From positions 1 to 64,000 of the forward strand of contig JADGRQ010000012.1 of assembly GCA_017880775.1 (NCBI GenBank): a stretch of DNA of 64,000 nt. Direction: 5' to 3'. This DNA comes from Burkholderiales bacterium (GTDB taxonomy: Bacteria > Pseudomonadota > Gammaproteobacteria > Burkholderiales > SG8-39). Position numbers and translations under genes: made by a program. The notes under the pieces are model-generated. The model was not told where the DNA came from, did not search any database, and was given only the letters and a program-made list of their open reading frames with translations. How positions within the stretch are numbered: the first letter of the stretch is position 1; the number at the start of each line of letters is the position of its first letter. Shown piece after piece: positions 1 to 64,000 of the stretch.

Positions 1-1122
1 GCCGCCTGGACCGACCCGGGCCCCTTCCGCTGGGAGGGGCAGCATTACAACTACCGCTATGTGAACCACAGCATCGAGGGGTTTCAGGTGTATCTGGATC
101 ACCTCGTGAAAGAGGTCTGGTGCAAAGCGACCGGCGATTTCTCGCTGGACCTTCTTCATGCTGGCCTGCGGGAAATCGTGCTGGAGATTTACAACACAGA
201 AGAAGACACTACTCGCGGGCAAATGAGTGACTGGCTCTACGGCCCAATCCGGAAGATATACGACCTGTTCAAGAAACTTGATCCCGCCCAGCGCCAGCAA
301 GTTTCAAACTGGTATGACAACAACAATGACATTGAAGCCCTCTGCGCCTGCGATCCAAACAAACCGCCAGCCACCTATGCCGACATTCGTGCCATCAACG
401 CCGACCTGGAAACGGCTCTGAGGGACTTCTGTAAAAGCCTCTTCACGGATGTCATCGATCTGAAGGCGGTCACCTCTCGAATCGGTAAAATCGACGCGCA
501 CTATACGGCCTTCGTTACCGAGAACAAGGAAGGCAAATGCCCGTACTGCGGCTACGGCGACATCAAAGGTGTGCATCACACCCGTCGCGAGGCCTACGAC
601 CACTTCCTTCCCAAAGGCACCTATCCTTTCAACTCAGTGAATTTCCGTAACCTCGCCCCCATGTGCCACGAGTGCAATTCGACCTACAAGCTGGCGATGG
701 ACCCGATGAGACACATCGATCCCATCAGCCGCAAGGCGGGCGGCGCTCGAAGGAAAGCCTTTTACAGCTACGCCGCCTTGGCCTCAGGCATTACCATCAC
801 CGTGACTCTCCAGACCAAGGACGTAACGAATCTGCTACCAAACGAAATCGAACTCCAACTCAACGCCCCCGGACGCGAAGAAGAAGTCGAGGCATGGAAA
901 GACATCTTCGGTATAGAGGAGCGTTACAAGGCTAAGCTCTGCAGCGAAAATGACGGCAAAGCTTGGCTGCAACACGTCGTCGAAGAAGCGGCTAACGGTG
1001 ATCTGACATGCGATCAACTGTTAGCTCTGGTGTTCAGGGCCGCCGACCGATCTCCCTATGACAGCGCGAACTTCCTCAAGAAGCGTTTTCTCACCGCCTG
1101 CAAAAGCGCAAATATAATCTGA
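1..1122 (+). CDS. HNH endonuclease, 5' end beyond window
   Basis: Probable HNH-type DNA nuclease. The frame is open to the left edge and the first in-window start, GTG at 61, has no Shine-Dalgarno, so the true start probably lies outside the window. Counted from that GTG, a zinc-knuckle HNH fold is clear: CPYC at 160-163, an Asp-His pair at 180-181 followed by FLPK, and CHEC plus Asn at 202-206. The roughly 150 residues before it are helical and unrecognised. DHFLPK...CxxCN HNH proteins are often effectors of anti-phage systems such as Septu or retron partners, usually behind an ATPase gene; such a partner would be off-window. Its codon use is less GC-rich than its neighbours, suggesting transfer. 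The nuclease fold is well supported; the defence role is inference. Confidence 0.8.
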   Translation, partial: AAWTDPGPFRWEGQHYNYRYVNHSIEGFQVYLDHLVKEVWCKATGDFSLDLLHAGLREIVLEIYNTEEDTTRGQMSDWLYGPIRKIYDLFKKLDPAQRQQVSNWYDNNNDIEALCACDPNKPPATYADIRAINADLETALRDFCKSLFTDVIDLKAVTSRIGKIDAHYTAFVTENKEGKCPYCGYGDIKGVHHTRREAYDHFLPKGTYPFNSVNFRNLAPMCHECNSTYKLAMDPMRHIDPISRKAGGARRKAFYSYAALASGITITVTLQTKDVTNLLPNEIELQLNAPGREEEVEAWKDIFGIEERYKAKLCSENDGKAWLQHVVEEAANGDLTCDQLLALVFRAADRSPYDSANFLKKRFLTACKSANII

Positions 1123-1470
1123 ACGAGACAAGCGGACGGTCAGCAAATCCACGAAACACCTCGTCCCATCCTCGCCGGACGGGAGCGCACTCTCGAAGGG
1201 GCAGACGATAAGAAGCGCTTTGTGTAGATGGTGAATCAATCCACCCTTTCTAGCAATTTGGAGCCGTTTGAGGGTCCGCTCAGGCCGAGAACCGGCCGCT
1301 CATGCAGTCCTGACTGTGTGACTGCTCAGGGTCGAACACGGACACTCTAACTGCACCGGCACCCGGCGCCCGGAACTCGATCGAATTGATCCACATGCCA
1401 CTACAGCTTGGCCGCAGCAACCGCATGCTGCGCGCCCAGCCGGCGCAACTGCACCGCCTCGCTGCCGCCC
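1123..1470. other. Intergenic region with gene relics
   Basis: No intact gene is seen in these 348 bases. On the minus strand a 22-codon open stretch directly behind the TctC stop (1470 to 1404, stop 1401-1403) reads like a C-terminus but is unrecognised. Next to it, minus 1396-1280 encodes a 38-codon ORF whose start, WINSIEFR, echoes the C-terminus of the P450 at 2492-3721 (WINSMVFR). The underlying DNA at 1369-1394 matches 2527-2552 at 24 of 26 bases. I read the stretch as debris at the border between the transferred-looking HNH gene and the catabolic region. Confidence 0.45.
1369..1394. repeat. 26-bp near-repeat of P450 3' coding end
   Basis: This segment matches 2527-2552, inside the 3' end of the P450 gene, at 24 of 26 positions (CCCGGAAC, three variable bases, then ATCGAATTGATCCAC). 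On the minus strand both copies read Trp-Ile-Asn-Ser in the same sense, so this copy may be the remnant of a second P450 gene end. Confidence 0.55.
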
Positions 1471-2430
1471 TCAGTCAAGCGTGAGCCCGACTGAGCGCGC
1501 GACGCGCCGGTAGGCTTCCAACTGCTCGGCCACGAAGGCGGACAACTCCTGCGGAGTCGAGCTGCGCGGCTCGAACGCAAGCTTCCCGAACGCCTCGCGG
1601 ACCTCGGGCTTCGCCAACACGACCGCCATTTCGCGCGACAGGCGATCGACGATTTCCTTCGGCATTCGCGCAGGCCCGAACAGCCCGCCCCAGGGCGTGA
1701 TCGAGACCCTTTCCAGCCCCGCCTCGGTCATGGTGGGTGCATCCGGCAGCAGCGGACTGCGATTCGGCAGCAGGGTCGCGAGCGCCCGCAGCCTGCCCTC
1801 CTTCACGTGCGCGACGGCGAGCCCCGGGGTCGCGATCGCAAATTGCACCCGTCCCGCGAGGAGGTCGATCGACAGGGGGCCGTCGCCTTTGTAGGGGATG
1901 TGCACCACGTCGAGCTTTTGCAGCGCCGCGAACTGCGCCGTCGCGAGAATGCTGGTGGCGTTGCCCGTGCCGTAGTTGAGCTTTCCCGGATTGGCGCGCG
2001 CATAGGCGACCAGCTCGCCGATCGTGTTCACCGGCAGGCTGGCATGCGAAAACACGAAGAAGCCGAACGTCCCGACCATGGACACCGGTGTGAAGTCGTT
2101 GACTGGATCGTAGGGCGGAACCGCTTTCGCCGCCGGCACCCAGGACATGCCGGTGGCGGTGCCGTAATAGAGCGTATAGCCGTCGGGGGCCGCCTGCTTG
2201 ACCGCCTCCGAGGCGATGGCGCCGTCTGCGCCGGGCTTGCTCTCGATCACCACCGGCTGGCCGAGCTGCTGTCCGAGCGGCTGCGCGAAAATGCGCGCCC
2301 CGAGCTCCGCCGCCCCGCTCGGCGGAAAAGGTACGATCAGCCGAACAGGCCTGCTCGGATACTGCGCGCCCGCATGGAGTGCGAACGCGAGAATCCATGT
2401 CAGCGCAACACCGCGAAGCAGCAGTTTCAT
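1471..2430 (-). CDS. Bug-family (TctC-like) periplasmic substrate-binding protein
   Basis: Extracytoplasmic receptor of the tripartite tricarboxylate transporter family, 319 residues, the usual length. Residues 1-22 form a signal peptide ending HAGAQ. The mature start (YPSRPVRLIVPFPPSGAAE) and the DGYTLYYG segment are Bug hallmarks. A GGGGAG Shine-Dalgarno supports the start. No TctA/TctB membrane subunits occur in the window, which is common for Bug receptors in Burkholderiales. It lies 61 bp behind the P450 gene on the same strand and may be co-transcribed with it and the DUF5666 gene. The ligand cannot be read from sequence; organic acids or aromatic acids are typical. Confidence 0.9.
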   Translation of the reverse strand: MKLLLRGVALTWILAFALHAGAQYPSRPVRLIVPFPPSGAAELGARIFAQPLGQQLGQPVVIESKPGADGAIASEAVKQAAPDGYTLYYGTATGMSWVPAAKAVPPYDPVNDFTPVSMVGTFGFFVFSHASLPVNTIGELVAYARANPGKLNYGTGNATSILATAQFAALQKLDVVHIPYKGDGPLSIDLLAGRVQFAIATPGLAVAHVKEGRLRALATLLPNRSPLLPDAPTMTEAGLERVSITPWGGLFGPARMPKEIVDRLSREMAVVLAKPEVREAFGKLAFEPRSSTPQELSAFVAEQLEAYRRVARSVGLTLD

Positions 2431-2491
2431 GATTGCTCCCCACCTCAGTTTGCATCAAACGACAGGAAAATCAATCCCGCTCACGCCAACG

Positions 2492-3721
2492 CTATGCAGC
2501 GACCCGCAAAGGCAGCGCCTTCATTCCCCGGAACACCATCGAATTGATCCACTCGAGGCGATCTACCGGGACGGCAAGCTCCATCGTCCTCCAGCGCGCG
2601 AGCGCTGCCGGAATCGCGATCTGGCCTTCCAGGCGCGCGAGGGGAAAACCAAGGCAGATGTGCATGCCGAAGCCGAACGCGAGGTGCGGCACGCCGTCGC
2701 GGCGAAGATCGACGCGATCCGGATCGTGGTAGGCGGCCGGATCGCGGTTCGCCGCATTCAGCATCACGAACACGCGGTCGCCGGGCTTGAGACGTTTGCC
2801 ACGCAACTCCTGCTCGACCTTGACGATCCTGACCTGAACGCCGCTTGGCCCGTCGTATCGCAGCAACTCCTCCACAGCGCGCGGCGCAAGGCCCGGATCG
2901 GCGCACAGAGCCTGCATCTCGCCGGGGAACCGGAGGAGCGCGAGAAGGCCGTTGGCGATGTGGTTGGTGGTGGTCTCGTGGCCGGCGAACAGCAGCAGGA
3001 TGCAGGTCGCCACCAGCTCGTCATCGGTCAGCCGGTCGCCGCCTTCTTCGATGTTGACGAGCGCCGAGAGCAGGTCGCCGCGCGGCGCGGCGCCGCGCGC
3101 GGCGATCAATTCGCGGAACAGCGCGGCCATCTCGTGCGTGGCCGCCTCCGCGATGTCGTACTTCTCCGCTGCCATGCGCGAACTGCCGATGAAGAGCGCC
3201 ATGTCGTCCGACAGGCGCTTCACTCGCTCAAGCTCCTCGCGCGGCACCCCGAGCATCGCCATGATCACGAGCGCGGGCAGCGGGCCGGCAAAATCAGCGA
3301 TGAAGTCGATCTTGCCGCGCGCGCCGCAGCGCTCGAGGAGCCAGCGGACGAGATCCTCGACGACCGGTCGCATCGCGTGCATGGATTGCAGGTTGAACAC
3401 CTTGCTCGTAAGTCTGCGCAGGCGCGTGTGCTCGGGCGGATCGCGAAACACCATCCAGTGCGAGAGGTACCGGATGATGTCGGCAACGCGTTGCGACTCC
3501 GGACCCGGCAGCGTGGCGAAGAACGGCCGCAGGCGGTCGGAGGAAATCTCGCGGTCCAGGCAGACCGCCTTGACGTCGTCGTAGCGCGTCAGCACCCACG
3601 CTTTCAGGCGCGGACTCCAGTGGACCGGGTCTTCCTCCTGCATCCGGCGAAGAACCGGATACGGATCGGCGACGAACTCCGGCGCGTCGGGACGGAAATC
3701 GATCGCTTGCGCGATGCTCAT
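2492..3721 (-). CDS. Cytochrome P450
   Basis: Soluble bacterial P450 monooxygenase, 409 residues, normal for class I enzymes. Visible motifs: I-helix oxygen-activation segment AGHETT at 236-241, K-helix ExxR at 285-288, and the haem loop FGFGMHICLG at 349-358 with Cys356 as axial ligand. No transmembrane anchor or fused reductase is present, and no ferredoxin or ferredoxin reductase gene is found nearby, so redox partners must be encoded elsewhere. The start lies 4 bp behind the DUF5666 gene, indicating an operon. The substrate is unknown. Confidence 0.95.
   Translation of the reverse strand: MSIAQAIDFRPDAPEFVADPYPVLRRMQEEDPVHWSPRLKAWVLTRYDDVKAVCLDREISSDRLRPFFATLPGPESQRVADIIRYLSHWMVFRDPPEHTRLRRLTSKVFNLQSMHAMRPVVEDLVRWLLERCGARGKIDFIADFAGPLPALVIMAMLGVPREELERVKRLSDDMALFIGSSRMAAEKYDIAEAATHEMAALFRELIAARGAAPRGDLLSALVNIEEGGDRLTDDELVATCILLLFAGHETTTNHIANGLLALLRFPGEMQALCADPGLAPRAVEELLRYDGPSGVQVRIVKVEQELRGKRLKPGDRVFVMLNAANRDPAAYHDPDRVDLRRDGVPHLAFGFGMHICLGFPLARLEGQIAIPAALARWRTMELAVPVDRLEWINSMVFRGMKALPLRVAA
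2527..2552. repeat. P450-internal copy of the 26-bp near-repeat
   Basis: Partner of 1369-1394, lying in the final codons of the P450 gene. The two differ at two of 26 bases. Confidence 0.55.
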
Positions 3722-3725
3722 GCCT

Positions 3726-4319
3726 TCACATCGGCGGGACGAGCCCTTTCAGCCCGACGTTCACGCGCGCGGCAGTGAGGCTGCCGTCCGGCTGCTTCTG
3801 GGTGCCTACGAAGACGCTCGCGCCGGGCACCAGCGCCGAGCGGTCTGCCGGCACGAAGGTCACGATCGGCACGCCCTCGGGAACGAGGACCTTCTTTTCA
3901 CCGTCCTTGTAGCGCAGCGAGAATATGGCCCCCCCCACTGCCGACACATCCGCGACGGTGGCGTTGGTCATCATGCTGTCGGGCATCAGGTCCCAGGCAT
4001 AGTGCCCCTCGCCGGTGCCGCGCATGGCGTCGGGGAAGATCAGCACTTCGAGCGCGTTCTGGGTGCCGTCCGCCTGCGGCAACGACGCGACGCCGACAAA
4101 CTTGCCTGCGGTGATGTCGGCGCGCGACGCGGCGACCACGCCGGCGACGGTGAAGTTGTCGATCAGCTTGATTGTGACGCTCGGGCCTTCGCGCGACTTG
4201 ACGATCAACATCTGGCCATCGAGCTTCTCGATCTTGCCCCGCACGCGCACGGGCGGGGCCTGGGCGACCGCGACGGCGGCGTAGAGCAACAACAGCGATA
4301 CGGCGAGCAGGCGTTTCAT
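3726..4319 (-). CDS. Periplasmic DUF5666-like protein
   Basis: Small exported protein of 197 residues, function unknown. I place the start at the ATG at 4319, which has a GGAGG Shine-Dalgarno and opens a classical signal peptide ending VAVAQA; an upstream in-frame start lacks both. The mature part begins with a short beta-rich segment (VRGKIEKLDGQMLIVK) resembling the DUF5666/OB-like repeats of proteins that handle small ligands or metals, and a second such segment occurs near the C-terminus. It is the first gene of an apparent operon with the P450. The family call is moderate. Confidence 0.65.
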   Translation of the reverse strand: MKRLLAVSLLLLYAAVAVAQAPPVRVRGKIEKLDGQMLIVKSREGPSVTIKLIDNFTVAGVVAASRADITAGKFVGVASLPQADGTQNALEVLIFPDAMRGTGEGHYAWDLMPDSMMTNATVADVSAVGGAIFSLRYKDGEKKVLVPEGVPIVTFVPADRSALVPGASVFVGTQKQPDGSLTAARVNVGLKGLVPPM

Positions 4320-4408
4320 GGCAATCCTCCGGTGGGGTGGGGTGGGTATTCCGGTGCAGGCGAACTGGCTACAATCGTACATCACCCGGTTCTGCTAAGC
4401 TCAATTTC

Positions 4409-5113
4409 ATGGAGCGGATCTCGAAGCCACGCGGCGCGATCCGGCGCAGCAACCTCGCCGAGGCCGTCTACGCACGGCTCAAGGCGGACATCTTCGAGTT
4501 CCGGCTGCTGCCGGGCGCGCGCTTTTCGGAAAACGAGGTCGCCGCGCGCTCGCGCGTGTCACGCACGCCGGTGCGCGAGGCGCTGATGCGGCTCGCGCGC
4601 GAGGGCTACCTGCAGGTCCATGCCAAGGCCGGCTGGAGCGTGCAGCCGCTGGATTTCGACCAGTTCGAGCATCTCTACGACCTGCGTATCGTGCTCGAGC
4701 TGGCCGCTGTGCAGAAGCTTTGCGCCGGCAAGAACCGCGGCGCGCTCGACGGCCTGCGTAGCGTCTGGCTGGTAAGCCCGCGCAAGCGGCTCACCGACGG
4801 CGCAAGAGTGGCGCGCCTGGACGAGGAATTCCACACCGCGCTGGTCGCCGCCACCGGCAATCCGGAACTCGCGCGCGTTCACCAGAGCATCACCGAGCGC
4901 ATCCGAATTCTGCGCCGCCTCGACTTCACCCATTCCGAGCGGATCATCTACACCTACCAGGAGCATGCGGCGATCCTGCGCGCTGTGCTGGCACGCAACG
5001 AAAAACGCGCGTCGGCGCTGCTGCGCGCGCATGTCGAATCGAGCAAGGCCGAGGTGCGCACCATCAGCCTGCACCGCTTGCATCTTGCGCACCTGGACGC
5101 GCAAGGAGGCTGA
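4409..5113 (+). CDS. GntR-family regulator, FadR/FCD subfamily
   Basis: Transcriptional repressor or activator, 234 residues. An N-terminal winged helix-turn-helix (about residues 16-80, with RVSRTPVREALMRLAREG as the recognition region) is followed by an all-helical FCD ligand-binding domain, where Asp and His metal-binding residues are expected (LDEEFHTALVAATGN is typical). The ATG at 4409 fits the family N-terminus better than the upstream in-frame start at 4337. Its stop abuts the stop of the convergent NCS2 permease with no spacing. Because it adjoins the nucleobase/allophanate genes, it is the natural candidate to bind the twin GTATAC site at 8331-8348. That link is inference. Confidence 0.9.
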   Translation: MERISKPRGAIRRSNLAEAVYARLKADIFEFRLLPGARFSENEVAARSRVSRTPVREALMRLAREGYLQVHAKAGWSVQPLDFDQFEHLYDLRIVLELAAVQKLCAGKNRGALDGLRSVWLVSPRKRLTDGARVARLDEEFHTALVAATGNPELARVHQSITERIRILRRLDFTHSERIIYTYQEHAAILRAVLARNEKRASALLRAHVESSKAEVRTISLHRLHLAHLDAQGG

Positions 5114-6466
5114 TTACCGTTCCTTCGGGAACATCAGGTTGAGAATCATCGCGAGCAGGATGCCCATCACGATGCCGTCGGTGACGAGGATGCGCAGCGC
5201 CTGCGGGATCGCGTCGAACGCGCCCGGCGGCGCAGACTGAATCCCGAGCCCGACCGCCAGCGACGCGGCGAGGATCAGCGCGTCGCGCCGCGAGGTCATG
5301 TTGCGGCCGATGATGTCCACGCCGACCGAAGCGACCATGCCGAACATGAACAGCAGCACGCCGCCCAGCACCGCGTTCGGCATCAGCGCGATGATCGCCC
5401 CCACCTTCGGCACCAGCGCCATCAGGATCAGGAACAAGCCGCCGAAGGCCACCACGAAGCGGCTGCCGACGCCGGTGAGCGAGATCACGCCGATATTCTG
5501 CGAGTAGGAAGTGAGCGCCATGCCGCCGAACAGCGCCGAGAGCGCCGAACCCAGACCGTCATTGGACACCGCGCCGCGGATGCGCCAGCCCTCCGCGGGC
5601 ACGCCGCAGATGCGCGAGACCGCCAGCGTATGCCCGGTCGTTTCCACCGCGGTGGCGAAGAAGCATATGACCACCGTGATCACGCCGATCAATCCGGGCC
5701 AGGCCAGCCCGCCGTACGGAAACGGCGTCGGCACGGCGACCCAGCCCGCCTTCTCGACCATCGAGAGGTCGATCAGCCCGACCGCCGCCGCGATGACGTA
5801 GCCGATGACCATGGTCACGAACAGCGACAGCGCCCTGACGAAGCCCTTCGCGTAGCGGCTGATCGCGAGGATCAGCACGATCATCAGCGCTGCGAGGCCC
5901 AGCGTCAGAGGCTTGCCGAACGCCGGGGTGCCGAATCCCGAGGCAACGTTGATGCCGATCTTCATCAGCCCGGTGCCGATCAGCAGGATCGTCGTGCCGG
6001 TGACGATGGGCGGGAAGAACCGGTGCAGTTTGCCGATCAGCGGACTCCAGGCGAACTGCACCGCGCCGCCGATGATCAACGCGGTCATCGCCGCCGCGAG
6101 GCTCACCTCCTTCGAGATCGCGACGATCGGCCCGATGAAGATATAGAACACGCCCATCACGATCGGCAGGCGCGGCCCGATGAAACCCAAGCCCAGCGCC
6201 GAAATCATCGTCGAAATGCCGCAGCCGATCATGGTTCCCGAGACCATCAGGATGCGCGTCTCCTCGGAAAGATTCAGCAGCCGCCCGACGATCAGCGGCC
6301 CGCCGACCATCGCGGTAAACATCACCAGCACGTGCTGGATGCCGAACAGCGCGGTCTTGACGGGACCGGGGTAGTCGTTCAGTTCGAAATCGAGTTTCAC
6401 GAACCCCCGGTCGCTGCCGTGCCCCGCATGTTCCTGCGCTGCGGCTGCGTCTCCTTGCAAGCCCAT
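5114..6466 (-). CDS. NCS2-family nucleobase permease (xanthine/uracil type)
   Basis: Inner-membrane proton symporter for a purine or pyrimidine base, 450 residues with about 12-14 hydrophobic segments. The segment FATAVETTGH matches the conserved QExxGD/N-like substrate loop of NCS2 carriers, in diverged form. The ATG at 6464-6466 is favoured over GTG at 6472 because AAGGAGG lies at proper distance only for the ATG. The start follows the allophanate hydrolase stop by 2 bp, so the two genes form one coupled transcript. Import of a nitrogen-rich heterocycle or ureide whose breakdown yields allophanate fits the context, but the transported base is not known. Confidence 0.9.
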   Translation of the reverse strand: MGLQGDAAAAQEHAGHGSDRGFVKLDFELNDYPGPVKTALFGIQHVLVMFTAMVGGPLIVGRLLNLSEETRILMVSGTMIGCGISTMISALGLGFIGPRLPIVMGVFYIFIGPIVAISKEVSLAAAMTALIIGGAVQFAWSPLIGKLHRFFPPIVTGTTILLIGTGLMKIGINVASGFGTPAFGKPLTLGLAALMIVLILAISRYAKGFVRALSLFVTMVIGYVIAAAVGLIDLSMVEKAGWVAVPTPFPYGGLAWPGLIGVITVVICFFATAVETTGHTLAVSRICGVPAEGWRIRGAVSNDGLGSALSALFGGMALTSYSQNIGVISLTGVGSRFVVAFGGLFLILMALVPKVGAIIALMPNAVLGGVLLFMFGMVASVGVDIIGRNMTSRRDALILAASLAVGLGIQSAPPGAFDAIPQALRILVTDGIVMGILLAMILNLMFPKER

Positions 6467-6468
6467 GG

Positions 6469-8310
6469 TCACCCCTCCTTAACGAATTTTCGCCAGCTGC
6501 CGAGGCTCGAGATGTCGCGCGCCGAGCGCACCGCATGCGCCTCGCACAGGAAACCCTTCACATGCGTCCCGTCCTCCAGTGCCACGGTGCCGATGCCCAG
6601 CGGCGACGGAATGCCGTCGACAAAGCCACCGAACGCCTCCGACGGAACCTCCCAGACCTCGACATCGATCGAAACGCCCGCGTCGGAACGCACCAATCCG
6701 GGACGCGGCGGCGAGAACTCGGTGAGCGCGTAGAAGCGATAGACTGGCGCGGTGCGGCACCGGAGCGCAAGGCGCGCGCCGCGCTCGGTGAGTTGTTTGT
6801 TGAGCGGCAGCCCGGACATGTGCGCGCCGCACACCGCTACGCGGATCATCGCAGCGTCATCGCCAAGCATGGGTCGAACTGCGGGCGCGGCCGCGGGCAG
6901 CGGGTTTTTCGTCGCGCCCATCGTGCTCACCGCCGCGCGCTGCGCTGCGTCTGCGAGCGCGCACAGCGCATCGTCGGCGAACGCCGGCGCGATCAGCGTG
7001 ATGCCGAACGGCAGCCCGTTCGCCTGGAACCCGGCGGGCACCGCGATCGCCGACAGGTCGAGCAGGTTCATGAAATTGGTGTAATGCCCGAGGTTGCTGT
7101 TGGTGCCAATCGGATCGGCTCCGACCTCGGCGATCGTATAGATGGTTCCCGCAGTCGGCGAGACGAGGATGTCCACCTGGTCCCACACGGGAGCGGTTTC
7201 CCGCTGCAGCTCTTTCAGCCGGTAAAACGCGCTGAACGTATCGGCAGCCGTGAATTTCGCCGCGCCGCCGATGATCGCGCGGGTCACCGGGTGCAGCGAC
7301 TCAGGGCGCCGTTCGATGAACTCGCGGATCGCAACATAGCGCTCCGCCACCCAAGGGCCGTCATAGAGCAGGCGCGCGGTGGCGAAAAACGGCGCGAAAT
7401 CCACTTCCACACGTTCTGCGCCGAGTTTTTCCAGCCGTTCGACCGCGTCGTCGAACAGGCGCGCAGCGTCCGCATTGCCGAAAAATTCGAGCTGGCTCGC
7501 AAGCGGCACGCCGAATCGCAGGCCCGCGAACGAGGTTGGCGTCACCCGCCGCCCGATCGCCGGCTCGCGGCGCGAGAACGGATCCGCGGAATCGAAGCCG
7601 CGTGCCGCGCGCAGCACTGCCGCTGCGTCACGTGCGGTCAGCGCGAAGATGGAGATGCAATCGAGCGAACGGCAGGCGGGCACCACGCCGCGCGTGCTGA
7701 GCAATCCGCAGGTCGGCTTGTGGCCGACCAGGTTGTTGAAGGCCGCCGGCACGCGGCCCGAACCGGCGGTGTCCGTGCCGAGAGCAAAACTCGCGAGTCC
7801 GGCGGCGACCGCGATCGCCGGGCCCGAACTCGACCCACCCGGGACGTACGCCGGATTGAAGCTGTTTCCGGGCACCCCGTAAGGCGAGCGTACGCCGACG
7901 AGGCCCGTGGCGAACTGGTCGAGATTGGCCTTGCCGAGCGCAATTGCGCCCGCCGTGACGAGGCTCGCGACGACCGGCGCCGAATCTCTCGCGGTGTAGC
8001 GGTAGTCCGGACAAGCGGCGGTGGTCGGATGACCCGCCAGGTCAATGTTGTCCTTGATCGCGAACGGAATCCCGTACAACGGCAGCCCGTTCGGATAACT
8101 GAGCGGATCACCGCGCGGACCGCTGCGTTCTAGCTCGGTGGCACGCGCCATCAATTCCTCGTCCGGAACACGATGGATCCAGACTTTGTCGTCGCCGCGC
8201 CGCTCAATGCGCTGCAGCAATCCCGCGACCAGCTGCGTCGGGCGCAGGGTCCCGGCGCGGTAGCGCCGCCCGAGCGTCTCCAGGTCGAGCGATTCCTCCG
8301 GTCCCAGCAC
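6469..8310 (-). CDS. atzF: Allophanate hydrolase (AtzF/DUR2-like)
   Basis: Amidase-signature enzyme that splits allophanate to ammonia and CO2, 613 residues, close to AtzF (about 605). The N-terminal amidase domain carries the Ser-cisSer-Lys triad: Lys86 in IPFAIKDN, Ser160 in PGGSSSGPA and Ser184 in DTAGSGR. After about residue 470 comes the allophanate-specific C-terminal domain (GAHMSGLPLNKQL and GIGTVALEDG), which separates it from plain amidases. The frame stays open far upstream, but the GTG at 8308-8310 has GGGAGG six bases ahead and begins where family homology begins. No urea carboxylase gene is in the window, so allophanate probably comes from another source. Its promoter overlaps the twin GTATAC site. 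Confidence 0.93.
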   Translation of the reverse strand: MLGPEESLDLETLGRRYRAGTLRPTQLVAGLLQRIERRGDDKVWIHRVPDEELMARATELERSGPRGDPLSYPNGLPLYGIPFAIKDNIDLAGHPTTAACPDYRYTARDSAPVVASLVTAGAIALGKANLDQFATGLVGVRSPYGVPGNSFNPAYVPGGSSSGPAIAVAAGLASFALGTDTAGSGRVPAAFNNLVGHKPTCGLLSTRGVVPACRSLDCISIFALTARDAAAVLRAARGFDSADPFSRREPAIGRRVTPTSFAGLRFGVPLASQLEFFGNADAARLFDDAVERLEKLGAERVEVDFAPFFATARLLYDGPWVAERYVAIREFIERRPESLHPVTRAIIGGAAKFTAADTFSAFYRLKELQRETAPVWDQVDILVSPTAGTIYTIAEVGADPIGTNSNLGHYTNFMNLLDLSAIAVPAGFQANGLPFGITLIAPAFADDALCALADAAQRAAVSTMGATKNPLPAAAPAVRPMLGDDAAMIRVAVCGAHMSGLPLNKQLTERGARLALRCRTAPVYRFYALTEFSPPRPGLVRSDAGVSIDVEVWEVPSEAFGGFVDGIPSPLGIGTVALEDGTHVKGFLCEAHAVRSARDISSLGSWRKFVKEG

Positions 8311-8330
8311 CTCTGGCCTCCCGGCATCTG

Positions 8331-8348
8331 GTATACAAGCCAGTATAC
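8331..8348. promoter_or_regulatory. Twin GTATAC operator in the divergent promoter
   Basis: Two perfect GTATAC palindromes at 8331-8336 and 8343-8348, separated by AAGCCA, lie between the divergently transcribed allophanate hydrolase and fdrA genes. A minus-strand -10-like TATACT overlaps the second copy, and a plus-strand TACAAT (8351-8356) follows it directly. GTATAC-centred palindromes are typical of FadR/FCD GntR operators, and such a regulator is encoded at 4409-5113. Binding here could control both directions. Confidence 0.6.
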
Positions 8349-8362
8349 AGTACAATCCGTGC

Positions 8363-9904
8363 ATGGCGACGGCCGCGAAGGTGATCCCCAACCTGTACCG
8401 CGACTCCGTATCGCTGATGCAGCTCTCGGCTGCGCTCGCCGCGCTGCGCGGCATCGAGCAGGCCTCGGCCATCATGGCCACGCCTGCGAACCTCGCGCTG
8501 CTCGCCGAGGCCGGCCTCGAGACGGGGCGCATCGCACCGAGCCCCAACGACCTGCTGATCGCGGTGCGCGGCAAGAACCCCGCTGCGCTCGAAGCTGCGC
8601 TTGCTTCGGCCGTCGCCGAACTCGACCGGCCGCCGGCGTCTGCCGCGGCCGGCGGCCCGGCGCAGATGCCGCTGCGCAGCCTGCAGATGGCGCTCGCCGC
8701 ATCGCCCGCCGCGAACCTCGCCCTGATCTCCACGCCGGGCGAATACGCCGCGGCCGAGGCGATGAAGGCACTGCGCCTTGGCCTGAACGCGATGCTGTTC
8801 AGCGACAACGTGGCGCTGGATGACGAGGTCGCGCTCAAGCGCTACGCCGAGGCCCACGATCTGCTGGTGATGGGTCCGGATTGCGGCACCGCCATCATCA
8901 ACGGCGTGCCGCTCGGTTTCGCCAACGCGGTGCGGCGCGGCGCGATCGGCGTAGTCGGCGCTTCGGGCACCGGCACCCAGCAGGTGACGTGCCTGGTGCA
9001 TCGGCACGGCGCGGGCATATCGCATGCGATCGGCACCGGCAGCCACGACCTTCACAAGCAGGTCGGCGGCATTACCATGCTGCAGGGGATTCGCGCACTG
9101 GGCGGCGACAAGGCGACGAAGGCCATCGTGCTGGTGTCCAAGCCCCCGTCGCCCGAAGTAGCGCAAACGGTGCTTGCCGCGGCGCAAGCCTGCGGCAAGC
9201 CGGTGGTCGTGAACTTCGTAGGCGCTGCGCCCGAAAGCATCCGCGGCAAGAATCTGCATCCGGCCACCACGCTGGAGCACGCCGCGCTTGCTGCAGTGGC
9301 GCTGTCGCGCGGGCGCAAGCCGGCCGGAGCGCGCTCTGGCGCGTTGCCGCCGGTGCGCATCGGTCGCATGTCGAGCAGCCAGCGCTACGTGCGCGGCCTC
9401 TACAGCGGCGGGACCTTCTGCTACGAGGCCTCCGCGCTGCTCGGGGCCTCGCTCGGCGAGGTCTGGTCGAACGCGCCGGTCGATTCGAAGTATCGTCTCG
9501 CGAACGTGCGCAAGTCGAAAGGCCACACGCTGGTCGACCTCGGCGACGACGAGTTCACGCGCGGCCGCCCGCATCCGATGATCGACTTCCGGCTGCGCAA
9601 TGAACGCATCCTCGCGGAAGCAAACGATGCGGAAGTCGCGGTGATCCTGCTCGATGTGGTGCTCGGCTACGGCGCCCATCCAGACCCGGCGGCCGAGCTC
9701 GTTCCGGTGCTCCGGAAAGCGCAGGCCGCGGCACGCAGGAAGAAGCGCAGCATCGCCTTCGTCGGTTTCGTCTGCGGGACGGAACTCGACCCGCAGGGTC
9801 TGGAGGGACAGGAGGGGGCCCTGCGCGCTGCGGGAATGATCCTTACCGCGAGCAACGCGCAAGCCGTGCGCCTTGCTGCGTCGATCGCAGGAAAACGCCG
9901 ATGA
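8363..9904 (+). CDS. fdrA: FdrA/AllF-like acyl-CoA synthetase-fold protein
   Basis: Homologue of E. coli FdrA (AllF), a subunit of the oxamate carbamoyltransferase AllFGH of anaerobic allantoin breakdown. The fold is related to succinyl-CoA synthetase. The N-terminal region (YRDSVSLMQL, ATPANLALL) matches FdrA, and a Rossmann-like CoA-ligase segment (GVVGASGTGTQQVT) lies near 195-210. At 513 residues it is slightly shorter than E. coli FdrA (about 555). No Shine-Dalgarno precedes the ATG and a TACAAT -10 element ends only six bases upstream, so the mRNA may be leaderless. It overlaps the DUF1116 gene by ATGA. No AllH (DUF2877) partner exists in the window. Confidence 0.9.
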   Translation: MATAAKVIPNLYRDSVSLMQLSAALAALRGIEQASAIMATPANLALLAEAGLETGRIAPSPNDLLIAVRGKNPAALEAALASAVAELDRPPASAAAGGPAQMPLRSLQMALAASPAANLALISTPGEYAAAEAMKALRLGLNAMLFSDNVALDDEVALKRYAEAHDLLVMGPDCGTAIINGVPLGFANAVRRGAIGVVGASGTGTQQVTCLVHRHGAGISHAIGTGSHDLHKQVGGITMLQGIRALGGDKATKAIVLVSKPPSPEVAQTVLAAAQACGKPVVVNFVGAAPESIRGKNLHPATTLEHAALAAVALSRGRKPAGARSGALPPVRIGRMSSSQRYVRGLYSGGTFCYEASALLGASLGEVWSNAPVDSKYRLANVRKSKGHTLVDLGDDEFTRGRPHPMIDFRLRNERILAEANDAEVAVILLDVVLGYGAHPDPAAELVPVLRKAQAAARRKKRSIAFVGFVCGTELDPQGLEGQEGALRAAGMILTASNAQAVRLAASIAGKRR

Positions 9905-11328
9905 GCACCTTGTTCTCCCGACCGCTTTCGGTCCTCAACGTGGGCGTCGGCTCGTTTGCGCAGGCCATCAGGCAAGCCGGCGGCGAGGCTACGCACATCG
10001 AGTGGGCGCCGCCCGCGAATGGAGACCGCGCCGCGGGTGCCGCGCTCAGCCGCATGGTGAACCATCCACGGGTCGAAGCCGCGAACGCAAAAGCGGTCGA
10101 ACGCCTGCTCGCGGCGCAACCCCGGTTGGAGGGAATAGGCATCGCCGGTGATGCATTGCCCGGAATGGGCAAGCGCATGGTCCTGCACGCCGGGCCGCCG
10201 ATCGAATGGACACGCATGTGCGGCCCGATGAAGGGCGCAATCGCCGGCGCGATCCTGCTCGAGGGCTGGGCCGACAGCGAGAAGGAAGCTCAGGCACTCG
10301 CGGCGGGCGGAAAAATCGATTTCGAGCCCTGCCATCACCACGCGGCGGTCGGGCCGATGGCAGGCATCATCAGCCCGTCAATGCCGGTGTGGGTGGTGAA
10401 GAACGCGACCGATGGCAACCTCGCCTACAGCAACCTGAACGAAGGCCTCGGCAAGGTGCTGCGTTTCGGCGCCAACAGCCCGGAGGTGATCGCGCGACTG
10501 AAGTGGATGCAGAGCACGCTCGCACCCACGCTGCGTGCCGGGCTGGACAAGCTCGGCGTACTCGACCTCAAACCGCTGATGGCACAGGCGCTGCACATGG
10601 GCGACGAGGTGCACAACCGCAACACCGCCGCGTCGGCATTGCTCATCAAGCGGCTGGTGCCGGCGCTATTGAAAAGCGGCGCGCCGGCTTCCGATGTCGC
10701 CGCGACGATCGAATTCATGGCTGCCAACGACCATTTCTTCCTCAACATCTCGATGGCCGCGTGCAAGTCCATGCTGGACGCCGCGCACGGCATTCCGGAC
10801 AGCAGCCTCGTCACCGCAATGGCGCGTAACGGCGTCGATTTCGGCATCCGCGTGAGTGGGCTGGGCGAGCGCTGGTTTGCCACGCCCGCGCCGGTCGTGC
10901 ACGGGCTGTACTTTGCCGGTTATTCGATGGCCGATGCCGCGCCGGATCTCGGCGACAGCGCGATCACCGAGACCGCGGGCCTGGGCGGCTTCGCGATGGC
11001 GGCGGCGCCCGCGATCGTCAAGTTCGTGGGCGGCAATGCACAGGACGCGCTCGCCAATACGCTCGCCATGACGCATATCACGTTGAAGCGCAACGGCGCA
11101 TTCACGCTGGCGGCGCTCGATTTTGCCGGCACGCCCTGCGGCATCGACGCCCGGCGTGTGGTCGATACCGGGATCCTGCCGATCATCAACACAGGCATTG
11201 CGCACAAGGCGCCCGGAGTAGGACAGATCGGCGCAGGCGTCACGCGCGCGCCGCTGGCCTGCTTCACTCAGGCTGTCAGCGCGCTGGCGCGCTCCATCGA
11301 GTCGCTGGCGGACTCGGGCAAGGCGTAG
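9901..11328 (+). CDS. DUF1116 protein, AllG/YlbE-like
   Basis: Homologue of YlbE (AllG), the second subunit of the FdrA-linked carbamoyltransferase, 475 residues. Family-typical segments include GVGSFAQAI near the start, the histidine-rich DFEPCHHHAAVGPMAG and ANDHFFLNISMAACK. It starts within the ATGA overlap with fdrA and is followed 2 bp later by carbamate kinase, so stoichiometric co-expression is likely. With FdrA it presumably moves a carbamoyl group from a ureido compound to phosphate. In E. coli the donor is oxalurate and AllH is also required; AllH is absent here, so the substrate may differ. Confidence 0.88.
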   Translation: MSTLFSRPLSVLNVGVGSFAQAIRQAGGEATHIEWAPPANGDRAAGAALSRMVNHPRVEAANAKAVERLLAAQPRLEGIGIAGDALPGMGKRMVLHAGPPIEWTRMCGPMKGAIAGAILLEGWADSEKEAQALAAGGKIDFEPCHHHAAVGPMAGIISPSMPVWVVKNATDGNLAYSNLNEGLGKVLRFGANSPEVIARLKWMQSTLAPTLRAGLDKLGVLDLKPLMAQALHMGDEVHNRNTAASALLIKRLVPALLKSGAPASDVAATIEFMAANDHFFLNISMAACKSMLDAAHGIPDSSLVTAMARNGVDFGIRVSGLGERWFATPAPVVHGLYFAGYSMADAAPDLGDSAITETAGLGGFAMAAAPAIVKFVGGNAQDALANTLAMTHITLKRNGAFTLAALDFAGTPCGIDARRVVDTGILPIINTGIAHKAPGVGQIGAGVTRAPLACFTQAVSALARSIESLADSGKA

Positions 11329-11330
11329 CG

Positions 11331-12278
11331 ATGGCCTCGCGCGGGATCGCGGTCGTGGCGATCGGCGGCAACGCGCTGATCCGCGACCGGCACCATGAAT
11401 CGATTCCCGACCAATACCGGATGGTCGCCGGCATCGCGGTGGATATCGCCGGAATGATCGTGGAAGGCTGGAACGTCGTGGTGACGCACGGCAATGGCCC
11501 GCAGGTCGGATTCATCCTGCGGCGCTCGGAACTCTCGATCCACGAAGTGCCGCCGGTGCCGATGGACTACGCCGGCGCCGACATCCAGGGTGGGGTGGGC
11601 TATATGTTCGTACGCGCCTTGCGCAACGAATTCCGCCGTCGCGGCATGGCGCGGCAGGCGGTGGCGGTAATCACGCAAACCGTGGTCGACCGCGCCGATC
11701 CGGCATTCGCCAATCCGACCAAGCCGATCGGCTCGCACATGGAAGAAGCGAAGGCCAAGAGCCTCGCGCTCAAATATCGCTGGACCGTGCGCGAGGACGC
11801 GGGGCGCGGCTGGCGGCGCGTCGTGCCTTCGCCAAAACCGACGGCGATCGTCGAAACCGATGTCATCCGGCACATGGCCACCGCCGGATATGTGGTGGTG
11901 GCCTGCGGCGGCGGCGGGATTCCGGTGGTTGAGGATGAGAACGGCGACCTGTGCGGCGTCGAGGCGGTGATCGACAAAGACTTAGCCTCCAGCCTGCTCG
12001 CGCGCAGCCTCGGCGCTGAGGCGCTGGTGCTGCCCACCGGCGTCGAGAAGGTAGCGCTCGATTTCAACAAGCCGACGCAGCGCTGGCTGGAAAAAATGAC
12101 CCTTGCCGAGGCGAAGCGCTATTCGGCCGAAGACCAGTTCGACAAGGGCAGCATGGGGCCGAAGGTCGCCGCGCTGATCGACTTCGTCGAGGGCGGCGGC
12201 AAGCTCGGCCTGATCACCAACCCGCCGAACCTGCCGCGCGCGCTGCGCGGCGAGACGGGAACGCGGGTGGTCGCCTGA
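11331..12278 (+). CDS. arcC: Carbamate kinase
   Basis: Carbamate kinase of the amino-acid kinase fold, 315 residues, the normal length. The N-terminal AIGGNAL and THGNGPQVG loops bind nucleotide and carbamoyl phosphate, and the glycine-rich CGGGGIPVV segment is conserved. Located directly behind fdrA and DUF1116, it would convert the carbamoyl phosphate they make into ATP, ammonia and CO2, as AllK does in E. coli. No arginine deiminase or ornithine carbamoyltransferase gene is nearby, which argues against the arginine pathway. Its stop lies 3 bp from the convergent TAXI receptor stop. Confidence 0.95.
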   Translation: MASRGIAVVAIGGNALIRDRHHESIPDQYRMVAGIAVDIAGMIVEGWNVVVTHGNGPQVGFILRRSELSIHEVPPVPMDYAGADIQGGVGYMFVRALRNEFRRRGMARQAVAVITQTVVDRADPAFANPTKPIGSHMEEAKAKSLALKYRWTVREDAGRGWRRVVPSPKPTAIVETDVIRHMATAGYVVVACGGGGIPVVEDENGDLCGVEAVIDKDLASSLLARSLGAEALVLPTGVEKVALDFNKPTQRWLEKMTLAEAKRYSAEDQFDKGSMGPKVAALIDFVEGGGKLGLITNPPNLPRALRGETGTRVVA

Positions 12279-12281
12279 CGA

Positions 12282-13226
12282 TCAGGGTTTGATGAGGCCG
12301 GCTTCGCGGTAATAGCGCAACACGCCCGCATGAAGTTGCTCGGGTTTCGCAGCCGCTACGGTGTTCGCCGCCGTCGTCTCTTTCGCCACCGCGAGGCGCT
12401 GCCCGAGCTGCGCCTCGCCCAGATGCAGTGCGCGCGCGAGCCGGTACGCGACGGACTCATCCAGCCCGGGGCGCGCCATGATGAAACTCCACGAACCCAG
12501 CGACTGGATAGGCTCGGTTTGCCCCGGGTACGTATTCGCAGGCACCGTGAGGGCGCGCAGAAAGGCGTGCTTTGCGAGGATGCGGCGAATGCCGTCGGCG
12601 TCCGGAACGATGAAGCGCGCGCCGCCCGGGCTCTCCGCCATCGCCTTGAAGCCGGGCCAGCCGAGACCGCCGCCCCACAGCGCCGCAGCCTGGCCATCGA
12701 GCACCATTTTCGGCCCGTCTCCAGCACGATCGAGGTACTGCGCGTTGAAATCCCGCTCCATGTCGAGGCCGATGCCGTCGAGGACGTAGCGCGCAAGCAC
12801 TACCAATCCGGAACCTTTCGCGCCGAACACGACCGTTTTGCCCTTCAGGTCCTCGATCGAACGCGCCGGCGAATCGGCCCGCAGCACGAACATCCCCGGA
12901 GAGGAATACATCGCCGCCAGCACGCGCAGGTCCGCCTTCGGCCGGCCGATTCCAGAGAGCGCCTCGTGCACGACTTCGCCGGTGACGAGGCCGAGGTCGA
13001 TCTTTCCTGCGTCGAGCAGCGGCACATTCTCGGTGCTGCCCTTGGTATTGCGCGGCTGGACGTCGAGCGTGGGATCGGTCGCGTTGATCGTGTCGGCGAC
13101 GGCCTGACCGTACAACGGGAAACCCCCGCCTGGGGTTGCGGTGCCGAGCGTCACTGCGATTTTGTCAGACGCCATCGAGACTCCAGACAACAACGCCAGA
13201 GAGAAAGCTGCGCACCGGCAGATCAT
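12282..13226 (-). CDS. TAXI-family TRAP transporter solute-binding protein
   Basis: Periplasmic receptor of the TRAP-associated extracytoplasmic immunogenic (TAXI) family, about 314 residues. A signal peptide (MICRCAAFSLALLSGVSMA) precedes the mature SDKIAVTLGTATPGGGFPLYG, a TAXI hallmark. I prefer the ATG at 13226; a GTG at 13244 is possible, and neither has a clear Shine-Dalgarno. No DctQM-type membrane component is in the window. It lies 46 bp behind the AMP-ligase gene and may be the last gene of that operon, suggesting uptake of the acid that the ligase activates. Confidence 0.88.
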   Translation of the reverse strand: MICRCAAFSLALLSGVSMASDKIAVTLGTATPGGGFPLYGQAVADTINATDPTLDVQPRNTKGSTENVPLLDAGKIDLGLVTGEVVHEALSGIGRPKADLRVLAAMYSSPGMFVLRADSPARSIEDLKGKTVVFGAKGSGLVVLARYVLDGIGLDMERDFNAQYLDRAGDGPKMVLDGQAAALWGGGLGWPGFKAMAESPGGARFIVPDADGIRRILAKHAFLRALTVPANTYPGQTEPIQSLGSWSFIMARPGLDESVAYRLARALHLGEAQLGQRLAVAKETTAANTVAAAKPEQLHAGVLRYYREAGLIKP

Positions 13227-13272
13227 CAATAAAGAATACACCACACCGCAGCGCTGAATTAGCCCAGGCCCG

Positions 13273-14847
13273 TCAGCCCAGACCGAACTCGCGCAAAGCG
13301 TGCTCCCTGAGCTTCGCCTTCTGCACCTTGCTCGAGCCCGTCATGCCGAGCGAGTCGAATTCCGCGACGATTTTCACGTAGCGCGGCGCCTTGAAACCGG
13401 CGCAGCGCGGCCGGCACCACTCGATCAGTTCCTGCGGCTCGAGCGCAGCGCCGGACTTGAGCATCACGTAGGCGCAGGGCACTTCGCCGAGGCGCGCATC
13501 GGGCACGCCGATCACCTGCGCGAATGCGATCGCCGGATGCGCGTGCAGCAATTCCTCCACTTCGAGCGGCGAAACGTTTTCGCCGCCGACGCGGAAGATA
13601 TCTTTCAGCCGGCCTGTGAACCGCAACCGTCCCGCATCGTCGATCGCGCCGAGATCGCCGGTATGCAGCCAGCCTTCTGCGTCGATCGCTTTTGCCGTTT
13701 CCTCCGGCAAGTTCCAGTAACCCTTCATCACGCTCCAGCCGCGCACCAGGATCTCGCCGCGCATCTCGCCACTCGTCGCAATGCGAACCTCCATGCCGGG
13801 ATGCGGAAACGCGGCGCCGCTTCTCCTGACATCGAACGGCTCCTGCCACGAGGACATCACCACGTTGGGCGACGCTTCCGACAATCCGTAGGCGAGGCAC
13901 AGGCCTTCCATTCCCATCAGCGTGCGAATCCTGTCCATCACCTCCGGACCCGCCGCCGCCCAACCGCCGCGCAATTGCAACCGCGCGCGATTGAAGTCCG
14001 GATGGGCGAGCAGCATCTGGAAAATGGTGTCGTTGCCCGACATCAGCGTGGCGCGCTCGGCATACATCAATGCGAGCGCTTCGCCCGGTGCGAAGGCCGG
14101 CGTGGTCAGCAGGCATGCGCCGGAAGTCAGCGCCACCAGCAGCGAAAGGGTGGTGCCGGCCACATGGTAGAACGGGCGCGGCGAATAGTAGCGGTCCTCC
14201 GCGCGCGCGCCGATGCGCCGCGCTGCGCAGTACGCATTGCCGAGCATGCCGTGGTGCGTCAACTGCGCGCCCTTCGGAAACGACGTGGTGCCGGAGGTGT
14301 ACTGGATCAGCAGCACGTCGTCTGGCTTCGACAAAGCTTCAGCTTCGAGCAGCCGGACGACCGGTACCGCGTGGCCCGAATGCAGGAATGAATTCCATTG
14401 CACGGTGTCCACGGCAATGCCGGATTCGAGCCGGGCCGGGATTTCCCGCAGCATGGCTGCAAAGTCGATGTTGAGGAAACGTTCGACGTAAAACAGATAC
14501 CGGATTCCAGCCTGCCCGAGACAGTATTCGAGCTCGCTCTTCTTGAAGCGCGTGTTCACCGGCACGGTCACCGCGCCAATGCGGGCTGCGGCGAGGAACA
14601 GCACCACCCACTCGGCGGTGTTGCCCATCAGGATGCCGATATGCCCGCCGCGCTTCACGCCGAGCGCGATCAGTGCCCGCGCCGCGAGGCGGCTCCGCTC
14701 CTCCAGCGCGCGCCAGGTGAGCCGCGTGCCGCCGGCCACCAGAGCTTCCGCTTCGCCGTGGGCGGCGGCCTGCTCGTGCAGCAGCGAAGCAAGCGTGCGC
14801 CGCGGCGGCGGCGTTTCTTCCGCGAGCCACCCCGGCCGCTCGCTCAT
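13273..14847 (-). CDS. AMP-forming acyl-CoA synthetase/ligase
   Basis: ANL-superfamily ligase, 524 residues, activating a carboxylic acid to its CoA thioester through an acyl-adenylate. The phosphate loop YTSGTTSFPKG, the GWLHTGDLGAIDD core and the hinge FTGRLKDIFRVGGENVSP are intact, and a C-terminal Lys in GSSKVQKAKL fits the adenylation lysine. It overlaps the upstream crotonase gene by ATGA. With CaiB and crotonase genes in one operon it likely initiates degradation of an aromatic, alicyclic or carnitine-like acid. Substrate specificity is not evident. Confidence 0.92.
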   Translation of the reverse strand: MSERPGWLAEETPPPRRTLASLLHEQAAAHGEAEALVAGGTRLTWRALEERSRLAARALIALGVKRGGHIGILMGNTAEWVVLFLAAARIGAVTVPVNTRFKKSELEYCLGQAGIRYLFYVERFLNIDFAAMLREIPARLESGIAVDTVQWNSFLHSGHAVPVVRLLEAEALSKPDDVLLIQYTSGTTSFPKGAQLTHHGMLGNAYCAARRIGARAEDRYYSPRPFYHVAGTTLSLLVALTSGACLLTTPAFAPGEALALMYAERATLMSGNDTIFQMLLAHPDFNRARLQLRGGWAAAGPEVMDRIRTLMGMEGLCLAYGLSEASPNVVMSSWQEPFDVRRSGAAFPHPGMEVRIATSGEMRGEILVRGWSVMKGYWNLPEETAKAIDAEGWLHTGDLGAIDDAGRLRFTGRLKDIFRVGGENVSPLEVEELLHAHPAIAFAQVIGVPDARLGEVPCAYVMLKSGAALEPQELIEWCRPRCAGFKAPRYVKIVAEFDSLGMTGSSKVQKAKLREHALREFGLG

Positions 14848-15593
14848 TGATCCGGTTTCCTGCCGAATGCGGCGATGTTGCTCTTCCAGTCGGTGGCGGC
14901 GAGGTTTTCCTCGATCGCCTCGATCTCCACCGCGAGCGCGCCCTTGCGCCCGAGCTCCGTGCCGCGATCGACGCAGCGCTTGGCCAGCGCGATCGATCCC
15001 GCCGGCGCCTTGGCAATGATGCGCGCCGCCTCCAGCGCCGCTTCGAGCACCTTGTCCTCGGCGAGCACGCGGTTGACGAACCCCGCTTCGAGTGCCTCGT
15101 CCGCGGACAATACGCGGCCGGTGAAGAGCATTTCCTTGGCGAGGCGCTCACCGAGGATGCGCGGCAGGCGTTGCGTCGCACCCACGGTGCCCCACAGCGC
15201 TTCCGGCGTGCGGAAGCTGGCTTTCTCGGTGCAGTAGACGAAGTCGCAGGATGCGGCGATCTCGCAACCCGAGCCGACACAGGCGCCCTGCACCACCGCG
15301 ATCGCCGGTTTCGGGAACGACTCGATCGCGTCGTAAGCCTCGAAGGCCTTCATGCGGCGCGCGCGTGTCTGCGCGGCATCCATGCCCTGACGTTCCTTGA
15401 GGTCCGCGCCGGCGCAGAACACCGGGCCGTGCGCGCGCAAGATCGCCACGCGCACGGTCTCGTCGTTCGCGAGGCGGCGCATCGCCGCGCCCAGTTCCTC
15501 GCACATTTGCAGGTTGAGCGCGTTGCGGCTCTCCGGCCGGTTGAGGATCACGTGCGCAATCCCGTCACTCGCCAGCACCAGGACCGTGCTCAT
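14844..15593 (-). CDS. Enoyl-CoA hydratase/isomerase (crotonase)
   Basis: Crotonase-fold enzyme of 249 residues acting on an enoyl- or acyl-CoA. The oxyanion-hole segments FCAGADLKER and GSGCEIA are present. Both acidic residues equivalent to rat hydratase Glu144 and Glu164 are retained (CEI and PEA), so true hydratase activity is plausible. The start overlaps the CaiB stop by one base (TGATG) and its own stop overlaps the ligase start (ATGA), showing tight translational coupling in a ligase/CoA-transferase/hydratase operon. Confidence 0.9.
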   Translation of the reverse strand: MSTVLVLASDGIAHVILNRPESRNALNLQMCEELGAAMRRLANDETVRVAILRAHGPVFCAGADLKERQGMDAAQTRARRMKAFEAYDAIESFPKPAIAVVQGACVGSGCEIAASCDFVYCTEKASFRTPEALWGTVGATQRLPRILGERLAKEMLFTGRVLSADEALEAGFVNRVLAEDKVLEAALEAARIIAKAPAGSIALAKRCVDRGTELGRKGALAVEIEAIEENLAATDWKSNIAAFGRKPDQ

Positions 15594-16777
15594 CAGATCA
15601 CCTTGCGCGAGCGCAGATCGGCGAGGCGTTCGGCGGAATAGCCGAGGCGCGCGGCCAGTACCGCGTCGGTGTGCTCGCCGAGCGATGGCGGGCGGCCGAA
15701 GCCGGGGTCGTCGTAGCCATCGAACTTGTACGGAAGCCCGAGGCCCTTGAAGCGGCCCACGCCCGGATAGTCGAATTCACGCACCAGGCCGCGCGCCGCG
15801 ACGTGCGGATCGCCGAGGATCTCGGCCACATCGTTTACCGGTCCCACCGGAACTTCCGCGGCATCGAGCTTCGCGATCAGTTCGGCGCGCGTGAGCTGCC
15901 CGATCGCGCGCGTCAGTCCGCGCATCAGTTCATCGCGATGTTGCACACGCAACGCGTTGTTTGCGAAGCGCGCGTCCGCGCCCCACTGCTCGAGCCCGAG
16001 CGCGACGCACAGCGGCATCCAATGCTGGTCGCTCGCGGTGATGTGGGCGAAGCGCCCATCACGGCACTTGAAGCTTGCCGAGGGCACGCGTCCCGGGTGT
16101 TCGGTCCCGAGCCTCGCCGGCACCTCGCCGAACGCGAAGTACCGCGCGGCGGCCAGCGTCAGCAGGCTTACCTGGCCATCGAGCATGGAGAAATCCACGT
16201 GGCATCCTTCGCCTGTCGTCGTTCGCCCGGCAAGCGCCGAAAGAATTGCGATCGCGACCCACAGGCCGGAAGTCAGGTCGGCCACTGGCAGGCCGGGTTT
16301 CACCGGCCCGCCGCCGCGTTCGCCGGTGAGGCTCATGATCCCGCCCATGGCCTGGAAGACGGTGTCGTAGCCCTTCTTGTGCGCGTAAGGCCCGGTCTGG
16401 CCAAAACCGGTGCAGGAAACGTAGACCAGGCGCGGGTTGATCGGCTTCAGCGCCGCGTAATCGAGCCCGCTCTTCGCGAGCGTGCCGACCGGAAAATTCT
16501 CGACCAGCACGTCCGCCTGCGCCGCGAGTTCGCGGATGATGGCCTGACCCTCCGCGGAGCGGAAATTGACCGTGACCGACAGTTTGCTGCGGTTGCACGC
16601 AAAGTAATAAGCGCTGTCGGCGGCGAGTTGCGGCTCGAACGAACGCGTCTCGTCGCCCACGCCCGGCTGCTCGACCTTGATGACGGACGCGCCGAGCTCG
16701 GCGAGCAGCATGCTCGCGAACGGGCAGGCCAGCACGCGCGACAGGTCGAGGATGACCAGCGAATCGAGGGGACGCAC
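15593..16777 (-). CDS. CaiB/BaiF family CoA-transferase (family III)
   Basis: Class III CoA-transferase, 394 residues, moving CoA between acids. The N-terminal LILDLSRVLACPFASMLLAELGA-type segment (positions about 7-30) is diagnostic, and the catalytic Asp is expected in PVADLTSG near residue 165. The C-terminal GEHTDAVLA motif is also typical. The gene is second in the operon, 1 bp behind DUF2237 and overlapping the crotonase by one base. It may recycle CoA from a product to the incoming acid, complementing the AMP-ligase. Donor and acceptor are unknown. Confidence 0.93.
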   Translation of the reverse strand: MRPLDSLVILDLSRVLACPFASMLLAELGASVIKVEQPGVGDETRSFEPQLAADSAYYFACNRSKLSVTVNFRSAEGQAIIRELAAQADVLVENFPVGTLAKSGLDYAALKPINPRLVYVSCTGFGQTGPYAHKKGYDTVFQAMGGIMSLTGERGGGPVKPGLPVADLTSGLWVAIAILSALAGRTTTGEGCHVDFSMLDGQVSLLTLAAARYFAFGEVPARLGTEHPGRVPSASFKCRDGRFAHITASDQHWMPLCVALGLEQWGADARFANNALRVQHRDELMRGLTRAIGQLTRAELIAKLDAAEVPVGPVNDVAEILGDPHVAARGLVREFDYPGVGRFKGLGLPYKFDGYDDPGFGRPPSLGEHTDAVLAARLGYSAERLADLRSRKVI

Positions 16778-16778
16778 G

Positions 16779-17165
16779 CTAGTTGAGATCGAGCGCGTGG
16801 CGCTTGAGCGCCGACAGCGGCGCGTAACGCAACACGTTCTCGTGCGTGGACTCGAGCACCACCAGCGGCGCGTGGCCCGCCTCCCAGGCCTCGATCCAGC
16901 GCAGCACGTGCAGGCACCAGCGGTCGCCCGGCTTCAGGCCGCGGAAGCGCAGCTCCGGGCGCGGCGTGACCAGATCGTTGCCCTTGGAGACGCTGAACTC
17001 GAGGAACTCGGCGGTGGCGCGTATGCACACCAGGTGCGCGACGCCCTGCGCGCCGTGCGTCGCGCAGGAACCATCGCGGAAAAAACCCGTGAGCGGCGCG
17101 TAGCTGCAAGCCATCAACTCGCCGCCGAGGACGTTCCTTTCTCCCGTGATGACCTTCTCACCCAT
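16779..17165 (-). CDS. DUF2237 family protein
   Basis: Conserved small soluble protein, 128 residues, full length for DUF2237. The family signature is clear: NVLGGELMACSYAPLTGFFRDG at the N-terminus (positions about 11-32), CATHGAQGVAHLVC, and GDRWCLHVLRWIEAW near the C-terminus. Conserved Cys and His residues could bind a metal, but no activity is established. It is the first gene of the CoA operon, 1 bp ahead of the CaiB-like gene, and diverges from the protocatechuate dioxygenase genes across 62 bp. Confidence 0.9.
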   Translation of the reverse strand: MGEKVITGERNVLGGELMACSYAPLTGFFRDGSCATHGAQGVAHLVCIRATAEFLEFSVSKGNDLVTPRPELRFRGLKPGDRWCLHVLRWIEAWEAGHAPLVVLESTHENVLRYAPLSALKRHALDLN

Positions 17166-17227
17166 CGCGCGTATCTTACCGCTGCGGACTGATTGACGGA
17201 GCCGTTGCGCTGCGGGAGACTCCCGCC

Positions 17228-17947
17228 ATGACCCCGCCCGACCGTTACGAACCCTACGATGAACCCAGCCAGCCGCTGATGCGCGTCGACGGCTACAGGG
17301 AATCGCAGCTGCGCACGCCGAGCCGGCCCTTGTACAAGCGCCCCGCCACGCTCACCGAGATCACCGGCCCGCTCAACCTCGCGAAAAAGCTCAAGGTCGG
17401 CATGAACGACCTGTCGCGCATTAAGCAAGGTGCGCCGCGCGCCATGGGTCAATTAATCTGGGTCACCGGCCGCCTGCTCGACGAGGACGCAATGCCCGTG
17501 CGGGGCTCGGTGCTCGAGGTCTGGCAGGCCAACGCCGCGGGCCGCTACGTGCACAAGGCCGACAGCGGGAATCCCGCGCCGCAGGACCCGAACTTCTTCG
17601 GCTCCGGGCGCTGCGTGACCGATCGCGAGGGCCGCTACGCGTTCCTCAGCGTCAAGCCCGGCGCCTACCCGGTGCCAAACCACCCCACGCGCTGGTGGCG
17701 CCCGCCGCACATCCACTTCTCGATCCTCGGCGAAGGCTTCATGAGCCGGCTGGTGACGCAGATGTACTTTCCGGGCGAGCCGCTGAACGGCATCGACCTG
17801 CTGCTCAAGGCGGTGCCCGACGAAAAGGGCCGCGAGCGGCTGGTCGCGCGATGGACCCCGATGATGCAGCTCGAGCGCGCCGATGTGGTGGGCTTCGAGC
17901 ACGACATCGTGGTGCGCGGCCATCGCGCCACGCCGATGGGGTTCTGA
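17228..17947 (+). CDS. pcaH: Protocatechuate 3,4-dioxygenase beta subunit
   Basis: Catalytic, iron-bearing subunit of intradiol protocatechuate 3,4-dioxygenase, 239 residues. All four Fe(III) ligands are visible: Tyr107 in AAGRY, Tyr147 in GAYPVP, and His161 and His163 in RPPHIHFS. A GGGAG Shine-Dalgarno precedes the ATG. pcaG follows after 2 bp. The other beta-ketoadipate genes (pcaB, pcaD, pcaIJ) are absent; an aldehyde dehydrogenase comes next instead, so the pathway after ring cleavage is either encoded elsewhere or the ring substrate is atypical. Confidence 0.94.
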   Translation: MTPPDRYEPYDEPSQPLMRVDGYRESQLRTPSRPLYKRPATLTEITGPLNLAKKLKVGMNDLSRIKQGAPRAMGQLIWVTGRLLDEDAMPVRGSVLEVWQANAAGRYVHKADSGNPAPQDPNFFGSGRCVTDREGRYAFLSVKPGAYPVPNHPTRWWRPPHIHFSILGEGFMSRLVTQMYFPGEPLNGIDLLLKAVPDEKGRERLVARWTPMMQLERADVVGFEHDIVVRGHRATPMGF

Positions 17948-17949
17948 GG

Positions 17950-18561
17950 ATGGCGCACAGGCGCGTTCCTACGCCGAGCCAGACAATCGGGCCGTTCTTC
18001 CCGGAGCATTTCGTCGGCGGAGCCGATCACGACCTGACATTTCTGGACGACAAGTCGAAACGCGCGCAGGGACAGAAAATCTACATCGGCGGCAATATCT
18101 ATGAGGCCGAGCGCTTGCCGCGCTGGAACTGCGTGGTCGAGATCTGGCAGCCGGACGCGAACGGGTGCTTCGCCCATCCGAACGATCCGAGGCGCGCCCG
18201 CGCGGATCCGAACTTCGTAGGCTGGGGCCGGCGTTCGTCGGATGATGCCGGGTGGTATGACTTCATCACCGTGAAACCCGGCGGCTACGCAGACCCGCTC
18301 ACCGGCAAGCCGCGCGCACCGCACATCGACATCTCGATCATGAGTTCGGGCCTGATGCGGCGCGTGGTGACGACGCTGTTTTTTCCCGGCGAAGCGGCGA
18401 ATGTGCAGGATCCCGTGTTCAACGCCATCCCCGACGCCGCGGTGCGCGAGCGGCTGATCCTGAGACCAGAGAAGCTGGAGCGCGCGCCGAACGACGCCAT
18501 CGCCTACCGCCTAGACATCGTGCTGCAGGGTGAAGGCGAGACGCCGTTCTTCGTCGACTGA
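17950..18561 (+). CDS. pcaG: Protocatechuate 3,4-dioxygenase alpha subunit
   Basis: Non-iron alpha partner of the dioxygenase, 203 residues. The N-terminus PTPSQTIGPFFPEHF is the PcaG signature that forms part of the active-site pocket. It keeps the intradiol beta-sandwich and a single His-Ile-Asp in place of the His-x-His of the beta subunit. The ATG at 17950, 2 bp after pcaH, is chosen because homology starts there, although the frame is open further upstream inside pcaH. Confidence 0.93.
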   Translation: MAHRRVPTPSQTIGPFFPEHFVGGADHDLTFLDDKSKRAQGQKIYIGGNIYEAERLPRWNCVVEIWQPDANGCFAHPNDPRRARADPNFVGWGRRSSDDAGWYDFITVKPGGYADPLTGKPRAPHIDISIMSSGLMRRVVTTLFFPGEAANVQDPVFNAIPDAAVRERLILRPEKLERAPNDAIAYRLDIVLQGEGETPFFVD

Positions 18562-18583
18562 ACCGGTTGCGGAGATTGATGCC

Positions 18584-20080
18584 ATGAACAAACCCGTAGA
18601 GAACGTCGCCGCCGTCGGCGCGAAAGAAATCCTGAATTACATCGACGGCGAATTCGTGCCGGCGAAATCAGGCAGGACCTTCGAGAACCGCTCGCCGGTC
18701 GATGGCCGGCTGATCGGCAGGGTCGCCGAGGCGGGCGAGCCCGAGGTCGACGCGGCGGTGCGCGCCGCGCGCGCGGCGCTCGACGGCCCGTGGGGCCGGA
18801 TGCCGATCGCCGAGCGGGTCGACCTGCTCTACGCGGTGGCCAACGAGATCAACCGCCGCTTCGAGGATTTCCTCGCCGCGGAGATCGCCGACACCGGGAA
18901 ACCTGCGAGCCTCGCGCGCCACCTCGACATCCCGCGCGGAGCCGCGAACTTCAAGATCTTCGCCGACGTGGTGAAGAACGTGCCGACGGAATTTTTCGAA
19001 ATGGCCACGCCCGACGCCAAGGGCGCGATCAACTACGCGATTCGGGTGCCGAAGGGCGTGGTGGCGGTGGTCTGCCCGTGGAACCTGCCGCTGCTGCTGA
19101 TGACGTGGAAGGTTGGGCCGGCGCTGGCCTGCGGCAACGCGGTCGTGGTGAAGCCCTCCGAGGAAACGCCGGCCACCGCGACGCTGCTCGGCGAAGTCAT
19201 GAATGCCGCGGGCATGCCCAAGGGCGTATACAACGTCGTGCATGGCTTCGGTCCGGGCTCGGCCGGGGAATTTCTCACCCGCCATCCGGGGATCGATGCG
19301 GTGACGTTCACCGGGGAGACGCGCACCGGCATGGCGATCATGAAGGCCGCCGCGGAAGGCGTGAAAGCGGTGTCGTTCGAACTCGGCGGCAAGAACGCGG
19401 GCGTTGTGTTCGCCGACTGCGACTTCGACGCGGCGGTCGATGGCATCAGTCGCGCGGTGTTCGCCAACTGCGGCCAGGTCTGCCTCGGCACCGAGCGCGT
19501 GTACGTCGAACGGCCGATCTTCGAACGCTTCGTCGCTGCGCTGAAAACCAGGGCCGAGGCGATGAAGCCCGGGCGCCCCGAGGATGCGGCGACTGGAATC
19601 GGTCCGCTGATCAGCAAGGAACATCAAAACAAGGTGCTCTCCTACTATAAGAAAGCGGCAGCGGAGGGCGCAACAGTGGTGACCGGCGGCGGCGTGCCGA
19701 AAATGGACGGGGAACTCGCCAACGGCGCGTGGATCCAGCCGACGCTCTGGACCGGGCTGCCGGAAACCTCGGCCGTGGTGCGCGAGGAAATATTCGGTCC
19801 GTGCGCGCATCTGCGCGCGTTCGACGCCGAGGACGAGGTGATCCGCCTCGCCAACGACACGCCCTACGGGCTCGCGACCACGATCTGGACCACCAATCTC
19901 TCGCGCGCGCATCGCGTGGCGGCGAAGATCGACGTCGGTATCTGCTGGGTCAACAGCTGGTTCCTGCGCGACCTGCGCACGCCGTTCGGCGGCTCGAAGC
20001 AATCCGGCATCGGCCGCGAAGGCGGCGTGCACTCGCTCGAGTTTTATACGGAGCTGCGGAACGTCTGCATCAAGCTTTGA
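18584..20080 (+). CDS. Aldehyde dehydrogenase (semialdehyde type)
   Basis: NAD(P)-dependent aldehyde dehydrogenase, 498 residues. The catalytic Cys lies in NCGQVCLGTERVY, the general-base Glu in SFELGGKNAGVV, and the cofactor segment in CPWNLPLLLMTWK. The sequence resembles 2-hydroxymuconic or carboxymethyl-hydroxymuconic semialdehyde dehydrogenases of meta-cleavage routes. The ATG at 18584 has a GGAG Shine-Dalgarno. Its pairing with intradiol pcaHG is unusual, since those give a dicarboxylate and no aldehyde, so an upstream aromatic aldehyde (for example a benzaldehyde) is an equally good substrate guess. It overlaps the convergent crotonase by 11 bp. Confidence 0.9.
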   Translation: MNKPVENVAAVGAKEILNYIDGEFVPAKSGRTFENRSPVDGRLIGRVAEAGEPEVDAAVRAARAALDGPWGRMPIAERVDLLYAVANEINRRFEDFLAAEIADTGKPASLARHLDIPRGAANFKIFADVVKNVPTEFFEMATPDAKGAINYAIRVPKGVVAVVCPWNLPLLLMTWKVGPALACGNAVVVKPSEETPATATLLGEVMNAAGMPKGVYNVVHGFGPGSAGEFLTRHPGIDAVTFTGETRTGMAIMKAAAEGVKAVSFELGGKNAGVVFADCDFDAAVDGISRAVFANCGQVCLGTERVYVERPIFERFVAALKTRAEAMKPGRPEDAATGIGPLISKEHQNKVLSYYKKAAAEGATVVTGGGVPKMDGELANGAWIQPTLWTGLPETSAVVREEIFGPCAHLRAFDAEDEVIRLANDTPYGLATTIWTTNLSRAHRVAAKIDVGICWVNSWFLRDLRTPFGGSKQSGIGREGGVHSLEFYTELRNVCIKL

Positions 20081-20798
20081 AGAAGCCCCGCATCGCGACG
20101 TTCGCCTTGCGGCCCTCTTCCAGTCCGTCGGCCAGCGGCAGGTCGGCCACCTTGTGGAACAGTTGCTTGATCGCGAACAGCGCTTCGGGAGAGTGGCCGG
20201 CGAGCGTCTGGGCGAGCGCCATCGCCTCGTCCATCAGCCTTTCGTCGGGCACCACCCTGTTGATCGCGCCGAGAACCAGCGCGCGCGCGGCGCTCATCGG
20301 CTCGCCGGTGCTGACCAATTCGAATGCGGCCTTCCTGCCCACCTGGCGCGTCAGATTGGTGATCACGATCGCAGGCAGGATCCCGTGCTTGATCTCCGGA
20401 TAGCCGAACTTCGCGTTCTCGCTCGCAACGACGAGGTCGCAGGCGAGCGCGAGTCCGGCGCCGCCGCCCATCGCCGCACCGCGCACCGCGGCAATTACCG
20501 GCTTCTTCATTTTCGAAAACACCAGGTGCGAGCGCATCGTCAGTTGCGCGCGATGCTCGACACGCTTGGCATGGTCGGGTGTGAGGTCCTGGAACTCGTC
20601 GATGTCGGCTCCGGCGCAGAACGCGCGACCGGCACCGGTGAGCACGACCACGGATACCGCATCGTCGCGATCGGCCTCCTCGAGCCAGGCAACCAGGACT
20701 TCGGTCAGCTCCGTGTCGAGCGCGTTCAGCTTGTCGGGCCGGTTCAGCGTCAGGACCCGCACCCTTCCGCGGCTTTCACTCAGTACGATCTCGCTCAT
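20070..20798 (-). CDS. Crotonase-family enoyl-CoA hydratase/isomerase
   Basis: Acyl-CoA-processing crotonase, 242 residues, last gene of a five-gene minus-strand operon. Oxyanion-hole segments FCAGADIDEF and GGGAGLALACD are present. The first catalytic acid of classical hydratases (Glu144 equivalent) is replaced, as the site reads AGL, while the second is kept in YPEIKHG. Isomerase or another crotonase reaction is therefore more likely than simple hydration. GAGGAGG sits upstream of the start. Its 3' end overlaps the aldehyde dehydrogenase gene by 11 bp. Confidence 0.9.
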   Translation of the reverse strand: MSEIVLSESRGRVRVLTLNRPDKLNALDTELTEVLVAWLEEADRDDAVSVVVLTGAGRAFCAGADIDEFQDLTPDHAKRVEHRAQLTMRSHLVFSKMKKPVIAAVRGAAMGGGAGLALACDLVVASENAKFGYPEIKHGILPAIVITNLTRQVGRKAAFELVSTGEPMSAARALVLGAINRVVPDERLMDEAMALAQTLAGHSPEALFAIKQLFHKVADLPLADGLEEGRKANVAMRGFFKA

Positions 20799-20830
20799 AG
20801 CGCAGTAACCTCCTCACCACTTCTAGCGTA

Positions 20831-22393
20831 TCACGGCCGCAATCCCTGGCGCACCGGGCCGGCACGCCGCGCGGCGGCGGCCATGTCGGCGAACGCGCAC
20901 AGCAGCGGCCGCGTGTCGCGCGGATCGATGATGTCCTCCGGCACGAAGGACTCCACGGCGCGAAACGGCGAGCGCAGCGCATCGAGCCGCGCCTCGATCT
21001 CGGCGAGCTTCGCCGTCGGATCGGCAGCCGCCTCGATCTCGCCCTTGTACGCCGCCTCCAGACCGCCCTCCACCGGCAGCGAACCCCAGTCCCCCGAGGG
21101 CCAGGCGTAGCGCAGGCAGTAGCTCTCGGCGCGCTGGTGCGCGCTGCCCGCGACGCCGAACACCTTGCGCACGATCATCGTGCACCACGGCACCGTGGAC
21201 CGGACGATCGCGATCATCGCGCGCGTGCCGTAGCGGATGGTCGCGGTCTTTTCGGCTTCGAGCCCGACGAGGAAGCCCGGGATGTCCACGAAATGCACCA
21301 CCGGCAGATGGAAGGTTTCGGCAAGATCGACGTGGCGCATCACTTTCTGCGACGCATCGGCGGTCCATGCGCCGCCGTAGTGGTACGGGTCGCTCGCGAG
21401 CACCGCCGCCGGCCAGCCGTTCAGCCGCGCAAAGCCCGTGATGACGGGCCGGCCCCAGCCCTTGCCGATCTCGAAAAACGAATCCTTGTCGACGACGGCT
21501 TCGACGATGCGGCGCATCTTGTAGACCTTGCGCCGTTCGCGCGGCACGGCCTCGATCAGCCATTCTTCGCGCCGGTTCGGGTCATCGGTCACCGCTGCGC
21601 GCGGCGGCAGCTCGTCCACGTTCGGCGGCAGGAAGGAAAGGAAACGCCGCGCCCTTGCGAACGCGTCGTCCTCGCTTCCGGCCTCATCGTCCACCGCGCC
21701 GTTGCGGGTGTGGATGTGGCTGCCGCCGAGCTCGTTCTTCTCGTAGTTCTTCTCCACCCGCGAAACCACCGGCGGCCCGGCGACGAACATCTGCGAAGTG
21801 TCCTTCACCATCACCGAGTAGTGGCTGGCGGTGACCCGCGCCGCGCCGAGCCCCGCAACCGAGCCGAGCGCGAGCGAGACCACCGGCACCGTTTCAAGAT
21901 TCCTCGCGACGTAATTCCAGGTGCGTGAGCCGCCATGCCATCCGCCCGGCAGCTGCGTGTAGCCCTCGATCTCGATGTTCTTCACCGAGCCGCCCCCGCC
22001 GGTGCCGTCGATCAGCCGCACCAGCGGCAGCTTGAGCTCGAGCGCCATCATCTCGGAGATGAGCAGCTTGTCCCTCACCGCGCCGTCGTTCGCCCCCCCG
22101 CGCACGGTGAAATCGTCGCCCGCCACGACCACGCGCCGGCCTTCGATCTTGCCGCGCCCGATGACGAGGTTGGCGGGCGTGAAGCTCGCGAGCGCGCCGT
22201 CCGCGCCGTACTGCGCCTTGCCGGCGATCGCGCCGACCTCGTCGAACGAGCCCGCGTCGAGCAGGCGCGCGATGCGCTCGCGCACCGTGAGTTTGCCGCC
22301 GTCGTGCTGGCGTTTGACCTTGGCCGGCCCGCCCATCGCGGCGGCGAGTTCCTTGCGCCGCGCGATTTCATCGACTTCCTTCTGCCAGCTCAC
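20831..22393 (-). CDS. Acyl-CoA carboxylase carboxyltransferase subunit (orphan)
   Basis: Biotin-dependent acyl-CoA carboxylase beta (carboxyltransferase) subunit, 520 residues, full length for the PccB/MccB/AccD5 type. Two crotonase-like halves are visible, with GTGGGGSVKN in the first and VVHFVDIPGFLVGLEAE in the second. The start is GTG at 22393 in a GTGA overlap with the MetE-like gene, although the frame stays open upstream. No biotin carboxylase or biotin carrier gene is in the window, so it either uses subunits encoded elsewhere or acts as a biotin-dependent decarboxylase/transcarboxylase. Its place behind a ring-cleavage dioxygenase suggests an aromatic-derived CoA substrate. Confidence 0.9.
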   Translation of the reverse strand: MSWQKEVDEIARRKELAAAMGGPAKVKRQHDGGKLTVRERIARLLDAGSFDEVGAIAGKAQYGADGALASFTPANLVIGRGKIEGRRVVVAGDDFTVRGGANDGAVRDKLLISEMMALELKLPLVRLIDGTGGGGSVKNIEIEGYTQLPGGWHGGSRTWNYVARNLETVPVVSLALGSVAGLGAARVTASHYSVMVKDTSQMFVAGPPVVSRVEKNYEKNELGGSHIHTRNGAVDDEAGSEDDAFARARRFLSFLPPNVDELPPRAAVTDDPNRREEWLIEAVPRERRKVYKMRRIVEAVVDKDSFFEIGKGWGRPVITGFARLNGWPAAVLASDPYHYGGAWTADASQKVMRHVDLAETFHLPVVHFVDIPGFLVGLEAEKTATIRYGTRAMIAIVRSTVPWCTMIVRKVFGVAGSAHQRAESYCLRYAWPSGDWGSLPVEGGLEAAYKGEIEAAADPTAKLAEIEARLDALRSPFRAVESFVPEDIIDPRDTRPLLCAFADMAAAARRAGPVRQGLRP

Positions 22394-23478
22394 GATTTCC
22401 ACACTTCGTCGGCGAGCTCGACGATCATTTCCAGCTTGCGCCACTGCTCTTGCTGCGACAGCGCATTGCCGTGGTGGGTGCTGGAAAAGCCGCATTGCGG
22501 CGACAGACACAGGTCCTCGAGCGGGACGAACTTCGCGGCCGCGCCGATGCGGCGCTTGAGCGTGTCCTTGTCCTCCAGCTCTCCCTGTTTGGTGGTCACC
22601 AGTCCCAGCACCACCTTCTTGCCGCGCGGCACGAAACGCAGCGGCTCGAAAGTGCCCGCGCGCCCGTTGTCGAACTCCATGAAAAATCCGTCTATGTCAG
22701 TCGAGAACATCGCTTCGGCCACCGGCTCGTAACCCCCGGAGGCGACCCAGGTGCTCTTGAAGTTGCCGCGGCAGGTGTGCATCGTCACCGCCATGCCCGC
22801 CGGCCGTGCTTCGAGCGCTGCATTGATCGTGTCGGCGTAGGTGCGTGGCAACTTCGCCGGGTCGTCGCCGTTGTTGCGGCAGTTGGCCTGGATTTTTTCG
22901 TCGCACAGATAGGCGAAGCTCGTGTCGTCGAGCTGCAGGTAATTGCAGCCGGCCCTGCCCAGATGCGCGATCGCGTCCCGGTAAGCCAGTGCGACGTCCG
23001 CCCAGAACGCATCAAGTTCAGGATAGGCCTCGCGGGAGATGGCGTTGCGCCCGCCGCGCAGGTGCAGCATGGACGGCGACGGAATGGTGAACTTGGGGGT
23101 CTGCCGGGTCACCGACTTCAGGAAGGCGAAATGCTCCGTCATGATCGGCCCGGCACAACGCAGCTTGCCGGTGACGGCCGCGATCGGCGGCTGCTCTTCG
23201 GTGTTTTGGAACTTCGGACCCGGGTTCTCCTTCATGGTCACGCCTTCGAGGCGGCCGAGGAAATCGAGGTGCCACCAGTCGCGGCGGAATTCCCCATCGG
23301 TGATCGAATGCAGGCCGGTGGCTTCCTGGCGTGTCACTGCATCGCGTATGGCGCGGTCCTCCGCCGCGCGCAGCGCCTCGGCGGAGAGTTCGCCTCGTTT
23401 GGCCCGGGCGCGCGCCTCGCGCAACTCCGGCGGGCGCAGCAGGCTGCCGACCTGGTCGGCACGAAATGGCGGCTTCAT
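22390..23478 (-). CDS. MetE C-terminal-like methyltransferase-fold protein (copy 1)
   Basis: Protein of the cobalamin-independent methionine synthase C-terminal family, 362 residues, lacking the MetE N-terminal half. The zinc-site residues of MetE are retained: His and Cys in MHTCRGN, Glu in FMEFDN and Cys in LSPQCGF. Folate-using MetE is about 750 residues, so methionine synthesis from methyl-folate is doubtful. It overlaps the dioxygenase stop (ATGA) and the carboxylase start (GTGA), so it belongs to the catabolic operon. A thiol-dependent methyl, or other C-S, transfer on an aromatic or its product is a hypothesis. A paralogue lies at 61513-62640. Confidence 0.85.
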   Translation of the reverse strand: MKPPFRADQVGSLLRPPELREARARAKRGELSAEALRAAEDRAIRDAVTRQEATGLHSITDGEFRRDWWHLDFLGRLEGVTMKENPGPKFQNTEEQPPIAAVTGKLRCAGPIMTEHFAFLKSVTRQTPKFTIPSPSMLHLRGGRNAISREAYPELDAFWADVALAYRDAIAHLGRAGCNYLQLDDTSFAYLCDEKIQANCRNNGDDPAKLPRTYADTINAALEARPAGMAVTMHTCRGNFKSTWVASGGYEPVAEAMFSTDIDGFFMEFDNGRAGTFEPLRFVPRGKKVVLGLVTTKQGELEDKDTLKRRIGAAAKFVPLEDLCLSPQCGFSSTHHGNALSQQEQWRKLEMIVELADEVWKS

Positions 23479-24383
23479 CCGGACCGTCTCTTCTTCGCAG
23501 GTTTCTTCCTGACCGCCGCCGCGCGCTCGGGCACCAGCACGAAATCGTAGTGCACCTTGCGGAACGGCGCGGTCACGCCGTATTTCGCCGCGTGTTCCTG
23601 CGACGCGACGCGCTTGAAATCCACCACCAGCGATTCCTTCACGCCGAACACCGCGTCGGATTCCAGATACTTCCCGCCCTTCACGAACAGGTGGGTCACC
23701 AGCTTCTTGTAGCGGGGTGCCTGGATGATGAAATGCAGGTGCGGTGGCCGCATCGGATGGCGGCCGGTGGCCTTCAGCATGCGTCCCACCGGCCCGTCGG
23801 TGGGTACCGGGTAATGCGCGGGCAAGGCGCAAAGAAACCAGAACTCTCCTTTCGCGTCGGCGCGCAACCGGCCGCGCAGGTGCACGCCTTCGTTCTTCTG
23901 CACGTCGTAAAACCCGTCGGCGCCCGCCTGCCAGACTTCGAGCAGCGCGCCGGGGACGCGCTTGCCGCCGCTCGCCACGCTGCCGGTGACCACGCAGAGC
24001 TCCCCGCCCTTCAGGTCGCGCGCGATGTTGCCGCCGAGCGGAAACTCGGGCGCCTTTTCGACGAAAAACGGTCCGAGCACCGTCGATTCGGTCGCGCCGC
24101 GGTTCCTGCCGTAGTTGAGCAGGTCCACCAGCATCGACACGCCGAGCGTGTCCGACACCAGGATGAACTCCTGGCGTTTGTCGTCGCACATCTGCCCAGA
24201 CTTGGTCAGGAACTGGATGCCGGCCATCCATTCTTCCCAGGTCGGATTCGCGTCGCGCACGAAGGCATGCAGGTGCTTGACCAGCTTGCCCATGACCTGT
24301 TTGAGCCGCGGATCGGGCGTTCCTTCGAGCCGCCGGATGACTTCGCGGGTGAGATTCGCTTCGGTGAAGTTGCGGATTGCCAT
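23475..24383 (-). CDS. Intradiol ring-cleavage dioxygenase (catechol/hydroxyquinol type)
   Basis: Fe(III) dioxygenase that cleaves a catechol or hydroxyquinol between the hydroxyls, 302 residues. A helical N-terminal dimerisation domain (about 1-90) precedes the beta-sandwich. The iron ligands Tyr159, Tyr191 (HYPVP), His215 and His217 (PPHLHF) are all present. The domain layout fits catechol/hydroxyquinol 1,2-dioxygenases rather than PcaGH. The lysine-rich tail (RKKPAKKRRSG) is unusual. The ATG at 24383 has an AGGA-type Shine-Dalgarno. It lies 20 bp behind a LivK-type receptor and overlaps the MetE-like gene by ATGA. Hydroxyquinol is a reasonable but unproven substrate. Confidence 0.9.
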   Translation of the reverse strand: MAIRNFTEANLTREVIRRLEGTPDPRLKQVMGKLVKHLHAFVRDANPTWEEWMAGIQFLTKSGQMCDDKRQEFILVSDTLGVSMLVDLLNYGRNRGATESTVLGPFFVEKAPEFPLGGNIARDLKGGELCVVTGSVASGGKRVPGALLEVWQAGADGFYDVQKNEGVHLRGRLRADAKGEFWFLCALPAHYPVPTDGPVGRMLKATGRHPMRPPHLHFIIQAPRYKKLVTHLFVKGGKYLESDAVFGVKESLVVDFKRVASQEHAAKYGVTAPFRKVHYDFVLVPERAAAVRKKPAKKRRSG

Positions 24384-24403
24384 GTTTTCCTCGTCTCGAC
24401 AGC

Positions 24404-25612
24404 TTATCGCGGGCTGTTCAGCAACTCGCCGAATCGCACCCACTGCTTGCCGCTCCAGCGCATCAGCTGCATCTGCTCGATCGGGAAATAGTCGGTCGGG
24501 CTGGTGTTCACCTTGATTCCAGGGAGCAGCATGGGCAATTCAAGGTCGCGGATGTTTGCCGCCTGCTTCATGATGTTTTCGCGCGACAGATCATTGCCGC
24601 ACTGTTTCAACACCTGCACCAGCGTCATCGCATAGTTGTACGAATTGACATAATTCTGGTCGCGAACGTCGCCATCCTTCAGATATTTCTGCATGAACGC
24701 ACGCCACTCCTTCATCGCCGGATCGTCGTTCCAGCCGGGATCGGTCGGGTCCTTCACATAGGCGGACGAGATGATGCCTATGCCTTTCTCAACGCCAGCA
24801 GGCTCCATCACGGTCGATACCCAGACCGCTACGTTACTGAGAAAAAACATCGGCTTCCAGCCAATGTCGTGCACCCTGCGAATCGCCTGCGCGGCGAATT
24901 TCGGGGTCGCGGCCATGATCAGCGCATCGGCGCCGGAACCCTGCAGGGTCACGATCTGCGAGTCGATGGTCGGCTCCGTGAATTCGTAGGTCGCCTCCTT
25001 GACGACCGCGGCATACCTGTCGCCGAGCACGTCCCTTACGCCGTTCATGTAGTCGCGGCCGAAATCGTCGTTTTGATACAGGATCGCAATCCGGGCGTTC
25101 GGATTTTTCTCGAGGATGTACTTCGTATAGATGCGCGCTTCAGAGCGGAACGTCGCCTGCACTCCGCTCATCGTCCACGGATGCTCCTTGTAATCGCCCC
25201 ACTTGTTCGCGCCCGATCCGAGAAACAGCTGCGGGATCTTCCTGTCGTTCAGGTATTTGGCGATCGCCGTGTTGGTTGCCGTGCCGATGGTGCTGAAGAT
25301 GAGGGCCACTTCCTCCTGCTCGACCAGCTTGCGCGTCTGCTCGACGGTTTTAGGCGGCGCGTACCCGTCATCGAGGCTAATCAGCCTGATCCTGCGGCCG
25401 TTCACGCCACCTTGGTCGTTGATCATGTTGAAGTAGGCGATTTCGCCCTTGCCGAGCGTGCCGAACGCCGTGACCGGCCCGCTGTACGGCATCGTTTGAC
25501 CGATCTTGATTTCCGTCGCGGTCACGCCGGGAGCCTGCTGTGCCGCCACCGGTCCTGCCAATTCCAGCGCCGGCAACAGCAGCAGCCCGAGCAGCAGTTT
25601 GCGCATCGTCAT
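24404..25612 (-). CDS. LivK-type ABC transporter substrate-binding protein
   Basis: Periplasmic binding protein of the branched-chain amino acid/HAAT family, 402 residues. A signal peptide ends GPVAAQQ and the mature start VTATEIKIGQTMPYSGP is diagnostic. In beta- and alphaproteobacteria such receptors often bind aromatic acids. The ATG at 25612 has a GGAGAG Shine-Dalgarno at good distance. No LivHMGF genes accompany it. It is the first gene of the dioxygenase operon, so a phenolic acid or related aromatic is the likely ligand (inference). Confidence 0.92.
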   Translation of the reverse strand: MTMRKLLLGLLLLPALELAGPVAAQQAPGVTATEIKIGQTMPYSGPVTAFGTLGKGEIAYFNMINDQGGVNGRRIRLISLDDGYAPPKTVEQTRKLVEQEEVALIFSTIGTATNTAIAKYLNDRKIPQLFLGSGANKWGDYKEHPWTMSGVQATFRSEARIYTKYILEKNPNARIAILYQNDDFGRDYMNGVRDVLGDRYAAVVKEATYEFTEPTIDSQIVTLQGSGADALIMAATPKFAAQAIRRVHDIGWKPMFFLSNVAVWVSTVMEPAGVEKGIGIISSAYVKDPTDPGWNDDPAMKEWRAFMQKYLKDGDVRDQNYVNSYNYAMTLVQVLKQCGNDLSRENIMKQAANIRDLELPMLLPGIKVNTSPTDYFPIEQMQLMRWSGKQWVRFGELLNSPR

Positions 25613-25735
25613 AGTTCTCTCCACCCGCACTTGGTGCACGGTCGCGCATTGTAGTTCGTCTTCGCAGCATTGACGAAGATCCCGGAGCACAGCATCCTTC
25701 GCCAGATACCGTGTCGCATTCGCCTCTCCCGTAAC

Positions 25736-26800
25736 GTGGACGACCGATCAGGCAACTCAAGTACGACGGCGGCGGTCCACGACCGCCACCGGTTCGACGA
25801 GGTGGCGGTCGCGGCCTTTCTTGAACGCGAGCTGCCGGGATTTCGCGGACCGGTCACGGTACGGCAGTTCAGCGCCGGACAATCGAATCCGACGTTTCAT
25901 CTCGCGGCGCAGAGCGGCGAGGACGTGCTGAGGAAAAAACCGCCCGGCGCGCTGCTTCCTTCGGCGCACGCGATCGACCGCGAATTCCGGGTGCTTGCCG
26001 CGCTCGCCGGCAGCGGCATCCCGGTGCCGCGCACGCGCCGGTACTGCGATGACGTTGCGGTCGCCGGCACGCCGTTCTACGTCATGGACTACGTGCCGGG
26101 GCGCATCTTTGCCGATGCGCTGCTCCCCGGGTTGGCGCCCGCCGAACGCCGCGCAATCTATGACGGCATGAACATCGTGCTCGCCGCGCTGCATGCATTC
26201 GACTGGGCTCGCGCGGGGCTGGCGGATTTCGGCAAACCCGGAAAATATGTCGAGCGCCAGATCGCGCGATGGTCGAAGCAATACGCCGCAACGCGGACGG
26301 AACACGTGCCCGCGATGGACAACCTGCAGCGCTGGCTGGAAACGCACGTTCCGGAAAATGACGTGACCAGCCTGGTGCACGGCGACCTGCGCCTCGGCAA
26401 CCTGATTTTTCACGAACGCGAGCCGCGCGTGGTCGCTGTCCTGGACTGGGAACTGTCTACGCTCGGGCATCCGTTCGCGGATCTTGCATACAGCTGCATC
26501 AACTATCGCCTTCCGTCCGGTAACGGGATCGCGGCCGGCTTCGTCGGCACCGACATCGCAGCGCTCGGGATCCCGGCCGAGAGCGAATATATCTCCGCCT
26601 ATTCGCGCCGCAGCGGACGCGATGCGTCCGCGGACTATCCGTTTTTCATGGCCTTCAGCTTGTATCGGGTCGCGGCGATACAGCAGGGTGTGTATGCGCG
26701 CTCGATTGCCGGGAACGCGGCCTCGAGTTCTGCGGCGCGGTTCAGGGAATCCTACCGAATCGTCGCCGAATCAGGCTGGGATCTCGTCTCCGGTCTCTGA
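25736..26800 (+). CDS. APH-family kinase-like protein (ACAD10/11 kinase type)
   Basis: Phosphotransferase of the aminoglycoside phosphotransferase fold, about 354 residues. Catalytic HGDLRLGNLIF and metal-binding DWELSTLGHPFADLAY are intact, as is the N-terminal QFSAGQSNPTFHL nucleotide region. This subgroup resembles the kinase domain of mammalian ACAD10/ACAD11, which phosphorylates 4-hydroxyacyl-CoAs, not antibiotic-resistance enzymes. The start is uncertain: GTG at 25736 matches the family N-terminus, TTG at 25670 is open too, and neither has a good Shine-Dalgarno. Its neighbour is a PaaZ-like dehydrogenase, consistent with CoA-acid catabolism. Confidence 0.85.
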   Translation: MDDRSGNSSTTAAVHDRHRFDEVAVAAFLERELPGFRGPVTVRQFSAGQSNPTFHLAAQSGEDVLRKKPPGALLPSAHAIDREFRVLAALAGSGIPVPRTRRYCDDVAVAGTPFYVMDYVPGRIFADALLPGLAPAERRAIYDGMNIVLAALHAFDWARAGLADFGKPGKYVERQIARWSKQYAATRTEHVPAMDNLQRWLETHVPENDVTSLVHGDLRLGNLIFHEREPRVVAVLDWELSTLGHPFADLAYSCINYRLPSGNGIAAGFVGTDIAALGIPAESEYISAYSRRSGRDASADYPFFMAFSLYRVAAIQQGVYARSIAGNAASSSAARFRESYRIVAESGWDLVSGL

Positions 26801-26867
26801 TCGCGGGAACGGCGTTCTGATATTGTTGTAGTCTCGATCACCAGAAGGTAATCCGCGTGAGAAAAAC

Positions 26868-28429
<1,562 letters not shown>

Positions 28430-28430
<1 letters not shown>

Positions 28431-29392
28431 TGGTGTCCGGATCCATGTTTCGCGTTCTGATCATCGCAGCGGTTCTCGCCGCGGCGCCTGCAAGCGCGCA
28501 GGACCGCGCCATCAGGATCGTGCTCGGCTATCCGCCCGGCGCGACCAGCGACACCCTTGCGCGCCTCGTCGCCGAGAAGATGCGCCAGGGTCTCGGCCAG
28601 CCGGTGATCGTGGAGAACAAGCCCGGCGCCGCCGGGCGTATTGCGCCGGAGACCGTGAAGTCCGCGCCGGCCGACGGAACCACGCTTCTGCTCACGCCGC
28701 TTGCCAACATGGTGACGTTTCCGCACGTCTACAAAAGCCTGCGCTACGACGTGTTCCGGGATTTCGTGCCGCTTGCGCATCTCGCGAATTTCGACCTCGG
28801 CCTGGCGGTGAATGCGAATGTTCCCGCGAAGACGTTGAAGGAGTACGTCGATCTGGTGAAGAAGGATCCGAAGATGGGCGATTACGCTTCGGCCGCCGCG
28901 GGCAGCTTGCCGCACTTCTTCGCGGTGATGTTCGCGCGCAGCGCCGGCATCGAGATGAACCATGTGCCGTTCAAGGGCACCGCGCCGGCGCTCCAGGCGC
29001 TGGTCGGCGGCCAGATCTCCGCCGCCTCGGTGGTGCTTTCCGACATCGCGCAGCTTCATCGCAGCGGCAAGGTTCGGGCGCTGGCGGCTTCGGGCGCCAA
29101 GCGCTCGCAATTCCTGCCGGAGGTGCCGACCTTCAGGGAACAGGGCTACGACATCGAAGGCAGCGCGTGGTACGCGCTCTACGCGCCCGCCGGCACGCCG
29201 CCTGACGTGGTGGCCAGACTCTCGAAGGCGGCGGTCGATGGCATCCGCGCGCCCGACATGCAGGAAAAGCTCGCCAACCTGTTCCTCGAGCCCACCGGGC
29301 TCGGACCCGCCCAGCTCGGCGCGATCCACAAGGCCGACTACGACAAGTGGGGACCGGTGATCCGCGCGTCGGGCTTCACTCCGGAAGACTGA
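28430..29392 (+). CDS. Bug-family (TctC-like) periplasmic substrate-binding protein
   Basis: Second Bug receptor of the window, about 320 residues. A signal peptide ends PASAQ; IRIVLGYPPGATSDTLARL and PADGTTLLLTP are family hallmarks. The start is ATG 28430 in a TGATG overlap with the dehydrogenase; a second ATG at 28445 is an equally good start for the signal peptide. It is translationally coupled on both sides (TGATG into the hydroxyacid dehydrogenase gene), tying uptake of an unknown acid to its oxidation. No TctAB genes are present. Confidence 0.9.
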
Positions 29393-30318
29393 TGAACATC
29401 GTCTTCTCCTCGCGCGTCGAAAGTCCCGAGCGCTGGTTCGCACTGCTCGAGCAGGCACTTCCGCACGACCGCTTCTTCGCCTGGCCGGAAGTCAATGGCG
29501 GCGATGCTGACCTGGCGCTGGTCGCAACGCCCCACGAGGGATTGTTCTCCCGGCTGCCGCGCCTGAAACTGGTGCAGTCGATCTGGATGGGTGTCGACGC
29601 CCTGCTCGCCGACCCGGCCTTGCCGCACCACGTGCCGCTCGCGCGCTGCATCGACCCCGGCATGGTGGCTGCCATGGGCGAAAGCGTGCTGTCGGACGTG
29701 ATCGACTTCCATCGCCATCATTACCTCTATCGCCGGCAGCAGGCCGAAAAGAAATGGAAAAAGCTGCGGCAATACATGGCCGCCGACCGGACCGTCGGCT
29801 TGCTCGGGCTGGGCGAACTCGGCAGCACCATCGGCGCGATGCTGCGCTCGTTCCAGTTCAAGGTGCTCGGCTGGAGCCGCCGCCTGAAGAGCGTGGCCGG
29901 CGTTGAGAGCTATGCGGGCGCGCAGGGGCTCGCGCAGATGCTGCCCAAGTGCAACATCGTGGTCTGCCTGCTGCCGCTCACCGATGAAACGCGCGGCATC
30001 CTGAATGCAACAACGCTCGCGCTGCTGCCCGCAGGGGCCGCCGTGGTCAACGTTGCGCGCGGCGCGCACGTGGTGGAGGCCGACCTGCTCGCCGCGCTCG
30101 ACTCGGGCCACGTCGCGCGAGCCTATCTGGACGTGTTCGAAACCGAGCCGCTGCCAGCCGGGCACCCGTATTGGGCCCACCCCGGCGTATCCATCACTCC
30201 GCACTCCGCAGCCCTCACCGAGCCGCGCACCGCACTGCCGATGATCGTGGAAAACATCAACCGCGTGCGCAGCGGGCAGGCGCCGCTCGCGCTGGTCGAC
30301 TTCAGCGCCGGCTATTGA
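29392..30318 (+). CDS. D-2-hydroxyacid dehydrogenase (GhrA-like)
   Basis: NAD(P)-dependent 2-hydroxyacid dehydrogenase of the glyoxylate/hydroxypyruvate reductase A type, 308 residues. A Rossmann GLLGLGELGSTIG near 135 and the catalytic Arg (VARGAH), Glu (VFETEPLP) and His (TPHSAA) are all in place. ATG 29392 overlaps the Bug receptor stop (TGATG), and this start replaces an upstream in-frame one. It could interconvert a 2-oxo and a D-2-hydroxy acid delivered by the receptor. It is the last gene of the plus-strand operon and converges on the copper chaperone gene. Confidence 0.92.
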   Translation: MNIVFSSRVESPERWFALLEQALPHDRFFAWPEVNGGDADLALVATPHEGLFSRLPRLKLVQSIWMGVDALLADPALPHHVPLARCIDPGMVAAMGESVLSDVIDFHRHHYLYRRQQAEKKWKKLRQYMAADRTVGLLGLGELGSTIGAMLRSFQFKVLGWSRRLKSVAGVESYAGAQGLAQMLPKCNIVVCLLPLTDETRGILNATTLALLPAGAAVVNVARGAHVVEADLLAALDSGHVARAYLDVFETEPLPAGHPYWAHPGVSITPHSAALTEPRTALPMIVENINRVRSGQAPLALVDFSAGY

Positions 30319-30343
30319 ATCATTGCTCGCGCGGGTCGGCCGG

Positions 30344-30829
30344 TCAGTGCTTCTTCATGTCGCCGTGGCCCGAGCCTGCCGCGGCACCCATCGCCTCGAC
30401 CGCGAGCTCGACTTTCACATCGCCGGCTTTCTCGAATTTCAGCGTGACCGGAACCTTCTCGCCCTGCTTGAGCGGCGCCTTGAGCTCTATGAACATCAGG
30501 TGGTAGCTGCCCGGCTTGAGCTCGATCGCGCCGTTTGCCGGCACCTCAATGCCCTTCACTTCGCGCATTTTCATGATGTTGCCGACCATCGTCATCTCAT
30601 GCATTTCGGTGCGCGCAGAGACCGGGCTGGATGCGCCGACGAGACGATCGGCCGTTGTGCCCGTGTTGCGCAGCGTGGCGTATCCGCCGCCGACCGAAGC
30701 GCCCGCCGGCGTGGCGCGCGCCCAGGGTTTGTCCACTTTGATGGTGTTCGACTGTGCGAATGACGGGGTGGCGAAAAACGCGGACGCCACGGCGAAGGAC
30801 GCGATGAGAATGCGGATGGATCTGATCAT
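30344..30829 (-). CDS. Periplasmic copper chaperone PCu(A)C
   Basis: Copper(I) chaperone of the PCuAC (DUF461) family, 161 residues, which supplies copper to cytochrome c oxidase. After a signal peptide (ending TPSFAQS) comes the cupredoxin-like domain with the binding set His/Met...His-x-Met: EMHEMTMVGNIMKM followed by GSYHLMFIEL. The C-terminal GSGHGDMKKH may bind additional copper. AGGAG precedes the ATG at 30829. The start overlaps a short upstream reading frame (30826-30921) by ATGA. Confidence 0.93.
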   Translation of the reverse strand: MIRSIRILIASFAVASAFFATPSFAQSNTIKVDKPWARATPAGASVGGGYATLRNTGTTADRLVGASSPVSARTEMHEMTMVGNIMKMREVKGIEVPANGAIELKPGSYHLMFIELKAPLKQGEKVPVTLKFEKAGDVKVELAVEAMGAAAGSGHGDMKKH

Positions 30830-30921
30830 GTCGACTCCTGCGCGAGCAGCGGCCAAAACCCTTGCAGCGCCATCGCAAAAATCGCTAACCAAGCGGACAG
30901 AGTGCGACCGGTACGGGTCAT
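30826..30921 (-). CDS. Short coupled ORF resembling a DUF2946 N-terminus
   Basis: A 31-codon frame (start ATG 30921) encodes one hydrophobic segment, AWLAIFAMALQGFWPLLAQ, resembling the N-terminal segment of DUF2946 proteins, which often precede PCu(A)C genes in betaproteobacteria. It ends in an ATGA overlap with the chaperone start. Either a DUF2946 gene has been truncated to its leader or this is a regulatory leader peptide coupling translation to the chaperone. No strong Shine-Dalgarno precedes it. The call is tentative. Confidence 0.4.
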   Translation of the reverse strand: MTRTGRTLSAWLAIFAMALQGFWPLLAQEST

Positions 30922-30999
30922 GGGCGCACGCACTCTAACGCGCGATACAAGCGCTGTCCACCCGTTGCCGGCACCATTACCGCGGCATAGACTTCCAAC

Positions 31000-32676
31000 A
31001 TGAAATCGAGCCTCCTGCGGCGCTTCGCGCCAACTTTCCTCCTTGCTCTCCTCGCCACGCTGCTCGTCGCGGGCTGCGTCACCACCGAGATCGCTCCGCC
31101 GCCAAGGCCGAAGCTGGTGGTGTTCCTTGTCGTGGACGGCCTGCCGCAGTGGCAGGTGGTCGATTACCGCGACCAACTCGCGCCCGACGGCTTGCGGCGA
31201 TTCCTCGATCACGGCGCCTGGTTTGCCGATGCCTACTACGGCCATGCGTTCACGGTGACCGGAGCCGGGCACGCTGTCATGCTGACCGGGGCGTATCCGC
31301 ATCGCACCGGCATCATCGGCAACGACTGGCGCGACCGCGCGAGCGGAGAGACAGTCTATTGCACGGGCGATCCCGCATATATCTACCTCGAGAACAAGAC
31401 CGCGCCACTCGCCGGCACCAGCCCGCGCAACCTGCTGGTCGAATCCCTGGGCGACGTATTGCGGCGAACGCACCCGGCTGCCAGGGTCATCGGGATCTCC
31501 GGCAAGGACCGTGGCGCGATCCTGCCGGCGGGCAAGACCGGCACGGCCTACATGTACATGGCTGGCTCCGGCACCTTTGCATCGAGCACCTACTACATGA
31601 AGGAGCATCCGGCCTGGGTGAAGGCCTTCAACGCGGCGAAGCCCGCCGACCGCTATTTCAAGACGACTTGGACCCTGCTGCTGGCGGAGGCCGCCTATGC
31701 ACGCTCGATTCCCGACGAGCGGCCCTGGTACAACCCCGGTGGGAAGCTGCCCAAGGTGTTCGGCGAAGGCAGCAATAAGCCGGGCCCGGCATTCTATGCA
31801 TCGCTGCTCTCAAGTCCGTACGCCGACCAATTGACGCTCGATTTCGCGCGTGCAGCGATCGAAGGCGATGGACTCGGCCAGGACAACGTGGCCGACATCC
31901 TCTCGGTGAGCCTCTCGGGCCACGACTACATCAATCACGCCTGGGGTGCGGAGTCGCGCCTTTCCCAGGATCACCTGCTGCGCCTTGACCGGATGCTGGC
32001 GGAGTTTTTTGCCGATCTCGACCGGCTCGTCGGCCGCGACAACTACATCGTGGTGCTTACCGCCGACCACGGCTTCATGCTGGCCCCCGAATACAGTAAG
32101 ACGCTTGGCCGCGATGCAGGCCGCGTGAACCTGCCGCAACTGATGGCGCGGCTGAACGAGGGCCTTGCGGCGAAATTCGGCCCCGGGCGCTGGGCCCGCT
32201 TCTGGTCGGCTTCAGGCGTGATGCTCGACGACGCGCTGATCGCGAAGAGCGGCGTGGACCGCCGCGCGCTGGAAGCCGAAACACGCAGACTGCTGCTCAC
32301 GGAGGCCGGCGTGGCAGCGGCATTCACGCGCGAAGACATCCTCGGTACGAAACAGCCCGCGAACACCCCATTCCTCGCGCAAGTGCGCAACACCTGGCAC
32401 CGCGACCGGTCCTCCGACGTGCAGGTGGTCATCAAGCCGTATTGGCTCGCCGAAACGCGCCGCACCTACGCCTCCACGCACGGCTCACCGCACGCTTACG
32501 ACAGCCACGTGCCGATCCTGTTCTGGGGGCCGCACTGGTTCGGCGCCGGCCGCGTGGATGGGCGCGTGGAGGTGGTGGACATCGCGCCGACGCTCGCGCG
32601 CTTCCTCGAGATCAGCCCGCCCGCCGCCTCGGAAGGCAAGCTCTTGCCGCTGCCGCCGCTTCAACGCGCCAAGTAG
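31000..32676 (+). CDS. Alkaline-phosphatase-superfamily lipoprotein
   Basis: Exported phosphodiesterase/phosphatase of the type I nucleotide pyrophosphatase-PafA group, 558 residues. A lipobox LVAGC puts the acylated Cys at 26. Metal and nucleophile motifs are present: VVDGLPQ (Asp46), FTVTGAGHAV with the Thr nucleophile near 85-87, SGHDYINHAWG, LTADHGFM and a late SPHAYDSHVP histidine. It probably sits on the inner or outer membrane facing the periplasm and releases phosphate from monoesters. The 3' end overlaps the convergent SDR gene by 16 bp. No Pho-box was recognised upstream. Confidence 0.9.
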   Translation: MKSSLLRRFAPTFLLALLATLLVAGCVTTEIAPPPRPKLVVFLVVDGLPQWQVVDYRDQLAPDGLRRFLDHGAWFADAYYGHAFTVTGAGHAVMLTGAYPHRTGIIGNDWRDRASGETVYCTGDPAYIYLENKTAPLAGTSPRNLLVESLGDVLRRTHPAARVIGISGKDRGAILPAGKTGTAYMYMAGSGTFASSTYYMKEHPAWVKAFNAAKPADRYFKTTWTLLLAEAAYARSIPDERPWYNPGGKLPKVFGEGSNKPGPAFYASLLSSPYADQLTLDFARAAIEGDGLGQDNVADILSVSLSGHDYINHAWGAESRLSQDHLLRLDRMLAEFFADLDRLVGRDNYIVVLTADHGFMLAPEYSKTLGRDAGRVNLPQLMARLNEGLAAKFGPGRWARFWSASGVMLDDALIAKSGVDRRALEAETRRLLLTEAGVAAAFTREDILGTKQPANTPFLAQVRNTWHRDRSSDVQVVIKPYWLAETRRTYASTHGSPHAYDSHVPILFWGPHWFGAGRVDGRVEVVDIAPTLARFLEISPPAASEGKLLPLPPLQRAK

Positions 32677-33386
32677 CCGCTGTCCACCGGCAGCGTCACC
32701 CCGGTGATGAACTTCGCCGCGGCACTGGCGAGGAACACGATGGCGTTGGCGATGTCCTCGGGCTCGGGCAGTGCGCCGAGCGGCGCATGGCGCATCACCG
32801 CTTTCAATACGTCCGGGTTGGAGAAAACCGGCACGGTGAGGCCGGTGCGCACGAAGGTCGGCGCCACCGCGTTGACGCGGATCTTGTGTTCCGCCCATTC
32901 GAGCGCGAGCGCACGCGTGAGGTTCACCACCCCGCCCTTGGACGCCTGATAGGACGCGTTGGGAAAGATTCCGCCCGAGAGACCCATGATCGAGGCGAGG
33001 TTGACGATCGCGCCGCCGCCCTGCTGCTTCATCTGCCGCGCCGCCACGCGCGAACAGAGGAACGTGCCTGTCAGGTTCACGTCCTGCACCCGCTGCCAGT
33101 CCTTGAGCGCGATCTCGATGGCCGGATGGCGCACGGCTATGCCGGCGCTGTTCACCAGCACATCCACCCGGCCGTATTGGCCGATCAGCTTCGCAAACGC
33201 GGCCTCGACCGAGGCTTCGTCCGAGACATCCACCTGGATCGGCTGCATGTGGATCGGCGCCAGTGGCTCGATATCCATTTCCGCCACCCTGGCGCCGGCG
33301 TCGCGAAACGCCGTTGCCGCTGCGGCGCCCAGGCCGCGCGATGCGCCGGTGATCGCCACCACCTGACCCGAGAAGTCGAGTTTCAT
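32661..33386 (-). CDS. SDR-family oxidoreductase
   Basis: Classical short-chain dehydrogenase/reductase, 241 residues. Cofactor motif TGASRGLG lies at 14-21, NSAGIAV near 84, with catalytic Ser in LASIMG and Tyr/Lys in SYQASKGG. It is FabG-like in size and layout, but no fatty-acid genes adjoin. An acidic MDIEP segment at the end of the second strand favours NAD over NADP. The substrate is not deducible. It diverges from the amidohydrolase gene across 45 bp. Confidence 0.92.
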   Translation of the reverse strand: MKLDFSGQVVAITGASRGLGAAAATAFRDAGARVAEMDIEPLAPIHMQPIQVDVSDEASVEAAFAKLIGQYGRVDVLVNSAGIAVRHPAIEIALKDWQRVQDVNLTGTFLCSRVAARQMKQQGGGAIVNLASIMGLSGGIFPNASYQASKGGVVNLTRALALEWAEHKIRVNAVAPTFVRTGLTVPVFSNPDVLKAVMRHAPLGALPEPEDIANAIVFLASAAAKFITGVTLPVDSGYLAR

Positions 33387-33431
33387 TGTTTTGCCTGCCG
33401 GGATCCAGCGACTATTCTAAACTCACAGGTC

Positions 33432-35120
33432 ATGACCTACGACCTGCTGATTCGAAATGCTTCGCTCCACGACGGATCCGGAGCGAAGCCCGTGCATGGC
33501 GCGCTCGCCGTGTCCGGCGGCAGGATTGCCGCGCTCGGCGAGGTCGCGGGACGTGCAAAGGAGACGCTCGACGCGGGCGGCCTCGCGCTGATGCCCGGCA
33601 TCATCGACAACCACACGCATTACGATGCGCAGCTTACGTGGGACCCGCACGCCTCGCCGTCGCCATCGCTCGGGGTCACGACGGCGATCATCGGTAACTG
33701 CGGCTTCACCATCGCGCCGTGCAAGCCCGCCGACCGCGAACTGGTGATGAAGAACCTGACGCAGGTGGAAGGGATGTCGATCGAAGTGCTGCGCGCGGGC
33801 GTGCGCTGGGCGTTCGAGAGTTTTCCGCAATACCTCGCAGCGCTGGAGAAACAGGGCGTGGCGCTCAACATTGCCGCGTTCGCGGGACATTCGTCGATCC
33901 GTACCTTCGTGATGGGAGAGGATGCCCCCAGGCGCGCCGCGACGCCCGCCGAGGTCGCGGCGATGCGCCGCATCGTGCTCGAATCGGTGCGCGCCGGCGC
34001 GATCGGCTTCGCCACCTCGACCTCGCCCGCGCACAACGGGCACGGCGGCCTGCCGATGCCTTCGCGCCTGGCCGACGACGCAGAGCTGACGGCCCTTGTT
34101 TCCGCCATGAAGGAAGCCGGCCGCGGCGTGTTCATGCTCACCAAGGGCGGCCAGACGAAAATCTCCTTCCTCGAGGCGCTGGCAGCCGAGAGCGGTTGCC
34201 CGGTGGTGGTCGCGGCGCTGCTCCACAGCAGCACCAACCCTCAAGGTGTGTTCAACGACCTCGACGCGATCCAGGCCGCGGCCGGGCGCGGCCGGCGCAT
34301 GGTCGGCGCAGTGTCCTGCTGCCCGCTCACCAACGACTTCACGCTGCACTCGCCCTACCCGGTCGAGGGACTCATCGCATGGCAGCCGGCGCTCGCGCTG
34401 AAAGGCGAGGCGTTCAAGGCGAAGATCCGCGAGAAGGCGTTTCGCGACGCGGTGCGCGCCGAAGTCGCCGCGCCGGCCACCTTCCGCCTGTTCAACGGCG
34501 AATGGCACAAGGTCGATGTGATCCAGACCATGAAGCCCGCGCATGTGCGCTATGAACAACGATCGATCGCCGAGCTCGCGCAGGAAGCCGGCAAGGACCC
34601 GCTCGATTTCATGCTCGACCTCGCACTCGACGAGGGCCTCGATACGGTGTTCTCCGCGGTGCTGCTCAATTCGGACGAGGATGCGGTTGCGAAGATGCTC
34701 AACCATCCAGCAAGCCTGGTGTCGCTGTCGGATGCCGGCGCGCATCTGACGTTTTTCAACGACGCGGGATTCGGGCTGCATCTGCTCGGCCACTGGGTGC
34801 GCGACCGGCGCGCGATGACGCTCGAAGCCGCGGTGCACCGGCTGACCGGTCAGACGGCGAAGGTGTTCGGCATCCGCGGACGCGGCGCGCTGCGCGTGGG
34901 CTATGCCGCAGACCTGATGCTGTTCGATCCTGCTACTGTAGGGCGCGGTCCCCGGCAGCGCGTACGCGACCTTCCCGCCGGCGGCGCCCGCCTCATCACG
35001 CCGGCGATCGGCGTGCACGGCGTCTGGGTCAACGGCGTGTGCGTGGCGGACGAACGCGGTCCGCGCGTCGATGCAGGCCGCAGGCTTCCCGGGAGCGTAT
35101 TGAGGGAGTTCGACCCGTGA
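33432..35120 (+). CDS. D-aminoacylase-type amidohydrolase
   Basis: Metal-dependent amidohydrolase of the N-acyl-D-amino-acid deacylase group (COG3653), 562 residues. The composite beta domain encloses a TIM barrel. The metal motif NHTHYD is at about 57-62, and the later catalytic Asp lies in LSDAGAHL. GNCGF and SSTNPQG are typical of the subgroup. The ATG at 33432 is chosen over a long in-frame upstream extension because homology begins at YDLLIRNASLHDGSG. It is coupled to a thioesterase by a GTGA overlap, suggesting a shared acyl substrate. Confidence 0.92.
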   Translation: MTYDLLIRNASLHDGSGAKPVHGALAVSGGRIAALGEVAGRAKETLDAGGLALMPGIIDNHTHYDAQLTWDPHASPSPSLGVTTAIIGNCGFTIAPCKPADRELVMKNLTQVEGMSIEVLRAGVRWAFESFPQYLAALEKQGVALNIAAFAGHSSIRTFVMGEDAPRRAATPAEVAAMRRIVLESVRAGAIGFATSTSPAHNGHGGLPMPSRLADDAELTALVSAMKEAGRGVFMLTKGGQTKISFLEALAAESGCPVVVAALLHSSTNPQGVFNDLDAIQAAAGRGRRMVGAVSCCPLTNDFTLHSPYPVEGLIAWQPALALKGEAFKAKIREKAFRDAVRAEVAAPATFRLFNGEWHKVDVIQTMKPAHVRYEQRSIAELAQEAGKDPLDFMLDLALDEGLDTVFSAVLLNSDEDAVAKMLNHPASLVSLSDAGAHLTFFNDAGFGLHLLGHWVRDRRAMTLEAAVHRLTGQTAKVFGIRGRGALRVGYAADLMLFDPATVGRGPRQRVRDLPAGGARLITPAIGVHGVWVNGVCVADERGPRVDAGRRLPGSVLREFDP

Positions 35121-35539
35121 AGGACATTCCCGATGGCTTCAGGCCGTTCGGGCGCGTCAGCCCGTTCACGCAGATGCTCGGCCCGCTGTATTCGAGGGGC
35201 GAAGGCCGCGAGCGCGTGATCGGCCTGCTCGCCGAGCGCAAGCATTGCAACACGCGCGGCAGCGTGCATGGCGGCGTGCTCGCCACGCTCGCAGACATCT
35301 CGCTCGGCTACACCATGGCCTTCATGACCGATCCGCCGGGCAACTTCATCACCGCGAGCCTGACGATCGACTATGCGGGCAGCGCGGGCGAGGGCGACTG
35401 GCTCGAATCGCATGTGGACGTGCAGAAGATGGGCAGCCGCCTGGCGTTCGCCAATTGCTACATCGTGGCTGCGGGCGAGCGGATCGCGCGGGCGAGCGCG
35501 GTGTTTGCGGCGCCGGGTGAGCGCAGGACGAAGAGCTGA
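35117..35539 (+). CDS. PaaI-like hotdog thioesterase
   Basis: Acyl-CoA thioesterase of the hotdog fold, 140 residues. The conserved HGGVLATLADISLGY carries the catalytic acidic residue on the central helix, and ASLTIDYAGSAGEGDWLE forms the beta sheet. The GTG start at 35117 overlaps the amidohydrolase stop (GTGA); upstream in-frame codons belong to the neighbouring gene's shadow. It probably hydrolyses an aromatic or short acyl-CoA. Confidence 0.9.
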   Translation: MKDIPDGFRPFGRVSPFTQMLGPLYSRGEGRERVIGLLAERKHCNTRGSVHGGVLATLADISLGYTMAFMTDPPGNFITASLTIDYAGSAGEGDWLESHVDVQKMGSRLAFANCYIVAAGERIARASAVFAAPGERRTKS

Positions 35540-35971
35540 TTACTTCGCGATCGTCTTGCGCAAAGCGTCCTGCAGCAGCCTGATTTGGAGCAGGTTGCGC
35601 ACCCGCGTCAGCACTTCCACCCGATTGAACGGCTTGTCGACGAAATCCTTCGCGCCGGCCTGCATTGCGCGTTCCTTGAGATCCGGCTGGGCGGTGACCA
35701 CCAGCACCGGAAGGTCGTTCTCCAGCTCGATTTCCCTCAGGCCCGCCATCACGTCGAATCCATCCATGCCCGGCATCTTGAGGTCGAGCATGATCAGGTC
35801 GTAGCGGTTCTTGCGATGCAGCTCGCAGACCTCGCGCGATTCCATCGTGATCGCGACGTTGGTGTAACCGGCGTTACCCAGCATCCGTTCAAGCAGCATC
35901 ACATTCGATGCCTGATTGTCGACGATCAGAACCTTGGCGTTGAGGACATCCGGATCGGGTGGAATGTTCAT
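35540..35971 (-). CDS. Single-domain response regulator
   Basis: Stand-alone receiver protein of 143 residues. The phosphoacceptor is Asp63 in LIMLDLKMPGMDG, the acidic pocket lies in KVLIVDNQ, the switch Thr in VVTAQPD and the conserved Lys in FVDKPFNRVE. A short helical tail (RVRNLLQIRLLQDALRK) resembles the linker to an HD-GYP or PAS module, but no output domain follows. No histidine kinase gene is nearby. The ATG at 35971 fits the domain boundary; a clear Shine-Dalgarno is lacking. Confidence 0.9.
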   Translation of the reverse strand: MNIPPDPDVLNAKVLIVDNQASNVMLLERMLGNAGYTNVAITMESREVCELHRKNRYDLIMLDLKMPGMDGFDVMAGLREIELENDLPVLVVTAQPDLKERAMQAGAKDFVDKPFNRVEVLTRVRNLLQIRLLQDALRKTIAK

Positions 35972-36054
35972 CGGAACGGGAGAGGCACCTAAGCCAGTAT
36001 ATGCATCATCCCCTGGTGTTCCAAAACGCTCTGTGCGGTAGGCCACACAGCGGC

Positions 36055-36489
36055 CTATCGCATCTCGCGGTGGGTGCTGTTCACGGCCAGGAAAATTTCG
36101 CGCAGAAACACCACCAGGGCGCTTATGAAAGCCATCATCGCCAGCACGAACAGCGCCCCGATGAATTTTGTCAGATCGAGCTTCACGAAGGCATCGAAGA
36201 ACGCGACGACGATCAGCAGGCCCACGAACAGCGCGCAGAAGACCGCGCACCCGACGGCGAGATAGACCAGCTTCAGGCGGCGGTCGAGCACGCCGAGTGC
36301 GCGCAGCAGCAGTTCCTGATCTTCCGCGCCCGGCCGCCGCTCCTCGAGGACGCGGATGCGGTCCACGATGCGCGCGAGGCGATTGGCGAGCACGCCGATG
36401 ATCGTTCCCACCGCGGTGAGCAGGAACACCGGCGCAATCGCCAGCTGGATGACGTGGGTGATGTCGTTGAGGTTGGATTGGGGGAACAT
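36055..36489 (-). CDS. DUF2721 membrane protein
   Basis: Inner-membrane protein of 144 residues with three hydrophobic segments (about 14-34, 74-98 and 108-132) and a charged cytoplasmic loop NRLARIVDRIRVLEERR. This matches DUF2721, a family without known function. It starts 10 bp behind the HAD phosphatase gene on the same strand and probably belongs to an operon with the esterase and the phosphatase. Confidence 0.9.
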   Translation of the reverse strand: MFPQSNLNDITHVIQLAIAPVFLLTAVGTIIGVLANRLARIVDRIRVLEERRPGAEDQELLLRALGVLDRRLKLVYLAVGCAVFCALFVGLLIVVAFFDAFVKLDLTKFIGALFVLAMMAFISALVVFLREIFLAVNSTHREMR

Positions 36490-36498
36490 ATATCTACA

Positions 36499-37179
36499 TT
36501 ATCCGCCGGTCCCGACCCGTGCCATACCTGGATGAACCGGGATCTCCATCCTTTCAAGAAATGCGAGCACCACGGCAAGCGTGTCGAACGGCAGGAACGG
36601 CACCGCACGGGCCGCGAGTTCCAGCGCGAGCGAGGCTTTGGCAAACACGACGTCGGAAGCCAGAGCCGCATCGAGGTCGGATCGGCCGTCGCCCGCGAAA
36701 ATGATGGTGTGATCGCGATAGGCCGCGAGGTGACGCGCCTTGGCGTTGGCCGATCGCGGGAATGCCGGGTCATGGAACGGGAAGGACGGATGCAGGCGGT
36801 CCCCCGAGAACTCCAGGTCGTTCGCGAATACCGGCACGCCGCCGATGCCGTTGCTGCGCAGGATATGCAGTATCAGCGGCAGAAAATTGTCGCTGACGAT
36901 GTTCACCTCCACCTGCCGCAATCGCGCCCAACTCAGGATGCCGGCGAACGAACCATCGATCCGCACCGAAGCCAGGTGCGCAAGCAGCGCTTCGCGCGAT
37001 ACGCGCAGATTTTCAACCTGGCGCTGCAGGCAATCGCGCGCCGACATACGGCCCTCCGCCCAGGCTTGCTCCCATTCGCGCCATGCGTCGTTCGGGGAGA
37101 ACTCTGCGATCACGTCGTCGAGCACATCGCCCGGTGTGAGCGTATTGTCGAAATCGAAAAACAGAACCGGCTCAGGCAT
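36499..37179 (-). CDS. HAD-IB phosphatase, MtnX-like
   Basis: Haloacid-dehalogenase phosphatase, 226 residues. Motif I is FFDFDNTLT with Asp9 and Asp11; motif II is NIVSDNF; motif IV is FAGDGRSDLDAA. The helical cap after motif I (VLDDVIAEFSPNDAWREWE) resembles MtnX, the enolase-phosphatase of methionine salvage, and phosphoserine phosphatases. No other salvage gene is present. The ATG at 37179 overlaps the esterase stop by several bases. Confidence 0.85.
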   Translation of the reverse strand: MPEPVLFFDFDNTLTPGDVLDDVIAEFSPNDAWREWEQAWAEGRMSARDCLQRQVENLRVSREALLAHLASVRIDGSFAGILSWARLRQVEVNIVSDNFLPLILHILRSNGIGGVPVFANDLEFSGDRLHPSFPFHDPAFPRSANAKARHLAAYRDHTIIFAGDGRSDLDAALASDVVFAKASLALELAARAVPFLPFDTLAVVLAFLERMEIPVHPGMARVGTGG

Positions 37180-38107
37180 TGGCTGCGGCATCCACCAGCG
37201 CGTCGGCCGGGGGTTCGGGCTGCTGTAATTCGACCACCGTTTCACAGAATCGCTGCAGATTGACCGCGACTGTCGCACGCTCGAGGTCGGCCGACACGAC
37301 GTGGTAGGACTGCTTCAGCAGAATCAGTTCGCGCCAGGACGAATTGATCCGGTCGAGGATGAACTGCGAATTCCTCGGACTGGTCATGTCGTCGTGTTCG
37401 GCCTGGATCAGAAGCACCGGACACGTCACTTCGGGCAGAAGGCTTTTGCAGTGCGCGATCAAGCGGCGCATCTCGCAGAACAGCCGCACCGGGAAATGCG
37501 CGTAGCCGAGCGCCGCCGGATCGCCGCCGTCGCGCAGCGAAGTCTTGCCGTATTGGGCCGCGATCTTCCGGCGCAGCGCCTCGTCCTTCAGACCGTACGG
37601 CTCGTCTTCGCGGAAATAGGTGAAATACTTTAAAGGCGTGTAGTCGACCAGCGGAATGAGCTTGTGGTACCACGGCACGTTCCATCCGTCGTAGAACAGC
37701 GTCGGAGACAGGCAGGCGACACCTGCAACGTCGTCCGGAAACTCGGCCGCGAGCATCAGCGAGAGAACTGCGCCGAGCGACAGGCCTCCAACGACGAGCG
37801 GCACGCCTTTTTCGCGCGCGGCCTGGCGCGCCTCGAAAAAGGCTTCCCGTCCGGAGTCATGAAGTTGCTTCCAGGTCGTCCGTGCGAGCACGCCGAGCGG
37901 CTGGCCGTGGTTCACCAGACGCGGGCATCTCACCGGGTAGCCGCCCCGATACTGAAGGTGATAGGCGAGGTAGCCGAGTTCCGTGGGACTCCCGGTCAGG
38001 CCATGCAGCAGCATCACCATGCATGCGCCGCCGGCGGGCAGGAAGATTCCGCGGTCTGCAAGCTCGATCGGGCGCTGCGGCTTGATCCAAGCCCATTCGA
38101 CAGCCAT
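37172..38107 (-). CDS. Alpha/beta hydrolase (carboxylesterase-like)
   Basis: Serine hydrolase, 311 residues, predicted cytoplasmic. Oxyanion segment LLHGLTGSP is near 34-42, the nucleophile is Ser110 in GGLSLGA, the acid is in QAEHDDMTSP and the base His in QSYHVVSADLE. It resembles Est30-type carboxylesterases and exosortase-associated hydrolases. It overlaps the HAD phosphatase gene and diverges from the aminotransferase gene across 113 bp. Release of an acyl group from ACP or CoA is conceivable given the downstream cluster, but unproven. Confidence 0.87.
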   Translation of the reverse strand: MAVEWAWIKPQRPIELADRGIFLPAGGACMVMLLHGLTGSPTELGYLAYHLQYRGGYPVRCPRLVNHGQPLGVLARTTWKQLHDSGREAFFEARQAAREKGVPLVVGGLSLGAVLSLMLAAEFPDDVAGVACLSPTLFYDGWNVPWYHKLIPLVDYTPLKYFTYFREDEPYGLKDEALRRKIAAQYGKTSLRDGGDPAALGYAHFPVRLFCEMRRLIAHCKSLLPEVTCPVLLIQAEHDDMTSPRNSQFILDRINSSWRELILLKQSYHVVSADLERATVAVNLQRFCETVVELQQPEPPADALVDAAANA

Positions 38108-38220
38108 GTGTGAAGATCAGATGCCCGCGCGCCGATGACGCGAACAAGCCTGATTGATGATGATAGTCTTGGCATGTTAGCCGCCGGTCCGGCCCTGCGC
38201 AAACCGTTTTCCGAGCCACG

Positions 38221-39642
38221 ATGAACAAACCGCTACGCGATTCCCATTCCGCACCGGTCCGCGAACAAGAGCTTGCGCTGCTCGAAAAGGAAAGCCGGTT
38301 CTGTTCGTACGGCGACACGGTCCACTATGCGGACAGACCGAAGATTTTTGATCGCTGCGAAGGCAGCTATCTCTACGACCTGCACGGCCACGCCTACCTC
38401 GATCTGCAGATGTGGTATTCGGCCGTCAACCTGGGGTACGCGAATCGCGCGGTGACCGAAGCGATGCGCAGGCAGGCGGAGAAGCTGCCGCAACTGGCCT
38501 GCCAGTACCTGCACCGGGAAAAAATCGAACTGGCGGAAATGATCTGTGAGAGCGTGCAGCGCGGCTTCGGGATGAAGGGCCGGGTGCAGTTCAACGTCGG
38601 CGGTTCGCAGGCAATCGAGGATGCGCTGAAGCTGGTGCGCAAAACCACCGGCAGGCAGCGCATGTTCGCCTTCGAGGGAGGCTACCATGGCCGCACGCTT
38701 GCGGCTTCCGCGATCACCTCTTCGTATCGTTACCGGGAGGCCTTCGGCGAGTTCGGCGACCGCGCGCAATTCGTTCCGTTCCCGTATGCGTTTCGTTCGC
38801 CGTTCCGCGGCGACGAACAAAAGACCGAAGACCACTGCATCGCCGAGTTCGAACGCCTGTTCGAGCACGAGTACACCGGCGCATGGAACCCGAAGACGGG
38901 GCGGTCCGAATTCGGCGCGTTCTTCGTCGAAGCGGTCCAAGGCACCGGTGGATACGTCATTCCGCCCAAGAATTACTTCAAGCGGCTCGCGCAGGTCTGC
39001 AGGCAGCACGGGATCCTGCTGGTGGACGACGAGATCCAGATGGGCATCTACCGGACCGGGAAGATGTGGGCCATGGAGCATTTCGACGCCCAGCCGGACA
39101 TCATCGTGTTCGGCAAGGCGCTGACCAACGGGATGAACCCGATATCGGGCATCTGGGCGCGCGAGGAACTCATCCATCCGGGCGTTTTCGGGCCCGGCTC
39201 GACGCACTCGACGTTCGCTTCGAATACGCTCGGGACGGCGACCGGCCTGGCCGTCATGAAGATCCTGGCGAGCGGCGACTACCAGAGCGCGGTGCCGCGA
39301 AAAGGGCGCTATTTTCTCGACAAGCTCCGGCAGATCCAGTCCAGGCACGCGCAGGTCGGCGACGTCGCCGGGCTTGGCCTGGCGCTGCGCATGGAGATGT
39401 GCGAGGGCGACGGGTTCACGCCCAGCCGCCGGTTGGCGGATCGCATGTTCCAGATCGGACTGGAGGGTAATCTTCCTGTCGGCCCGCGCAACAGCATGGG
39501 GCTCGTCCTCGACATCGGCGGCTATTACAAGAACGTCGTCACGCTCGCACCTTCGCTGGAGATTTCCACCGCTGAGATCGATCTGGCCGCGGTCGCGCTC
39601 GAGCACGTGATCGAGCGGGCCAATCAGTCGCTCGACATGTAG
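38221..39642 (+). CDS. Class-III PLP-dependent aminotransferase
   Basis: Fold-type I aminotransferase of 473 residues. The PLP-binding Lys is residue 299 in VFGKALTNG; the cofactor-contacting Asp lies in LLVDDEIQMGI; the phosphate contacts are FNVGGSQAIEDA and GSTHSTFASN. Specificity (omega-amino acid, diamine, acyl-aldehyde) is unclear. It is followed by a convergent acyltransferase, and an ACP/ketosynthase pair lies 2 kb on, so transamination of an acyl-chain carbonyl is an attractive possibility. A PLP enzyme of this class acting on ACP-bound aldehydes or ketones is known from other pathways. Confidence 0.9.
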   Translation: MNKPLRDSHSAPVREQELALLEKESRFCSYGDTVHYADRPKIFDRCEGSYLYDLHGHAYLDLQMWYSAVNLGYANRAVTEAMRRQAEKLPQLACQYLHREKIELAEMICESVQRGFGMKGRVQFNVGGSQAIEDALKLVRKTTGRQRMFAFEGGYHGRTLAASAITSSYRYREAFGEFGDRAQFVPFPYAFRSPFRGDEQKTEDHCIAEFERLFEHEYTGAWNPKTGRSEFGAFFVEAVQGTGGYVIPPKNYFKRLAQVCRQHGILLVDDEIQMGIYRTGKMWAMEHFDAQPDIIVFGKALTNGMNPISGIWAREELIHPGVFGPGSTHSTFASNTLGTATGLAVMKILASGDYQSAVPRKGRYFLDKLRQIQSRHAQVGDVAGLGLALRMEMCEGDGFTPSRRLADRMFQIGLEGNLPVGPRNSMGLVLDIGGYYKNVVTLAPSLEISTAEIDLAAVALEHVIERANQSLDM

Positions 39643-39651
39643 CGGTCCGCT

Positions 39652-40839
39652 TCACGCGAGTCGGCCGCTCGCAGCAGCCGGCATGGCCTCCGGATGCGCC
39701 TTGATGAACCCGGCCAGATCGTCATCCAGCGTCGACCAGTCGATGTGCCGTGCGCAGGCGCGTCCGATCGCGTGAACCAGCGCATTGCGGTGGGCGCAAT
39801 AGTTCGTAAGCGGCACCAGCCGGTGCCCGGTCTCGATTTTTGCCGCGTATCCGGTTTGCCCGCTCTGGATCGCGCCGGCGCCGCGGGACAGCGTCCAGTC
39901 CACCGCAGCATCCCAGAGGCGGAAATACAGCAGCCATTGCCTCGGGCGGCGGTAGTCGATGCCGATGAACTTGTTGATGATCCGGGATCCCATGTCGAAG
40001 CAGAGCATGAACGCGATCGCATCGCCGGAAGACTGTTCCCTCAGCACGATGAAATGCGACTCGGGCCGCGTTGCGAGGATCTCGAAGAATCTCCGGTTGA
40101 GCGTTTCGAACCGGGTCGTCGCCTTCTGGTACGTTTGCCAGAACAATCCGAACAACGCGTCGAGCGTGCGGCCTTCCGGCCCCTGGATGATCTCGACCCG
40201 CAGCTCCACGGACGCCCGACTGCGCCTGAATTTCTGCTTGAGCATGTAGCGGCGTTTGCTCTTCAGCGCCGAAAGATAGGCTTCCCTGCTTCGCCCCGGC
40301 AACTCGACGATGGTGCCCGGAAAGCTCACGACCCGGAAGAGCCGCCGTTGCTCGGCCAGCCACTCCAGCTCGGACGCGCAGGATTGCGGGAAATCCTTCC
40401 AAACCAGCAACGCCGCGCCGAGTTCGCGCACGCGCGCTTCGAGCGCCTGTTGCAGCGCGAGCAGAGCGCCTCTCCGGTCCACATCCGCCAGCATCCCGAC
40501 GGTGCCTTCATCGGCGCAAGGGGACCCCACGAACACGGTGCGCGGACGCACCAGCGACGGGAACACCCGGCCGAGCAACTCGATGACGGGCAGCAGGCCG
40601 GGCGGCGCCACCAGGGCCACCGGAAAGTCCATCACGAAAGCCGGCGCCACGCCGACCGCAACGCCGTCCCGGCGGATCACGCCGTAAAAGAACGAAAACT
40701 GGCCGTCGAGCCCGCATTGCTCGAGCGCGCGGTACCACCAGCGCCCCTCGATCGGCGGGGCAAAGCATGCGTCCCACAGCGCAGGCGCGATTTGCGCTTC
40801 GGAGTCCACGAACTGCACCGAGAAGGCGGACGCGGTCAC
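39652..40839 (-). CDS. FemAB/GNAT-like N-acyltransferase (BioF2-like)
   Basis: Predicted acyltransferase of 395 residues related to the GNAT_acetyltr_6/DUF482 (COG3146-like) group. Two GNAT-like halves are suggested. The second, around residues 240-330, shows LFWQTYQKATTRFETLNRRFFE, then FIVLREQSSGDAIAFMLCF and a typical GAGAIQSGQTGYAAKIETGH motif. The GTG start at 40839 overlaps the stop of a DMT gene (GTGA), so it is translated with the membrane pair. Proteins of this type attach acyl groups from ACP or CoA, or amino acids from tRNA, to amines. That would fit the neighbouring aminotransferase and ACP. Confidence 0.8.
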   Translation of the reverse strand: MTASAFSVQFVDSEAQIAPALWDACFAPPIEGRWWYRALEQCGLDGQFSFFYGVIRRDGVAVGVAPAFVMDFPVALVAPPGLLPVIELLGRVFPSLVRPRTVFVGSPCADEGTVGMLADVDRRGALLALQQALEARVRELGAALLVWKDFPQSCASELEWLAEQRRLFRVVSFPGTIVELPGRSREAYLSALKSKRRYMLKQKFRRSRASVELRVEIIQGPEGRTLDALFGLFWQTYQKATTRFETLNRRFFEILATRPESHFIVLREQSSGDAIAFMLCFDMGSRIINKFIGIDYRRPRQWLLYFRLWDAAVDWTLSRGAGAIQSGQTGYAAKIETGHRLVPLTNYCAHRNALVHAIGRACARHIDWSTLDDDLAGFIKAHPEAMPAAASGRLA

Positions 40840-41168
40840 GCGCGCGCAGCCAGCAGGGACACGCCGACGATGATCAGTGCGATGCCCGTCCAGCGGGTTC
40901 GCGTAACCGGTTCGCGCAACAACCGCTGGGAAAGGACAGCGATGACGACAAAGCCGATGCTGCCCATCGGAAAGGCGGTGCTGACCTCGATGAAGCGCAA
41001 CGCGCCGGTATAGATCAGTGCCTGAAGGATGAAAAGCACCACGCCGGCGCCGACCCACATTCCCCTGCGCTCGGGCGCCAGCGCCGACATCTTGAGGAAA
41101 ACCTGCGCGACGCCTTCGATGATCGCGCACAGGATGACCAGCAGTACACCGATCGCGGCGCCGGTCAT
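40836..41168 (-). CDS. Half-size EamA/DMT (SMR-like) membrane protein B
   Basis: Small membrane protein of 110 residues with four transmembrane helices, the layout of SMR/ArnE-ArnF half transporters. PMGSIGFVVIAVLSQRLLREPV and RWTGIALIIVGVSLLAA are typical of the DMT superfamily C-terminal half. The ATG at 41168 overlaps its partner's stop (ATGA) and its own stop overlaps the acyltransferase start (GTGA). Paired half-size members usually form heterodimers, as with ArnE/ArnF flippases for modified undecaprenyl phosphate; a lipid-linked substrate is a possibility here. Confidence 0.85.
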   Translation of the reverse strand: MTGAAIGVLLVILCAIIEGVAQVFLKMSALAPERRGMWVGAGVVLFILQALIYTGALRFIEVSTAFPMGSIGFVVIAVLSQRLLREPVTRTRWTGIALIIVGVSLLAARA

Positions 41169-41620
41169 CGCCGGATAGCGCCTGCGGCGCCGCTGTCGTG
41201 AGCCGTGCGGCTGATGAACCATACGCCGGCGAGCACGCATCCGATGCCGAACACTTTCAGCGCGTCGAAGCTCTCGCCGAGATAAAGCACCGACAGTACG
41301 AAAACCGAGATGAAGCTCAGCGATGTGATCGGCTGGGAGTAGCTGAGGTCGGAGCCTTCGAGCACGCGCAGCCAATTGATCAGCTGCCATCCCAGCAGGG
41401 TCGCCACGAGCAGAAACAACGGCTGGTGCAATGCCGCCTCGGCCGCCGCCGGGATCGGCGACGGGCTGGGCAGCTCGGAGACGCCCAGCTTCCACAGAAT
41501 ATGCACGGCCGTATCGAGCACGACGGCGAGCGCCAGCCTGAAGACAAGCCCTGCGGGCGGGGAGCTGCCTAGCATCACGCGACTTGCATGTTCCTGACGG
41601 GAAGACACGCAGGATGCCAT
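41165..41620 (-). CDS. Half-size EamA/DMT (SMR-like) membrane protein A
   Basis: Membrane protein of about 151 residues with four hydrophobic segments, first partner of the adjacent half transporter. SYSQPITSLSFISVFVLSVLYLGE carries the central DMT signature. The start is uncertain: ATG 41620 leaves only 14 bp to the divergent ACP start and has no Shine-Dalgarno, while ATG 41575 would begin just before the first membrane helix. The ATGA overlap with the second half indicates a heterodimer. Confidence 0.82.
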   Translation of the reverse strand: MASCVSSRQEHASRVMLGSSPPAGLVFRLALAVVLDTAVHILWKLGVSELPSPSPIPAAAEAALHQPLFLLVATLLGWQLINWLRVLEGSDLSYSQPITSLSFISVFVLSVLYLGESFDALKVFGIGCVLAGVWFISRTAHDSGAAGAIRR

Positions 41621-41634
41621 GTAAAATGTGATCC

Positions 41635-41883
41635 ATGAACACCCTTCAATCCGTGCAGCGGCTGCTCGCCAGGGAACTCGAACTCGATCCCGCGTCGCTC
41701 GACCCCGCCCGGCCGCTTGAAGAACTCGGCATCGATTCGCTGACCGTCATGGAGTGCCTGTTCAAGATCGAGGACGAATTCAAGATCAGCATCTCGAATT
41801 CGAGCGCCGCCGTGCGCACGGTGCAGGATATCGCCGACATGGTCGACCAGTTGATTGTGGCGAAGGCAACCGAGGCGTCTTGA
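41635..41883 (+). CDS. Acyl carrier protein
   Basis: Stand-alone acyl carrier protein, 82 residues. The phosphopantetheine attachment site is Ser35 in LGIDSLTVME, and the acidic helix II (MECLFKIEDEFKI) matches ACPs that interact with ketosynthases. It is not the housekeeping AcpP, which sits with fabD/fabF genes. It overlaps the ketosynthase by TTGA. No Shine-Dalgarno precedes the ATG; a TAAAAT at 41622-41627 could act as a -10 for a leaderless message. Confidence 0.93.
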   Translation: MNTLQSVQRLLARELELDPASLDPARPLEELGIDSLTVMECLFKIEDEFKISISNSSAAVRTVQDIADMVDQLIVAKATEAS

Positions 41884-43112
41884 GAAGAGTCCTCGTCACC
41901 GGCATCGGGGTCATTTGCCCCGTCGGCGGCAACCGGGACGAGTTTTTCGCCAATCTTCTGGCAGGCAAATCGGGCATCCGGCGGCTGTCTCTGGAGTTCG
42001 CGTCGCGTCTTGCGATCCGCATCGGCGGTGAAGTCGAGTTCGATCCCGCCGCGCATTTCGCCAGGCCCAAGCTCGCTTTGCTCGACCGCTTCAGCCAGTT
42101 CGCACTGGTGGCGGCCGGACAGGCGATTAGCGATGCCGGCATCGGCGACGACGATACGCGTAAGGACCGGGCGGGCGTCTATCTCGGCACCGGCCTCGGT
42201 GGCGCGCGCACGATGGAGGCCGGCTACGCCGATATCTTCCTCGAGGCGAAGGATCGCGTGTCGCCATACACCGTCGTGCGCGGCATGAACAACGCGGCGG
42301 CTGCGCATGTGTCGATCGATTTCGGCTTGCGCGGACCGAACCTCACGTTTTCCACGGCCTGCTCGTCGTCCGCAGTTGCGATCGGCGAAGCCTGCCGCGC
42401 GATCAGGCACGGATATGTGGATCTCGCCGTCGCCGGTGGGGCCGAAGCGCTGCTGACCCTCGGAGTGATGCGCGCCTGGGAAGCCCTGCGAACGCTCGCA
42501 GCGGAGGACCCCGAAGACCCGGCGGCCTCGTGCCGTCCGTTTTCGCTCGACCGGAGCGGGCTGGTGCTTGGGGAAGGGGCCGGCGTCGTGGTGCTCGAGA
42601 CGGCTGAGCACGCCCGCGCGCGTGGCGCGAAAGCGTATGCGGAGCTTGCCGGCTACGGCTCCACGAGCGACGCAGACCACCTGACCAGGCCTTCGCAAAG
42701 GGGTCAGGCGGCGGCGATGCGGCTTGCATTGGCGGACGCTCGACTCGCCGCCGGCGACATCGGATACGTCAATGCGCACGGTACCGCGACGCTGGCCGGT
42801 GACCGGATCGAGGTGGCGGCGATCAAGGACGTGTTCGGGGCGCACGCGCGGCGCCTTGCGGTGAGTTCCACCAAGTCTATGCATGGGCACCTGATGGGCG
42901 CGACCGGGGCGGTCGAGTTCATCGCATCGGTGCTTGCGCTCTACCACGGCGCGCTGCCCCCTACCGCGAACCTGCGCGTGCCCGATCCGGAGTGCGACCT
43001 GGATTTCGTTCCGGAGACGGGCAGGCGCGGCGTCGAGCTGTGCGCGGTCATGTCGAATTCGTTTGCGTTCGGCGGCTCTAACGCGGTGCTGATTGCGAGT
43101 AAACTTTCGTGA
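41880..43112 (+). CDS. Beta-ketoacyl-ACP synthase (FabF-like)
   Basis: Condensing enzyme with the complete Cys-His-His site: Cys161 in STACSSSA, His300 in NAHGTAT and His337 in MHGHLMGATG, matching FabF positions 163/303/340. The length of 410 residues is standard. The start is TTG 41880, overlapping the ACP stop, since the family N-terminus RRVLVTGIG begins there; the frame continues upstream through the ACP gene. With its own ACP it probably extends a dedicated acyl chain that is then aminated or transferred by the neighbouring enzymes. No ketoreductase or dehydratase is adjacent. Confidence 0.92.
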   Translation: MRRVLVTGIGVICPVGGNRDEFFANLLAGKSGIRRLSLEFASRLAIRIGGEVEFDPAAHFARPKLALLDRFSQFALVAAGQAISDAGIGDDDTRKDRAGVYLGTGLGGARTMEAGYADIFLEAKDRVSPYTVVRGMNNAAAAHVSIDFGLRGPNLTFSTACSSSAVAIGEACRAIRHGYVDLAVAGGAEALLTLGVMRAWEALRTLAAEDPEDPAASCRPFSLDRSGLVLGEGAGVVVLETAEHARARGAKAYAELAGYGSTSDADHLTRPSQRGQAAAMRLALADARLAAGDIGYVNAHGTATLAGDRIEVAAIKDVFGAHARRLAVSSTKSMHGHLMGATGAVEFIASVLALYHGALPPTANLRVPDPECDLDFVPETGRRGVELCAVMSNSFAFGGSNAVLIASKLS

Positions 43113-43125
43113 AAGGACAACCCCC

Positions 43126-43899
43126 ATGGACCAAAGCGAAAAACTGCTGCATCTGAAGCCTGCCGCAATGGACGGCGAGGAATGGCAACTGCGGCTGGAG
43201 CTCGCCGCCTGCTACCGCCTGTTCGACTGGATGGGCTGGACCGAACTCATCTACAACCACATCACGATGCGCGTTCCGGGGCCGGAGCGGCATTACCTGA
43301 TCAACCCCTACGGCCTCTGGTACACCGAGATCACCGCATCGAACCTGGTGAAAGTCAATCTGGCCGGGGAAGCCGTGGATGGCTCGAAGTATCCGGTCAA
43401 CAAGGCCGGCTTCGTGATCCACAGCGCGATCCACGCCGCGCGCGACGATGCGCACTGCATCATCCATACGCACACCACTGCGGGCGCCGCCGTCTCATGC
43501 AAGAAAGACGGCCTGCGCTACGACAATTTCTACAGCGCCATTCTCTACGGCGAAGTCGCGTACCACGATTTCCAAGGCATCACTACCGATTTGGCCGAGC
43601 AGCCGCACCTGGTCAGGAGCCTCGGCGCGAAACCGGTCCTGATCCTGCGCAATCACGGGCTGCTGGTCGCCTGCCCGAGCGTGCCCGAGGCCTTCTCGAC
43701 CTACTGGACGCTGCAGCGCGCGTGCGAGATCCAGGTGATGAGCGACTCGATGCGCGGCGACAACCAGCCGATCAACCAAACGGTGCTCGATGCAACCCCG
43801 GCGCGTGCCGCCGCGTTCCGCTCGGGACCCCGTCCCGGCGGCCTGGCGTTCGACGGCGCGCTGCGCCGGGCGGGCATTCGTTACGAAGATCTCGTTTGA
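43126..43899 (+). CDS. Class II aldolase/adducin family protein
   Basis: Zinc-dependent class II aldolase-fold enzyme, 257 residues, related to fuculose-phosphate aldolase and sugar-acid decarboxylases. Metal-binding His-x-His is in IHTHTTAGAA and a third His in LRNHGLLVAC; the catalytic acid region is NKAGFVIHSAIH. An AAAGGA Shine-Dalgarno precedes ATG 43126. It heads a group with a carboxymuconolactone decarboxylase-like gene 11 bp on. The substrate is unknown. Confidence 0.9.
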   Translation: MDQSEKLLHLKPAAMDGEEWQLRLELAACYRLFDWMGWTELIYNHITMRVPGPERHYLINPYGLWYTEITASNLVKVNLAGEAVDGSKYPVNKAGFVIHSAIHAARDDAHCIIHTHTTAGAAVSCKKDGLRYDNFYSAILYGEVAYHDFQGITTDLAEQPHLVRSLGAKPVLILRNHGLLVACPSVPEAFSTYWTLQRACEIQVMSDSMRGDNQPINQTVLDATPARAAAFRSGPRPGGLAFDGALRRAGIRYEDLV

Positions 43900-43910
43900 A
43901 GGAACCCTCC

Positions 43911-44300
43911 ATGGACAAGCGAACCCAGAAGGAACGTTATGACGCCGGACTCAAGACCCGGCGCGAAGTGCTCGGCGCAGAGTACGTGGACAAGTCGATC
44001 GCGGCGCAGGACGACTTCAATCGTCCGTTCCAGGAGTTGCTCAACACCTATTGCTGGAACGACATCTGGAACCGGCCGGGGCTGTCACGCAAGACGCGCT
44101 CGATGCTCAATCTGGCAATGCTGACTGCGCTCAACCGCGGCCCTGAACTGCGCCTGCACGTCACCGGCGCACTCAACAACGGCCTCACCAAGGAAGAGAT
44201 CCGCGAGGTGTTCCTGCAGACCGCGATCTACTGCGGCGTGCCTGCCTCGGTGGAAGCGTTCCGCGTCGCCCGCGAGGTGTTCAAGGAGCGCGGCGTCTGA
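43911..44300 (+). CDS. Carboxymuconolactone decarboxylase family protein (PcaC-like)
   Basis: Helical protein of 129 residues matching PcaC (4-carboxymuconolactone decarboxylase). GAEYVDKSIAAQDDF..PFQELLNTYCW and the active-site segment GPELRLHVTGALNNGLTKEEI are typical (positions about 24-100). It could act downstream of the pcaHG dioxygenase although 26 kb away, or form a separate pathway with the aldolase. Its 3' end and the following dehydrogenase start are repeated, diverged, at 46132-46239. Confidence 0.9.
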   Translation: MDKRTQKERYDAGLKTRREVLGAEYVDKSIAAQDDFNRPFQELLNTYCWNDIWNRPGLSRKTRSMLNLAMLTALNRGPELRLHVTGALNNGLTKEEIREVFLQTAIYCGVPASVEAFRVAREVFKERGV

Positions 44301-44351
44301 AGATCGCATTCATCGGCCTCGGCCTGATGGGCCGGCTGATGAGCGCGCGCC
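44244..44351 (+). repeat. Junction repeat copy A (decarboxylase end / dehydrogenase start)
   Basis: This 108-bp stretch covers the last 18 sense codons of the decarboxylase gene, its TGA, and the first 17-18 codons of a dehydrogenase fragment. It aligns without gaps to 46132-46239 at 83 of 108 bases by hand count (about 77%), including the identical central AAGGAGCGCGGCGTCTGA. The copies face the same way and enclose vapBC and an esterase gene. Confidence 0.8.
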
Positions 44352-44368
44352 GGGCGACGGCGAATTGA
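44297..44368 (+). pseudogene. Truncated 3-hydroxyisobutyrate-dehydrogenase-like gene start
   Basis: Only the first Rossmann strand and glycine loop remain (KIAFIGLGLMGRLMSARR), followed after 23 codons by a stop at 44366. The intact homologue at 46185-47039 begins KIAFFGLGRMGALMAAR. In both copies the only near-start codon is CTG overlapping the decarboxylase TGA. Behind it, 44353-44457 in another frame encodes 34 unrecognised residues that may be a second fragment. Confidence 0.7.
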
Positions 44369-44481
44369 AACCGCTTGAGGACGGCCCCGGCAGCTACGTC
44401 ATGCTGCGGCTGGGGAAGCTTGCGGCGAATGTTCGCAGAAGACAGATTTGCATCTGATGCGTGATGCAGTATCATTGCCCG

Positions 44482-44721
44482 GTGCGCACCACGCTCGACA
44501 TCGAAGAAGACGTACTGTTCGCGGCTAAGGATCTGGCGCGGCGGGAAAAGAAGACGGCCGGCCAAGTCATTTCCGAGTTGGCTCGCAAGGGGCTGACGGG
44601 TGCGGCGGCATTGACAGCGGGTGAACCGAAAGCGATTTACGGCTTCCGGCCATTTCCCAAGGAAGGGCGGATCGTCAGCAACGAGCTGATCAACAAGCTG
44701 CGTGAAGACGGCGAGTACTAG
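44482..44721 (+). CDS. vapB: VapB-like ribbon-helix-helix antitoxin
   Basis: Type II antitoxin of 79 residues. The N-terminal RTTLDIEEDVLFAAKDLARREKKT-type segment (positions 2-25) forms the ribbon-helix-helix DNA-binding fold, and the C-terminal tail (FRPFPKEGRIVSNELIN) wraps the toxin. GTG 44482 matches the conserved MRTTL start; ATG 44464 is an alternative. It lies 14 bp ahead of the toxin and probably autoregulates the pair. Confidence 0.87.
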   Translation: MRTTLDIEEDVLFAAKDLARREKKTAGQVISELARKGLTGAAALTAGEPKAIYGFRPFPKEGRIVSNELINKLREDGEY

Positions 44722-44735
44722 GAGGAAGGCGCCGG

Positions 44736-45167
44736 ATGCGTGCGCTGCTCGACGTCAACGTTTTGATCGCGCTGCTCGACCAGGCGCACCCGCACCACGA
44801 AACGGCATTGTCCTGGTTGAAGGCCAACATCAAGCACGGATGGGCGTCCTGCCCGATCACCCAGAACGGGTGCATCCGCATCATGTCGCAGGCGTCCTAT
44901 CCCGGCGCGCGGCCCGCAGCCCAGATCATCGAGCGGTTGCGCGGCGGGCGTGACCATTCCGCCCACTTGTTCTGGTCCGACGACGCCTCCATCGTTGACT
45001 CGCAAGTCGTGGACGGCTCGCGCGTGCACAGCGCGCGGCAGATTACCGACACCTACTTGCTGGCATTGGCGCTCAAACACAACGGGCGCCTGGTGACGTT
45101 CGATTCCGGCATCGCGCTTTCCGCGGTGAAGGGCGCTACTCGCAGACATCTGGTAACGCTGGTTTGA
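44736..45167 (+). CDS. vapC: VapC-like PIN-domain ribonuclease toxin
   Basis: Type II toxin of the PIN-domain RNase family, 143 residues. The acidic metal site is intact: Asp6 in LLDVNVL, Glu22 after HPHH, Asp105 in ITDTYLLALA and Asp123 in TFDSG. AGGAGG precedes the ATG. Together with the upstream antitoxin it forms a complete and probably functional VapBC module inserted between the duplicated junctions. Confidence 0.92.
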   Translation: MRALLDVNVLIALLDQAHPHHETALSWLKANIKHGWASCPITQNGCIRIMSQASYPGARPAAQIIERLRGGRDHSAHLFWSDDASIVDSQVVDGSRVHSARQITDTYLLALALKHNGRLVTFDSGIALSAVKGATRRHLVTLV

Positions 45168-45248
45168 GTGATCGGCCTTACGCGAACGGATAGGAATCCG
45201 AATGGCTGGATTCGGACAGAAGCGGTGATTCGCCGACCTGTCATTCCG

Positions 45249-46067
45249 ATGAAGCTTCACGTGGAAACGCTCGAGGACGGCGACGGCCCGTACTGTCTCC
45301 TTGTGCATGGTTTTCTCTCCAGCCGCGCCCAGTGGCGCCCCAACCTCGAGGCGCTCAAGGCGGTATGCAGGCCCGTCATGGTCGAGCTTTGGGGACACGG
45401 CCGATCGCCCGCTCCGCGCGACGCCGATTCCTACCGCGTGGAGCGCTACCTCGCCATGTTCGAAGACATCCGGCGCTCTCTGGGCGCGCGGCAGTGGTTC
45501 GTCTGCGGACAGAGCTTTGGAGCGGGGCTCACGCTGCGCTACGCGCTTCAGCACCCCGAGGCCGTGCTGGCCCAGGTCTTCACCAACACGATGGCCGCGC
45601 TGTCGCTGCCCGAAGAACGGGCGCGCGCGGTGCGCACGCGCGTTCGGGCCGACGACATCGAGCGGACGGGACTCGAGGCGGTGCGAACACTGCCGTTCCA
45701 CCCGCGCTTCGCCCGGCGCTTTCCGCCCGACATCCATCAAGAAATCCTCGCCGATGCGGATCGCATCGACCCCGTGGCTGTCGCCAGCGCCTTGCGCTTG
45801 ACCAGTCCGTTTTTGTCCGTCGTAGCTTCCTTCGGCGAGACCCGCGTACCAACCCTGCTCGTGAATGGGCTGCGTGAAACGCGCTTTCAGCCGATGCGCG
45901 ACCGCGCCAAGAAACTGTTGCCTGCGCTCGAGACTGCCGATCTCGACGCCGGGCATTCGGTCAACGTCGAGGTCGCTGAGAAATTCAATGCCACGGTCGT
46001 CGATTTTCTGCGGCGTCATCAGCCGGCGCAGTCGGATTTCAATGTCGGGCCCGCGACGAGCGGCTAG
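45249..46067 (+). CDS. Alpha/beta hydrolase
   Basis: Serine hydrolase of the MhpC/epoxide-hydrolase-like group, 272 residues. LLVHGFLSSRAQW carries the oxyanion loop, the nucleophile is Ser89 in CGQSFGAG, and the base His lies in LDAGHSVNVE. The start is ATG 45249; a GTG at 45168 directly behind the toxin stop also keeps the frame open. It may be a lactone or ester hydrolase. It lies between vapC and the second junction copy. Confidence 0.85.
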   Translation: MKLHVETLEDGDGPYCLLVHGFLSSRAQWRPNLEALKAVCRPVMVELWGHGRSPAPRDADSYRVERYLAMFEDIRRSLGARQWFVCGQSFGAGLTLRYALQHPEAVLAQVFTNTMAALSLPEERARAVRTRVRADDIERTGLEAVRTLPFHPRFARRFPPDIHQEILADADRIDPVAVASALRLTSPFLSVVASFGETRVPTLLVNGLRETRFQPMRDRAKKLLPALETADLDAGHSVNVEVAEKFNATVVDFLRRHQPAQSDFNVGPATSG

Positions 46068-46125
46068 TTCGAACGGATTTTTCCGGATTTCTTAGTGGAG
46101 TCTCTGACGGTGGAGAGTTATCGAC

Positions 46126-46188
46126 GGGGCCACATCGGTCGAGGCATTGCGTTCCGCGCGCGAAGTGTTGAAGGAGCGCGGCGTCTGA
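46126..46188 (+). pseudogene. 3' relic of a second carboxymuconolactone decarboxylase gene
   Basis: Twenty codons and a TGA encode ATSVEALRSAREVLKERGV at the end, matching the C-terminus of the intact gene at 43911-44300 (ASVEAFRVAREVFKERGV). No upstream part survives. Its stop overlaps the CTG that opens the downstream dehydrogenase frame, exactly as in junction copy A. Confidence 0.75.
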
Positions 46189-46239
46189 AAATTGCTTTTT
46201 TCGGGCTCGGCCGGATGGGCGCGTTGATGGCGGCGCGCC
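46132..46239 (+). repeat. Junction repeat copy B
   Basis: Partner of 44244-44351 with about 77% identity over 108 bp, ungapped, same orientation. The divergence is too great for a target-site duplication and argues for an old gene-pair duplication. Confidence 0.8.
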
Positions 46240-47039
46240 TCGTGCAGGCCGGTTTCGCACTCAGGACGTTCGACAAGAACGGGTCGGGCACCCACCCGAC
46301 ACCGCGCCAAGCAGCAGAGGGCGCGGACATCCTGATCACAATGCTGCCGGACGGAAAGGTCGTCGGCAGAGTCGTACGCGCCGCCCTCCCCGCCTTGCGG
46401 CGCGGGAGCCTGGTCATCGACATGAGTTCCTCGGATCCGGCGGATACCCGTGCGCTCGGCGCCGAGCTTCGCCGGCACGGAGTGTCGCTGATCGACGCTC
46501 CCGTGTCGGGTGCAAAAGCCAAGGCGAAGGACGGCACGCTGGCGATCATGGTGGGGGGCGATGCGGCGGCGCTGAAGCGCGCGCGGCCGGTGCTCTCGAA
46601 ACTCGGGACGGAGATCTTCCACACCGGGAAACTCGGCACCGGGCACGCGACCAAGGCGCTCAACAACTACCTCGGCGCGGCCGGAACCATCGCCGGCTTC
46701 GAGGCGCTGCTGGTGGGAAAGAAATTCGGCCTCGATCCGCGGGTGCTGGTGGACGTGATCAATGCCTCGACCGGGAAAAACAGTACCACCGAGCGCAAGA
46801 TTCCGCAGCAGATATTCACCGGCGCGTTCGCCTCCGGCTTCCAGCTCGCACTGATGAAGAAGGATGTGGGCATTGCCAACGCCATCGCACGCAAGGCCGG
46901 GATCGAGACGCCTTACCTAAGGAACACGCTGAAGATCTGGCGCGCTGCCGAGCGACGACTCGCGGCCGGCGCCGATCACACGGAACTCTACAAGTACCTG
47001 GCTTCCCTCACGCGGTCGAGGGCCTCGCGTCGCGCTTGA
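46185..47039 (+). CDS. 3-hydroxyisobutyrate dehydrogenase-like NAD(P) oxidoreductase
   Basis: Beta-hydroxyacid dehydrogenase, about 284 residues. The N-terminal FFGLGRMGALMAARL loop binds NAD(P). Next come the substrate segment LIDAPVSGAKAKAKDGTL, the catalytic Lys in GHATKALNNYL and the cofactor-binding ALMKKDVG. Homology begins at KIAFFGLG, where no ATG, GTG or TTG is available. CTG 46185 overlaps the relic stop (CTGA); otherwise GTG 46110 or 46095 would add a nonhomologous leader. The same CTG context is kept in the truncated copy at 44297. The substrate is probably a short hydroxy acid. Confidence 0.88.
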   Translation: MKIAFFGLGRMGALMAARLVQAGFALRTFDKNGSGTHPTPRQAAEGADILITMLPDGKVVGRVVRAALPALRRGSLVIDMSSSDPADTRALGAELRRHGVSLIDAPVSGAKAKAKDGTLAIMVGGDAAALKRARPVLSKLGTEIFHTGKLGTGHATKALNNYLGAAGTIAGFEALLVGKKFGLDPRVLVDVINASTGKNSTTERKIPQQIFTGAFASGFQLALMKKDVGIANAIARKAGIETPYLRNTLKIWRAAERRLAAGADHTELYKYLASLTRSRASRRA

Positions 47040-47308
47040 TCGGCCTGGGTATCGGGGCCTTCTTGTCTGACGCGCGCGCGAGGAAGTATCGATGCACGTC
47101 CTGCGCCCGATAAGAAACGCCAGTGCGCTGGTACTCCGCAAGGGACAGTCGGGCCTCCGCATAGAACGCCCGCCGCTTGCTGGACCCTTTGCCTGCGCCT
47201 CGATTGCCTCGACCATCCACGCATTCGGCGACTTGCCAGCGTCATCGGCGAGCCGCGCAACCTGTTCTTAAGCGCTCCGCGCAACTTGAGTGTCGTGGAA
47301 ACAGCCAT
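47008..47308 (-). pseudogene. Decayed antitoxin gene with two frameshifts
   Basis: Read across three frames, the minus strand from ATG 47308 gives an antitoxin-like protein: MAVSTTLKLRGALKNRL, then LADDAGKSPNAWMVEAIEAQAK, then SKRRAFYAEARLSLAEY and the tail VHRYFLARASDKKAP. One shift lies near 47255 and one near 47190. The order matches ribbon-helix-helix antitoxins with a C-terminal toxin-wrapping tail. Its end overlaps the dehydrogenase 3' end by 32 bp. No toxin gene is next to it. Confidence 0.7.
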
Positions 47309-47325
47309 CAGATTTCGAGACACTG

Positions 47326-48684
47326 TTACGCCGCCGCGCGCTCGGACGTCGCGAACATCCGCTCCATCTCCCGCCGCACACGCACCGCAAGCAGCGATTC
47401 ATCGCAGGCCACGTCCGCCCAGCGCAGCGACTGCCCGGCGGCGATCGGCTTGAGCAGCTTCACGTTGTGCGCAAGTCCCAATGGCAAGCCGCCGTACGCG
47501 AGCGACTTCTCCGCGGGAAACAGCTTCCCCCAGACCGTGTAGCCGCCCTCCCCGTCGAGGATCTCGCCCGGTTTCAGATCGCGCTTCGCGGTCGCGATGA
47601 CGTCGGCGCGAAAGCCGGTGGCGCAGCCGGTCGGCTCGCGGCGCAATCCCACTGAAGCCACCGAAATGCCGACTTCCAGCCCGATCAGGTGCCAGCGCTT
47701 GTACAGGCAGGCGTAGCGCCCCGAAGGATCGGTGCGCACCATGTACTCCTTGAAGCAGTTGCGGATGTACTCCGTCTCGCCCTCGAACACGACGAACACG
47801 CCGAAGCGGATGTCGTAGGGGATCGCGCGGCCGTCCTTCTCGAGCGAGGAGACGACCTCGACCTGACCTTTCCGGTGCAGCACGCCGCCCTCGCTGATCG
47901 GCCGGCAGACAAATGGAATATCGTCGACCGACGCGGGCGGATACGTGAGCCCGTCCGGGGGTGCCACCAGCCCGGTGGCATTGCATACCGCCGTGCACTC
48001 GATCGAAGGCTTGGAGCCGTCGAGGAAGGAATTGAACATCTTCGGATTGAGGCCGCCGGTTTTCGCCTGCTCCGGCGTCAGGCCATAGTGGCCCCAGACC
48101 GTCTCGGGCGTGGATTGCGCAAAATGCGGCAGCCACTTGTGCCCGCGTCCGGCGGCGACCACCGGAAACCCAGCGGCGCGCGCCCAGTCCACGAGATCGC
48201 AGATCAGCGCTGGCTGGTCACCGTACGCGAGGCTGTAGACGACCCCGGCCTCGGCGGCCTTCTTCGCAAGCAGCGGTCCGCACAGTGCATCGCCTTCCAC
48301 CGTCACCATCACGACGTGCTTGCCGTGGAGGAATGCGCCGAGCACGTGCTCGATCGCGGCGACCGGATTGCCGGTTGCCTCGATGATGATCTCGATCTCC
48401 GGGTGCGCCACCAGCGCCTGCCAGTCGTCACCCAGATGCGTGCGCCCGTCCTTCAGCGCCGCATCGAGCGATGCCGCCCCGTAAGTTGGCTGCTGCCAGC
48501 CCACTCGCTCAAGATTTGCCTTCGCGTTGGCCGGCGACAGATCGACGATGCCGACCAGATGGATCCCGGGAGCGCGCGGCACCTGCGCGAGGTACATTGC
48601 GGCGAACTTGCCCGCGCCGATCAGTCCGATGCGCAGCGGCCTGCCCTGTGCCTCACGCTGCTGCAGCAGCCTGTGAAGATTCAC
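47326..48684 (-). CDS. Homoserine-dehydrogenase-like oxidoreductase with SAF domain
   Basis: NAD(P)-dependent protein of 452 residues resembling COG4091. A Rossmann domain opens with GLIGAGKFAAMYLAQ near 20, followed by EATGNPVAAIEH and a middle domain with VTVEGDALCGPLL. The C-terminal 100 residues form a SAF domain (RDLKPGEILDGEGGYTVWGKL). The family is uncharacterised or acts on sugar-acid-type substrates. It lies 1 bp behind a PhyH-type dioxygenase, itself coupled to ftsB, so both accessory genes appear to sit on the housekeeping transcript. Confidence 0.85.
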   Translation of the reverse strand: MNLHRLLQQREAQGRPLRIGLIGAGKFAAMYLAQVPRAPGIHLVGIVDLSPANAKANLERVGWQQPTYGAASLDAALKDGRTHLGDDWQALVAHPEIEIIIEATGNPVAAIEHVLGAFLHGKHVVMVTVEGDALCGPLLAKKAAEAGVVYSLAYGDQPALICDLVDWARAAGFPVVAAGRGHKWLPHFAQSTPETVWGHYGLTPEQAKTGGLNPKMFNSFLDGSKPSIECTAVCNATGLVAPPDGLTYPPASVDDIPFVCRPISEGGVLHRKGQVEVVSSLEKDGRAIPYDIRFGVFVVFEGETEYIRNCFKEYMVRTDPSGRYACLYKRWHLIGLEVGISVASVGLRREPTGCATGFRADVIATAKRDLKPGEILDGEGGYTVWGKLFPAEKSLAYGGLPLGLAHNVKLLKPIAAGQSLRWADVACDESLLAVRVRREMERMFATSERAAA

Positions 48685-48685
48685 G

Positions 48686-49531
48686 TCAGGCCGCCCTGAG
48701 GATGCCCTGCAGCTCTTCGGCCGGCGTGCCGTCCTTCCACGGCAGTGGCACGTCGTAGCGCTTCAGCAGGCAGTCGTCGGGCAGGCATTGAATCGGCGCG
48801 AAATCGCGGTGCGCGATGTAGCCGGGGCGCTTGAAGCGCCGGATATGGTTCGACACCGCGCACAGCGACAGGTAGACGCTGACGCGGTTCCAGGGCGATA
48901 GGTTCGAGGTCGAGGCGTGCACCAGGCAGCCGTGGAACAGGATCATCGAGCCCGCCGGTCCCTTCGGCGCTACGATGCCGCCGCGCTCCACCAGCTTGCG
49001 GATGGTCTCGTGGCTGATGGTCCACAGCGGATAGCTGGTGGTCGAGGTGTCGTGCTCGGCCTGCAGCACGCCCAGCTTGTGGCTGCCCGGAATGAACATC
49101 AGCGGCCCGTTGAACTCGTTCACCTCGTCGAGGAAGATCGCGATGTTCATCGCGCGCGCCTCAGGCATCTGGTCGTCGTTGCGCCAGGTGCCGTAGTCCT
49201 GGTGCCACTGCCAGACGTCGCCGTCGAACGCCATCTTGCCGTTGATCTTGAACTGGTGCATGTAGACGTCTTCGGCGAAGATCTGCCGCACCGGCTCGAC
49301 CATGCGCGGATGGCGCGCGAGCCTGGCGAACGGCTCGCTGTACATGTGCGCGGCGAAATTCGTGCGCACCACGTCGCCAGTCCTCTCGCGCACGTTCTCG
49401 GGGCGGCGCTGAGCGTAGAGCGCGGGCACCTCGTCGGTCAAAACCTTCATCTCCGTACGGCTGAACAGCGACGGGAAGAACAGGTAGCCGTCGCGCTCGA
49501 ATTGCGCGAGCTGTTCGGGGGTCAGGTTCAT
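48686..49531 (-). CDS. Phytanoyl-CoA dioxygenase family protein (EctD-like)
   Basis: Fe(II)/2-oxoglutarate hydroxylase, 281 residues. Iron ligands His110 and Asp112 are in WQWHQDYG and the third, His205, in CLVHAS; Arg216 in SPWNRVS binds 2-oxoglutarate. The spacing and the LMFIPGSHKLG segment resemble ectoine hydroxylase, but ectoine synthesis genes are absent. Its ATG overlaps the ftsB stop (ATGA). A hydroxylated product oxidised by the following dehydrogenase is a plausible two-step route. Confidence 0.9.
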   Translation of the reverse strand: MNLTPEQLAQFERDGYLFFPSLFSRTEMKVLTDEVPALYAQRRPENVRERTGDVVRTNFAAHMYSEPFARLARHPRMVEPVRQIFAEDVYMHQFKINGKMAFDGDVWQWHQDYGTWRNDDQMPEARAMNIAIFLDEVNEFNGPLMFIPGSHKLGVLQAEHDTSTTSYPLWTISHETIRKLVERGGIVAPKGPAGSMILFHGCLVHASTSNLSPWNRVSVYLSLCAVSNHIRRFKRPGYIAHRDFAPIQCLPDDCLLKRYDVPLPWKDGTPAEELQGILRAA

Positions 49532-49818
49532 TGCGTCTCCTTCTTTGCCGGCTCCACCAGCTGGAAGAATACTTCGTCACCGCGAATCATGCCCAGCTCG
49601 TAGCGCGCACGCTCCTCCAATGAATCGAGGCCCTGTTTGAGGTCGCGCACGTCGGCTGCAAGCGCTTCGTTGCGCTGCACCAGCCGCTCGTTGGACGCGC
49701 GCTGCGCCGCCACCTTGCGGTCGGTATCCCAGACGCGCAGCCAGCCGCCCTTGCCGAGCCACAGCGGATACTGGATCAGCGCGATCAACGACGCGAACAC
49801 GACAGCGAGGAACTTCAC
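49528..49818 (-). CDS. ftsB: Cell-division protein FtsB
   Basis: Small bitopic divisome protein, 96 residues. It has one N-terminal membrane helix (FLAVVFASLIALIQYPLWL), a coiled coil (VAAQRASNERLVQRNEALAADVRDLKQG spread over positions 36-63) and the conserved ERARYELGMIRGDEVFFQL. It works with FtsL and FtsQ. The start codon is GTG. It follows eno by 22 bp, the standard betaproteobacterial order, and its stop is overlapped by the PhyH-type gene. Confidence 0.95.
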   Translation of the reverse strand: MKFLAVVFASLIALIQYPLWLGKGGWLRVWDTDRKVAAQRASNERLVQRNEALAADVRDLKQGLDSLEERARYELGMIRGDEVFFQLVEPAKKETQ

Positions 49819-49840
49819 GGTCGCGGACCCGCTGACCGGC

Positions 49841-54517
<4,677 letters not shown>

Positions 54518-54527
54518 TTCAGAATGC

Positions 54528-55292
54528 TCAGGGATACAGCTTCTGGTTCACCCATTTGAACATGAAATCGGACGCGAGGCCGATCACGCCGATGGTGAAA
54601 ATGCCGAAGATCATCATCCCTGTGTCGAGCAGCCGCTGGCTGTCCATGATCATGTAGCCGATGCCCGACGAAGCGCCGACCAGTTCCGCGACGATCACGT
54701 AAGTCCAGGACCAGCCGAGGACCAGGCGCAGGGTCTCGGCGATCTGCGGCGCCGCGCCCGGCAGCATCACGCGTTTCACGATTCCCGAAGCGTCGGCGCC
54801 GAGCGTATACGCGGCCTCGACCAGCTCGCGCCGCGTGCCGCCGACGATCATCGCCACCATCAGCACCACCTGGAACACCGAACCGATGAAGATCACGGAC
54901 AGCTTCTGCGCTTCCCCCACACCCGCCCACAGGATCAGCAAAGGAATGAAGGCCGACGCCGGCAGGTAGCGGGCGAACGAGATGAAGGGCTCGAAGAACG
55001 CCTCGATCGACTTGAACGCACCCATCGCGACACCCAGCGGGACCGCGACGACTGCCGCCAGGATGAATCCGCCAAATACCCGGAAGACGGTGATCCCGAC
55101 GTCTTCGATGAAATTGAACTCGGTGAACAGGCTCCAGCCGATGCTGAGCGTGTACCACGGGTCCTTGAGGAACAGCGGATCGATGATCCCGCCAAAGGTC
55201 ACCAGCGCCCACGCGGCGAAGAACAGCACGAAGAAAATCGTGCCGAGAAGAACCCTGGTGCCGCGCGGTACCGGTTTGAGAGGCTCGAACAA
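54528..55292 (-). CDS. ABC transporter permease (SsuC/TauC-like)
   Basis: Inner-membrane permease of 254 residues with six predicted helices and the EAA-like ATPase contact loop (EAAYTLGADASGIVKRVMLPGAAPQI around positions 137-162). It lies 7 bp behind the binding protein and 10 bp before the ATPase. Confidence 0.93.
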   Translation of the reverse strand: MFEPLKPVPRGTRVLLGTIFFVLFFAAWALVTFGGIIDPLFLKDPWYTLSIGWSLFTEFNFIEDVGITVFRVFGGFILAAVVAVPLGVAMGAFKSIEAFFEPFISFARYLPASAFIPLLILWAGVGEAQKLSVIFIGSVFQVVLMVAMIVGGTRRELVEAAYTLGADASGIVKRVMLPGAAPQIAETLRLVLGWSWTYVIVAELVGASSGIGYMIMDSQRLLDTGMMIFGIFTIGVIGLASDFMFKWVNQKLYP

Positions 55293-55299
55293 TCGGCGC

Positions 55300-56229
55300 C
55301 TACTGAAAGCGCAGGTCGATCATCTCCTTCGCCGACGGCTCCTTCTGGATCACGCGGTTGAACTTGAGCACCTTCAATGCGAACTCGGTGAACGCCTGGT
55401 GCTCTTTCGCGTAGTAGGCCTTCTTCGCATTGCGATCCTGCCAGGTGATGAACGACGCCGACTTGGCGAACGCGTCGCCGGCCTGCTTCACCGTGCTGCC
55501 CATCATCTCGTAGGATTTGGCCGGCTCGCGCTTGATCATCTCGAGCGCCTCGAAGAAGCTGTCCACCGTCGCCTTGACGATGTTCGGGTTTTTTGCAATG
55601 AAGTCCTTGCGGAACACCAGCACGTCGATCACGACCGGGTAATCCTTGCTGGTGACGAGGATCTTGCCCGCGTCCGGCTTCGCACGTACGGTCGAGAGAT
55701 ACGGCTCGTAGGTCACCGCGGCGTCGTGCGAGCCGGTGACGAACGACTGCGCCGCAGGTTGCGCACCCATCGTCACGCGGATCACGTCGTGGATCGTCAA
55801 GCCGTTCTTCTCGAGGATGTAGGAAAGCATGAAGTGCTGCACCGTGCCCGGGCCGTCCACCGCCACCGTCTTGCCCTTGAGGTCCTTGATGCTGTTCAGG
55901 TTGTTGCGCACCACGAGCCCGTCGCCGCCGTTGGACTTGTCGATCAGCGCCACCTGCACCGTCGGAATGCCCGCCGAGGTCCAGACGATGTGCTGGTCGA
56001 CCGTGGTGGCCGCCGCGTTGAGCGCGCCTGCGGCGAGCGCCGCCGAGCGCTGCACCGGCGGGATGAAGCGGATCTCCATGTCGACGCCGTTCTTCTTGAA
56101 GATGCCGGCCAGTTCGGCGAGCTTGAGCGGCTGGAAGCCGGTCCACCCGCTCATACCGAGAACCACTTTCTCCTGCGCATGGGCCGCAAACGCAAGGCCG
56201 GCGGCAAGAATCAGGACCAGGAGTCTCAT
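55300..56229 (-). CDS. SsuA/NMT1-like substrate-binding protein
   Basis: Periplasmic binding protein of the NMT1/SsuA type, 309 residues, with a signal peptide ending AAHAQE. The mature VVLGMSGWTGFQPLKLAELAGIFKKNG-like segment (positions about 22-48) is typical for receptors of sulfonates, nitrate or thiamine precursors. No FMN monooxygenase (ssuD) or taurine dioxygenase is adjacent, so the ligand is open; aromatic acids are also known ligands of this group. Confidence 0.92.
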   Translation of the reverse strand: MRLLVLILAAGLAFAAHAQEKVVLGMSGWTGFQPLKLAELAGIFKKNGVDMEIRFIPPVQRSAALAAGALNAAATTVDQHIVWTSAGIPTVQVALIDKSNGGDGLVVRNNLNSIKDLKGKTVAVDGPGTVQHFMLSYILEKNGLTIHDVIRVTMGAQPAAQSFVTGSHDAAVTYEPYLSTVRAKPDAGKILVTSKDYPVVIDVLVFRKDFIAKNPNIVKATVDSFFEALEMIKREPAKSYEMMGSTVKQAGDAFAKSASFITWQDRNAKKAYYAKEHQAFTEFALKVLKFNRVIQKEPSAKEMIDLRFQ

Positions 56230-56312
56230 GGAACGCTCCAATGTTGAAGACGGCCAATTGTATCGCTGAAGCGGACGACCGTATCCATGCGCTCGCCGAT
56301 GCCGCCGCCGGG

Positions 56313-57944
56313 CTATCGCTGAAGCTGCGGCGGAATCCAGTTGCGGCCGGGGACGGCCGCGAGGAGTTCGCGCGTGTAGGCGTGCTGCGGATCGGCGAAT
56401 ACGTCGATGGTCGGTCCGAATTCGACGATCTCGCCGTGATGCATCACCGCGATCTCGTCGCACACCTGCGCAGCGACGCGCAGGTCATGCGTGATGAACA
56501 GCATCGTCAGCTCGAGCCGATCGCGGATGTCGGCGAGCAACTGCAGCACTTGCGCCTGCACCGACACGTCGAGCGCCGACACCGGCTCGTCGGCGACCAG
56601 CAGGTCGGGCTTGAGCGCGAGCGCGCGCGCGATGCCTATGCGCTGGCGCTGCCCGCCGGAGAATTCGTGCGGAAAACGATCCGCGGCGGCGGGGTCGAGG
56701 CGCACCAGCTGAAGAAGTTCGCGCGCGATCGCCAGCGCCTCGGACGCCGCGACGCCGTGCGTGATGGGACCCTGGGCGATCAGCTGCACCACGGTCAGTC
56801 GCGGGTTGAGCGAGCCGAACGGATCCTGGAACACCATCTGGATGTGCTTGCGGTGCGGGCGCAGCTGGCGGCGGGACAGGGCGCTCAGGTCGACACCGCC
56901 GAGGCGGACGGTGCCCGCATCAGGCTCGATCAGCCGGATGATGCAGCGCGCGAGCGTCGACTTGCCCGACCCGGATTCCCCGACCAGGCCCAAAGTGTGG
57001 CCGCGCCGCACCGCCAGGTCGACGGATTTCACCGCGTGGACGCGCCGGTCGCCGCGAGCGAACCATGCGGCGCCCGTGCCGAAGGTCTTCATCACGCCGC
57101 TGACTTCGAGCAGCACCGGTGCAGCTTCCATCTCGCGCCGCGGGCGCGGGGTGAGCGCCGGCACCGCCGCGATCAGCGATTTGGTGTAGTCGTGCCGCGG
57201 CGCATTGAGGACCTGCGCGGCGGCGCCGAGTTCGACGAGGATGCCGTGCTGCATGACGGCGACGTGGTCGGCAATCTCCGCGACGACGCCGAAATCGTGC
57301 GTGATGAAGAGCACGCCGGTCTGGTGTTTGCGTTGCAGCTCCTTGATCAGCGCCAGGATCTGCGCCTGAGTCGTGACGTCGAGTGCGGTGGTCGGCTCAT
57401 CTGCGATGAGGATCGCCGGCTCCAGGATCAGCGCCATCGCGATCATCGCGCGCTGGCGCTGCCCGCCGGAGAGCTCGTGCGGATATGCGCGCATGATCCG
57501 CTGCGGGTCTGCGAGCCGCACCTCCTCGAGCAGCGCCAGGATCCGGGCGCGTCGCTGCCGGCGAGTGAGCGCGAGATGAATCTCGACCATCTCCTCGATC
57601 TGCCGGCCGATCGTCATGAGCGGGTTCAGGGCGGTCATCGGCTCCTGGAAGATCATCGCGATCCGTGCGCCGCGAATCGCGCGCATGCGCTCGGGCCCGG
57701 CGCGCAGCAGATCCTCGCCCTCGAAGAGCACGCGCCCGCCGGTCACGCGCACATGCGGCGCGGGCAGCAGGCCCATGATCGCGCGCGCCAGCACCGACTT
57801 GCCGGAACCCGACTCGCCGACCACGCAGACGATCTCGTTGCGACGCAGCTCGAGCGAGAGCTCGCTCACCGCGCGCTCGCGATCGGCCCAGACCGGCAGC
57901 GCGACACTCAAGCCGTGAAGCGCCAGCAGCGCGGGCTCGCTCAT
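56313..57944 (-). CDS. Fused dipeptide-type ABC ATPase (DppD-DppF, YejF-like)
   Basis: Double ATP-binding protein of 543 residues combining DppD-like and DppF-like halves. Walker A motifs GESGSGKSV and GESGSGKST, two signatures (LSGGQRQR and FSGGQRQR), and two Walker B sets with DEPTTALD and DEPVSALD are intact. The ATG at 57944 overlaps the permease stop (ATGA). It powers a peptide/nickel-family importer with the three genes upstream in the transcript. Confidence 0.95.
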
Positions 57945-58771
57945 AGCGTTCGCAGCCGCGGGTTGAGGGCATCGTTGACTCCCTCGCCGACGAGGTTGAT
58001 GCTCAGTACCGTGAGCAGTATCGCGATTCCGGGGATCGCGCAAAGCCACCACGCGTCACGCAGGAAGCTGCGGCCGGCTCCGATCATGAAGCCCCAGCTC
58101 ATGGCGTTCGAATCGCCGAGGCCGAGGAAGGCGAGCGCCGCCTCGATCAGGATCGCCGTCGCCACCATCAGCGAGCCTGCGACAATGATGGGCGAGAGCA
58201 CGTTGGGCAGGATCTGGCGGAAGATGATCGCCAGGTCTGTCATGCCCAGGCAGATCGCAGCCTGCACGAATTCGCGTTCGCGCATCGCCATGAACTCGCC
58301 GCGCACCAGGCGCGCAATCGGCGGCCAGCTGATTACGGCGATGGCGACGATGATGCTGCCCCTGGACGGCGACATGATCGCCACCAGGACGATCGCGAAC
58401 AGGAAGGTCGGGATGGTCTGAAAGAATTCGGTGAAGCGCATCAGGGCGTCGTCGATCCAGCCGCGATAGAAACCGGCGACCGCGCCGAGGAGCGTACCGA
58501 TCGAGACTGCCACGATGGATGCAACCAGACCGACCATCAGCGACGTGCGGCCGCCATGCGCGATGCCGGCGGCGATGTCGCGGCCGAGGGAGTCCGTACC
58601 GAACAAATAGGCGCCAAACGGCGGCAGGAACGTCATGTCGACGATGCGGAACGGGTCGCCGGGAAACAGCAGCGGCGCGCCGAGGGCGAGCACGACGACG
58701 AAAGCGAGGAACGCCAATCCGAAAGCGGCCGGGCGATTGCGGACGAAGCGGCGCCAGAATGGCTGCTGCAT
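57941..58771 (-). CDS. Dipeptide-type ABC permease DppC
   Basis: Permease of 276 residues with an N-terminal OppC-like segment (RRFVRNRPAAFGLAFLAFVVVLALG at about 7-31), the LFGTDSLGRDI motif and the EFVQAAICLGMTDLAII coupling loop. The start is ATG 58771, 5 bp behind the DppB-type gene; an earlier in-frame start overlaps that gene and is not favoured. Confidence 0.93.
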   Translation of the reverse strand: MQQPFWRRFVRNRPAAFGLAFLAFVVVLALGAPLLFPGDPFRIVDMTFLPPFGAYLFGTDSLGRDIAAGIAHGGRTSLMVGLVASIVAVSIGTLLGAVAGFYRGWIDDALMRFTEFFQTIPTFLFAIVLVAIMSPSRGSIIVAIAVISWPPIARLVRGEFMAMREREFVQAAICLGMTDLAIIFRQILPNVLSPIIVAGSLMVATAILIEAALAFLGLGDSNAMSWGFMIGAGRSFLRDAWWLCAIPGIAILLTVLSINLVGEGVNDALNPRLRTL

Positions 58772-58776
58772 GCGGG

Positions 58777-59763
58777 TCAGCCAAGCTTGATGCGCGGGTC
58801 GAGGACCAGATAGACCAGGTCGACGATGAGGTTCACGAGTACCACCAGGCATGCAGACAGGAAGAAGATCCCCAGCAGCAGGTTGAAGTCACGCGCGAAC
58901 AGGCTCTGGAAGGCGAGCTGGCCAAGACCCGGCCACGCGAACACCGATTCGACGATCACCGATCCGCCGAGCAGGCTGCCGACCTGGACGCCCGCCATCG
59001 TCACCACAGGCAACACGGCGTTGCGCAGCACGTGGCGATAGGTGATGAGCCGCTCGGCCAGGCCTTTGGAGCGCGCGGTCACCACGTAGTCCATGCCGCG
59101 CTGATCGAGCATTGCCGCGCGCATCATTCGCGTGTAGAGCGCCATGTAGAAGAGCGACAGCGTGAGCGTCGGCAGGACGAGGTGGCGCGCAATGTCGAGG
59201 ACGCGGTCCCAGCCTTCGTTGAAGGCGACGACGTCCTCCATGCCGGTCGTCGGCAGCCAGTCGAGCTTGATCGAGAACAGCAGAATCAGCATCAGGCCGA
59301 TCCAGAACAGCGGCGTGGCGTAGGCGATCACCGCCGCCACCGAGATCACCCTGTCGCGCCAAGTGTTCACGGCGGTCGCCGCGACTAGGCCGAGCAGCAC
59401 GCCGCTCAGGACCGAGACGATCAGCGTCGTCCCCATCAGCAGCAGCGTCGGTCCGAGCCGCCCGAAGATCAGTTCGCTCACCGGCATGCTGTTGCGGAAC
59501 GAGTAGCCGAGATCGAGCGTCAGCACGTTCTTCACGTACAGCAGCAGCTGGACGTGCATCGGACGATCGAGTCCGAAGCGCTCGCGCAGCTGCGCCACGT
59601 ACTCGGGCGGCGCACCGCCGGCCTCGCCCGCGAGCACCGTCGCCGCGTCGCCGGGCGCAAGCTGCAGCAGCAGGAAGTTGAGCACGACGATGCCGACGAC
59701 GATCGGCACCGCCTGGAGCAGCCGGCGAACGACGTAGAGGATTGTCCCCGGCCCGATCGCCAT
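58777..59763 (-). CDS. Dipeptide-type ABC permease DppB
   Basis: Permease of 328 residues. YVVRRLLQAVPIVVGIVVLNF opens the first helix, with RFGLDRPMHVQLL and the DYVVTARSKGLAERLIT coupling loop further on. It is 72 bp behind the binding protein gene. Confidence 0.94.
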   Translation of the reverse strand: MAIGPGTILYVVRRLLQAVPIVVGIVVLNFLLLQLAPGDAATVLAGEAGGAPPEYVAQLRERFGLDRPMHVQLLLYVKNVLTLDLGYSFRNSMPVSELIFGRLGPTLLLMGTTLIVSVLSGVLLGLVAATAVNTWRDRVISVAAVIAYATPLFWIGLMLILLFSIKLDWLPTTGMEDVVAFNEGWDRVLDIARHLVLPTLTLSLFYMALYTRMMRAAMLDQRGMDYVVTARSKGLAERLITYRHVLRNAVLPVVTMAGVQVGSLLGGSVIVESVFAWPGLGQLAFQSLFARDFNLLLGIFFLSACLVVLVNLIVDLVYLVLDPRIKLG

Positions 59764-59835
59764 CAGACGGCCCGGTCGGCGTGCTGCCTCATCCCGCGGC
59801 TGCCCGCGAGACGGGCCGCGGATCGCTCCCGTTGA

Positions 59836-61443
59836 TCAGCGGTCCAGCCACGCGCGATTGTAGGCGCCGTAGATGCCAAGCGGCGACACGATCACGTCCT
59901 TGTAGCGCTTGTTGAGGATGGTCGGGAACAGCAACTCGTGCACCCAGATGATCGGCGCGGCTTCGGCGGTGAGTTTCTGCAGCTCGGCGTAGTAGGCGCC
60001 GCGCTTGGCGGTGTCCGGCTCGAGCGCCGCCTTGTTCATCAGCTCGTCGGTCTGCGGCGAACTCCACCGCGAGCCGTTCACGAACACCGTGCCCTGCTTG
60101 ATCAGGGCCGAATGGAACGAGCGGTGCACGCCCAGCACCGGATCGGCGAGGTTGTAGAGGAAATTGGACGTCAGAAAAAAGTCGTAGTCGGTGTAGGTGC
60201 GCTTGAGCCAGGTCGCCACGTCCTCGTAGCGCAGTGTCGCCTTGATGCCGACCTGCGCCAGCTGCTGCTGTACGGCCTCGCCGAAGCGCTGCCATTCCTC
60301 GCCGTAGGGCGTGATGTCGTGGACGATCTCGAAACGCGTGCCGTCCGCCTTGCGCGGAAAGCCGGCCTCGTCGAGCAGCTTGTTCGCCATCTCGACCGCG
60401 TTGGGCACGCTGTAGTTGCGCACATCGGCGGAATAGAGCCCGGAGGCCTTGAAGTTCGAGCTGATCGCGCCGGTTGCGAGCCTGCCGTAGCCGAACCAGA
60501 TACTGTCGATCGCGAACTGGCGATTGACGGCGTACGACACGGCCTGGCGCACTTTCACGTTGTCGAAGGGCGGCCGCTTGGTGTTGATGGTGATCTCGAC
60601 CACGGGCGAGATCATCTCGTAGCCCTTGGTCGTCACCTCGAGGCCCGGCAGCGCGGCAAGCCGCTTGACGTCGTTGTAGGGAACGGCGCCGAACCCCGCG
60701 ACGTGCGCCTCGCCCTTCTCGAGCAGCGCGCTGCGCGTCGCGGAATCCGCGATGAAGCGCACCACGATGCGATCGAGATACGGCTGACCGGATCGCCAGT
60801 AATCCGGATTGCGGTCGAGCCGCACAAGTTCGCCTCGCCGCCACTCGACGAACTTGAATGGTCCCGTGCCGACCGGCTTGTTGGCGCTCTCGTGACTGCG
60901 GATGTCGCCGGTACCGTAGATGTGCTTCGGAATCATCGGCGACTCGTAGCCTGACAGCGCCGCCATCATGTAGGGCGCGGCGTTCGCGAGCCTGAAGATC
61001 GCGGTCTGCGCGTCGGGCGTCTCGACCGCGGTCACCTCCTTGAAGGTGCCGATGCCGCGGGGATGGACCTTCTTCAGCACTTCCATGATCGTGAACTGCA
61101 CGTCGGCGCTTGTGAACGGCTTGCCGTCGTGGAACTTGACGCCCCGGCGCAGCTTGAACGACACGGTCTTGCCGTCCGGCGCGACGCTCCAGGACTCCGC
61201 CAGGCACGGCTGCGGCTTCATGTCGAATCCATACTCCAACAGGCCGTCGTAGATCTTCGCCGTCACCTGGCCGATCGGTCCGGAGGTGCTGAGGTACGAG
61301 GCAAGCGTCGGTGGTTCCGGCTGCGTGATCTGCACCAGGGTGCCGCCGCGTTTCTGCGCGAGCGCGAACTCCGGCGCCGCGCACAGCGCGGCCGCCAGCA
61401 AAGCAGCGGCAAGACTGCGACTGAAGATCGTCGACCCAGACAT
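59836..61443 (-). CDS. Dipeptide-type ABC substrate-binding protein (SBP_bac_5)
   Basis: Periplasmic receptor of the DppA/OppA family, 535 residues, with a signal peptide ending EFALAQK. Family motifs KIYDGLLEYG, WSVAPDGKTVSFKLRRGVKFHDG (spread over about 80-105) and GTGPFKFVEW are clear. GAGGAGG precedes ATG 61443. It diverges from the second MetE-like gene across 69 bp, suggesting that the imported compound may be its substrate or inducer. Confidence 0.94.
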   Translation of the reverse strand: MSGSTIFSRSLAAALLAAALCAAPEFALAQKRGGTLVQITQPEPPTLASYLSTSGPIGQVTAKIYDGLLEYGFDMKPQPCLAESWSVAPDGKTVSFKLRRGVKFHDGKPFTSADVQFTIMEVLKKVHPRGIGTFKEVTAVETPDAQTAIFRLANAAPYMMAALSGYESPMIPKHIYGTGDIRSHESANKPVGTGPFKFVEWRRGELVRLDRNPDYWRSGQPYLDRIVVRFIADSATRSALLEKGEAHVAGFGAVPYNDVKRLAALPGLEVTTKGYEMISPVVEITINTKRPPFDNVKVRQAVSYAVNRQFAIDSIWFGYGRLATGAISSNFKASGLYSADVRNYSVPNAVEMANKLLDEAGFPRKADGTRFEIVHDITPYGEEWQRFGEAVQQQLAQVGIKATLRYEDVATWLKRTYTDYDFFLTSNFLYNLADPVLGVHRSFHSALIKQGTVFVNGSRWSSPQTDELMNKAALEPDTAKRGAYYAELQKLTAEAAPIIWVHELLFPTILNKRYKDVIVSPLGIYGAYNRAWLDR

Positions 61444-61512
61444 AAAACCCTCCTCGCGTTGAAGTCGTTTCGAACCGAACCAGCTTATTGTTGCATACTC
61501 GTTACGGATCCG

Positions 61513-62640
61513 ATGAAAACCACGCGCGTCGATCACGTCGGCAGCCTGCTGCGCCCCGAATCGCTCAAGCAGGCGTTTCGCAGTTACGCGGCAGGCGGAA
61601 TAACGGATGAGGCGCTGCGCCAGGCGCAGGATGACGCCATCCGTGCGGTCATCGCCGCGCAGGAAGCTCACGGCCTGCCGGTCGTCACCGACGGCGAGTA
61701 TAGGCGCCTGAACTGGCAGGTCAGCTTTTCCGAAGTGGCGGGCTGGGACCTGTGGAGCGGCTCCTGGAAAAAGCTGTTGCTGAACCCCGGCGACAAGGCC
61801 GCGCACGAGACGCCGCTGCATAAGGGCGATGACGCAGTGCTTTCCTTCCGCGTCCCGGCGACATCGCTGCTGAAGCTCGTCAGGAACTTTCCGCTGGAAG
61901 AGTTTGGCTTCCTGAAAGGGACCACCAAAACATTCACGAAAATCACGCTCATGGGGCCGGACCGGGTAGCACAGATGTGTGACATCGAAGGCTCGCGCGC
62001 GTACTACGCCGGTGCGGACGCGTTCCTCGCGGACGTGATCGAGATCCAGCGCCGGATGGTTCGCGAACTCGTGGATGCCGGCTGCGACTACGTCCAGATC
62101 GACGAGCCGAGCTACACCGGCTATGTCGACCCGGCGACCCTCGAGCGCATGCGCGCGCGCGGCGAGGACCCGATGAATAACCTGCGCCGTGCGGTGGACG
62201 CGGACAACGCGGTAATCGCGGGGCTGGACGGCCGGGCAAGCTTTGGCTTGCACGTATGCCGCGGCAACCGCGCAAGCATGTGGCACCGCGAAGGCAAATA
62301 CGACGTCATCGCGGAATTTCTTTTCGGCGGACTGAAGTACGACCGGCTGCTGCTCGAATACGACACCGAGCGCGCCGGCGGCTTCGAGCCGTTGCAATTC
62401 GTTCCGCGCGGCGTCATGGTCGTGCTCGGCCTGATCACCACAAAAACGGGGCGCGTCGAAACTGTGGACGAATTGCGCCGTCGCATCGACGATGCCGCGC
62501 GCTTTGTTGCGCTGGACCAGCTCGCGCTGAGCCCGCAGTGCGGTTTCGCATCGGGCATCGGTGGCAACCTCCTCTCGGCGGACGAGCAGTGGCGCAAGCT
62601 CGACGTGATGATGGAGACCGCGCGCCGGGTGTGGGGCTAG
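61513..62640 (+). CDS. MetE C-terminal-like methyltransferase-fold protein (copy 2)
   Basis: Paralogue of the protein at 22390-23478, 375 residues. It shares the N-terminal HVGSLLRPESLK, the zinc residues His/Cys in LHVCRGN, Glu in LLEYDT and Cys in LSPQCGF, and the C-terminal SADEQWRKLD. It lacks the folate-binding N-terminal half of MetE. It is transcribed away from a Dpp-type importer and towards hutI. A catabolic methyl or thiol transfer is suspected; the reaction is unknown. Confidence 0.85.
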   Translation: MKTTRVDHVGSLLRPESLKQAFRSYAAGGITDEALRQAQDDAIRAVIAAQEAHGLPVVTDGEYRRLNWQVSFSEVAGWDLWSGSWKKLLLNPGDKAAHETPLHKGDDAVLSFRVPATSLLKLVRNFPLEEFGFLKGTTKTFTKITLMGPDRVAQMCDIEGSRAYYAGADAFLADVIEIQRRMVRELVDAGCDYVQIDEPSYTGYVDPATLERMRARGEDPMNNLRRAVDADNAVIAGLDGRASFGLHVCRGNRASMWHREGKYDVIAEFLFGGLKYDRLLLEYDTERAGGFEPLQFVPRGVMVVLGLITTKTGRVETVDELRRRIDDAARFVALDQLALSPQCGFASGIGGNLLSADEQWRKLDVMMETARRVWG

Positions 62641-62664
62641 TGAGGCTCCGAAGAACGTCGATCA

Positions 62665-63993
62665 CTACACCAAGCGCCCCGACCGGGCGACGACTTTCCC
62701 GGAGGCCATCACCGTGTCGGCGAGATTGACGCCGAAGCGGTTGATCACCATGCCGTGCGTCGCCACCGACCAGATGACGATGTCGGCACGCTTGCCGGGC
62801 TCGAGGCTGCCGCGGTCGCGCCCAAGGTCGAGCGCGCGCGCCGCATTCAACGTGCACATGTTCCAGGTTTCGGCGTAGCCGAGACGGTACAGGCGCGCGG
62901 CAAGCTGCATGACCATCTGCATCGACGGCGTCGGGCAACTCCCGGGGTTGTAATCGGTGGACAGCGCAACTACGGTTCCGGCTTCGATCGCGCGCCGCGC
63001 GACCAGCGGCATGAAAGGCTTCTCAGCGGGGCCGAGCACCGCGCCTTCGAACCGCGGCGTCATTTCGCACAGGTGCAGCGTGACGCCCGGCAGCAACGTC
63101 GCCACGCTGCCGGCGTGCGCCATTGCACGCAGGCCTTCGTCGCTCGCGTAATCGAGATGGTCCGCCGAAGACGCCTGCAGGCGCGCCGCAAGCAGCGCCC
63201 CGCGCGCATCGCCGTGCTGGTCGGCGTGCACGCGGATCTTCATGCCGAGCGCGCGCGCGGCCTCGCCGACCTGCAGGCATTCGTCGAACGTGAAGGAGCC
63301 TGGATCGCACGACACGTCGCAGTACGGCGCCAACTTGCAAGCTTCGGGCAGCGCAGCCATCGCCTGCTCGAGGTAGGCCTGCCGCCGGCGCGCGTATTCA
63401 TGCGGCAGCACGTGCAACGCGAGATATGTCGGCACCACCTGCAGCGGATGCTTCAGTCCCGCGGTGAGGCGCAACAGGCGCAGTTCTTCGTCCTGTTCGA
63501 GTCCGTATCCGGTCTTCGCCTCGAGCGTGGTGGTGCCGTGCGCGAGCATCACGTCGAGGTCGCCGAGTGCCTGCCCGATCAGCGCCCCGTCGGAAGCCTC
63601 ACGCGTCTTGCGCGCGGTGTAGCGTATTCCGCCTTCCATGGGTGTCTCAGGAGCGCGCTGCGTGACCTTGGACTCGTACTCCTCGTGGCGCGTGCCGCCG
63701 TAGAGCAGATGCGAATGCGGATCGACCAAGCCAGGCGTGACCAGCTTTCCGGCGGCGTCGACGATGTCGGGCGCGGCATACGCAGCGATGATGTCGGACG
63801 ATGTGCCGACAGCGACGATGCGCTCGCCCTGAATCGCAAGCGCGCCATCCGTGATTGTCTCTACCGCGCGCAGCGCAGCGCCGTGGATGCCCGACTGCGG
63901 GCCGCGGCAGGTAAGCAACTCCGCAGCATGGAGAACCAGCCGGTCGACATCGAGCTTTGCGATGGGACGGTATACTACCAACGCGATGTCCAC
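62665..63993 (-). CDS. hutI: Imidazolonepropionase
   Basis: Amidohydrolase of histidine degradation that opens imidazolone-5-propionate to formiminoglutamate. Metal-binding His93-x-His95 in DPHSHLLYGGTRHEEY, HADQHGDARG, and the C-terminal STDYNPGSCPTPSMQ are diagnostic. From the GTG at 63993 it has 442 residues, about 30 more than usual, and the frame stays open to the right edge, so the start is uncertain; no internal ATG fits. Other hut genes would be to the right. It converges on the MetE-like gene with 24 bp between stops. Confidence 0.92.
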   Translation of the reverse strand: MDIALVVYRPIAKLDVDRLVLHAAELLTCRGPQSGIHGAALRAVETITDGALAIQGERIVAVGTSSDIIAAYAAPDIVDAAGKLVTPGLVDPHSHLLYGGTRHEEYESKVTQRAPETPMEGGIRYTARKTREASDGALIGQALGDLDVMLAHGTTTLEAKTGYGLEQDEELRLLRLTAGLKHPLQVVPTYLALHVLPHEYARRRQAYLEQAMAALPEACKLAPYCDVSCDPGSFTFDECLQVGEAARALGMKIRVHADQHGDARGALLAARLQASSADHLDYASDEGLRAMAHAGSVATLLPGVTLHLCEMTPRFEGAVLGPAEKPFMPLVARRAIEAGTVVALSTDYNPGSCPTPSMQMVMQLAARLYRLGYAETWNMCTLNAARALDLGRDRGSLEPGKRADIVIWSVATHGMVINRFGVNLADTVMASGKVVARSGRLV

Positions 63994-64000
63994 TCCCCGC

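Follow-up and report, generated by a model that had tools for sequence, protein, structure and literature searches.

The AllFGH enzyme of E. coli, which is encoded together with the kinase AllK, has been proven on oxalurate/oxamate (PMC11326118, in the part available to us). For triuret, the pathway TrtA-(TrtB)-BiuH-AtzF was described in Herbaspirillum and Rhizobium, and 1-carboxybiuret was given as the product of both TrtA and cyanurate hydrolase (PMC7948467, in the part available to us). In the parts of the published accounts that were available, the steps of triuret and cyanurate degradation were hydrolytic or decarboxylating. In comammox Nitrospira, allFGHK lies by trtA, biuH, and atzF; the accessible part of that report (PMC12625717, published in 2025) treated the oxalurate and triuret pathways as separate and grouped the genes without linking carbamoyltransferase to carboxybiuret. 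Among the papers listed by the literature searches, this report was the one that brought the genes together, and neither a link of carboxybiuret or triuret to carbamoyltransferase nor one of DUF1116 to cyanurate was found there.

The DNA investigated here, referred to as the window, was a stretch of 64,000 nt from Burkholderiales bacterium (SG8-39), covering positions 1 to 64,000 of the forward strand of contig JADGRQ010000012.1 (assembly GCA_017880775.1). As in E. coli, homologues of FdrA, AllG, and the kinase shared one operon in the window, and the same chemistry was predicted for both enzymes, with acylurea and phosphate giving carbamoyl phosphate and an amide. However, the window operon was without AllH, its AllG belonged to a separate clade, and its genes adjoined AtzF and NCS2 instead of allantoin genes. 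The segment at the end of the E. coli-type FdrA corresponded to the start of the window AllG. The Herbaspirillum/Rhizobium system shared with the window genome a TrtA-type gene and AtzF, the latter within the cluster; in place of a comparable BiuH, the window genome had FdrA-AllG-kinase. The comammox genes belonged to the same families as those of the window, but they included AllH and BiuH.

Gene organization of the cluster

Six genes had been proposed for this region in an earlier note based on the sequence, and each was recovered at its place with the profile scores listed in Table 1. The fdrA and allG genes overlapped by 4 bp, allG and arcC were separated by 2 bp, and atzF and the NCS2 gene overlapped by 4 bp. 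The arm of the GntR/FCD regulator, NCS2, and atzF diverged from the coupled fdrA-allG-arcC genes.

Table 1. Features of the cluster, with positions in the window and profile scores
Feature	Position	Strand	Evidence
GntR/FCD regulator	4409-5113	+	PF00392 61.1 bits, PF07729 75.6 bits; ORF open from 4337, ATG at 4409
NCS2 nucleobase:cation symporter, xanthine-permease-like	5114-6472	-	PF00860 250.5 bits; TIGR03173 380.5 bits, below cut-off of 414.15
AtzF, allophanate hydrolase (amidase + AH_C domain)	6469-8310	-	TIGR02713 784.8 bits, above cut-off of 511.05; GTG start from sequence
Probable operator, two GTATAC half-sites	8331-8348	.	atzF-fdrA gap
FdrA (AllF-like), succinyl-CoA-synthetase-alpha-like carbamoyltransferase subunit	8363-9904	+	NF004760 504.9 bits, above cut-off of 433; PF00549, PF02629
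AllG (DUF1116) carbamoyltransferase subunit	9901-11328	+	PF06545 332.2 bits, above cut-off of 27
Carbamate kinase (ArcC/AllK-like)	11331-12278	+	NF009007 369.3 bits, above cut-off of 266; TIGR00746 350.6 bits, slightly below cut-off of 358.25

Phylogeny of AllG and gene neighborhoods

The phylogenetic tree placed the window AllG in a clade of 70 sequences (support 0.93), and E. coli AllG and YahG fell outside it. Loci flanked by 3 kb or more in both directions (well-flanked loci) numbered 54 in the clade and 22 outside. A TrtA-type gene was present in 46 of the 54, a member of the AtzD family (cyanurate/barbiturate ring-openers) in 4, and both in none. By the same rule, TrtA, BiuH, AtzD, or AH_C was found in 53/54 clade loci versus 0/22 outside, for a sample of closest relatives and a clade boundary set after the contexts were known; these context counts reflect shared ancestry, with 5 label changes along the tree. 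The window cluster contained no TrtA gene, and the same was true of L016 and L056, the remaining well-flanked members of the window subclade. Outside the clade, the isochorismatase of L123 had three of the six TrtA states, and AtzF-like amidases without AH_C occurred in L024, L026, L047, and L115.

AllA-E homologues were absent from all 54 clade loci and from 21 of the 22 well-flanked loci outside; their absence therefore did not discriminate between the two groups. None above 80 bits was found in the first 20 kb of the window. The predicted AllG model (mean pLDDT 71.2) matched 3clq with a TM score of 0.78 by query length. Beyond the three chains of 3clq (E ≤ 0.001), a protein of unknown function, the fold comparison gave nothing convincing and did not reveal the mechanism.

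Oxalurate salvage as in E. coli, with oxalurate and triuret imported together as products of purine oxidation, would agree with the proven activity of AllFGH and with the shared protein families of the two clusters, and oxidation of urate can yield both triuret and cyanurate (PMC7948467, available part). The comammox clusters were interpreted in this way in PMC12625717. This explanation was considered unlikely, since the linkage to TrtA, AtzD, and AH_C was observed only in the clade without E. coli AllG, the window genome had no allantoinase over the cut-off, and the exchange of TrtA for AtzD beside the same enzyme would be left unexplained.

TrtA, BiuH, and ring-opening hydrolases

The window genome encoded a TrtA-type isochorismatase on a contig other than that of the window (C9:14320-14961). 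It carried 6/6 of the diagnostic residues, whose positions were taken from the available part of PMC7948467, and its best PDB match was TrtA (6xix), which was also the top PDB structure for the other isochorismatases compared, four in all. Among 61 isochorismatases in the clade loci, 38 had 6/6 and 11 had 5/6 TrtA-diagnostic residues, 5 were BiuH-type, and 7 were partial or neither.

A search of the window genome with the BiuH model (NF050097) gave no score above 370, the TrtA-type protein reaching 285 bits and the next two matches 57.7 and 22.7 bits. A BiuH-type gene in the vicinity accompanied TrtA in only three of its 46 loci. BiuH being scarce near TrtA and without a comparable copy in the window genome, there is therefore a gap between carboxybiuret and allophanate, as judged by BiuH, which FdrA-AllG would fill. 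The AtzD ring-opener model PF09663 was unmatched in the window genome and likewise in the control genomes, and it scored the plasmid protein at 537.5 bits. The genome search for ring and biuret hydrolases and AllH that the earlier note had called for gave AllH, on contig C54, and neither a BiuH over the cut-off nor a PF09663 match.

Among the relatives, L054 (plasmid, Enterobacterales) had the order cyanurate hydrolase-NCS2-AllH-FdrA-AllG-ArcC. It shared NCS2, FdrA, AllG (61%), and the kinase with the window; unlike the window, it carried a cyanurate hydrolase (582.1 bits to 6bum) and AllH, and AtzF was not found in its stretch. In 47 plasmid records, 80% or more of this operon was present. 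As in the comammox clusters, locus L059 combined TrtA, BiuH, and AtzF with AllH-FdrA-AllG-kinase; L060 was the same minus a detected amidase domain, and L061 was partial. The idea that all ring-openers were cyanurate hydrolases was rejected, as those of L028 and L070 were barbiturase-like.

AllH and the second gene set

No PF11392 (AllH) match was found within the window, which ruled out a hidden AllH there. The sole match in the genome was on C54, inside a second fdrA-arcC-allH-allG set. A two-subunit carbamoyltransferase, as had been read from the cluster, can therefore not be claimed for this organism, AllH being gone only locally. In L016 and L117, AllH lay immediately past the GntR gene, where the window had other ORFs; the AllH of the window genome clustered with the C54 lineage and not with L016, L117, or L048. 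In the clade, AllH was nearby in 38 of the 54 well-flanked loci, and PF11392 was unmatched throughout 8 of 11 genomes whose cluster was without AllH. An AllH-free enzyme is possible.

The earlier note had named an AllH gene together with a full allantoin pathway as evidence against its reading. The AllH gene was present, and no allantoinase in the genome exceeded the cut-off (best match 234.2 versus 357.85 bits).

Allophanate hydrolase and stand-alone AH_C proteins

AtzF of the window aligned over its full length with solved allophanate hydrolases (602.5 bits to 4gyr), including the KDN, GSSSG, GSGR, LYxGPWVAER, and GAHMSG motifs. Its assignment as part of a urea amidolyase was rejected, as urea carboxylase was below the cut-off: none of the 17 TIGR02712 matches in the window genome exceeded 1303.85 bits, and the best (576.4 bits) covered positions 1-441 of 1201. 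Of 21 genomes searched for AtzF, 15 had no match over the cut-off; 12 of these contained stand-alone AH_C clusters, 2 had ring-openers, and 1 had just TrtA.

A stand-alone AH_C-family protein adjoined the kinase in many loci. In these proteins, Leu replaced the His of the AtzF C-domain in 37/37 readable sequences, with one gap. A fusion in L031 had hinted that stand-alone AH_C and isochorismatase together form a simple substitute for AtzF. This idea was weakened because the AH_C copies had Leu for His and the adjoining isochorismatases were TrtA-type.

The stand-alone proteins also bear on the choice of substrate. If carboxybiuret lost CO2, either on its own or by action of the AH_C protein, FdrA-AllG could phosphorolyse biuret to carbamoyl phosphate and urea. 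Carboxybiuret decarboxylates in vitro with a half-life of about 20 min (PMC7948467, available part), 43 of the 46 TrtA loci had no nearby BiuH-type gene, and the 12 genomes with AH_C clusters but no AtzF over the cut-off would fit such a step. Urea as a product leaves the AtzF of the window and its relatives unaccounted for, and the proven substrate of the family has a terminal carboxylate that biuret does not have; cleavage of biuret was thus judged to be quite improbable.

Predicted carboxybiuret route

Gene neighborhoods led to the prediction, with a probability of roughly 0.5, that the cluster encodes the later part of a phosphorolytic pathway that degrades triuret (cyanurate in relatives), in which FdrA-AllG splits carboxybiuret. 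The triuret hydrolase encoded elsewhere in the genome would make 1-carboxybiuret, HOOC-NH-CO-NH-CO-NH2. FdrA-AllG, alone or with AllH from the second locus, would then transfer the terminal carbamoyl group to phosphate, giving carbamoyl phosphate and allophanate, a step modelled on the conversion of oxalurate to carbamoyl phosphate and oxamate by AllFGH. Carbamate kinase would use carbamoyl phosphate to form ATP, and AtzF, divergent across the same 52-bp region, would hydrolyse allophanate, releasing ammonia and CO2. The route could supply the cell with ATP besides nitrogen. The view of the earlier note, that an enzyme for a ureido compound outside allantoin breakdown leaves allophanate as the other part, fits well with this prediction, 1-carboxybiuret being the candidate compound.

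If true, this route would assign a substrate to a large clade of DUF1116 proteins whose annotation currently follows either the domain name or the E. coli analogy, and the degradation of triuret and cyanurate would include a step that conserves energy. It would also offer a reason for comammox allFGHK lying beside trtA with no trtB, and a role for the plasmid cyanurate-hydrolase operon.

In a wider and tentative reading, given somewhat less than even odds, FdrA-AllG would phosphorolyse carboxy-acylureas in general (HOOC-X-CO-NH-CO-NH2), with clades differing in X. With no X, oxalurate would give oxamate; with CH2, ureidomalonate would give malonamate, the genes lying next to barbiturase; and with NH, carboxybiuret would give allophanate, the genes lying next to those for TrtA, cyanurate hydrolase, and AtzF. 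In that case, a branch that conserves ATP would have gone unrecognised in the breakdown of each of triuret, cyanurate, and barbiturate, and the enzyme could do with or without AllH as a subunit.

Divergent arms and operator-like repeat

AtzF was divergent from FdrA at a distance of up to 3 kb in 9 of the 115 compared loci, the window counted, and because of this recurrence the arrangement was considered to be above chance. The gap was 60-152 bp in eight of the nine; in L021 it was 1.8 kb, with other genes intervening. The 52-bp atzF-fdrA gap of the window contained GTATAC-N6-GTATAC, with half-sites 12 bp apart; in 100 shuffled versions of the window, the expected number of copies was 0, the pattern having been chosen after the site had been noticed. 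Matches were found in 11 of 141 loci (the window-locus copy, L016, L019, L021, L022, L056, L064, L117, and duplicates of three). In its exact or a weaker form, the repeat was present in seven of the nine divergent loci.

Ureidomalonate from barbiturate, or another acylurea, might instead be the substrate, with the allophanate arm a chance neighbor. L028 and L070 do carry barbiturase-like ring-openers adjoining fdrA-allG. However, both belong to a distinct four-member subclade (support 0.991), the window genome had no PF09663 match, and the recurrent divergence with its repeat argues against a chance neighbor, which makes this alternative very unlikely.

Shared regulation of the two arms is probable, given the conserved repeat in the gap that separates them. 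The GntR/FCD regulator may be the reader of the putative operator. NCS2 is a possible importer of the substrate. The window NCS2 shared 36% identity over 434 positions with the NCS2 adjoining the cyanurate hydrolase of L054.

Organization of the cluster

Window ORFs and profile searches recovered all six genes and their coupling as the earlier note had described them. The atzF start, read from the sequence, is most likely a GTG with GGGAGG ahead; the gap between atzF and fdrA with this start is 52 bp, and the two arms have a common promoter region. In the model of E. coli-type FdrA, the ~55 C-terminal positions matched the N-terminus of the window AllG; this segment thus lies on the other subunit.

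A GTATAC-N6-GTATAC repeat lies between the two arms. Among the compared loci (L-numbers), it was found between the arms in full or as a one-base variant in L056, L016, L019, L117, and L021; it was weaker in L018, a single half-site in L073, and only partial in L030. The exact form GTATAC-N6-GTRTAC was present in 11 of 141 loci (a window-locus copy, L016, L019, L021, L022, L056, L064, L117, and three duplicates), and in L064 it lay just 5' of a GntR gene. The position of the repeat between the arms and its conservation among loci speak for joint control of both arms by the adjoining GntR/FCD protein, their putative regulator.

Coordinates of features in the window and in compared loci
Feature	Location	Strand	Remark
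atzF start (most likely)	window 8308-8310		GTG
Inter-arm repeat	window 8331-8348		
fdrA start	window 8363		
FdrA-end/AllG-start segment	window 9895-10035; L136 681-2348		FdrA model match
Second fdrA-arcC-allH-allG set	L002 12625-18245	one strand throughout	window's genome, contig C54
TrtA-type gene and ABC importer genes	L055 9312-15302		window's genome, contig C9
Stand-alone-type AH_C fused to TrtA-type isochorismatase	L031 6697-7764		immediately before fdrA
TrtA-like C-terminal stretch	L049 (genome G180) 7753-7875		directly 5' of AllH; rest of gene absent in frame
Recurrent ~520-residue protein (example)	L017 8914-10485		
Cyanurate hydrolase-NCS2-AllH-FdrA-AllG-ArcC-LysR operon	L054 2452-12531		plasmid, between IS26 copies
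411-residue protein	L054 2452-3687		upstream of cyanurate hydrolase; no Pfam match

AllG phylogeny and gene neighbourhoods

Loci were taken from an order survey (35 stretches), a named-genome scan (the best 80 of at least 557 relatives), one plasmid, and E. coli K-12; removal of five duplicates (L057, L058, L076, L077, and L095) before counting left 115. The AllG tree comprised 112 sequences, L032 being too short and L048 and L049 having no usable AllG. The window AllG fell in a 70-member clade (support 0.93), with E. coli AllG and YahG both outside.

Flanks of 3 kb or more on each side were available for 54 clade loci; of these, 46 had a triuret hydrolase (TrtA)-type isochorismatase, four had an AtzD-family ring-opener, and none had both; biuret hydrolase (BiuH)-type proteins were found in 3, complete AtzF in 7, any AH_C in 42, and the kinase in 47. 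At least one of TrtA, BiuH, AtzD, and AH_C was present in 53 of the 54 (L065 being the exception) and in none of 22 well-flanked loci outside the clade under the identical rule, in a sample that favours close relatives, is not an unbiased census, and had its clade delimited after the contexts were known. Outside the clade, L123 had an isochorismatase with 3/6 TrtA states, and L024, L026, L047, and L115 had AtzF-like amidases lacking AH_C. Over the 77 loci labelled TrtA, AtzD, or neither, the tree required 5 label changes; after shuffling the mean was 26.3. The association is mostly shared descent, and a Fisher test of these counts is therefore not independent evidence. Parsimony gave three entries of AtzD; the L054/L114 case was nested inside a TrtA-bearing group (support 0.93 and 0.997). 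Local TrtA was absent from the three well-flanked members of the window's subclade (window, L056, and L016). Homologues of AllA-E were missing from all 54 clade loci and from 21 of the 22 outside, so their absence says little.

A ~520-residue protein recurred in these clusters (29 matches, 21 loci); it was permease-like by eye only and matched neither Pfam nor NCBIfam.

Predicted substrate

Two unrelated enzymes, TrtA and cyanurate hydrolase, both form carboxybiuret (PMC7948467). They are interchangeable as neighbours of FdrA-AllG. Carboxybiuret differs from oxalurate by an NH inserted between the carboxylate and the acylurea, and its phosphorolysis would give allophanate, the substrate for AtzF. 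Profile searches of the window's genome (4.3 Mb, 88 contigs, completeness 97.83%) found TrtA and AtzF, nothing of BiuH level, no AtzD match, and no urea carboxylase above cut-off. Given the common product, the nearby AtzF, and these absences, carboxybiuret is the simplest substrate linking these neighbours. The most likely function of the cluster is a predicted carboxybiuret carbamoyltransferase with ATP recovery, to which we give about even odds (roughly 0.5). The earlier note, which proposed a ureido or heterocyclic substrate whose other part ends as allophanate, was right in observation and partly right in interpretation. In the L028/L070 subclade, barbiturase neighbours suggest ureidomalonate, the CH2 analogue, as substrate.

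Two findings agree poorly with the carboxybiuret reading. One is the lack of local TrtA in the window's subclade; the other concerns the last step, since AtzF above cut-off was absent from 15 of 21 genomes searched: 12 with stand-alone AH_C clusters, that of L071 with TrtA only, and those of L114 and L072 with ring-openers. A histidine of the AtzF C-domain, present in 10/10 AtzF, was leucine in all 37 readable stand-alone AH_C copies, which places the latter in a separate subfamily as judged from their residues. For genomes with stand-alone AH_C and no AtzF, the main alternative is that biuret is the substrate and urea the product.

PMC12625717 describes comammox contigs with allFGHK adjoining trtA, biuH, and atzF, and lacking trtB, and archaeal biuH contigs often with allFGHK; triuret/biuret and oxalurate degradation are read there as separate pathways, whereas the carboxybiuret reading joins the two. 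No carbamoyltransferase for carboxybiuret, biuret, or triuret was named in the literature searched, one search being covered in part.

Distribution of AllH

AllH matters in E. coli: according to PMC11326118, allH loss alone lowered oxamate from 17.7 to 1.2 mM, and allFG without allH restored 7% (2.9 ± 3.3 mM), all three genes giving full restoration. Within ~10 kb, AllH was present in 38 of the 54 well-flanked clade loci and absent from 16. A genome-wide PF11392 search of 14 genomes found it in all three positive controls with local AllH; among 11 genomes without local AllH, of unstated completeness, three had one match and eight had none, four of these eight being mycobacterial and thus not independent. 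An enzyme without AllH is plausible in genomes other than that of E. coli; in the window's organism, FdrA-AllG may act alone or with an AllH encoded elsewhere.

The earlier note described a cluster without AllH, which held locally, but the genome has one PF11392 match, on contig C54, in a second fdrA-arcC-allH-allG set. A divergent LOG/lysine-decarboxylase-family gene adjoins this set, and a branched-chain-amino-acid-type ABC transporter lies ~5 kb off. This AllH clustered with the second-locus lineage; the window-type AllH lineage comprised L016, L117, and L048. In the order survey (349 genomes), AllG matched in 32 and AllH in 20. Two AllG matches each were found in six genomes from the window's family; G000, G059, G180, and G241 had exactly one AllH each, and in G010 and G211 the survey found none. 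Since an AllG cluster reaches a contig end in both, AllH may simply have been lost from these assemblies.

Isochorismatases and ring-openers

According to PMC7948467, TrtA has F35, N41, A134, E160, Y187, and I205 at six diagnostic positions where BiuH has Y, Y, S, D, T, and V. Among 61 clade-locus isochorismatases, 38 had 6/6 TrtA states, 11 had 5/6, five had all six BiuH states (L021, L022, L059, L060, and L061), and seven were partial or of neither type. The single TrtA-type protein of the window's genome, on contig C9, had 6/6 TrtA states, and its best PDB match was TrtA 6xix at 282.6 bits; BiuH proteins scored 251.3 and 242.8. Its gene adjoins branched-chain-amino-acid-type ABC importer genes (ATPase, two permeases, and binding protein), which together are a candidate system for triuret uptake.

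The L028 and L070 ring-openers matched barbiturase (482.3 and 484.9 bits) over cyanurate hydrolase (305.4 and 308). Cyanurate hydrolase was favoured over barbiturase in L072 (389.3 against 296.7 bits) and L054 (582.1 against 327); the L114 AtzD was 100% identical to that of L054 (rounded, aligned part). The L054 operon matched 49 plasmid records; in 47 of them the match covered 80% or more of the query, and 36 of the 49 were predicted to be conjugative.
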